Part shown: positions 1 to 33,864 of the stretch, in pieces
Layout of the letters: every line of letters starts with the position of its first letter
Numbering within the stretch: the stretch's first letter is position 1
Assembly: GCA_007122455.1 (NCBI GenBank)
Contig: SKTU01000131.1
Location: 1-33,864 of the forward strand
Source of the DNA: Haloarculaceae archaeon
GTDB lineage: Archaea; Halobacteriota; Halobacteria; Halobacteriales; Haloarculaceae
DNA: 33,864 nt
Direction of reading: 5' to 3'
Made by a program: the position numbers and the translations under genes
Notes under the pieces: generated by a model
The model's input: the letters and a program-made list of their open reading frames with translations, nothing else
Database searches by the model: none
Told to the model about the DNA's origin: nothing

Positions 1-631
1 CGATCGTTCCGATGAGTATCGACTCGGTGGAGTCACCCGAGAATCGGCCGAGAAGATCGAAGAGGTACCGGTTGATCGCGATCGCAGCGAACAACAGGAT
101 GACACCGTAGCCGAGCTGGTTCGCGATCGGATCGAGAGCGAACGTCCCGGCCGAGACGACAAAAAGAAGGAGCAACGCCACGAAATCCTGTATCGAGTGG
201 ATGGATTCGGAAAGCCGATCGTGAACGAGGTCGGGGGATGCGGGAAGAAACAGCGTCGACCCGACGATCGACGAGGAAATCGCCGCGGCGATCCCGAGGT
301 AGATCGCCTGTTCGGACGGGAGACCCAAAAGCAGGCCGGCAGCGAACCCTGACGCCCCGAGGACGGCGATCTGTCCGAGCGCGACGATCTCGCTGTCTGC
401 GACCACGGTCTGGGCGTCCGTCGTCTGAATCCGCACGGCGAAGGTGAACACGAGGAGGGCGATGCCCAACCGGGCGATCTCGAGTTTGAGCTCCGGATCG
501 ACGATCGGACTGGCTACCAGACCGGCGACGATCAGCGCCGGTGCGGTGGGGAGTCGAAGATAGTTGGCGAGCAACAGGAACGGACCGGCGATGATGAAGA
601 TCACCGCGATCGTCGTCAGAAGCTCAGTCAT
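1..631 (-). CDS. Cation/proton antiporter, CPA2-like membrane domain (partial, C-terminus outside window)
   Basis: The ATG at 631 opens a frame that runs off the left edge; 210 residues are visible. They are almost entirely hydrophobic, with roughly six membrane segments, as in the Na+/H+ exchanger domain of the CPA2 family, which swaps Na+ or K+ for protons across the cell membrane. A Gln-Asp pair (Q148-D149, in SIQDFVALLLLF) sits where CPA2 antiporters carry their conserved transport-helix acidic residue. The upstream antiporter gene has the same pair at Q160-D161. The start overlaps the upstream stop by 8 nt (ATGACTGA), which implies translational coupling and perhaps a two-protein transporter. 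The ion cannot be read from sequence, and I cannot tell whether a regulatory domain follows. Confidence 0.8.
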   Translation of the reverse strand, partial: MTELLTTIAVIFIIAGPFLLLANYLRLPTAPALIVAGLVASPIVDPELKLEIARLGIALLVFTFAVRIQTTDAQTVVADSEIVALGQIAVLGASGFAAGLLLGLPSEQAIYLGIAAAISSSIVGSTLFLPASPDLVHDRLSESIHSIQDFVALLLLFVVSAGTFALDPIANQLGYGVILLFAAIAINRYLFDLLGRFSGDSTESILIGTI

Positions 632-2351
632 CGATCTCACCCCATACGGACCGCGTGGTGGGGAACAGTTCGCTCGAGTAGAGGATCTCCAGGTCAGCCT
701 CGATCACTGACTCGAACTCCTCCGGGTTCGCCAGATACACCTCGAGGTAGAGTGTGAGCTGTTCGGCTGAGAGCTGCGGTGCCATGATCACGAACGCTGC
801 GCCCCGTTCGTAGAGTTCGGTCGCATCCTCCGACCACTCGGCCTCGACGAACACCGTCGCGTCGTCGCTCACTTCGTTGAGCAGGATGTGGTTGATGTCG
901 GTCTGAACTGACGAGGAGAAGACGAAGTCGGCGTATTGCACTCCCGCCTCCTTGCGGATCTTCTCGTACTTGGCGTCCCCGAAGACCGCGTCGTAGCCGG
1001 CTTCCTCGATCGCTTCGACCTCACTCACGTTCCGATCGATCACGACGATCTGGTCGTACCGGTCGTCCAACTGGAGTATCGCCCGCCGTGCGATCTCGTC
1101 GAATCCGACGATGACCACGTGGTCGTGATACTCCTCCGGTTGCGCTCGATCTTCGTCGTCGCGTTCGAACCTGCTGAGAGCCGGTCTCACGTGCTCGAAC
1201 AGCACCGAATTGTAGTTGATGACGTATACCGAGATGCTCATCGTCAACAGAGCGACGAGGGTGAGAAAGCCCAGAACGGCCTCGTCGATGAATCCGCCCG
1301 CGACGGCGACGGCACCGACGATGAGGCCGAACTCGCTGACCTGGATCATGTTGACACTGCCGAGAAACGTCGTCTCGAGGTCGAACTCCTGCCAGTCGAG
1401 AAGGGCGAAGAAGATGACGAACTTCGCCGGCATGAGAATGAGCGCCGCAATCACCGCCTCCTGCCAGAATGCGAACAGTGCCGCCGCATTCAGTTCCAGG
1501 CTGACGGAGACGAAGAAGACGAGAATGAACAGATCCGTGAGTGGGCTCACTCTCGCCTGCAGTTCCTTGCTGTATGGCATCTGTGCGATGGCGATTCCGG
1601 CGAGAAAGGCCCCCATTTCGATCGAAAGGTCGAGTTCCTGAGAGACGAACAGGAAGAGAAACACCCAGGAGATAGCTATGAGGAAGAACACCTGCGTCTT
1701 GCCGGCTATCCGTCGAAAGATCGGCGGAAGCAGATACCGGGAGGAGAACACGGCGACGATCCCAATAACCGCGACGAGAGCGAGAACCGTCAGGAGCGTC
1801 GTCAGAACCTCGAATGCGCTATCGGGCTGACCGGCAGCCAAAATCGCGAGCAGAATCACGACGACGATGTCCTGAACCAGCAGGACGCCGATGTCGAGCT
1901 TCCCGTGAAGGGAGGTCGCCGTCCCTTTATCCGTCAGCATCTTGATAATCACCGCGGTCGAGCTGTACATCACGGCTAACCCGATCAAGACGGACTCCCA
2001 GAGGCCGAAACCGACGAGGGAGGCGGTCCCGAAACCCGCCAGCGCGACGAGCGTCATCTGCGGAAGCGAGATCTTGACGATCGGTGTGAGAATGTGACTG
2101 ATCTCGTCCAACCGCATCTTGATCCCGAGCAGAAATAGCAGGAAGGCCAACCCGAGTTCGGCCATCGTCTCGGTCAGCGCGCCCGGCGAAACGACTCCGA
2201 AGACCGCCGGACCGAGGAGTAGCCCGGTGATGATGTAGGCGATAATCGTGGGCTGCCCCGTGCGGGTTGCGACGAACCCCATCACAGCCGCGGCGACGAT
2301 GATGATCCCGAAATTTGTTGCCAGGGCGATTCCAGCCGCTTCTGTCACCAT
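624..2351 (-). CDS. CPA2-family cation/proton antiporter with C-terminal RCK/TrkA-N-like domain
   Basis: This 575-residue protein joins a membrane exchanger domain (about residues 10-385, some 12 hydrophobic segments, Q160-D161 pair) to a cytoplasmic Rossmann-like regulator (about 410-545). This is the layout of KefB/KefC-type K+/H+ antiporters. The RCK part keeps the beta strand HVVIVG (411-416), the acidic residue D439 that normally grips the nucleotide ribose, and FGDA (457-460). The usual GxGxxG loop is degenerate: it reads GFDEIA, so two glycines are lost. ATG 2351 is chosen because an AT-rich box lies 27 nt upstream. The gene is followed, with 8 nt overlap, by a second antiporter gene, so the two are probably made together. 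The role is likely Na+ or K+ and pH homeostasis; the ion is not known. Confidence 0.88.
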   Translation of the reverse strand: MVTEAAGIALATNFGIIIVAAAVMGFVATRTGQPTIIAYIITGLLLGPAVFGVVSPGALTETMAELGLAFLLFLLGIKMRLDEISHILTPIVKISLPQMTLVALAGFGTASLVGFGLWESVLIGLAVMYSSTAVIIKMLTDKGTATSLHGKLDIGVLLVQDIVVVILLAILAAGQPDSAFEVLTTLLTVLALVAVIGIVAVFSSRYLLPPIFRRIAGKTQVFFLIAISWVFLFLFVSQELDLSIEMGAFLAGIAIAQMPYSKELQARVSPLTDLFILVFFVSVSLELNAAALFAFWQEAVIAALILMPAKFVIFFALLDWQEFDLETTFLGSVNMIQVSEFGLIVGAVAVAGGFIDEAVLGFLTLVALLTMSISVYVINYNSVLFEHVRPALSRFERDDEDRAQPEEYHDHVVIVGFDEIARRAILQLDDRYDQIVVIDRNVSEVEAIEEAGYDAVFGDAKYEKIRKEAGVQYADFVFSSSVQTDINHILLNEVSDDATVFVEAEWSEDATELYERGAAFVIMAPQLSAEQLTLYLEVYLANPEEFESVIEADLEILYSSELFPTTRSVWGEIDD

Positions 2352-2376
2352 CTATCCGACACCAACTGGAGACGCA

Positions 2377-2384
2377 CAAATAAG
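2377..2384 (-). promoter_or_regulatory. TATA-like box of the antiporter operon
   Basis: On the minus strand the sequence reads ACTTATTTGTG, placing a TTATTT core about 27 nt before ATG 2351. No Shine-Dalgarno sequence separates the two, so a leaderless mRNA is expected. Confidence 0.5.
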
Positions 2385-2403
2385 TACTGTTGCTGCACAC
2401 AAA

Positions 2404-2430
2404 AGGGAGTGTTCGTCGTAGCCACTCCCT
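2404..2430 (-). terminator. Hairpin terminator downstream of the glutamine-synthetase-like gene
   Basis: AGGGAGTG (2404-2411) and CACTCCCT (2423-2430) form a perfect 8-bp stem with an 11-nt loop. On the minus strand the stem is followed by a short T run. It starts 11 nt past the TAA of the upstream gene and lies ahead of the antiporter promoter, so it probably separates the two transcription units. Confidence 0.6.
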
Positions 2431-2440
2431 CGAAACCAGT

Positions 2441-3778
2441 TTAGAACTCGTCCCGGTACTCGTTGAGTTCCCACTCAGTGACGTAGTTCTGGTAGCGATC
2501 GAACTCGTCGCGTTTCAGTTTGATGAACTCGGTGACGAGACTATCACCGAGGGCGTCAGTGAGTACATCACACTGTTCGAGGTGATTCAGCGCCTCGGGA
2601 AGCGTTCTCGGGAGCCGTTCGTACGGTTCGTGATAGGCGTTTTTCATCGTCGGTTCGCCCGGATCGATCTCGTTCCGTATCCCGTCGAAGCCGGCGGCCA
2701 GCGTCGCGGCCAGCGCCAGATACGGATTCGCAGACGTGTCCGTGACTCGCTGTTCGATTCGGGTGGAGTCGCCTAGCTCCGGTGGGAGTCGAACGACAGT
2801 CGAGCGGTTGTCCGGTCCCCACGCGATGTTAACTGGTGCCCAAATACCCGGTAACAGCCGCTTGTAGCTGTTGATCGTCGGTGCACAGATCGCAGTGAGC
2901 GGCTTCATGTGTTCGAGTACACCTCCGACGAAATGTCGACCGATATCCGAGACTCCAGCCTTCTCGGGATGTTTTCCAGCAGGAAATGCGATATCGTCTT
3001 CAGTCGATGAGAAGCGGTTTGTCGCTAGGTCGTCGTCCCACAGACTGATATGGAAGTGTAACCCGTTTGCATCCTCGTCAGTGTACGGACGTGGCATGAA
3101 CGTCGCCCGGAGCCCGGCGTTACGGGCTGTCGATCTGATCATCTGCCGAAAGAAGACGAATCCATCCGCCATGGAGACCGCATCGTCGTAACGAATGTTG
3201 ACCTCGTACTGTCCTGGCTGGGATTCCTGGTGGATCCCGAGCAGTTCGTATCCGGCAGTCGACATCGCTCGGGTCCACGTAGAGATGAGAGCCCCACTCT
3301 GATCGAGTGCGTCGAAGTCGTACGAACTCCGGCTGTTGTACGGCTCCCAGCCGCCCTCGCCGTCAGGTGCCAGCAGCGAAAACTCGGGTTCGACTCCGAC
3401 CCTCGGAACGAATCCCTCGTTCGTAAGTTCGTCTACGACGCGTCGAAGCACGCTCCGTCCGCAGACGTCGAACGGTTCCCCGTCGACGGTCCGTAGATCC
3501 GAACAGACGACTGCTGTCTCCTCGTTCCATCCAACCCGCATCAGCGAGGCTGGATCGGGTACTGCCAGCATATCACCCGACTGTGGTCCGTATTTCGGAT
3601 CGTCGAGAAGTCCGGGTTCCAGTGTCAGTTCCATCACACCATTCGCGAATCCGATTCCCTCGTCGATCGCGTGCTCGTACTGGTCAGCTGGTAGGGTAAT
3701 TCCCCGAGCGATACCGTTAATATCCGTCCACAGTACTCGGACGGTCGAAACGTCGTCCGGAGTGTGCTGGGAACACAT
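2441..3778 (-). CDS. Glutamine synthetase family ligase (GlnA-like, possibly gamma-glutamyl-amine synthetase)
   Basis: The protein has 445 residues, the length of type I GS enzymes, which join glutamate to ammonia or an amine using ATP. Visible GS landmarks are the N-terminal WTDINGIARG (18-26), metal ligands E130 and E132 (VEPEF), E185 and E192 (HQESQPGQYEVN), H241 and H243 (NGLHFHIS), the NSYKRLLPG loop (303-311), and RIEQR with E342 followed by SANPYLALA. NGLHFHIS replaces the NGSGMHxHxS of housekeeping GlnA, and the adenylylation-tyrosine loop is not evident. This suits a specialised paralogue acting on an amine (PuuA or GlnA3/GlnA4 type), though that is inference. It is divergent from an iron alcohol dehydrogenase, and its promoter is embedded in a perfect palindrome. 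ATG 3778 lies 23-29 nt from the TATA box. Confidence 0.88.
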   Translation of the reverse strand: MCSQHTPDDVSTVRVLWTDINGIARGITLPADQYEHAIDEGIGFANGVMELTLEPGLLDDPKYGPQSGDMLAVPDPASLMRVGWNEETAVVCSDLRTVDGEPFDVCGRSVLRRVVDELTNEGFVPRVGVEPEFSLLAPDGEGGWEPYNSRSSYDFDALDQSGALISTWTRAMSTAGYELLGIHQESQPGQYEVNIRYDDAVSMADGFVFFRQMIRSTARNAGLRATFMPRPYTDEDANGLHFHISLWDDDLATNRFSSTEDDIAFPAGKHPEKAGVSDIGRHFVGGVLEHMKPLTAICAPTINSYKRLLPGIWAPVNIAWGPDNRSTVVRLPPELGDSTRIEQRVTDTSANPYLALAATLAAGFDGIRNEIDPGEPTMKNAYHEPYERLPRTLPEALNHLEQCDVLTDALGDSLVTEFIKLKRDEFDRYQNYVTEWELNEYRDEF

Positions 3779-3792
3779 ACGACGTAGTTATC

Positions 3793-3815
3793 AGATGGGT
3801 TTATAATACCCATCT
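3793..3815 (-). promoter_or_regulatory. Perfect palindromic operator centred on the TATA box of the GS-like gene
   Basis: AGATGGGT (3793-3800) and ACCCATCT (3808-3815) are exact reverse complements flanking TTATAAT (3801-3807). The centre is a TATA box (ATTATAA on the minus strand) ending 23 nt before ATG 3778, so the mRNA should be leaderless. A dimeric regulator bound here would block TBP directly. Repression is inferred from position. Confidence 0.7.
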
Positions 3816-3876
3816 AGCGGGAGAGTACCGCCAATCCTATCGGTCCGATCGCGTGATCGCTCACGGTAGCCCATCC

Positions 3877-3890
3877 ATCGGTCGACCGAT
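3877..3890. repeat. 14-bp perfect palindrome between the GS-like and ADH genes
   Basis: ATCGGTCGACCGAT reads the same on both strands. It lies about 30 bp upstream of the alcohol dehydrogenase TATA box and could be an activator or repressor site for either divergent gene. Its arms do not match the operator at 3793-3815. Confidence 0.35.
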
Positions 3891-3918
3891 TCGGGCAACG
3901 ACTTCGATCAGGTAGTGT

Positions 3919-3926
3919 ATTAATAT
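3919..3926 (+). promoter_or_regulatory. TATA box of the iron alcohol dehydrogenase gene
   Basis: TATTAATA lies 23-30 nt upstream of ATG 3949 with no room for a Shine-Dalgarno leader. This supports a leaderless mRNA and fixes the start codon. Confidence 0.6.
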
Positions 3927-3948
3927 AGTTCGACACGAGTGTAGCCTA

Positions 3949-5142
3949 ATGACAGTTGACTCTCAGATGTGGAACGTGCCGAATAGAGTCCTGTTCGGAT
4001 GGGGTGCAGCCGCAGAAACGGGACGCTACGCCGATACCCTGGGAGTTGATCGGGCATTGCTCGTGACTGATAAGAACATCCGGGCGGCAGGTGTGTTAGA
4101 ACCGGTACTCGACTCCCTCTCGAAACACGACGTCGAGTGCGAAATATTCGACGGCGTCGATCCCGACCCAACCGATCGGATCGTCCACGAGGCGGCCAGA
4201 GCGTACGACGAGGCGAACGCCGATTCGATCCTCGGAGTCGGCGGCGGCTCGTCGATCGATACCGCAAAGGCTGCGTCAATTCTGGCAACGAACGACGGAG
4301 ACGTTCTCAACTACAAGGGCTTCGGTCAGGTCGACTCGGAGCCACCGACGCGTATCTATCTCCCCACGACGGCAGGAACTGGCAGTGAGGTCGGACACTG
4401 GACCATCGTCAAAGACAGCGAGACAAATATCAAAGAGGAGATCGGTGACGTGTCTCTGTTAGCCGACCTGGCGCTCATCGATCCGAAGCTCACGACGAGC
4501 GCTCCGACCTCGGTCCGAGCCACGACGGGGATGGACGTGCTTACCCACGCCGTCGAAGCGTACGTGTCGATCAAGGCACAGAGCCAGACCTCTGCCCTCG
4601 CAATCGACGCCATCGAGAAAGTCGGGGAAAATCTCCGCCGTGCGGTCGAGTATCGCGGTGACGACCGAGACGCAATAACGGCCATGGCCCACGCGAGCAC
4701 ACAAGCCGGCATGGCGTTCAACGGTGCGGGATTAGGAGCAGTTCACGCGCTCGCCCACCAAATCGGAGGGCTGTTCGACGTTCCACACGGGCTCGTGAAT
4801 GCGATCCTGCTCCCCTACGTGATGGAATACAACCTCCCTCAAGTTCCCGACAAAATGGTTCAGATCGCCGAGGCGTTAGGAGAAGACGTTGATCACTCCA
4901 CCCCTCCACGACGTGAAGGGTACAAAGCGATCAGAGCAACGCGGGAACTCGCTGCCGACATCCGTATCCCGCGGACGCTCGCCGAAACCCAAGCCGAAAT
5001 CGACGCGATCGACCGACTAGCTGAGCGTTCGTTAAACGACGGTAGCCTTACCGGAAATCCTCGAAAAACCGACCTCCGAGACATGCAAGGCATCCTCACC
5101 CGAGCGTTCGACGGGGAGTTCGAGTACGAAACGGTACTGTAG
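3949..5142 (+). CDS. Iron-containing alcohol dehydrogenase
   Basis: The 397-residue protein matches the length and motifs of group III Fe-dependent NAD(P)+ alcohol dehydrogenases, cytoplasmic enzymes that interconvert alcohols and aldehydes or ketones. It shows the nucleotide-binding GVGGGSSIDTAK (96-107), TTAGTGSE (140-147), and four metal ligands at family spacing: D196 and H200 (GMDVLTH), H266 (VHALAHQ) and H280 (DVPHG). It is divergent from the GS-like gene, so both may handle the same amine or amino alcohol, though the substrate cannot be read. At least five leucines use TTA (for example in AGVLEP, SLLADL, AGLGAV, EALGED, RSLNDG), a codon scarce elsewhere in the window. This hints at recent acquisition or a lower-GC island. 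Confidence 0.92.
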   Translation: MTVDSQMWNVPNRVLFGWGAAAETGRYADTLGVDRALLVTDKNIRAAGVLEPVLDSLSKHDVECEIFDGVDPDPTDRIVHEAARAYDEANADSILGVGGGSSIDTAKAASILATNDGDVLNYKGFGQVDSEPPTRIYLPTTAGTGSEVGHWTIVKDSETNIKEEIGDVSLLADLALIDPKLTTSAPTSVRATTGMDVLTHAVEAYVSIKAQSQTSALAIDAIEKVGENLRRAVEYRGDDRDAITAMAHASTQAGMAFNGAGLGAVHALAHQIGGLFDVPHGLVNAILLPYVMEYNLPQVPDKMVQIAEALGEDVDHSTPPRREGYKAIRATRELAADIRIPRTLAETQAEIDAIDRLAERSLNDGSLTGNPRKTDLRDMQGILTRAFDGEFEYETVL

Positions 5143-5211
5143 AGGCCGAAATGGGCATCTAACGCACCCCTACGAGTTCACCAACGATGGAATCCGAACA
5201 CGAGCTCATGA

Positions 5212-5451
5212 GAATCGTTCAGGATCGAAAACACAGTCACGGAATTTCGACGTTCGAACGAACAGATAATCGAGGAGCGACCCCACGAGTGTCGACGAAC
5301 AGAGGGATGGAGACCAGACAGATTCACCCAACCGTACTAGAACCGTTACCTCGGCGAGTTCCCGTCGTGGGCGAACTACGCTCAGCTGACGACGCCCATA
5401 GCAGCGTCCGACCGTTCGACGAAGATCCGGCCGAGACGGAAGCGGCGGTGA
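5212..5451 (+). pseudogene. Probable relic of a broken ORF in the 5143-5458 gap
   Basis: The 316-bp gap between the alcohol dehydrogenase and the DUF5995-like gene holds no intact gene that I accept. One frame is open from the TGA at 5209 to a TAG at 5338, and again from 5341 to a TGA at 5449. The second part reads NRYLGEFPSWANYAQLTT and onward, protein-like in residue mix and with mostly G/C third positions. The first part is less convincing. The most economical reading is the tail of a gene that has lost its start and gained a stop. I do not recognise the family. A 91-codon ORF in another frame (5187-5462) has poor codon bias and is not called. Confidence 0.3.
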
Positions 5452-5458
5452 GTAACCG

Positions 5459-6379
5459 GTGAATCATCTGCCGTCCCTGTCGTTGTGGCTCGAACGCGAC
5501 GCCGTGCGACAACTGTGGCAGGGAATCCGCATCGACGCGACCGACTACGCGGTCGGCGGAGAGGGTGATTCCGAACTGCTCGCACTCGTCGCGGAACCGT
5601 TCGCATCCGTCGACGACGTCGGCGACCGGCTCGGACGGCTCGAGACACGACTCCTAGAGCGGGACGACCGCCGATCGGTCTTCCTCACGGTCTACACGGA
5701 GATGACGTCACACACGGCGCTCGCGATCGACGACGGAACGTTCCACGACCCCGAGTGGATGCGCCGCTATCTCGTTCGCTTTGCGGAGTACTACCGGCGA
5801 GCGTTCCTCGCGTTCGAGCGCGGTGCGTTCGGCGACGTCCCCGATCCGTGGATCGTCGCGTTCGGAACCGCGTCTCGCGGGGAAGCGCTCGTGGTACAGG
5901 ACGCCTTCCTCGGCATCAACGCTCACATCCTCTACGACCTCGCGTTGACGCTCTCCGACGTCGGCCTCGATCCGGAGCGCGACGCCAAATACGCGGACCA
6001 CCGCCGGGTCGACGAACTCCTCGCTCGGCTCGTCGCCGTCCAGCGAGAGCTGCTCGCGGAGCGGTACGCGCCCGGACTGTCGCGAGTCGGCGCGACTATG
6101 GCCGGACTCGACGAGCGGTGGTCGGCGTCGACGCTGCGCAGCGCCCGCGAGACCGCCTGGCGAACCGCCGTCGTCCGAACGGATGCACGGTTGCCGCTCG
6201 TCGGGAGATACACCGGCTGGCTGCTCTCCCGAACCGCGACCGGTGGAGCCGCGATCCTGCTGCGGCCGGCCGCCAGCCCGTCGACGATGCGGGCCCTCCA
6301 CGACGTCGAAGCCGACCGATTCGATCTCACCTCGTACGCCCGAGCCTTCCACGAGCGGGCGAAGAGCGAACTGAGATAG
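5459..6379 (+). CDS. DUF5995-like haloarchaeal protein, start uncertain
   Basis: The 306-residue frame is rich in helices and lacks membrane segments. It resembles the DUF5995 family, whose function is unknown, in the central stretch DPWIVAFGTASRGEALVVQD and the following FLGINAHILYDLALTL (about residues 126-164). Homology seems to begin near residue 40, so the start is open. GTG 5459 gives the full length, and GTG 5504 is an alternative. No ATG occurs in frame before 5702, and no good TATA-like box lies at leaderless distance from either GTG. The 5' end may have been damaged along with the relic just upstream. It is convergent with the phn-type transporter operon, from which it is separated by 35 bp. 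Confidence 0.7.
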   Translation: MNHLPSLSLWLERDAVRQLWQGIRIDATDYAVGGEGDSELLALVAEPFASVDDVGDRLGRLETRLLERDDRRSVFLTVYTEMTSHTALAIDDGTFHDPEWMRRYLVRFAEYYRRAFLAFERGAFGDVPDPWIVAFGTASRGEALVVQDAFLGINAHILYDLALTLSDVGLDPERDAKYADHRRVDELLARLVAVQRELLAERYAPGLSRVGATMAGLDERWSASTLRSARETAWRTAVVRTDARLPLVGRYTGWLLSRTATGGAAILLRPAASPSTMRALHDVEADRFDLTSYARAFHERAKSELR

Positions 6380-6414
6380 CGGCGACCGACCGTCGAACAG
6401 CCGTTACCGTCCGC

Positions 6415-7275
6415 CTACTCGTCCGATCGTCGATGGTCCAGTCCGAACCGGGCGCGGAGACGGTTGGCGAGCAGTTCGACGCCGACGACCAGTCCCAGTA
6501 TCACCACGATCGCCGCCATGACGCGGGTGTAGTTTCGCGCCCGGAACGCCATGATGAGCGGATAGCCGATGCCGCCCGCCCCGACGATTCCGAGAACCGT
6601 GCTCTTGCGGGCGTTGATCTCCAGGTAGAACAGCGTCCACGCGAGATACGCGGTCGACACCTGCGGGAGTCGCGCCGCTGACGTCGTCGCGAGCAGCGAG
6701 GCGCCCGTCGAGGAGACGGCTTCGACCGGCAGTCGGTCGATCTCCTCCATCTCGTCGGCGAACAGTCGCCCGAGATCCCCGACCGTGCCGGCAGCAATCG
6801 CGAGCGCGCCGGCGACGGGACCGAGCCCCGCGAGCACGACGAAAAGCAGCGCGTAGACCATGCTCGGGATCGCTCGAACGCTACCGAGGAAGAGCCGGAC
6901 GGAGTCGTGGACGTAGCTCGGGGTCACGTTGCTCGCAGCCAGTACGCCGAAGCCGAACGCGAGCGGGAGCCCGATCGCGGTCCCGACGGCCGCGATCGCG
7001 AGCGTCTCCGCGGCGGCGGGAAGCAGCCGGGGCGCGTCCGCCGCCAACTGATCGAACAGGGGCCCGGGTGCGAGCATCTCCTCGAGCAGGATCGCTCGCA
7101 GGTTCCCCCGGTGGGCGTACAGATACGCGAGGTCGAAGCCGAGCCAGCGGGCGGTCGCGACGATCCCGACGAGGAGGGCGACTCCGGTGATCGCGTTTCG
7201 GGCGGTCCGGCGTCGCCACCGCCGCTGAACGCGCTCGAACTCCTCGTCAACGGCCGAACCGCCCCGCTCAGCCAT
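6415..7275 (-). CDS. phnE: Phosphonate-type ABC transporter permease
   Basis: This 286-residue inner membrane protein forms the channel of a PhnCDE importer. About six hydrophobic segments follow a basic N-terminus (around residue 15-30). The cytoplasmic EAA loop, which docks on the ATPase, is visible as EEIDRLPVEAVSSTGAS and the residues after it, ending with the Gly typical of the family. Its ATG at 7275 overlaps the end of phnC by 8 nt (ATGGCTGA), so it is translated as the last gene of phnD-phnC-phnE. The substrate could be phosphonate, phosphite or a phosphate ester. No C-P lyase or phosphonatase gene is in the window. Confidence 0.88.
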   Translation of the reverse strand: MAERGGSAVDEEFERVQRRWRRRTARNAITGVALLVGIVATARWLGFDLAYLYAHRGNLRAILLEEMLAPGPLFDQLAADAPRLLPAAAETLAIAAVGTAIGLPLAFGFGVLAASNVTPSYVHDSVRLFLGSVRAIPSMVYALLFVVLAGLGPVAGALAIAAGTVGDLGRLFADEMEEIDRLPVEAVSSTGASLLATTSAARLPQVSTAYLAWTLFYLEINARKSTVLGIVGAGGIGYPLIMAFRARNYTRVMAAIVVILGLVVGVELLANRLRARFGLDHRRSDE

Positions 7276-7972
7276 CGTCGTACACCCCCATCAGCCGGTC
7301 GGGATCGATCTCGCCGGCCGCCTCGTCGAGAACCAGCCGACCGTCGGCGAGACCGAGGTAGCGATCCGCCACCGAGCGGGCGAGACCGGGCTGGTGGAGG
7401 CTCACCAACCCGACGAGATCGCGCTCCCGGACGATGTCGGCGAACAGCTCCAGTACCACCCGAGCTGTCTCGGGATCGAGGGAAGCGACCGGCTCGTCGG
7501 CCAGCAGCACGTCCGGGTTCTGGTGGAGCGCGCGAGCGATCCCGACGCGCTGTCGTTGGCCGCCGGAGAGCGTCTCCACCCGTCGGTCGGCGTAGCCGCC
7601 GAGGCCGACCGCGTGCAGTCGACCGATCGCCGCGTACTTCTCGTCGGAATCGTGCCATCCCAGCAGTTCGCGCCACGCCGGTTGACGGCCGAGTCCGCCA
7701 TCGAGGACGTTCTCCAGCGCCGATTTCGATCCGAGGAGGGCGCCGCTCTGGAACACGAGCGCGACGTCGGTCGCGTTCGGGGTCGCCCCGTCGAGCAGTA
7801 CGGCACCGTCGTCGGGGGGTTCGAGTCCGTCGATACAGCGGAGAAGCGTCGTCTTTCCCGCGCCGGATCGGCCAACGAGCACCGTCAGCGTTCCGGCTTC
7901 GAGCGTGAACGAGGCGTCCGAGACCGCGATGTCGCCGTCGTATCGTTTCGTTACCCCTCGGACCGAAAGCAT
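7268..7972 (-). CDS. phnC: Phosphonate-type ABC transporter ATP-binding protein
   Basis: The 234-residue ATPase carries Walker A GRSGAGKT (34-41), Q-loop Q75, signature LSGGQ (135-139), Walker B VLLADE (155-160) and switch histidine H193. It hydrolyses ATP to power uptake through PhnE. The open frame extends to 8074, but that extension overlaps phnD and has low-complexity basic sequence. ATG 7972 begins MLSVRGVTKRY, the usual family start, 19 nt after the phnD stop. The binding-protein, ATPase, permease order and tight spacing mark one operon. Confidence 0.92.
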   Translation of the reverse strand: MLSVRGVTKRYDGDIAVSDASFTLEAGTLTVLVGRSGAGKTTLLRCIDGLEPPDDGAVLLDGATPNATDVALVFQSGALLGSKSALENVLDGGLGRQPAWRELLGWHDSDEKYAAIGRLHAVGLGGYADRRVETLSGGQRQRVGIARALHQNPDVLLADEPVASLDPETARVVLELFADIVRERDLVGLVSLHQPGLARSVADRYLGLADGRLVLDEAAGEIDPDRLMGVYDDG

Positions 7973-7991
7973 CAACCCATCACGCCCACGG

Positions 7992-8894
7992 TCAGTCGCC
8001 GGCGGCCTCGTCGAGCGTTTCGACGTCGACGCCCATTTCGGCGGCGATCCGACGAACCTGCTCGTAGAGGTCACGGTCGAACTCCCCGTACCGATCGACG
8101 CGGTGTTCCTCGAGCGCCTCCTCGGGCGTGGCCTGGATCCGCTCCCGGAGCGCTTCCCGAACCGCTTCCGGCGTCTCCGGCGTCGCGGCGATGACGTCGA
8201 ACGGGATCGGATCGCTTTCGGCGATCTTCACGATTTCGTCGTTGTCGGGGTGAGTGAAGTCGCCGTAGGCTGCCGCGTCGACGTGACCCTCCTCCAGAAC
8301 GCGAAGTGCGGCGTCGTGTCCGCCGGCCCACTCGATGTCGAAATCGCCAGGCGGCGTTTCGACGTCGCCGGCGTCGAATCCCGCCTCGGCGAGCGTGTAC
8401 CGCGGGAAGATCCCGCCGCTGGCCGACATCGGATCGACCATCGCGATCGTCTTTCCCTCGAGATCTTCGAGGCTCTCGATACCGGTGTCTGCACGTGTCG
8501 CGATGTAAGCGTAGTAGGCGTCCGCTCCGTGAGACCAGTTGACCGCGAGCGGGTGAACGTCGTCCTCCATCGCGAGCGCGAAGATGATCGGCGAGAGGTT
8601 CGCGAGTTCGGTGTGACCCTGCACCACGCTCTCGACGACGCCGCTGTAATCGGTCGTCGGAACGCCGGTTACCTCGAGATGCTCGAAGCCGTCCTCGATC
8701 CACTCGAACGTTCCGCGGTACTGCGTCTCGAGCTCCTCGGCGTCCTGAAACGGGGGCAGCCCGAACTCGATCTCGCCGTCGGCCCAGGCGGCGACGGGGT
8801 GTTCGTCGGGGTCGATCTCGTCGCCGCCGAGACAGCCGGCCGCGCCGACCACCGCGCCGGTCGCACAGATTCCGAGGTACGTACGTCGGTTCAT
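7992..8894 (-). CDS. phnD: Phosphonate-type ABC transporter substrate-binding lipoprotein
   Basis: Starting at ATG 8894, the 300-residue product begins MNRRTYLGICATG and has a GAAGC lipobox. This is a twin-arginine lipoprotein signal as usual in haloarchaea, so the mature protein sits outside the membrane and delivers ligand to PhnE. The phosphonate-binding family pattern appears as SPIIFALA, DLEGKTIAMVDPMSASGG and the GIFP that follows, the loop that holds the phosphonate oxygens in PhnD proteins. An in-frame ATG 16 codons upstream (8942) is rejected because it would bury the signal peptide. A weak AT-rich box (TTATC at 8918-8922 on the minus strand) lies about 26 nt upstream. Confidence 0.88.
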   Translation of the reverse strand: MNRRTYLGICATGAVVGAAGCLGGDEIDPDEHPVAAWADGEIEFGLPPFQDAEELETQYRGTFEWIEDGFEHLEVTGVPTTDYSGVVESVVQGHTELANLSPIIFALAMEDDVHPLAVNWSHGADAYYAYIATRADTGIESLEDLEGKTIAMVDPMSASGGIFPRYTLAEAGFDAGDVETPPGDFDIEWAGGHDAALRVLEEGHVDAAAYGDFTHPDNDEIVKIAESDPIPFDVIAATPETPEAVREALRERIQATPEEALEEHRVDRYGEFDRDLYEQVRRIAAEMGVDVETLDEAAGD

Positions 8895-9004
8895 GACTTC
8901 GTTCGGAACCACTGGGAGATAACACCAGCGGATACGTGGCATCGATGGTAACTACTGACACACCCAACTTCACCGCCGCATCGCTTGACGACACCGCGAG
9001 AGAG

Positions 9005-9024
9005 TTATGTTCACACGTAACATA
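9005..9024 (+). promoter_or_regulatory. TATA-like box inside an inverted repeat before the SDR gene
   Basis: TATGTT (9006-9011) and AACATA (9019-9024) are exact reverse complements separated by 7 nt. The left arm lies within TTATGTT, 23-29 nt upstream of ATG 9034, where a haloarchaeal TATA box belongs. An operator overlapping the promoter is inferred, similar in geometry to the one at 3793-3815. Confidence 0.4.
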
Positions 9025-9033
9025 CGACTTCGG

Positions 9034-9732
9034 ATGGAGATCGACGTCTACGAATCGCTCGTGGGCCAAACCACACTCGTCACCGGCGCGACGCGCGGCA
9101 TCGGTGTCGAGATCGCGAACGCGCTCGAGGCGAACGGTGCGACCGTCTACGCGGGGGCCAGAGATCCAACCGACGTCGGTTCGGCGTCCCAGCGGCCGAT
9201 CGAACTGGACGTCACGAACGACCGCTCGATCGCGGCGGCGGTCGCACGCCTCGACGACGAGGTCGGCCAGCTCGACGTGCTGGTGAACAACGCGGGCGTC
9301 GCGGGTCCCGAAGCGCCGCTCCACGAGGTGGGAATCGACGAGATCGACGCCACCTTCGCGGTGAACCTCCGCGGACCGGTCGCGCTCACCAGCCGTGCGC
9401 TACCGCTCTTGCTCGAATCCCCCGGCGGACGCGTCGTCAACGTCTCGTCGGGGATGGGTGCGCTCGGCGAGGGAATGAGTGGCGGCTATCCACCGTACCG
9501 AATCTCGAAGGCCGGCCTCAACGGACTGACCGTCTACCTCCACGGCGAGTACGGTAGCGACGGGCTCATCGCCAACGCAGCCTGCCCCGGCTGGGTTCGA
9601 ACCGACCTTGGATCGCCGAACGCGCCCAAGAGCCCTGCGGAGGGTGCGGAGACGCCCGCGTGGCTCGCCACGTTCGAACCCGGATCACCCGGCGGACTGT
9701 TCTGGCGGGATCGAAAACGGATCGACTGGTGA
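9034..9732 (+). CDS. Short-chain dehydrogenase/reductase (SDR family oxidoreductase)
   Basis: The 232-residue classical SDR shows the cofactor loop TGATRGIG (17-24), NNAG (85-88), catalytic serine in NVSSG (S139) and YRISK (Y155, K159). It oxidises or reduces a hydroxyl or keto group with NAD(H) or NADP(H); the substrate is unknown. ATG 9034 is preferred over the in-frame ATG 9007 because the TATA-like box at 9005-9011 overlaps the latter and lies 23-29 nt before the former. It is divergent from phnD across about 140 bp, so a role near phosphonate or phosphite use is possible but unproven. Confidence 0.9.
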   Translation: MEIDVYESLVGQTTLVTGATRGIGVEIANALEANGATVYAGARDPTDVGSASQRPIELDVTNDRSIAAAVARLDDEVGQLDVLVNNAGVAGPEAPLHEVGIDEIDATFAVNLRGPVALTSRALPLLLESPGGRVVNVSSGMGALGEGMSGGYPPYRISKAGLNGLTVYLHGEYGSDGLIANAACPGWVRTDLGSPNAPKSPAEGAETPAWLATFEPGSPGGLFWRDRKRIDW

Positions 9733-9777
9733 CGTGACGTCGACCTCGTCGCGTCTCGCGACGAGCGCGTTCCGAGT

Positions 9778-9785
9778 GATTAATC
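9778..9785 (+). promoter_or_regulatory. TATA-like box before the PLP enzyme gene
   Basis: GATTAATC lies 25-32 nt upstream of ATG 9810, fitting a leaderless or nearly leaderless transcript. Confidence 0.45.
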
Positions 9786-9809
9786 CGGTCGGCTCTGAAG
9801 CAACGTACA

Positions 9810-10976
9810 ATGACCGACCGAAAGTTCGAGACGCGACAGGTTCACGCCGGCTACGAGCCGGACGAACACGGAGCAGTCGTTCCGCCGATATACAACAGCG
9901 TCACCTACGCGTACGATTCACCGACCGAGACGATCGGCGATCACCGGTACTCGCGGATGTCGGCACCGACCCGGGACGCCCTCGACGGCCTGATCGCGGA
10001 TCTGGAGGGCGGCCGCTACGGCCGGACGTTCGCCAGCGGGATGGCCGCGATCAACACGCTGTTCACCGCAGTGCTGTCGGCGGGCGATCACGTCGTCGCC
10101 GGCGAGAACCTCTACGCGGAGTCTCACACGCTTCTCACGCGCGTCTTCTCGGAGTTCGGCGTCGACGTGACGTTCACCGACACCGCGGACCTCGACGCGG
10201 TCGCCGCGGCGATCACCCCGGAGACGGCGCTCGTCTACCTGGAGTCGCCGACCAACCCGCTGTTGCGGATCTCCGACATCGCCGGCGTCGCCGACGCCGC
10301 CGCGGCCGCGGAGGCGGATCCGGTCGTCGCGATCGACAACACGTTCGCTTCGCCGTATCTCCAGCGGCCGCTCGAACTCGGCGCCGACGTCGTCGTCGAG
10401 TCGCTGACGAAGTACGTCGCCGGCCACTCCGACGTGATGGCAGGGGCGATCGTCACCGACGATCCGCAGCTCGAGGAGGCGTTCGAGTTCGTCCAGTACA
10501 ATCAGGGCGCGACGCCGAATCCCTTCGCCTGCTTTCTCGTCTCCCGCGGCGCGAAAACGCTCTCGAGTCGAATGCGCGTCCACTGCGAGAACGCACGCGC
10601 AGTCGCCGAGTTCCTCGCCGATCATCCGGCCGTCGATCGGGTATACTACCCCGGACTGGAGAGCCATCCGAACCACGACGTCGCGGCCGAGCAGATGCGG
10701 GATTTCGGCGGGATGGTGAGCTTCGAACTCGACGCGAGCCTCGAGGAGACGAGCGCCGTCATCTCGAACACCGAGATCTTCGAACTCGCCGAGTCGCTCG
10801 GGGGCGTCGAGAGCCTCGTCGAACAGCCCGCACCGATGACCCACCAGGATCTGACCGTCGAGGAGCTCGAGGCGATCGGGCTCTCGGAGAGTCTGGTTCG
10901 GCTCTCGGTCGGAACCGAGCACGTCGACGACCTGCTCGCGGACCTCGATGGCGCGATCGAGGCCGGCGTTCGGTGA
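9810..10976 (+). CDS. Cystathionine gamma-synthase/lyase family PLP enzyme
   Basis: The 388-residue protein is a full-length Cys/Met-metabolism PLP enzyme. The PLP lysine is K201 in ESLTKYVAGHSD, the ring-nitrogen aspartate is D176 in AIDNTFASP, and SGMAA (76-80) contacts the phosphate. These enzymes make or cleave cystathionine or release sulfur species from cysteine or homocysteine precursors in the cytoplasm. Synthase, gamma-lyase, beta-lyase and methionine gamma-lyase cannot be told apart reliably by eye. It stands alone, convergent with the Usp-like gene, so no partner fixes its reaction. Confidence 0.9.
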   Translation: MTDRKFETRQVHAGYEPDEHGAVVPPIYNSVTYAYDSPTETIGDHRYSRMSAPTRDALDGLIADLEGGRYGRTFASGMAAINTLFTAVLSAGDHVVAGENLYAESHTLLTRVFSEFGVDVTFTDTADLDAVAAAITPETALVYLESPTNPLLRISDIAGVADAAAAAEADPVVAIDNTFASPYLQRPLELGADVVVESLTKYVAGHSDVMAGAIVTDDPQLEEAFEFVQYNQGATPNPFACFLVSRGAKTLSSRMRVHCENARAVAEFLADHPAVDRVYYPGLESHPNHDVAAEQMRDFGGMVSFELDASLEETSAVISNTEIFELAESLGGVESLVEQPAPMTHQDLTVEELEAIGLSESLVRLSVGTEHVDDLLADLDGAIEAGVR

Positions 10977-10983
10977 GCGGGAA

Positions 10984-11715
10984 TCAGGACGACCGATCGC
11001 TACGGACGACGAGCACCGGGTGCGTCGACTCGACGATCAGTTGGCTCGTGACGGCACCGAGGATTCGATCCCGGAGCGTCGGGTTCGACTCGCCGACGAC
11101 TATGAGATCGAACTTCTCGGCCGTCGTAGCGATCGCCGACGCGGGCGAACCGGCTCGCTCCTGCACCCATCCGATCCGGTCGGGATCGAGCCCATCTTCC
11201 TCGAGACGATCGCAGGCGCCGCGGAGCAGAAACTCGCCCCTCGATTCGTCCTCGTCCGAGTCGGCGACGTGGTACAGCGTCACCGCCGCCTCGCTTTCGC
11301 GCAGGAGGTCACCGACGAACGCGACGATCGGCTCGATGTTGACGTCACCTTTCAACGGAACGAGCACGCGCGACAGCACCTCGCCGGCGTCCCCAGCCGT
11401 CAACACGGCGTCGACGCCGCGTTCGGCCGCCACCCGGTCGATCGTCTCCTCTCGGTCGCGGGTGAAGACGACGATCGATTCGACCGACCCACGCGAATCG
11501 TCGAAGTGGCTCGCGATCTCCGCGATCGCGTCCGTCGCCTCGGTCTCGTACTCGTCCTGGAGCTGCTCGGGGGATGCCTGATCCGGAACCGGGTAGTAGC
11601 CGAGTACGATCACCCGGTGAGGATGAAGCAACTCGACGATGGCGGGCGGCGGCTCTTCGGGATCGGCCGCGTTCACCGGCAGGAGGATCGTCGGATCGTC
11701 GAGATACTCGCTCAT
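10984..11715 (-). CDS. Universal stress protein (UspA)-like, two-domain
   Basis: The 243-residue product looks like two Usp-like halves. The C-terminal half has DLIVVGESNPTLRDRILG and ends with STHPVLVVRSD, the usual Usp close. The ATP-binding G-x2-G-x9-G pattern is not intact after VVGES, so nucleotide binding is doubtful. ATG 11715 (MSEYLDDPTILLPVN) is chosen over ATG 11745 because it opens directly into the first strand. Function is likely stress-related signalling or chaperoning, but nothing more specific can be said. It lies upstream of and convergent with the PLP enzyme, 7 bp apart, and follows the permease gene in the same direction with 42 bp between them. Confidence 0.75.
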   Translation of the reverse strand: MSEYLDDPTILLPVNAADPEEPPPAIVELLHPHRVIVLGYYPVPDQASPEQLQDEYETEATDAIAEIASHFDDSRGSVESIVVFTRDREETIDRVAAERGVDAVLTAGDAGEVLSRVLVPLKGDVNIEPIVAFVGDLLRESEAAVTLYHVADSDEDESRGEFLLRGACDRLEEDGLDPDRIGWVQERAGSPASAIATTAEKFDLIVVGESNPTLRDRILGAVTSQLIVESTHPVLVVRSDRSS

Positions 11716-11757
11716 ACGTGACGTTGGTGGCCGGGAGTTCATCAACGGTTCGACGCG

Positions 11758-13179
11758 TTACGTATCAGCCTCGGGTTCGACCTCGACCTCGATGTCCTCG
11801 GATTCGTGCAGTCCGCGGTGAACCGCCAGTGCGCTCCTGTCGACGGTTCTGGATCGGGCGTAGACGACGAACCAGACGACGCTAACGGCGACGAACGCGA
11901 AGCCGAGGAGGATCTCGATCGTGTCCATAAACGCGATCAGCCCGAACGACGAGAGCGCACCGGCGATCGGCACCCACGGGTAGAGCGGGATCCGGTACGG
12001 AGGGTTGTAGCCGAGCCCTTCCGTCTCCCTGAAGACGATTAGCGTAACGTTGAGGAGGCCGTAAACGACGAGATGGAGGACGCTCGCGGCCTTCGCGAGC
12101 ACCGCGACGTCACCGATCAGCACGAAGAGGAGAATAAACCCGCCCGTGAGCAGGATCGCCCGGTAGGGAGTCTTGTGTTTGTCGTGAATCGCGTTCAGCT
12201 TCGGTGAGACGATCCGATCGCGTCCCATCGCGTAGTTGATCCGTGACGCTGCGAGAATCGACGCGTTCGCCGAGGAGGCCGTCGCGAGCAGTCCGGCGAA
12301 CGTCAACAGACCGATGCCGACGAGCGCCGATCCGAAGAACTCACCGAAGAGGATGCCGGCGACGTCGGCGACCGCCGTCTCCGACTCCGCGATATCGCCG
12401 CGATCGACGACGCCTAGTACGATGATCATAACGATGGCGTACAACACCGTCACCAGGAGCACGCTGCCGACGAGCGCTCGGGGAAGGTTCCTGCTCGGCT
12501 CCTTGATCTCACCCGCGACGGTCGTGATCTTCACGAAGCCGAGATAGGAGACGAACACGAGTGCGGTTCCGGGGAGAATGGCTCCAGTCCCTTCCGGTGT
12601 AAACGGCGTCAACGTCGAGAGATCGGCCGAGAACGCACCAAGAACGGTGAAGACGGCGAGGATGCCGAGCAGACCGAAGACGATGACGTTCTGGATCCGC
12701 CCCGTCTCCTCGGTCGAGAGATAGTTGACGCCGATGAAGATCGCGCCCCCCAGGAGGCCGCCGAGCTGTGCCTCGCTCAACGCGAGCGGGCCGACGGTGA
12801 GCGTCGGCGGGGTGAAAAAGAACGCCACCAGCAGCCCGAGATAGCTCCCGAAGCCGATGACGTAAAAGGCCGACGCGAAGGCGAGTCCGAGCCAGTTGCC
12901 GAAGCCGGCGATCGAACCGTAGAGCGGCCCGAGCCCCTTGTTGATGAAGTGGTAGCTTCCACCCGCCCGAGGCATCGCGGTCGCGAGTTCGCTCGCCGAC
13001 AGCGCCGTCAGTAGCGCGATCAGGCCGCCGATCACGAACGACAGCGCGATCGCCGGACCCGCCACGCCGGCTGCCGGTCCCGGAAGGACGAAGATACCGG
13101 CGCCGATCATCGTTCCGACGCCGATCATCAACGCCTCGGTGAATCCGAGTGTCCGCTCGAGCTCCGACTGTACCCCCAT
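11758..13179 (-). CDS. APC superfamily amino acid permease
   Basis: The 473-residue membrane protein has about 12 hydrophobic segments. The first begins MIGVGTMIGAGIFVLPGPAAG, the substrate-binding signature of amino acid/polyamine/organocation carriers. Helix 3 holds MPRAGGSYHFINKGLG. A charged, acidic tail of about 30 residues ends in the cytoplasm and may be regulatory. The open frame extends to 13446, but ATG 13179 is supported by the TATTATA box about 25-31 nt upstream. It is divergent from a formamidase-like gene. It may import an amino acid or amide-related nutrient by proton or sodium symport; the substrate is unknown. Confidence 0.9.
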   Translation of the reverse strand: MGVQSELERTLGFTEALMIGVGTMIGAGIFVLPGPAAGVAGPAIALSFVIGGLIALLTALSASELATAMPRAGGSYHFINKGLGPLYGSIAGFGNWLGLAFASAFYVIGFGSYLGLLVAFFFTPPTLTVGPLALSEAQLGGLLGGAIFIGVNYLSTEETGRIQNVIVFGLLGILAVFTVLGAFSADLSTLTPFTPEGTGAILPGTALVFVSYLGFVKITTVAGEIKEPSRNLPRALVGSVLLVTVLYAIVMIIVLGVVDRGDIAESETAVADVAGILFGEFFGSALVGIGLLTFAGLLATASSANASILAASRINYAMGRDRIVSPKLNAIHDKHKTPYRAILLTGGFILLFVLIGDVAVLAKAASVLHLVVYGLLNVTLIVFRETEGLGYNPPYRIPLYPWVPIAGALSSFGLIAFMDTIEILLGFAFVAVSVVWFVVYARSRTVDRSALAVHRGLHESEDIEVEVEPEADT

Positions 13180-13203
13180 TGTCGCCCCATCGTGAGCGAG
13201 CGG

Positions 13204-13210
13204 TATAATA
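13204..13210 (-). promoter_or_regulatory. TATA box of the amino acid permease gene
   Basis: TATTATA on the minus strand lies 25-31 nt before ATG 13179. It argues against the longer frame beginning at 13446. Confidence 0.55.
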
Positions 13211-13311
13211 GGTCCGAAGGAGGCAGCGTATCGCGATTCGTCTCCGATCGAACCGACGGCGTCGTCGCCTCCATGGGAGCCTTCAATACGAAATGTTACC
13301 AAGACGCAGCT

Positions 13312-14301
13312 ATGCAGACGATCGAACGAGCCGACGCGACGAAGTACGAGTTCGGCCGCGAGATGGAGCCGATACTGACCGTCGACCCCGGCGAGACGTT
13401 CGCCGTCGAGACGTGGGACGCGTTCGAGGGGGCGCTCTTCGAGCACGGGCTCGGAGAGTTCACGGCGGACGACGTGCCGAACCTACAGGCACCGCCGCCG
13501 GCGTTCGACGCCAACCCCGTCGCCGGGCCGATCTTCGTCGACGGGGCCGAGCGCGGCGACACGCTCGCTGTGACCGTCGAGTCGATCCGCCCGGAACGCG
13601 GCGTCACCACGACGCTGAAACCGTTTGGCAGCCTCGCCGGGCGGAGCGGCTGGGAGGAGTGCCAGACCAACTTCGCCCACGAGGTCGAGCTGAAACCGGG
13701 GCCGAGTGGGACGACTGCCGACGGCACCGCGGAGCTATCGCTCGGCGAACACGAGTGGCGCTGGCCGCTGAATCCACACATTGGGACGATCGCCACCGCA
13801 CCCGGGCGGACCGTCCAGGATTCGGTGACATCGCAGGGGCCGTGGGGCGGCAACATGGACGTTCGGGACCTCGGTCAGGGATCGACCGTCTATCTGAGTT
13901 CGTACAACGAGGGCGGACTGCTCTTCGTCGGCGACGTTCACGCCTCACAGAGCGATTCGGAGTACACCGGAATCGCGGTCGAATCGATCGCGGAGATCGA
14001 ACTCAGCGTCGACGTCGTCGACACCTCCGTCCCGTGCGTCTTCCGCATCGAGGACGACGACGCGATCATCCACGTCGATTCAGCGAAAAACGCCGGCACG
14101 CTCGAGGACGCGGTGAACAACTGCTTCGAAGCGATGATGACCGAACTCGTCGATCGACACGACCTCCAAAAGCGGGAGGCGTACGTGTTGATGAGTGTCA
14201 ACCCCGCGATCACGGTTCGGCTCTACCAGTTCGTCCACCCCGGATTCGCGACGGTCGGTGTGAAGCTCGACAAGGCGTTCTTCGATCAGTACGAGACGTA
14301 G
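13312..14301 (+). CDS. Acetamidase/formamidase family protein
   Basis: From ATG 13312 the product is 329 residues, near the usual length of the FmdA_AmdA family, which hydrolyses formamide, acetamide or related short amides to ammonia. Family landmarks are NPVAGPIFVDGAERGDTLAV, GPWGGNMDVRDLGQGSTVYL and LFVGDVHASQSDSE, the last corresponding to the GDVHAxQGDGE active-site stretch but with Ser replacing two Gly-like positions. The frame extends upstream to 13192, which would cross the shared promoter region, so the internal ATG is used. The divergent permease could feed it substrate (inference). Confidence 0.85.
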   Translation: MQTIERADATKYEFGREMEPILTVDPGETFAVETWDAFEGALFEHGLGEFTADDVPNLQAPPPAFDANPVAGPIFVDGAERGDTLAVTVESIRPERGVTTTLKPFGSLAGRSGWEECQTNFAHEVELKPGPSGTTADGTAELSLGEHEWRWPLNPHIGTIATAPGRTVQDSVTSQGPWGGNMDVRDLGQGSTVYLSSYNEGGLLFVGDVHASQSDSEYTGIAVESIAEIELSVDVVDTSVPCVFRIEDDDAIIHVDSAKNAGTLEDAVNNCFEAMMTELVDRHDLQKREAYVLMSVNPAITVRLYQFVHPGFATVGVKLDKAFFDQYET

Positions 14302-14311
14302 CCACCCCCGG

Positions 14312-15511
14312 TCAGTTCGCGGAGACGATCTCGACGACTGCCCGGTGGTCGAGTTCGGTGTCGGCGCCGATCTGCCGGTTCGTGCGGCAGTCGATCGCGT
14401 GGAGGAAACCGTCACCGATGTCGGTGTGCAACGAGTAGGCGAACGATTCCGCAGTCGCCGACTCGGGGAGCAAAAAGCAGTCCCGGAACGGTCCTTTGCT
14501 CCAGTCGCCGCTCGCAGTTCCGGGGAACACCGCTTTCAAATCGAGCTCCTCGAACAGCGCGGTTTCGAGAGCCCGCTGGACGCCGGTCTCGCCGTACTCC
14601 TCGAGGAACGCCCGAATCCGTTCGAGACCGGCCCGTTGCTCCTCGGAGAGGTCGCCGACGATATCGAACTCGTCGTCGCCGGGGCGGTAGTCGACGGCAC
14701 CGCCCTCCGCAGCCGCTTTGAGCGCCTTCTCGGCGTGGGCGCTGACGGGGACGACCGTCAGGTGGTCGTACGCCGGATCGTCGGCGACGGCCGCGAAGTT
14801 CTCCCGGGCAGCTTCGGTATCCATCTTGTTCGCCGCGACGACCATCGGCTTGGTCCGCTTGCGGATCTCCCGAGCGAGTTCGAACCGGTCGTCGTCGTCC
14901 CACGTCTCCGGATCGAGTTCGAGTCCGAGCGCGAGCACGATCCGCTTGATCTCGTCTTTGTTCGTTCGGAAAGCGCTCATCTGTTCGGCGAGCACGGATT
15001 CGACCGTGATCTCGTCACCGGGGTTCGGGCCCTGGTACGTCGAATCGAAGGCGTCGATTCCCTTCTCGAGGATCCCGAGATACCACATGTCGAGCTCCTC
15101 CTCGAGGAAGTCGATGTCGTCCCGAGGGTCGTGATCCTCGGTCGGTTCGCCCTCGGCGTCGGTCGTTCCGGAGAAGTCGACGACGTGGACCAGCACGTCC
15201 GCCTCGTTGAGATCCGTCAAGAACTGGTTTCCGAGCCCCTTCCCCTCGTGAGCGCCGGGAATCAACCCGGCTACGTCGACGAGTTTCGTCGGGACGTAGC
15301 GGTGACCGTCGGTGCAGTAACCGTGGTTCGGCTCGCATCGCTCGTCGAACTCCGGTGCCGCACAGTCGATACCGACGTACGCCTCGCCGACAGCCGGGTC
15401 GATCGTCGTGAACGGGTACGCGCCCTCGGGCACGTCGTTCATCGTCGCAGCGTTGAAGAACGTCGACTTCCCTACGGAGGGTTTGCCGACGAGACCGATC
15501 CGATAACTCAT
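14312..15511 (-). CDS. ychF: YchF/OBG-like GTPase (redox-regulated ATPase YchF annotation group)
   Basis: The 399-residue translation-associated GTPase has G1 GKPSVGKS (9-16), G3 DVAGLIPGAHEGKG, and a G4 motif reading NKMD. The C-terminal TGS-type domain ends with SLHTDIGDGFLHA and GADTELDHRAVVEI. NKMD is the standard GTP-specific form, unlike the altered G4 of bacterial YchF and eukaryotic OLA1, which prefer ATP. The archaeal protein is therefore probably a true GTPase. It should act at the ribosome. ATG 15511 lies about 25 nt from an AT-rich box. It is convergent with the formamidase gene, 10 bp apart. Confidence 0.9.
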   Translation of the reverse strand: MSYRIGLVGKPSVGKSTFFNAATMNDVPEGAYPFTTIDPAVGEAYVGIDCAAPEFDERCEPNHGYCTDGHRYVPTKLVDVAGLIPGAHEGKGLGNQFLTDLNEADVLVHVVDFSGTTDAEGEPTEDHDPRDDIDFLEEELDMWYLGILEKGIDAFDSTYQGPNPGDEITVESVLAEQMSAFRTNKDEIKRIVLALGLELDPETWDDDDRFELAREIRKRTKPMVVAANKMDTEAARENFAAVADDPAYDHLTVVPVSAHAEKALKAAAEGGAVDYRPGDDEFDIVGDLSEEQRAGLERIRAFLEEYGETGVQRALETALFEELDLKAVFPGTASGDWSKGPFRDCFLLPESATAESFAYSLHTDIGDGFLHAIDCRTNRQIGADTELDHRAVVEIVSAN

Positions 15512-15534
15512 TGGTTCCGTTCCGGCGGTGGAGC

Positions 15535-15541
15535 GTTTACC
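15535..15541 (-). promoter_or_regulatory. TATA-like box of the YchF gene
   Basis: On the minus strand GGTAAACGC lies about 25-30 nt before ATG 15511, again leaderless spacing. Confidence 0.4.
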
Positions 15542-15560
15542 GCTTTCTACCTCGAACGAC

Positions 15561-15586
15561 CGTGCCGTATGCTACATTTCGGCACG
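15561..15586. repeat. Inverted repeat between the YchF and hydrolase genes
   Basis: CGTGCCG (15561-15567) and CGGCACG (15580-15586) are exact reverse complements with a 12-nt AT-rich centre. It lies about 50 bp upstream of the YchF start and about 90 bp upstream of the hydrolase start. It could be a regulator site, or a transcript hairpin if transcription starts further up. Confidence 0.3.
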
Positions 15587-15674
15587 CGATAATGTCGAGC
15601 GAATCGCCAACACGTTCGAGAGATCCGAGAGCCGACTACCGAGGGCTCAAGTTTCGTGGAACCGTAGACGACGT

Positions 15675-16580
15675 ATGACCGCCGCGACGGCCGAGACGTG
15701 GACCGACGACGAGGGATGGAACCACGCCGTTGCGGCCCCGAACGGCGTCGAACTGCACTACGTCACCGCCGGGCCCGCCGACGGAACGCCGGTCGTGATG
15801 CTACACGGCTTTCCGGAGTGTTGGTGGGCGTGGCACCGTCACATCGATCGGTTGGCCGACGAATTTCGCCTCATCGTGCCGGACATGCGCGGCTACAACA
15901 GATCCGAGAAGCCGTTCGAGGTGCGTCGCTACCGCCTCACGGAGCTTTCGGGCGACGTCGCCGGACTGATCGGCGCCGAGGGGTACGAGTCGGCCCACGT
16001 CGTCGGTCACGACTGGGGCGGCTTCGTCGGTTTTGGAACCGCCCTCCAGCATCCGAACCGGATCGATCGACTCGTCGTGCTCAACGCGCCGTACCCCGGT
16101 GCCTTCCGAACGCAGCTCACGCTCAAACAGGCGGTACGGTCGTGGTACGCCGGCTTCTTCCAGCTTCCCGCCGTTCCGGAGCGACTGCTCGCCGCCAACG
16201 ACTTCGCCGCGCTCGAGCGGATTCTCCGGGACGATCCCGAACCGGGAACGTACACCGACGCGGATATCGAACGGTACAAACGTGCGTGGCGACGGGACGG
16301 AGCGATCCGCGCGATGATCGACTACTACCGCGCGTTCGGCCGAGAGAACGTGCGACGACTCTGGCGGAACGAGTGGAATGCTGGCCGTCGAGTCCGCGCC
16401 GAGACCCTCGTGCTGTGGGGCGAGCGGGACCGTGCGCTTGAGCCACACGTTCCGAACGTGATCCAGCGGGAGCTCGAGCGCGTCTCAGTCGAACATTACC
16501 CCGACGCGAGCCACTGGATCCACGCCGAGCGACCGGACGCGACCGCAGCCGAGATCAGGGCGTTCCTTTCGGCACCGTAA
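15675..16580 (+). CDS. Alpha/beta hydrolase, epoxide-hydrolase-like
   Basis: The 301-residue enzyme has the oxyanion-hole HGFPE (44-48), DMRGYNRS (70-77), the nucleophile elbow GHDWGG with D113, an acid in GERDRAL (D252) and the catalytic H280 in ASHW. An aspartate nucleophile together with lid tyrosines (near 158 and 217-218) points to epoxide hydrolase, which opens epoxides to diols. Haloalkane or haloacetate dehalogenase is a close alternative. ATG 15675 is chosen because an AAGTTT box lies about 26 nt upstream, and the longer frame from 15528 crosses the promoter area. Its last 26 bp overlap the end of a convergent gene. Confidence 0.88.
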   Translation: MTAATAETWTDDEGWNHAVAAPNGVELHYVTAGPADGTPVVMLHGFPECWWAWHRHIDRLADEFRLIVPDMRGYNRSEKPFEVRRYRLTELSGDVAGLIGAEGYESAHVVGHDWGGFVGFGTALQHPNRIDRLVVLNAPYPGAFRTQLTLKQAVRSWYAGFFQLPAVPERLLAANDFAALERILRDDPEPGTYTDADIERYKRAWRRDGAIRAMIDYYRAFGRENVRRLWRNEWNAGRRVRAETLVLWGERDRALEPHVPNVIQRELERVSVEHYPDASHWIHAERPDATAAEIRAFLSAP

Positions 16581-16920
16581 CCGCCTCCCGGAGGTCGAGG
16601 GCACGCTCGAACTCGTCGCGCCGATCCAGCGTCGATCCGAGCCCGAGCAGGTGTTCCTCGTGCGCCCGGCGTATCGCGTCGGCCTCCCGCTCGTGGAAGC
16701 CGAGTTCCTCGGCGATCGACGCCCAGTGGCCCCGTTCGACCAGAAAGACCGCGGTTTCCTCGTCCTCGTGAACGCATTCGTAGCTGCGCCGGTACTCCTC
16801 GAGCCGCTCGGTCAGCGACGTGGCGGCACGCTCGACGAGCGGCGGAAGCCGTTCGCCGGCGATGCTCGCCTTCGCAGCCGCGAGCACGAGCGCACGCCCG
16901 TCGAGCGATCCGGAACTCAT
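16555..16920 (-). CDS. Uncharacterised 121-residue protein, last gene of the SAMP3 operon
   Basis: The product is soluble, charged and predicted all-helical, with no membrane segment. A region around residues 62-85 (ERGHWASIAEELGFHEREAD) resembles a helix-turn-helix-like or sensor helix pair, but I do not recognise the family. Its ATG overlaps the preceding stop (ATGA), so it is translationally coupled to the 84-residue gene and hence to SAMP3. Coupling suggests a role in the same pathway. The 3' end overlaps the convergent hydrolase gene by 26 bp. Confidence 0.7.
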   Translation of the reverse strand: MSSGSLDGRALVLAAAKASIAGERLPPLVERAATSLTERLEEYRRSYECVHEDEETAVFLVERGHWASIAEELGFHEREADAIRRAHEEHLLGLGSTLDRRDEFERALDLREAVTVPKGTP

Positions 16921-17171
16921 CCCCCGGCGCGGATCGCCTTCCGGGCGAACGCCTCGATCACGGGGCCGAGAGCGTCCTCGTCGCCCTCGAATCGGACGGT
17001 GACCTCCGTGAGCGTGATCGATCCAGCGACGTCGACCGACTCCGAGGACAGCGACGCCGACCAGCCGTCGCCCTCGATTCGATCCTCGTCGATCCGCTCG
17101 CCGCCGACGTTCTCGAGGTAGTGGGCGGCGAGCCGCTTGGAGATGCCCCGGAACTGCCGTTCGACGCGCAT
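16917..17171 (-). CDS. 84-residue SAMP3-linked protein ending in Gly-Gly
   Basis: The small protein has a helix (about 8-22), two long strands (about 26-50 and 52-62) and a terminal helix (about 66-82), ending RKAIRAGG. The start overlaps the SAMP3 stop by one base (TGATG), and its own stop overlaps the next start. In Thermus a MoaD-type domain is fused to a C-terminal domain called DUF1952. The pattern here could be that partner encoded separately, but this rests on order and secondary-structure guesswork. The terminal Gly-Gly may be chance or may mark a second activated tail. Function is unknown. Confidence 0.75.
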   Translation of the reverse strand: MRVERQFRGISKRLAAHYLENVGGERIDEDRIEGDGWSASLSSESVDVAGSITLTEVTVRFEGDEDALGPVIEAFARKAIRAGG

Positions 17172-17452
17172 CAGCCGCCCGCGACCGGCGGGAAGACGCT
17201 CACGGAGTCGCCCTCCGAGAGCGGCGTCGCCGTCCCCTCGATGTGAAGCACTTCGCGACCGTTCTTCAGCACCGAGAGCTGTGGCCGGATATCGCCGTCC
17301 TCGTCGAGCAGTTCGCCGGCGAGTTCCGGGAACTCGGACTCGATTGCCGCGAGGACGTCGCCGACGGTGGTCCCGTCGTCGAACTCCCGCGTGATGCTCT
17401 TCTCACCGACCGCCGCTCGGAACGTCGCGAAGAACCGAAGCTCCAACTCCAT
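17171..17452 (-). CDS. samp3: Ubiquitin-like small archaeal modifier protein, SAMP3-like (MoaD/ThiS fold)
   Basis: The 93-residue beta-grasp protein begins MELELRFFATFRAAVG and ends SVFPPVAGG, closely matching the Haloferax SAMP3 pattern as I remember it. The free Gly-Gly carboxylate is adenylated by the E1-like UbaA and then joined to lysines or converted to thiocarboxylate. The frame is open far upstream to 17920, but only ATG 17452 yields the ubiquitin-like fold. It is the second gene of a four-gene operon, 23 nt after a 128-residue helical protein and one base from the 84-residue gene. A second, SAMP1-like gene is 5 kb away. Confidence 0.85.
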   Translation of the reverse strand: MELELRFFATFRAAVGEKSITREFDDGTTVGDVLAAIESEFPELAGELLDEDGDIRPQLSVLKNGREVLHIEGTATPLSEGDSVSVFPPVAGG

Positions 17453-17475
17453 GGATACCGCTTCGTCCGCCGACG

Positions 17476-17862
17476 TCATAAATCGGACAGCCGAATACCG
17501 TCGTCGACCAGCCGCGCGTTGCGCTCCCGTTCGAGTTCGTCCGCGAGCCACTCGTACTCGTACAGCTGAGCGATGAGGTCCGCGTAGAGGTTCCGCCACG
17601 CGATCGCGTAGATCGGTGACTGGCCCCACGCCCGGAGTTCGGGGACGAATTCGTCGAATCGCTCGCCGCGGGCCTCGAAGTGTTCGATGACGTCGAGCAA
17701 ACTGGCGGCAGCCTCGCCACGGTCGTCGGCGTCGGCGAGTAGGCTGTTGAGCTTCGATTCGTATCCCTCGACGGCCCGCTGCATGTCTTGGGCCGCAGCC
17801 TCGCTCTCCTCCGGGAGCGATTCGAGAAGCGGTCGAGGAACGCCGAGTGAGATTTCCTCCAT
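17476..17862 (-). CDS. Uncharacterised 128-residue helical protein, first gene of the SAMP3 operon
   Basis: The product is soluble and almost wholly helical, with heptad-like stretches at about 20-45 and 100-118. It has a tryptophan- and tyrosine-rich segment (WGQSPIYAIAWRNLYADL, about 80-97) that looks like a packed core or interaction face. I do not recognise the family. A run of five Ts on the minus strand (17887-17891) lies about 25 nt upstream of ATG 17862, a leaderless promoter for the whole operon. Being first in an operon with SAMP3, it may act in sampylation or sulfur relay (inference only). Confidence 0.75.
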   Translation of the reverse strand: MEEISLGVPRPLLESLPEESEAAAQDMQRAVEGYESKLNSLLADADDRGEAAASLLDVIEHFEARGERFDEFVPELRAWGQSPIYAIAWRNLYADLIAQLYEYEWLADELERERNARLVDDGIRLSDL

Positions 17863-17886
17863 ACGGAGACGAGGAGGGCCGCGGGG

Positions 17887-17891
17887 AAAAA
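17887..17891 (-). promoter_or_regulatory. TATA-like T-run driving the SAMP3 operon
   Basis: GCTTTTTCC on the minus strand lies about 25-29 nt upstream of ATG 17862. No other promoter-like box is seen before the four coupled genes. Confidence 0.4.
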
Positions 17892-17942
17892 GCCAACCCT
17901 ACGATCGAACGAACTGGCAACGAGCGCGGGGGACACGTGGAG

Positions 17943-17947
17943 TTAAC
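17943..17947 (+). promoter_or_regulatory. TATA-like box supporting a GTG start for the MFS gene
   Basis: GTTAAC lies about 25-30 nt upstream of GTG 17972, the first start codon that places the protein ahead of its first membrane helix. Confidence 0.4.
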
Positions 17948-17971
17948 ATCGAGCGTACAGCGGGGTATACT

Positions 17972-19237
17972 GTGGTCTCGTTCGCGTCGCTCGTCGGGGA
18001 GAACGCCGAAGTACTGGAGGAACGGTCGTTCCAGCTGTTATTGCTCGCGAACGTCATGCCACCGCTCGGCTCGGCACTCATGTCGCCGGTGCTGGATTCG
18101 CTTCTCGACCCGTTCGGCGCGTCGGCGGCCAACATCGGACTGATGATGTCGGCGTTCACCGCCCCGGCGATCGTCATGATCCCGATCGCGGGAGTCATCG
18201 CCGATCGGTACGGCCGCCGGCCCGTCATCCTCGTCGGGCTCCTCCTGTTCGGTGTGGCCGGCACCGCGATCGCGCTGACGACCAGCTTTCGGGTCGCGTT
18301 GGCGCTCCGGTTCCTGCAGGGAATCGGCTTCGCCGCACTCACGCCGATCATCATCACCTCGATCGGCGACCTCTACACGGGGCCGAAGGAGGCGACCGCG
18401 CAGGGACTTCGGTTTACCGGCTCGGGGCTGGCACAGACGGTGTTCCCGCTCGCCGCGGGCGTCATGGTCGTGATGGCGTGGCAGTACCCGTTTTTCCTGT
18501 ACGCGCTCGCGTTTCCCATCGCCGCAGTGATCTACCGCTACTTCGAGGAGCCGGTTGCCTCCGAGACCACCGACACCGACGACCGGCCGCTTTCCGAACA
18601 GCTCGAGAACCTGTGGGCGCTCGTCTCCCAGCGCCGCGCCGCCGCCATGGTCGTCGCGAGGGGGACGCCGAACATCGTCTGGATCGGCTTTCTCACGTAC
18701 AACTCGATCATCGTCGTCGAGCTCATGGACGGGACGCCTGCGCAGGCCGGCGTCCTCGCGGCACTTGGGAGCCTCAGCTACGCGATCTCGGCGACGCAGG
18801 CGGGGCGTATCACCGCGACGTTCGACAGCCGACTCTATCCGCTCGTCGCGATGAACGTCGCCCTGGCCGGCGGGATCAGCGTCGTCTTCCTCACCGGATC
18901 GCTGTGGCTCGCCTACCTCGGCATTTCGATGATGGGAATCGGCTTCGGGGTACTCCTCTCGCTTTACCGAAGCATCATCACGAACATGGCTCCGCCGTCG
19001 CTCCGTGGCGGTTTGGTGAGCCTCGGTGAGGGGATGGGTCGAGTCACCTCGACGGCGACGCCGATCGCGATGGGTATTGGAATCGCCGTCTCGACCCCGT
19101 ACGTCGGCTTCGGAGCGTCGGTACAGCTCGTCGGGATCGTGACGAGCCTGCTCGCGGCAGCCGTCGGAATCGCCTGTCTGCTCGTTCTCAGCGCCGCCCC
19201 GCCGATCCGGGCAGTCGACTACCGCTCGACGGAGTGA
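17972..19237 (+). CDS. Major facilitator superfamily (MFS) transporter
   Basis: From GTG 17972 the product is 421 residues with 12 hydrophobic segments. The loop between helices 2 and 3 carries GVIADRYGRRPVILVG, the MFS motif A that controls the inward/outward switch. The family includes drug efflux pumps and sugar or organic-acid carriers, and no substrate can be assigned. The reading frame is open to 17687, but the extension is antisense to the 128-residue gene and has no membrane or signal character. The last 19 bp overlap the end of the convergent arcS gene. Confidence 0.88.
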   Translation: MVSFASLVGENAEVLEERSFQLLLLANVMPPLGSALMSPVLDSLLDPFGASAANIGLMMSAFTAPAIVMIPIAGVIADRYGRRPVILVGLLLFGVAGTAIALTTSFRVALALRFLQGIGFAALTPIIITSIGDLYTGPKEATAQGLRFTGSGLAQTVFPLAAGVMVVMAWQYPFFLYALAFPIAAVIYRYFEEPVASETTDTDDRPLSEQLENLWALVSQRRAAAMVVARGTPNIVWIGFLTYNSIIVVELMDGTPAQAGVLAALGSLSYAISATQAGRITATFDSRLYPLVAMNVALAGGISVVFLTGSLWLAYLGISMMGIGFGVLLSLYRSIITNMAPPSLRGGLVSLGEGMGRVTSTATPIAMGIGIAVSTPYVGFGASVQLVGIVTSLLAAAVGIACLLVLSAAPPIRAVDYRSTE

Positions 19238-20970
19238 CGGACGTCGACGGCGATACCGCGCGTCGATTCGACCATCGCGGCGCCGTGGGACGCCGCGCGC
19301 CCGACGCCGAACGCCCTCGGTCCCTCGAAGACGACCTCGTCACCGGGTCTGATCGACTGATCCGCGTCGAGAACGCCCGGAGCGAGGACGCTCCCGCTCG
19401 GCACGAAGCCGTCGATCTCGACCCGTTTCGCCGGGACGTCGCTGTCGACCCACGCCCGTCCGCCGGCCAGCGTCAGCGACAGCGTCCCGTACTGCGGCAC
19501 CATCGTCGCGAGATGAGTTCCGTCGGCGTCACGGACCCTGAGCGAGGGGTATCGACCCTCCGTCTCCGCGGCTGCGAAGAGCTCGTCGCCGGCCGCGTCG
19601 CCGAACTGGAAGTCCGCGATCGACCGCACAGTCGCCGCCTCGCGTTCGGATTTCAGATAGCTCGACTCACCGGAGAGCGCGTCGTCGAGTGCGGCCAGCG
19701 AGTCGTCGGTGGTCGGATGATCCTCGACGGTGTATTCGAACTCGATTTCCGCGGCTTCGGCGGCCCGCTCACAGATCTCCCGATAGCCACCGGGCGGGAC
19801 GTGTGCGACGTGGCGGTCGTAGTCGGCGCGATCGAGATATCGCGCAAGTATCGCGGCGACGAACTCGATCTCGGTTTCGGACCACTGGCCCGTGACGACG
19901 CTATCGTAGTGTTGAGCCGGATACGTCGTCTCCAGCTCGTTGGGGACGACGCCGATCGGCGAGGTCATCGAAACGATGTGACCGCGATAGCCGATCGCTC
20001 GCGAGAACTGCCGGTGGCTCTGGGAGTCGCTGTACGGTTTGCGGGCCGAACACGGCACCAACACGAGCGGTGCGTCGAGCCGGCGGCGATACCGGCTCGT
20101 CACACGGTCGGCGAACCGCTGGATTTCGACGCGACGGAGCGAGTCGTCGCTCGCGGCCAGCAGCTCGCCGCGCCGGAAGACGGGCGTTCGCTCCTCGAGA
20201 TAGCCGTACTGCCGGTCGAGTCGACGGAACGTGGCAGTGAGCCACGCTTCGTGTCGCGCCTGGCCCTCGATGTAGTCGCGAAGTCGCCCGTCCGCGATCC
20301 GGCGTCGAACGGTCGCGAGCGCAGCCCCGAGCGCGTTGGCGTTGTGGTCGGCACAGTCGGCGCGGTCGAACGACTCGAGCGGTTGCGCACAGGCTCGACA
20401 GGGACAGGGAAGTTCGTCGAGATCCTCGAGGAACGCTTCCCCGTCGGTCGTCAGATAGAACCCCTCAAGCCCCCGCACACGGGCGCGCTTCTCGTCGACG
20501 AGGTCGACACCGGCGTACACCAGTGTACCGACGTTGGCGGGCGTGGCGACGCCGGAGAGATACAGCGCCGTGTCGTCGGGGATCGCCTCTCGAACGTCGA
20601 CGATCGCCTCGCAGAACGCCTCGGCGTGGCCGACGTATCCCGGCGCCCCCGCGAGCACGTAGGCGTCGGCACCGTAGTTCGCGGCCGTCTCCGGCGAGAT
20701 TACCGCCGCGGACGGATACGCCACGTCCGGATACTCACCGGCGAACGCCTCGGCGACGCGCTCGTCAGTCCCCGGGGGGAACGCCCGGTGGGGGAGGATC
20801 GTCAGTGCCGATTCGTCGCCGTCGGGACGCTCCCGCCCCTCGTGCCACCGGCTGCCGACGTCCACGACGATGTCGTCGACGGTGGCCGGAGTCCGGCGCG
20901 GCTCCGAGAGGCGAAGTTCGCCGCGACGAGCGGCACCGTCGCGCTCGTGAACCTCGAAGTGGTCGGTCAT
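19219..20970 (-). CDS. arcS: Archaeosine synthase
   Basis: The 583-residue enzyme finishes archaeosine at position 15 of archaeal tRNA by converting the preQ0 nitrile to a formamidino group. Its hallmark is [15 protein letters not shown] (305-319), the ArcS PCSxxKPYSxSxSH motif. A transglycosylase-like N-terminal part has a cysteine cluster (C189, C191, C194) that may bind zinc. The C-terminal 75 or so residues form a PUA RNA-binding domain. Length and domain order fit euryarchaeal ArcS rather than the shorter variants. ATG 20970 overlaps the tgtA stop by 4 nt (ATGA), so the two steps of the pathway are co-translated. Confidence 0.94.
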
Positions 20971-22481
20971 GCCTTCCCCTCCCCGTCGCCGGCGTAACCG
21001 TCCTTCGGTTCCTCACCCAGCCGATACTGTCCGACGCCGTCCGGGAGCGTCCCGAGAACGGCGTCGGGCCACCGCCAGTGGGCGACGGTGAACGTGACGT
21101 CCGGGTTCGCCGCCACCAGTCGGCGAACGCCCGCTGCCGCGGCCTCGTAGGCAGCCCGATCGAGGCGTTCGGGCAACTCCGCCGTCAGCGGGTAGCTGTC
21201 CGACAGCGCCGGCGGGTACGGCCCGAACGGTGGCCGGAGCCGCCACGTCTCGTCGTATCGCTCGTTGGCCTCGCCCTCCGAGAGGAGGACGCTCTCGCCG
21301 TCGACTGCGAGCCGCGAGAGCCGCTCGTGGTGGCGTCGCACTTCGGGACGGCGAGCCGACTCAGTGGAGAGATAGAAGAACGATCCCTTCGAGACGGGAT
21401 CGCCGGCCTCCAGCTGCTCGGCGCCCGCGTCGAGCAGCGCCCGGTAGCCGTCGAGCATCGCCGGGTGACCGCGGGCTCGACGCTCGACGAGTTCCAGCAA
21501 GTTCCCCCGCCGGATCGCCTGCTTGATCCGCCGGATCTCCTCGTAGCTGACGTGGAGGTTGTGCTCGGCGAGCCGCCGCTCGCGGCGCTCGTCGTCCAGC
21601 CCTCGAAGTTCACTCGCCGTGTGGTCCGCACAGACGGGACACGAGCAGGGGAGGTAGTCGAGTTCGTCGAGCTGTTCGGTTCCGGAGACGGTGAGATACC
21701 GATCGTCGCGAGCATACAGCGCGTAGGCGGCCGAGTCGAAGAGGTCACATCCGGCTGCGACTGCGAGCGCGAACATCATCGGATGACCGGCGCCGAAGAG
21801 ATGTACCGGCGCGTCCACACCCAACCCTCGCTTGGCGGCGAGGATCGTCTCGACCATCTCGGCGTACCGATAACCGTTCATCAGTGGAACGACGGCGCCG
21901 ATCGGTAAGACGTCCAGCGAGGTTCCGTAGGCGTGTCTCGCCGCAGCCTCCCGCAGCTCCGGATACGTCGATCCCTGTACCGGCGCGTTGACGAGCATCT
22001 CGCCGACGTCGACCGCCTCGGCGCGTTCGAGCCGTTTTCGGGTGGTCGCGAGCTCCGACTCGGCCCGCTCGCGGGAGACGTCCGGCGGGGTCGGAATGTC
22101 GATCGGCGTTCCGATGTCGGAGCCGATGTCCCGCTGGAAACGGAGGATCTCCTCGTTCGTGACGCTGATCTCGCCGTACTCCGAGAGCTGGAACGATCCC
22201 GAGTCGGTCATGATCGCTCCGGAGAACTCGAGCAGATCGTGGAGCCCCTCCTCGAGTGCCCGCTCGCGGAACTGCTCGCTCTTGTAAAAGATGTAGCCGT
22301 TCGTGATGAGGATCTCGGCGCCGAACGCCGACTCGAGCGTCGCGGGCTCGATCGTCCGGAGGTGTGGGTTGATGACCGGAAGGAGTGCCGGCGTCTCGAC
22401 GGTCGTGTCCGCTCGCGGCACGTCGAGTTCGCCGATCCTGCCCGCGACGTCGACGTCCCGGAGTTCGAAGACCTCACGCAT
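20967..22481 (-). CDS. tgtA: Archaeal tRNA-guanine(15) transglycosylase
   Basis: The 504-residue enzyme swaps guanine-15 of tRNA for preQ0, the step before ArcS. Catalytic aspartates are seen at D93 (MTDSGSFQ) and D249 (CDLFDSAAY), and the zinc site at C279, C281, C284 (LPCSCPVC) with a downstream histidine in [13 protein letters not shown] 22481 (MREVFELRD) is chosen; the upstream ATG 22559 adds 26 residues with no fold and crosses the promoter region. It forms one operon with arcS and is divergent from the SAMP1-like gene, with 86 bp between the starts. Confidence 0.94.
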
Positions 22482-22567
22482 TACCACGGCTTGCCTACCG
22501 GCGGCGGTAAGGGTTGCGTTCGCCGACCGCCGACACGCCTTTGTACGCGCCGCACTCACCGCCGGCT

Positions 22568-22861
22568 ATGACGATGGAGTGGCGACTGTTCGCCAATCTC
22601 GCGGAAACCGCCGGCGAAAAGCGCGTCGAAGTCGACATCGAACCGGGAGCGACGTTCGGGGACGCAGTCGACGCACTCCTCGCAGAGCACCCGGAGCTGC
22701 ACGACGAGGTGTTCGACGAGGACGGCGACCTCCACGACCACGTTCGCGTCCTCCTGAACGACAGCGACCCCTTCGTCACTCGCGAGGGGTTCGACACCGT
22801 CATCGAGGAGGAAGACACTCTGGCGCTGTTTCCACCCGTCAGCGGCGGAAAGGTACAGTAG
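22568..22861 (+). CDS. samp1: Ubiquitin-like modifier, SAMP1-like, with residues beyond the Gly-Gly
   Basis: The 97-residue MoaD/ubiquitin-like protein (or 95 if starting at the second ATG, 22574) begins EWRLFANLAETAG and contains LFPPVSGG, as in Haloferax SAMP1, which modifies proteins and supplies sulfur to molybdopterin synthase. The reading frame does not stop at the diglycine. It continues KVQ and then TAG, so the Gly carboxylate that UbaA must activate is not free in the primary product. Either a protease trims it, the protein works without activation, or it has lost the role. No indel is apparent. It is divergent from tgtA. Confidence 0.82.
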   Translation: MTMEWRLFANLAETAGEKRVEVDIEPGATFGDAVDALLAEHPELHDEVFDEDGDLHDHVRVLLNDSDPFVTREGFDTVIEEEDTLALFPPVSGGKVQ

Positions 22862-22911
22862 CTGTTTGATCCTACAGAAGGCACTCCCCCACTGATCCCT
22901 TCCCGTCGGGT

Positions 22912-24042
22912 ATGACCGACAGACGAACCGTCCTCAGTGCGGCCGGCCTGGCCGCCCTCGGCAGCCTGGCGGGCTGCCTGGACCGCGGTAGAGGCAACGG
23001 GAACGGTGGGCCGCCCGGCGATGGTGGCGACGATACCGGCGTCGCGGGGTACGGCGTCGCCCAGTACCTCGTGAGCAGTTCGCTTCCGCGGTGGCGCCAG
23101 GCCGACGATCCCGGCCGCGTCGTCGTGATCGACAGCGAAGAGCGGGCGGGAGCAGTATTCAGGGACGACGTCCCCGAGGAACGCCGCGACGAGGTCGCCG
23201 AACTCATCGACGGGATCGACTACGACGAGTCCGTGCTGCTCCTGATCGAGACTGTCGGTCCGAACACCTGCTACAACGAGGTCGACGCCGGGAACTTCCG
23301 CGTCGAGGACGGGCGCCTCCGTGGCGACGCCGAGGCGGTCGATACCAGCGACGACGACGAGGCCTGCGGCGAGGCCGTCACGTTCCCCTCGGCAGTCGCC
23401 CGCGTCGATTTCGCCGACGAGCGGGTGACCGACGTCGAGCTGTCGGTCACCGACGGTTGGGACGAGACGTCGGTGATCGAGGCGACCGCGACGGATCCGC
23501 TATCACCCGACCCGGCAGATCTGGAGGGATACGTCCGCCCCGAGGCGGAGCCAGAACCGATCGCCCCCCTGGAATGCGACGACGAGGGGTTCGAACGCCA
23601 CGAGCCCTGGTTCGACGAGGACGACGTCGTCTACGGTGAGTTCGAAGAGGACGGCGAACCGACGCTCGCACTCCGGGTCGCCGAGACGGAATACGAGCGC
23701 GGCGACACCGTCGAGATCCGCCTGACGAACGTCACGGACCGGCTGGTCGACACCGGGAATCGCCACCGGTACAACCTTCAGGTCTACACGGATGACGGAT
23801 GGCAGGAGCTCCGCGGATGGGACGGCGTCGACCCACAGCCCTTACCGGACGATGCGATTCGGCACCGGCCGAACGAGGGCTTCGAGTGGTCGCTGGCCCT
23901 GACCGAGGCGGGTCTCGTCGAGGATCACCTCAACGCGGACGCTCTCACGGTCTGTCCGGACCTCCCGAGCGGCCGCTACCGGTTCGCCTATCACGGCGTC
24001 ATCGGCGACGCCGCCGTGGCAGTCGCCTTCGACGTCGCGTAG
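22912..24042 (+). CDS. Haloarchaeal lipoprotein with a C-terminal Ig-like domain
   Basis: The 376-residue protein begins with a Tat signal (TDRRTVLSAAG) and a lipobox LAGC (cysteine near residue 22), then a Gly/Asn/Asp linker, so it is anchored to the outer face of the membrane. The middle section has scattered cysteines (NTCYNEVDAG, ACGEAVTF) that may pair outside the cell. The C-terminal 150 residues show a beta-rich pattern with DDGWQELRGW and LPSGRYRFAY, resembling the bacterial Ig-like domains of exported proteins. Function is unknown; binding or protective surface roles are possible. Confidence 0.8.
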   Translation: MTDRRTVLSAAGLAALGSLAGCLDRGRGNGNGGPPGDGGDDTGVAGYGVAQYLVSSSLPRWRQADDPGRVVVIDSEERAGAVFRDDVPEERRDEVAELIDGIDYDESVLLLIETVGPNTCYNEVDAGNFRVEDGRLRGDAEAVDTSDDDEACGEAVTFPSAVARVDFADERVTDVELSVTDGWDETSVIEATATDPLSPDPADLEGYVRPEAEPEPIAPLECDDEGFERHEPWFDEDDVVYGEFEEDGEPTLALRVAETEYERGDTVEIRLTNVTDRLVDTGNRHRYNLQVYTDDGWQELRGWDGVDPQPLPDDAIRHRPNEGFEWSLALTEAGLVEDHLNADALTVCPDLPSGRYRFAYHGVIGDAAVAVAFDVA

Positions 24043-24087
24043 TCGCGACCGAGCTGTTTTGACCGCGCCGGCCCAATCTGATCGGAG

Positions 24088-25083
24088 ATGACCGACCACG
24101 TCCGACTCGGCCTGACGGGCGACGTCATGCTCGGCCGGAAAGTCGACGAACACCAGCGAAGCCGACCGCCGGCGGCCGTCTGGGGGAATCTCCTCGACAG
24201 CTTGCACGCCCTGGACGGACTGCTGATCAACCTGGAGTGCTGTCTGTCGACCCGTGGCAAACCCTGGCGACGCACGTACCGACGGTTCCACTTCCGTGCC
24301 GACCCCGACTGGGCCGTACCCGCCCTCGAAGCCGCCGGCGTCGACTGCTGTTCGCTGGCGAACAACCACGTCCTCGACTACGAGGTGCCCGCCCTGGATG
24401 ACACCCTCGACGTTCTCGACGAGGCAGGGATCGCCCGCGCCGGTGCCGGGCGCGATCTGGACGCGGCGCTCGATCCCGCGACGTTCGCGGCCGGCGACCT
24501 CGACGTCGCGGTCGTCGCCTTCACCGACAACACACCCGAATACGGCGCCGGCGAGGGCAAGCCGGGAACCGCACACGTCGAGATCGACGTCGACGACGAG
24601 CGAACTCGAGAGCGCGTCACCGAGGCACTGTCCCGAGCGAAGGCGACCGACCCCGACGTCCTTGTCGCCACGCTACACTGGGGGCCGAACATGGTGACCG
24701 AACCGCCCGGGTCGTTCGAGGCGTTCGGCCGGTGGCTCGCCGACCGCGGCGTCGACCTCGTCCACGGCCACAGCGCCCACATCCTCCAGGGAATCGAGAT
24801 CCACGACGGGACGCCGATCATCTACGACACGGGCGACTTCGTGGACGACTACGCCGTCGATCGCGACCGCAGAAACGATCGGAGCTTCCTCATCGAGTGT
24901 CGCGCCGACGCCGACGGGACGCTTCGGGAACTCCAGTTACTCCCGGTCGAGATCTACGACTACAGCGTCAACCGGGCGGATCGGCGGGTCGCCGAGTGGT
25001 GTCGCGACCGGATTCGAGAACTCTGCGAACCGTACGGCACCGATTTCGAACGGGACGGCGAGGCGCTGATCCTGTCGCTTTGA
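24088..25083 (+). CDS. CapA family metallophosphatase-like protein
   Basis: The 331-residue protein shows the whole series of CapA motifs in order: GDVMLGR (11-17), INLECCLS, SLANNHVLDYE, LHWGPN, GHSAHILQGIE and YDTGDF. These form a calcineurin-like di-metal site; in Bacillus CapA-type proteins help build or anchor poly-gamma-glutamate. No signal peptide or membrane helix is present, so this form should be cytoplasmic and may act on a small phosphoester instead. No capB or capC neighbour exists. A CTGTTTTGA box about 26-34 nt upstream fits the usual promoter spacing. Confidence 0.9.
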   Translation: MTDHVRLGLTGDVMLGRKVDEHQRSRPPAAVWGNLLDSLHALDGLLINLECCLSTRGKPWRRTYRRFHFRADPDWAVPALEAAGVDCCSLANNHVLDYEVPALDDTLDVLDEAGIARAGAGRDLDAALDPATFAAGDLDVAVVAFTDNTPEYGAGEGKPGTAHVEIDVDDERTRERVTEALSRAKATDPDVLVATLHWGPNMVTEPPGSFEAFGRWLADRGVDLVHGHSAHILQGIEIHDGTPIIYDTGDFVDDYAVDRDRRNDRSFLIECRADADGTLRELQLLPVEIYDYSVNRADRRVAEWCRDRIRELCEPYGTDFERDGEALILSL

Positions 25084-25108
25084 GCGCCGGTCGGCGTCGT
25101 CGCTCTCG

Positions 25109-26350
25109 CTACGTCCAGGGCACCGACCGCTCCTGGAGTTCGCCCTCAAGCGAACGTCCCATCGTCTCCTCGACGGCCTCGACGTTCGCGAGTGCCCACA
25201 TAAGCTTGACGTAGGCGGTCTCGGGGAGCGTGTCCCCCGCTTCGACGACGCCGGCGTCAAGCAGGTCGCGACCGGTGTCGTAGACGCGATCGCAGACCCG
25301 TCCCTCGATGCACTGACTGGTCATGACGACCGTCGTTCCGTCGTCGACGAGGGATTCGATCCGATCGATCCAGTCGGTGTTGACGTGACCGAGTCCGGTT
25401 CCCTCGATGACAAGGCCCGAAGCGCCCTCGACGGCGTCGAGGAACGACGGATCCATCCCGGGGACGAACTTCACGAGTTCGACGTTCCGATCGAGCCCGT
25501 CGTCGAGATCGAGATCGCCGCCGCGCGGAGCCGGTTCTCGCCGGAACGACACCTCGCCGCTCTCCCACTCGACGACGCCGAGCGGTTCCGCGCCGACGGT
25601 TTCGAAGGCGTCACGTCGGGAGGTGTGGTTCTTCCGGACGCGCGTCCCGCGGTGGAGCGCACAGTAGTCGTCCGATTCGCTCGCGTGCATGCAGACGAGC
25701 GTCTCGGCGTGGTCCGCCGTGGCTGCCTCGACTGCACAGACGGCGTTCATCACGTTGTCCGAGGAGGGCCGATCCGCCGACCGCTGGCTCCCGGTGAAGA
25801 CGATCGGGACCGGCGACTCGAGCATGAACGACAGCGCCGCCGCGGAGTACTGCATCGTATCAGTGCCGTGCATGACGACGACGCCGTCGGCACCGTCTTC
25901 GATCTCCTCGTGGACCGCCGCGGCGAGTTCTATCCAGACGTCCGGCGTCATGTTCTCCGAGAGGATGTTCGCGACGACGCGACCGCGGTAGTTCGCCCGC
26001 CCGGCGAGTTCTGGGACCGCCCGCAGGACGTCCTCGGCGTCGAACTGAGCGGTCACCGCGCCGGTCCGGTAGTCGACCGTCGAGGCGATCGTTCCGCCGG
26101 TCGAAATGAGTGCGACCGTCGGCAGCGCCTCGTCGAAGGTTATCTCGGAGGTGCCGTCGCCGCCGGCGGCGTCCTCGACGTCGTAGCTCTCGGTTTCGAC
26201 CACGTCGACTGTCGCCGCCTCGCGGTCGACGCCGACGTTGTAGCCGCCGTCGAGTTTGACGACGAGATGATCGGCCGTCGAGGACGGCATGAGAACGCCC
26301 TCGTAGCTCGTGGCGGCGCGATCGACGTGCACGCGATCCCCGGGGTTCAT
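25109..26350 (-). CDS. gatD: Glutamyl-tRNA(Gln) amidotransferase subunit D
   Basis: The 413-residue L-asparaginase-like subunit releases ammonia from glutamine or asparagine for GatE, which converts Glu-tRNA(Gln) to Gln-tRNA(Gln). An N-terminal Tudor-like/AnsB extension (about 1-75) precedes the amidase core. The core shows STGGTIAS with T87, MHGTDTM with T163 and D164, and K240 in VRKNHTS, the residues expected of the catalytic set. ATG 26350 (MNPGDRVHVD) is preferred to ATG 26386, since a TTTCAAG box lies about 27 nt upstream. gatE is not in the window, as is common in archaea. Confidence 0.93.
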   Translation of the reverse strand: MNPGDRVHVDRAATSYEGVLMPSSTADHLVVKLDGGYNVGVDREAATVDVVETESYDVEDAAGGDGTSEITFDEALPTVALISTGGTIASTVDYRTGAVTAQFDAEDVLRAVPELAGRANYRGRVVANILSENMTPDVWIELAAAVHEEIEDGADGVVVMHGTDTMQYSAAALSFMLESPVPIVFTGSQRSADRPSSDNVMNAVCAVEAATADHAETLVCMHASESDDYCALHRGTRVRKNHTSRRDAFETVGAEPLGVVEWESGEVSFRREPAPRGGDLDLDDGLDRNVELVKFVPGMDPSFLDAVEGASGLVIEGTGLGHVNTDWIDRIESLVDDGTTVVMTSQCIEGRVCDRVYDTGRDLLDAGVVEAGDTLPETAYVKLMWALANVEAVEETMGRSLEGELQERSVPWT

Positions 26351-26440
26351 GCCCGCGGCTACCGCGCCGACGGACTTGAAACCCACTTTTCGGATCGCGG
26401 ACGCCGAAAGACCGATTGCCGTCGCGGCCGATTCCCACCT

Positions 26441-26941
26441 ATGAGCGACGAGCGGTCACGAACCGTCGATCGCGGACGGTCCGGTTCGACGGGCGACGTC
26501 TCCGGATCGGAGTTCGACATCGAAACCGGCGTCGACGAGCGCGACGTCGACGCGGCGAGCGGCGGACTCCGGAGCCGAGTCGGGTCGCGGGCGAGTCAAC
26601 TGTTCTCCCCGAGGTATTTCGTCGCCGCGTTGCTTCTCACGGCCGGGGGGCTGTTCGCGGCAAACGCGCTCGTCCCGCTCCCGCTCTCCGGGCTGGTCGG
26701 CGTCTTCGTCGCGACGTTCGCGTTCGGGCTCGTCGCGAGCGAGAGCCGCTACGCGGAGGCCACGATCGCCGGCGGAGCGGTCGTCGGGGCGAGCGTACTG
26801 CTGGATTACCTCGTCGTCTCCGTCCTCGGCGGCTTCGGACTCCCGCTGGTCGCGATCGGTGCGCTCGCCGGCGGCGCCGTCGCGGCGCTAGGGACGTACT
26901 TCGGACGCGACCTCCGAGCCGGGCTGACGCGGGATATTTAA
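26441..26941 (+). CDS. Small membrane protein of unknown function
   Basis: The 166-residue product has a charged, disordered N-terminal 55 residues and then about four hydrophobic segments (near 62-80, 84-100, 108-130 and 132-152) rich in Ala and Gly, ending with a short basic tail. I do not recognise a family. ATG 26441 is chosen because sequence ahead of it is antisense to gatD. It ends 4 bp inside the stop region of the convergent ArsR-like gene. High G/C third positions and acidic N-terminus support a real gene. Confidence 0.7.
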   Translation: MSDERSRTVDRGRSGSTGDVSGSEFDIETGVDERDVDAASGGLRSRVGSRASQLFSPRYFVAALLLTAGGLFAANALVPLPLSGLVGVFVATFAFGLVASESRYAEATIAGGAVVGASVLLDYLVVSVLGGFGLPLVAIGALAGGAVAALGTYFGRDLRAGLTRDI

Positions 26942-27594
26942 CCGAGCCGCCACAGCTCCCCGTCCCGTTCGACGACGCCGTGGGTAGCGAGCCTCTCGAG
27001 CGCGTCGGCGACGACGTTCGGCGGTGCGTCGACGCGTCGCGAGAGCGCCTCTTTCGTGGCGGGTTCGTTCGCGAGTATCCGGATGAGTTCGGCGTAGAAC
27101 CGGCCGTCGAGACCCTCGAAACGAGTGCTGATCTCGTCGAGCGTCTCCGTGATCCGACTCTGCACCCACCGCTGAGCGATCGAGAGCTCGTTCTCGAGCC
27201 GCTCGAGTCGTCGGAGATCGGCGGCCAACTCACCGAGATTCGAGTCGGCGTCCGTCGCACGACGGTCGAGGTTCACCGAGAGGTGTCGACAGGTCGTGAT
27301 GTCGAGGTTCGGCGACGCCGAGTAGGCGCTCTTGGTCCCGAAGTCGTACGGCGAGACGCTCACCTCCAGCCGGAAGTTTCGGGCGATCGAAAAATACTTT
27401 CGTCGACCGTCGTCGACGTGTGATTCGACCAGTCCCGCCTCCTCCAGCTTCCGGAGGTGATCGATAACCGCCTTCGGACTCACGCCGAGGTACTCACTGA
27501 TTTCGGTCACGTAGCAGGGTTTCCGTGCGAGCAACCGCAGGATCCGCCTGCGGTTCTCGTTCCCCAGAAGATCGAGTAGAGCGGCCGAGTCCAT
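26938..27594 (-). CDS. ArsR-like winged-helix transcriptional regulator
   Basis: The 218-residue protein begins MDSAALLDLLGNENRRRIL, then CYVTEISEYLGVSPKAVIDH, the helix-turn-helix, and HVDDGRRKYFSI, the wing. The middle includes a coiled-coil stretch (about 115-150) that may dimerise, followed by a second winged-helix-like segment (EALSRRVDAPPNVVADALER) at the C-terminus. No metal-binding cysteine pair of ArsR sensors is evident. ATG 27594 lies about 25-30 nt from an A/T run at 27619-27624; ATG 27597 is adjacent and cannot be excluded. The target is unknown, and its neighbour is only convergent. Confidence 0.82.
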   Translation of the reverse strand: MDSAALLDLLGNENRRRILRLLARKPCYVTEISEYLGVSPKAVIDHLRKLEEAGLVESHVDDGRRKYFSIARNFRLEVSVSPYDFGTKSAYSASPNLDITTCRHLSVNLDRRATDADSNLGELAADLRRLERLENELSIAQRWVQSRITETLDEISTRFEGLDGRFYAELIRILANEPATKEALSRRVDAPPNVVADALERLATHGVVERDGELWRLG

Positions 27595-27618
27595 CAACGG
27601 CTACTTCGGTCTCTGAAG

Positions 27619-27624
27619 AAAAAA
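27619..27624 (-). promoter_or_regulatory. TATA-like T-run of the ArsR-like gene
   Basis: CTTTTTTCTTC on the minus strand lies 25-30 nt upstream of ATG 27594, the leaderless spacing used across the window. Confidence 0.4.
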
Positions 27625-27636
27625 GGGTGACGCGCC

Positions 27637-28371
27637 TCAGTCGTCCAGCTCGTCGTCGTCCAGCTCCTCTTCCAGATCGTCGTCGGGGATGTCGTCGTCG
27701 TCCAACTCGTCGTCGGAGTCGTCCGGTCGTTCGCCCTCGCCGGGAGCGTCGACGGGCGAGTCGCCGCCGGGAGCGGCCGACTCGTTCGAGCGGTCAGGAC
27801 CGTTCGCGCCAGGGCGCTCCGACTGACCCGGAGATGCGTCACCCGGTCCCGCGAACGAACCCGAGCCGTTTCCCGGAACTACCCGCTCGGCCGGTCCGCC
27901 GCGAATGCCACGAGCACGGTCCCGAACGTCGGCGATCCGATCGCGGTCGACACCGGCTTCGTCGGCGACAGTGACTGTGGCGTTCGCCGAGCGTTCGAGC
28001 CCGGCAGCTTCGACCCCGAGTCGAACGGCGAGCGCTCGATCGCGGGGCGTCGCGTTGGCGGGATCGGTGACGATCGTCGCGTTCAGTTCCTCGAGCCGGT
28101 CGGCCCGCTGTTCGAGCCGTTCAGCCCGAGCCTCGATGAGCGCCTCGAGTTCGTCGGGGGCGTCGGTGCGCTCGAGCGCCGCTCCGAACATCCGCTCGTC
28201 GACGTCGGTCTCGGTTTCGGCGGCACTCGCCTGCATGAACGAGGAGACGGAGTCGCCGAACGCCCCATCGTTCGCCTCCTCGTCAGTCTCGTCGTCGTTT
28301 ACCGCGGCGCCGGCGCCGAGACCGACGGCGGTGACCAACAGGAGAGCGATCACGAGCACGGTCGGCTTCAT
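27637..28371 (-). CDS. Secreted coiled-coil protein with a long acidic tail
   Basis: The 244-residue product begins with a Sec-type signal, MKPTVLVIALLLVTAVGLG, cut near AAV. A helical region (about 65-105) with regular Leu and Glu suggests a coiled coil, LIEARAERLEQRADRLEELN. A Pro/Gly/Ser-rich linker leads to a C-terminus of about 35 residues made almost only of Asp and Glu. That tail may bind cations or act as a salt-adapted spacer. The open frame to 28458 is not used, since a TTTTTA box about 27 nt before ATG 28371 sets the start. Function is unknown. Confidence 0.75.
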   Translation of the reverse strand: MKPTVLVIALLLVTAVGLGAGAAVNDDETDEEANDGAFGDSVSSFMQASAAETETDVDERMFGAALERTDAPDELEALIEARAERLEQRADRLEELNATIVTDPANATPRDRALAVRLGVEAAGLERSANATVTVADEAGVDRDRIADVRDRARGIRGGPAERVVPGNGSGSFAGPGDASPGQSERPGANGPDRSNESAAPGGDSPVDAPGEGERPDDSDDELDDDDIPDDDLEEELDDDELDD

Positions 28372-28614
28372 ACGAGACGGTATGAACACCCACCACCTAA
28401 AAATGCAGTCGTCGTTCGTACAGTTCACGGCCGCCTGAAATCGAACCACACAGTCCAAGAGCGTTCAAAAAGTCCTCTCAGACCGTAAAAGAGGTCGCCG
28501 AAGCACGATCCCTCAGGGTCGAACCGTCGCAGCGAAAAACCGCATGATTGCACGGCAACAAAAGCGTCTCGCCAAACGCTTATGTATGTCAACGACCCAC
28601 ATGGTAGTAGCGGC
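28372..28614. other. Divergent intergenic region, 243 bp
   Basis: Richer in A/T than its neighbours. It holds the TTTTTA box of the secreted-protein gene (about 28398-28404), the TTATGTA box before DUF5802 (28580-28587), and an inverted repeat AAGCGT (28562-28567)/ACGCTT (28576-28581). A minus-strand ORF of 63 codons has poor bias and is not called. No tRNA or recognisable RNA was seen; a small RNA cannot be excluded. Confidence 0.5.
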
Positions 28615-28944
28615 ATGTTCGAACAGTTCTCAAGCGGCTACTATCTGGGTCGACTGTACGTCGAACCCCACGACGGTGACTGCGCGGTGATGCACCGCGA
28701 CGACCACCAGCGGGTCAACGAACAGCTGTACGACGACGAATCCCACCCGCTCGTCATGAAGGTCGGGTCGGCGCACATATCCGTCCACGGCGCCGACGGC
28801 GTCCCGGGTCGAACGCTCGCGATGCCCGAACCGGCACTCGACGCTGCCGGGATCGACCACCCACCGACGCTCAGCGAGGTACTGCTGGCGAAGGCCGATC
28901 GCGCGGCACAGCTGCTCGACGTCACCGACCCCACCGGTTTTTAG
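28615..28944 (+). CDS. DUF5802 family protein
   Basis: The 109-residue soluble protein begins MFEQFSSGYYLGRLYVEP, the start I associate with haloarchaeal DUF5802, which has no known function. HRDDHQRVNEQLY and LSEVLLAKADRAAQLLDV form likely helices around a beta core. ATG 28615 is used in place of the in-frame ATG at 28582, which lies in the TATA area. It is followed after 24 nt by the Vms1-like gene with no promoter-like box between, so the two are probably one transcript. This suggests, without proof, a shared role in translation quality control. Confidence 0.78.
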   Translation: MFEQFSSGYYLGRLYVEPHDGDCAVMHRDDHQRVNEQLYDDESHPLVMKVGSAHISVHGADGVPGRTLAMPEPALDAAGIDHPPTLSEVLLAKADRAAQLLDVTDPTGF

Positions 28945-28968
28945 GGGCGGCGGTACGTCCCTCCGCCG

Positions 28969-29850
28969 ATGCTCGACGACCTCCTCGGACGGACGGAGCT
29001 GAAAGAGCGGATCGCGGCGCTGGAGGACGAACGCGACAGCTTGCAGGCTCGCATGGAGGCCGAAGGCGAACGGCGACGCGACGCCGTCCGTGCCAGACAG
29101 GAGGCCGAGGAGTGCGTCAACCGTCTCGAGGACCGAATCGCGGATCTCGAAGGACGCCTCGACCGAACCGACGACGCCGTCGACCTCGAGTTCCGACACC
29201 GCGAGACGATCTCCGGGCGGCGAGCCGAGCGGGTCGTCGCTCGCCTCGAGTCGTTCGCGGGCGATCCCGAGTCCGTCTGTACAGCCTTTCTCGACGGCGA
29301 CGTCCCGGCGGAGCTCGAAGAGCTGCTCGGCAGCCGGACGGCGCTGCTCCGCCGAGCGATGCCGTGTCTCGTCGTCGTCGACGACGCCGGCCTGCTCGCG
29401 ACGGCGCTCCGAGCGCCGGTCCCCCCGGAACCCTTCCTCGAGTGGAACGACGCCCCCACGATCGAACGAGCGTGGTTTCTCCCGACCGGCCGCTTCGCGC
29501 TCGCGCTCGTTCGATCTGATACGTTCGCGTTCGGCGTCTACGAGGGCGACGAGCGCGTCGAGTTCGAGGGGTTCGAAAGCGACGTCAAGAGCGATCACTC
29601 GAAGGGCGGGTTCTCGCAGGCGCGGTTCGAACGACTGCGGGACGAGCAGATCGCCGACCACGTCGAACGGTGTGAAGCGGCGCTCGCCGACGCACCGGAT
29701 CCACTCTACGTGGTCGGCGATCGTCGCCTGATCCGCGAGTTCGACGGGAGGGCAGCGAAAACGGCGGCCGTCGACGCGACCGGCGCCCCGGAGCACGCAC
29801 TCGAGGACGCGTTCGACGATTTCTGGACGGGGCGTCTCTACGGACTGTAG
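28969..29850 (+). CDS. Vms1/Ankzf1-like peptidyl-tRNA hydrolase (VLRF1 domain)
   Basis: The 293-residue protein has an N-terminal coiled coil (about 8-70) and a release-factor-like VLRF1 domain (about 125-260). The diagnostic loop is SKGGFSQARFERLRDEQI, with Q217 in the position of the catalytic glutamine of yeast Vms1. In eukaryotes Vms1/ANKZF1 cleaves peptidyl-tRNA on stalled 60S subunits during ribosome quality control. The archaeal protein presumably frees nascent chains from stalled large subunits. No ankyrin or zinc-finger part is present. It is co-directional with DUF5802. Confidence 0.85.
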   Translation: MLDDLLGRTELKERIAALEDERDSLQARMEAEGERRRDAVRARQEAEECVNRLEDRIADLEGRLDRTDDAVDLEFRHRETISGRRAERVVARLESFAGDPESVCTAFLDGDVPAELEELLGSRTALLRRAMPCLVVVDDAGLLATALRAPVPPEPFLEWNDAPTIERAWFLPTGRFALALVRSDTFAFGVYEGDERVEFEGFESDVKSDHSKGGFSQARFERLRDEQIADHVERCEAALADAPDPLYVVGDRRLIREFDGRAAKTAAVDATGAPEHALEDAFDDFWTGRLYGL

Positions 29851-29869
29851 CGATCGGCTTCCGAGAGGG

Positions 29870-29875
29870 TTTAAG
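29870..29875 (+). promoter_or_regulatory. TATA-like box of the dgcN-dgcA operon
   Basis: TTTAAG lies 24-29 nt upstream of ATG 29899, so the operon has its own leaderless promoter and need not rely on readthrough from the Vms1-like gene. Confidence 0.5.
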
Positions 29876-29898
29876 CGATAGGGAGACGTTTCGCCGGT

Positions 29899-30909
29899 AT
29901 GCGCGTAGCAATCCTCGCACACGAAAAGTTCCCCGACGGGGCGAAGACCGCCGTCGGCGTGATCCGATACGGCGATCAGGACGTCGTCGCCGTCCTGGAC
30001 CGAGAGGCAGCCGGAACGACGGTCGACGAACACCTGCCGGACGTCGACTGCGATGCACCGGTCGTCGAGCGCGCCGCCGACGCGCCGGAGTTCGACGCCC
30101 TGCTCATCGGGATCGCACCGATCGGCGGCGGCTTCGAGGAGTCGTGGCGTCCGGACGTCCGCCACGCGATCGAGTCGGGCGCCGACGTCGTCGCCGGGCT
30201 CCACTACTTCCTCAACGACGACGAGGAGCTGAGCGAGCTCGCCGCCGAACACGGCGTCGAACTCCACGACGTCCGCAACCCACCGGACGACCTCACCGTC
30301 GCCGACGGCGTCGCTCGCGATCTGGACTGCGAGATCGTCCTCACGGTCGGAACTGACTGCTCGACCGGCAAGATGACGACCGCCCTCGAGATCGTCGACG
30401 CCGCCCGCGAGGCGGGGCTCGACGCCGGCTTCATCCCGACCGGACAGACGGGGATCATGATCGCCGGCTGGGGGATCCCCATCGACCGGACGATAAGTGA
30501 CTTCACGAACGGTGCCGTCGAGCGCATGCTCAGGCAGAAAGCCGACGAGCACGACTACCTCGTCGTCGAGGGGCAGGGGAGCCTCTTCCACCCGGCGTAC
30601 TCGGCGGTCACCTGTGGAATTCTCCACGGCGCGATGGCCGACTCGCTGGTGCTGTGTCACGATCCCGGACGGGAGACGATCGGTGGCTACGAGTCGTTCC
30701 CCATCCCCGATCCGGCCGAGGCAGTCGATCTCTACGAGACCGTCGGCTCGGCGATCGCACCGACGAGGGTCGTCGGCGGCGCGGTCAACACCTACGGGAT
30801 GGAAGCCGACGCCGCGGCGGAAACCGTCGAGGCGTACGGCGAGGCGATCGGCGTGCCGGCGACGGACCCGGTTCGATACGGAGCCGACGACATCGTCTCG
30901 GAGCTATGA
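29899..30909 (+). CDS. dgcN: DUF1611 family protein, probable D-glutamate N-acetyltransferase
   Basis: The 336-residue protein has a DUF1611 Rossmann-like N-terminal part and a P-loop GTDCSTGKMTT (151-161), with PTGQTGIMIAGWG and VVEGQGSLFHP following. In the known DgcN-DgcA route, DgcN uses acetyl-CoA to acetylate D-glutamate, and DgcA then racemises the product to N-acetyl-L-glutamate. Its stop overlaps the dgcA start by 4 nt (ATGA), the arrangement expected of that pair. Assignment depends on this context, since DUF1611 has other possible roles. The deacetylase that would finish the route is not in the window. Confidence 0.82.
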   Translation: MRVAILAHEKFPDGAKTAVGVIRYGDQDVVAVLDREAAGTTVDEHLPDVDCDAPVVERAADAPEFDALLIGIAPIGGGFEESWRPDVRHAIESGADVVAGLHYFLNDDEELSELAAEHGVELHDVRNPPDDLTVADGVARDLDCEIVLTVGTDCSTGKMTTALEIVDAAREAGLDAGFIPTGQTGIMIAGWGIPIDRTISDFTNGAVERMLRQKADEHDYLVVEGQGSLFHPAYSAVTCGILHGAMADSLVLCHDPGRETIGGYESFPIPDPAEAVDLYETVGSAIAPTRVVGGAVNTYGMEADAAAETVEAYGEAIGVPATDPVRYGADDIVSEL

Positions 30910-31934
30910 ACTGCGGGTTCGAAACCGTCGAGCTACCGCTCGAAACGGCGTTTACGATCTCACGGGGGACGACGACGACCGCCGAGAACGTCGTCGTCAC
31001 GATCGAACACGGTGGCGAAACCGGCTACGGCGCGGCATCGCCGTCGAGACATTACGGTGAGACGACGGCCACCGTCGAGGCGCTGCTTCCGGAGCTCCTC
31101 GACGTCGTCGAATCGGTCGGCGACCCGTTCGCACGGCGGGCGGTCCACGATCGGATGAGGATGATCGCTCGGGGGAACCCGTCGGCGAGAGCGGCTGTCG
31201 ACATCGCGCTGTGGGATCTCGCAGGGAAACTGCTCGAGGAGCCGGTCTACCGACTGCTCGGGCTGTCACCGGACGAAACCGTTCCGACGTCGTTCACGAT
31301 CGGGATCGACGACACCGAGGCGATGGCGAACCGCGCCGCCGAGGCCGCCGACGCCGGCTATCCGATCCTGAAGCTAAAGCTCGGTACCGATCGGGACGTC
31401 GAGATCGTCGAGGCGGTGCGGGAAGCCGCCCCGGAGGTCGTGATCCGCATCGACGCCAACGAGGCGTGGACGCCGAAGGAGGCGATCCGAAAGGCGGAGG
31501 GCCTCGCGGAGCTCGGCGTCGAGTTCGTCGAACAGCCGCTCCCCGCCTCCGACGAGGAGGGGCTGCGTCGTGTGTACGAGCGGTCGCCGCTCCCGATCGC
31601 CGCCGACGAGTCGTGTCTCACTGCCGACGACGTTCCGCGGATCGCCGACCGCTGCGACATCGCGAACCTGAAGCTGATGAAGACCGGTGGGATCACCCCC
31701 GCGCTCGAGTTGATCCACGCCGCCCGCGCCCACGATCTGGAGGTGATGTGCGGCTGCATGGTCGAGACGAACGCGGCGATCGCCGGCGGCGCACAGCTTC
31801 TCCCGCTTTTGGATTACGCCGATCTCGACGGCTCGCTGCTGCTCGCCGAGGATCCCTACGACGGCGTTCCGGTTTCGGACGGGCGATTCGACCTCTCCGC
31901 GATCGACCGCGGAACGGGCGTTTCGATCCGATAG
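30906..31934 (+). CDS. dgcA: Enolase-superfamily racemase/epimerase, probable N-acetyl-D-glutamate racemase
   Basis: The 342-residue muconate-lactonising-type enzyme has the base pair of lysines K156 and K158 (LKLKLG) and K256/K259 (NLKLMKTGG), and metal ligands D183 (RIDANEAW), E209 (FVEQPL) and D234 (AADESC). Such enzymes abstract a proton alpha to a carboxylate; relatives are dipeptide epimerases and DgcA. The coupled DUF1611 gene favours N-acetylglutamate as substrate over a dipeptide. ATG 30906 is set by the ATGA overlap; the frame continues open upstream only as antisense-free dgcN sequence in another frame. Confidence 0.87.
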   Translation: MNCGFETVELPLETAFTISRGTTTTAENVVVTIEHGGETGYGAASPSRHYGETTATVEALLPELLDVVESVGDPFARRAVHDRMRMIARGNPSARAAVDIALWDLAGKLLEEPVYRLLGLSPDETVPTSFTIGIDDTEAMANRAAEAADAGYPILKLKLGTDRDVEIVEAVREAAPEVVIRIDANEAWTPKEAIRKAEGLAELGVEFVEQPLPASDEEGLRRVYERSPLPIAADESCLTADDVPRIADRCDIANLKLMKTGGITPALELIHAARAHDLEVMCGCMVETNAAIAGGAQLLPLLDYADLDGSLLLAEDPYDGVPVSDGRFDLSAIDRGTGVSIR

Positions 31935-31952
31935 CCCGGTACGGCTCCGAAG

Positions 31953-31958
31953 CTTTTT
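31953..31958 (+). promoter_or_regulatory. TATA-like box of the acyl-CoA ligase gene
   Basis: CTTTTTGC lies about 27-32 nt upstream of ATG 31985, in a short intergenic space after dgcA. Confidence 0.35.
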
Positions 31959-31984
31959 GCGGACGCCTCTCCACCCACCACGGG

Positions 31985-33625
31985 ATGAAATACCACAGGT
32001 CGGAGCCGATCCGACACGTCGGCGCGCTGCCGACGATGGGGGCTGATCGATACGGATCGTCGATAGCCGTCGCACACCGGGGAACCGAGTACAGCTACGA
32101 GACGCTCGAGGATCGATCGAACCGCGTCGCGAACGTACTCGCCGGCGATGGGATCCGCGCCGGCGATCGGGTCGCCCTCTACGCCGAGAACTCGCTGCTG
32201 TTCGTCGAGACGCTGTTCGGGGTCGCGAAGGCCGGCGCCGTCACCGTGCCGCTGAACACGAGGATGGCACCCGATCGACTCCGGTACGTGCTCGAGGACG
32301 CCGACGCGACCGCGCTCGTCGCCTCCGAGGCGTTCGCCGACGACGCCGAGGCGCTGTCGAACGCGGTCGAGACCGTCTACACGCCAGCCGACGACGACGC
32401 CCGGGAGTACGACCTCCGCGGCGCGAGTTCCGAGTTCGAGCCACTCGAGCGAGCGTTCGACGACGTCGTGCTACAGTGTTACACCTCCGGGACGACCGGC
32501 GATCCGAAGGGGGTGTTGACGACCCACGAGAACGTGCTCACGACGGTGCAGTCGTATCTCTCCTTCGGCGGCGCCGATCCGGAGCGCGACGTCGCCCTCT
32601 GCGTGCTCCCGCTGTTTCACATGTACGGGCTCAGCGTCGTGCTGCTCGCGTCGCTGTACGCGGGACGATCCGTCGTGCTGGAGCGGGCGACCGATCCGGC
32701 CCGGCTTCTCGAGGCGATCACCGAATACGGGGTGACCAACTTCTCGGCGGTTCCGGTGATCTACGCGGAGATGGTCGCCGAACTCGAATCGGCACCGTCC
32801 GAGTACGACGTCTCCTCGATCGAGCGGCTGGGATGCGGCGCCGCACCGCTGGCCGACGATACGCGCCGACGGATCGAACTGGCGTTCGACACGCCGCTGC
32901 TCGAGGGGTGGGGGATGACCGAAACGACGCCGGCGGGAACGCGTTCGACGGTCTACGGCCCGAAGAAGGGCGCCGGCTGTATCGGCTATCCGCTCCCGAA
33001 GATCGAGATCAAACTCGTCGATCCGGAGAGCCGCGAGACGCGCGTCCCGACCGCCGTCGTGGATCCGAAATCCCCACGATCCTTCGAATCGTTCGGGATC
33101 GATCCCGACGACGACGAGCAGGTGACCGGCGAGATCGCCGTCCGCGGCCCGCAGGTGTTCGAGGGATACCACGGCCGTCCCGAACTGACGCGGGCCAGTT
33201 TCGACGACGACGGCTTCTTCTACACCGACGATATCGCCAGGATCGATCCCGACGGTGCCCTCTGGATGATAGATCGGGCCGACGACATGCTGATCGTCGG
33301 CGGCGAGAACGTCTACCCGGCGGCCGTCGAGGACGCGCTGTTCGAACACCCCGACGTTCGGGCCGCGGCCGTCGTCGGCGCACCACACGAAACGAAGGGC
33401 GAGGCGCCGGTGGCGTTCGTCGTTCCGGAGCCGAACGCGGAGCTCACCGAGCGGGAGCTCCGGGAGTTCGCCCTCGATCACGTCGCGAGCTACGCTCACC
33501 CCCGACGGGTGTTCTTCCTCGAGGAGCTCCCGCGCAGCGGCACGCGAAAGGTACAGCGGTTCAAACTGGAATCCGAACTCGACGAGCGGCTGGACGGGCC
33601 GCTGCGTTCGAGCGATCGACTGTAA
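31985..33625 (+). CDS. AMP-forming acyl-CoA synthetase (ANL superfamily)
   Basis: The 546-residue enzyme activates a carboxylic acid as acyl-AMP and transfers it to coenzyme A. It shows [11 protein letters not shown] (166-176), [38 protein letters not shown] and the C-terminal [12 protein letters not shown] with its catalytic lysine. Substrate could be a medium- or long-chain fatty acid or an aromatic acid. A segment of about 25 residues between VDPESRETR and EQVTGEIAV is longer than in many relatives. The frame extends upstream to 31211, but ATG 31985 is supported by the promoter box. It is downstream of, but not coupled to, dgcA. Confidence 0.9.
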
Positions 33626-33650
33626 CCGTTCGATCCCACCGTCTCTTAAC

Positions 33651-33657
33651 ACTTATC
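33651..33657 (+). promoter_or_regulatory. TATA-like box of thrS
   Basis: ACTTATCC lies 25-31 nt upstream of ATG 33682, giving the usual leaderless spacing. No T-box-type leader is possible in so short a gap. Confidence 0.45.
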
Positions 33658-33681
33658 CCGCGGCCTCGGCTTTTGGTTCGT

Positions 33682-33864
33682 ATGAGCGATATCGTCGTTA
33701 CGCTACCCGACGGCTCCGAACTCGAAATCGAGCGGGGGTCGACGGTCGAGGACGTGGCCTACGAGATCGGACCCGGTCTCGGTTCGGACACGGTTGCAGG
33801 CGTCGTCGACGGCGAACTGGTCGACAAGGACGAGCCGCTCGTCGACGACTGCGAGGTCGTGATC
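33682..33864 (+). CDS. thrS: Threonyl-tRNA synthetase (partial, N-terminal TGS domain)
   Basis: The 61 visible residues, from [19 protein letters not shown] to CEVVI at the right edge, form the beginning of a TGS domain. [12 protein letters not shown] and [10 protein letters not shown] match the N-terminus of haloarchaeal ThrRS of the bacterial type, which charges tRNA(Thr) with threonine. A TGS domain also occurs in other proteins, but the position, opening sequence and lack of anything before it support thrS. The editing, catalytic and anticodon domains are outside the window. Confidence 0.85.

Follow-up and report, generated by a model that had tools for sequence, protein, structure and literature searches.

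The samp1 gene on a contig of a haloarchaeal draft genome probably encodes a precursor, pro-SAMP1, that is matured by the desampylase JAMM1. The protein carries a short tail after its Gly-Gly, such tails recur across the order behind an intact Gly-Gly, all components of the pathway are encoded in the same genome, and the association of tails with JAMM1 is strict. Precursor SAMPs and their processing by JAMM proteases are known in principle. Natural precursors of SAMP1 in haloarchaea, the way they repeatedly come and go, and their confinement to genomes that carry JAMM1 appear to be new; no description of haloarchaeal SAMP tails was found in the open-access literature, with subscription papers mostly outside the search.

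The window, i.e. the whole stretch of 33,864 nucleotides that was analysed, is contig 32 of a Natronomonas genome (2.93 Mb, 149 contigs, 87% complete), and its features are summarized in Table 1. Positions 22568-22861 of the forward strand translate into 97 amino acids with the C-terminal end ...LALFPPVSGG-KVQ-TAG (...EEDTLALFPPVSGG-KVQ-TAG), and the codons GGC GGA AAG GTA CAG TAG at 22844-22861 agree with the initial annotation, which had read SGG, Lys-Val-Gln and a stop at the end of a SAMP1-like frame. The identity as SAMP1 is borne out as well: the product matches the NCBIfam SAMP1 equivalog NF041918 over the full domain (119.6 bits, curated cut-off 60, profile positions 1-91 of 91) and PF02597 (ThiS) with 48.8 bits. 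For the gene span, the annotated stop stands, while the start is probably the ATG at 22574, two codons downstream of the annotated 22568, because all 19 same-genus orthologues begin with M-[E/D/Q]-W (MEW, MDW or MQW). Both profile alignments stop at residue 94, the second Gly, and the alignments to the best solved relatives, Haloferax SAMP1 (3po0/4hro/2l83), also reach residue 94. In the AlphaFold2 model, whose core is fairly confident (mean pLDDT 83), the final 6 residues are below 50, which is consistent with an exposed and flexible terminus. The divergent neighbour of samp1 presumably encodes an archaeal tRNA-guanine transglycosylase.

Table 1. Features in the window (plain coordinates) and partner genes elsewhere in the source genome (G000, with contig).
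Feature	Position	Strand	Basis
samp1 gene	22574..22861	+	NF041918 equivalog 119.6 bits; orthologue starts (MEW = 22574)
Beta-grasp ThiS/MoaD domain, last residues Gly-Gly	22583..22849	+	PF02597 residues 6-94; AlphaFold2
GGC GGA, Gly-Gly for UbaA activation; predicted cleavage point	22844..22849	+	Sequence; SGG in 20/20 Natronomonas
Tail Lys-Val-Gln (AAG GTA CAG), predicted propeptide	22850..22858	+	Sequence; tails in 16/20 of the genus, 70 genomes of the order
TAG stop codon	22859..22861	+	Sequence
Presumed tgtA, divergent neighbour of samp1	20967..22481	-	Beside samp1 in 16/20 Natronomonas loci (tblastn of window protein against samp1 loci)
Second SAMP-like gene (SAMP3-like), tail-less internal control	17171..17452	-	NF041918 105.2 bits; TIGR01687 78.3 bits; AGG-TGA end
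JAMM1	G000:C98:13242-13622	-	NF041370 162 bits, cut-off 130
UbaA (SAMP E1)	G000:C98:12454-13161	+	NF047750 496.8 bits, cut-off 450
MoaE	G000:C133:10438-10761		PF02391 97 bits, cut-off 23.4

In the SAMP1 of the window, Gly-Gly is not at the encoded C-terminus, and the same is true for most of the genus. SAMP1 was present in all 20 Natronomonas genomes searched, with SGG intact in every one, and a tail follows SGG in 16 of them, including assemblies in one to three contigs; a tail in the source genome is therefore expected rather than surprising. The tails are KVQ, SRK, AR (three genomes), GR (two), RR (two), CRR, RRR, CGAG, CEAG, DGGVAQRPV, SSVAQRPV and SGVSQTLV, while the SAMP1 of the other four genomes, G007 among them, stops at GG. 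The core and the LFPPVSGG end are conserved in the tailed members, and MoaE is kept in 19 of the 20 genomes. The tail is common in presence, not conserved in sequence, and appears to have been repeatedly gained or lost; the concatenated tree of the genus, in which several inner branches are weak, requires at least four tail-state changes. A scan of the genome contigs with the SAMP1 alignment gave 19 named loci, and the same scan with a single protein gave none.

The initial annotation had suggested an alignment of orthologues and had considered that the tail might be absent in every relative. It turned out that the tail is not specific to this assembly, and only its sequence differs. This also makes it very unlikely that a sequencing error in the source genome alone created the tail, with the true stop directly after Gly-Gly, given how many relatives carry one, some of them in assemblies of very few contigs. 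The draft state of the genome would allow such an error, AAG is one base from TAG, and the nearest samp1 orthologue is merely 69-71% identical, so that the residues KVQ themselves are without a close comparison. As a general explanation for tails, assembly error was rejected, as closed genomes carry them too.

For the order-wide sample of 392 genomes, we used a GG-stop pattern (FPPV-Ser-Gly-Gly followed by TRR), which was matched in 298 genomes, and read the gene ends individually for most genomes without a match. TRR admits TGG (Trp) too, of which there is none among the matches listed. Among the listed matches to the SAMP1 protein, all reach the final Gly except one truncated hit, G136 (query 3-79). 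The tail state was determined in 373 of the 392 genomes, and the remaining 19 include 14 JAMM1-negative ones. SAMP1 tails occur in 70 genomes of the order, spread over 26 genera in 9 families. Most are 1-9 residues long, with rare long tails of 37, 47 and more than 70 residues, and Arg is the last residue in 44 of the 67 fully read tails. Genus g25, which is probably Halorubrum and whose tail sample is biased, has the four-residue form [S/A]-x-G-R, genus g35 has SGRR-type tails, and several genera have single residues. In L237 (G158), a g35 species, the SAMP1 stop of its congeners is lost (TGA to TCA), leading to a read-through of more than 70 codons past SGG.

JAMM1 was detected with the NF041370 profile in 279 of the 392 genomes, and 113 were negative. 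For the 373 genomes of known tail state, tails are found solely together with the protease (70 of 274 JAMM1-positive versus 0 of 99 JAMM1-negative genomes; Fisher p 3.1e-11). Because genomes are not independent and JAMM1 is lost clade-wise, the honest p-value is the genus-level one: with genera as units and JAMM1 shuffled within families, there are 0 tailed genera without JAMM1 versus 3.9 expected (p 0.004). Two genera of mixed JAMM1 status contain tails, and both agree with a dependence on JAMM1. In g60, the JAMM1-negative genome has a GG-stop and the JAMM1-positive genome has the tail ARPDTDA, and in g90, four JAMM1-negative genomes are all GG-stop and the tailed genome is JAMM1-positive. 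In G018, a tailed metagenome-assembled genome with 82% completeness, only the second JAMM was detected.

JAMM1 is missing from whole haloarchaeal genera, namely from 26 of 26 g3 genomes and all sampled g2, g4, g8, g10, g13 and g14 genomes, besides others. Its absence is therefore not just a matter of incomplete genomes, and conjugates in these genera would either be taken off by another route or stay in place.

The source genome encodes UbaA and MoaE, the partners of SAMP1, as well as JAMM1, so that both the JAMM protease and the MoaE which the initial annotation had suggested looking for are present. JAMM1 and UbaA are convergent neighbours, and UbaA also lies in the flank of JAMM1 in at least six further Natronomonas loci. 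The active site of JAMM1 is intact, with the catalytic Glu (EVVG) and HSHx7SxxD (HSHPRGPLEPSDVD), and P. furiosus JAMM1 (5lda/5ld9) is among its sequence relatives in the PDB. The genome also encodes a second JAMM, which is more divergent.

We propose that the uncut tail KVQ blocks the C-terminal glycine, and UbaA therefore could not adenylate it. JAMM1, a JAMM/MPN+ desampylase, would cleave after Gly-Gly, and the mature SAMP1 set free in this way would act with MoaE in molybdopterin synthesis and serve as a protein tag. As JAMM1 would trim anything after Gly-Gly, the stop codon would be free to drift; tails could arise, alter and disappear while JAMM1 is retained, and would not be tolerated once it is lost. 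Under this proposal, neutral drift permitted by JAMM1 would cause the variation of an extension that looks short and dispensable, behind an SGG that is invariant. Cleavage of KVQ in the source organism and inactivity of the uncut protein are predicted by analogy with published systems. In Haloferax volcanii, HvJAMM1 cuts a linear fusion of SAMP1 to MoaE exactly behind the last Gly of SAMP1, both in vitro and in vivo (PMC4443979). The cleavage in vivo requires jamm1 and GG, with no cleavage after GG deletion, and it restores molybdopterin function and DMSO respiration (PMC4443979).

Two other fates of the tail were weighed. It could be retained, leaving a SAMP1 that is not activatable and is decaying or has a non-covalent role, with SAMP3 or SAMP2 substituting for it; the C-terminal glycine is indeed blocked as encoded, and a GG-ending SAMP3-like gene lies 5 kb away. 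We consider this highly improbable, since decay should be independent of JAMM1, yet tails depend on it, and the conserved core, LFPPVSGG end and MoaE of the genus do not look like decay. The loss of activation, which the initial annotation had placed beside a pro-modifier with a JAMM/desampylase maturase, is accordingly rejected as the main reading, as SGG is kept wherever tails occur; the pro-modifier is strongly supported by the distribution of tails over 26 genera and only in JAMM1-bearing genomes, by the encoded partners and by the HvJAMM1 precedent. Alternatively, the tail could be cut off by another protease, such as a carboxypeptidase or a general cytosolic peptidase, JAMM1 being merely correlated. 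Many tails are short with an Arg end, as carboxypeptidase B-like trimming might favour, whereas a general peptidase does not predict the complete lack of tails in the 99 JAMM1-negative genomes, and the longest tails extend far beyond a few residues. Besides, JAMM1 is the sole enzyme shown to cut SAMP1 at this point (PMC4443979), and we regard another protease as unlikely.

The proposed maturation of SAMP1 by JAMM1 has several known counterparts. In eukaryotes, precursors of ubiquitin, SUMO, NEDD8 and Atg8 have short variable C-terminal tails that are removed before E1 activation, mostly by cysteine proteases, and their homology to SAMP1 is only at the level of the beta-grasp fold. The MoaD-like SAMP precursors of Candidatus Caldiarchaeum subterraneum are likewise archaeal precursors cut by a SAMP-specific JAMM protease, CsJAMM (PMC6043591). 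That case concerns one uncultured archaeon in vitro, whereas here the tails belong to Halobacteria, where sampylation was defined, and are short, variable, turning over between species and linked to JAMM1 across hundreds of genomes. The pro-ubiquitin of C. subterraneum is refractory to its own E1 until its 9-residue tail is cut (PMC5654768). There too a short peptide after Gly-Gly is removed by a JAMM metalloprotease, an Rpn11 homologue (PMC5654768, PMC6043591), but the system has an Rpn11-type enzyme and eukaryote-like E1/E2/E3, whereas SAMP1 is homologous to MoaD, and neither an E2 nor an E3 is known for it. In bacterial MoaD-MoaE fusions, for example with DRJAMM of Deinococcus radiodurans, a blocked MoaD-type C-terminus is likewise freed by a JAMM protease, but what follows MoaD there is an entire functional domain and not a short, disposable tail (PMC8832034). 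The system of H. volcanii has orthologous modifier, E1 and desampylase (SAMP1, UbaA and HvJAMM1), but its SAMP1 ends at Gly-Gly and the cleaved fusion was an artificial construct (PMC4443979). The precursor described here occurs naturally, and its cleavage is predicted.

In Haloferax, SAMPs terminate at Gly-Gly and can do without maturation, and the desampylase is described as an enzyme that removes conjugates. SAMP1 encoded in a locked form in about a quarter of the JAMM1-bearing haloarchaeal genomes sampled would give JAMM1 a second, essential-looking role. If this is true, tailed species, unlike Haloferax, should lose both molybdenum-cofactor function and SAMP1 conjugation when jamm1 is deleted. 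A more far-reaching version, which we consider possible but doubtful, is that in many haloarchaea JAMM1 is both obligate maturase and recycling enzyme, so that all new SAMP1 is locked and molybdenum-cofactor synthesis and sampylation are both gated, and that in some lineages the propeptide itself, such as the [S/A]-x-G-R of g25, is selected as a signal for cleavage or control. Tails that are gained and lost time and again could serve as a natural experiment on the origin of pro-ubiquitin-style precursors, in which a stop codon becomes free to drift once a protease trims what follows Gly-Gly. Tailed SAMP1 will be missed wherever archaeal modifiers are searched for by their C-terminal GG.

As for how tails arise, recent stop-loss as a general origin is at odds with the sequences: of 78 SAMP1 genes with a GG-stop, only 13 have their next in-frame stop at most 9 codons away, versus 64 of 70 tails that are that short. 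Therefore, either long read-throughs are selected against, or tails come from small changes near the stop. Among 26 Halorubrum-type tails, nearly all variation at positions 3-4 (Gly, Arg) is synonymous, whereas at position 2 the third base is fixed and every change is non-synonymous; conservation is higher in the 3' flank than in the tail. The last positions thus look conserved at the protein level, a pattern not expected from pure drift, but with a flank that is conserved still better, selection on the tail sequence is no more than a possibility.

Conserved blocks were also seen downstream of samp1. At the g25 loci L162-L187, TAGATCGGTCGTTTCAAA lies right 3' of the tail, and its conservation suggests a 3' regulatory element or a downstream promoter. 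In the window, GTTTGATCCTACAGAAGG at 22864-22881 (+), just 3' of the samp1 stop, resembles GTTTGAGCCnCCACAAGG, which several Natronomonas carry on the 3' side of samp1; this block is the sole window match at up to 2 mismatches, with 0.01 expected. In G002, G003 and G016, the TGA of the GTTTGAGCCnCCACAAGG-type block is the samp1 stop.

The second SAMP of the window (coding part 17174-17452, -) ends properly at Gly-Gly, as the initial annotation had stated, and all SAMP3-like genes of Natronomonas that were read stop at AGG. The next gene (16917-17171, -) encodes an 84-aa protein ending in IRAGG, and its start codon shares bases with the stop of SAMP3 (TGATG). Makarova and Koonin (2010) associated a halobacterial GG-ending small protein (arCOG06308) with MoaD-like genes (PMC2948915), and the 84-aa protein is probably of this kind. 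Short SAMP3 tails after AGG exist at loci L207-L229 in several genera, some of them apparently imposed by a stop that overlaps the start codon of the gene behind it, e.g. GGCGGGACATGACC. At L213 (G339:C1 ~946232, minus strand), in a genome that carries JAMM1, SAMP3 and the downstream small protein (end MRAGG) form one continuous 199-aa frame, in which two GG-ending proteins are linearly fused in a manner reminiscent of polyubiquitin.
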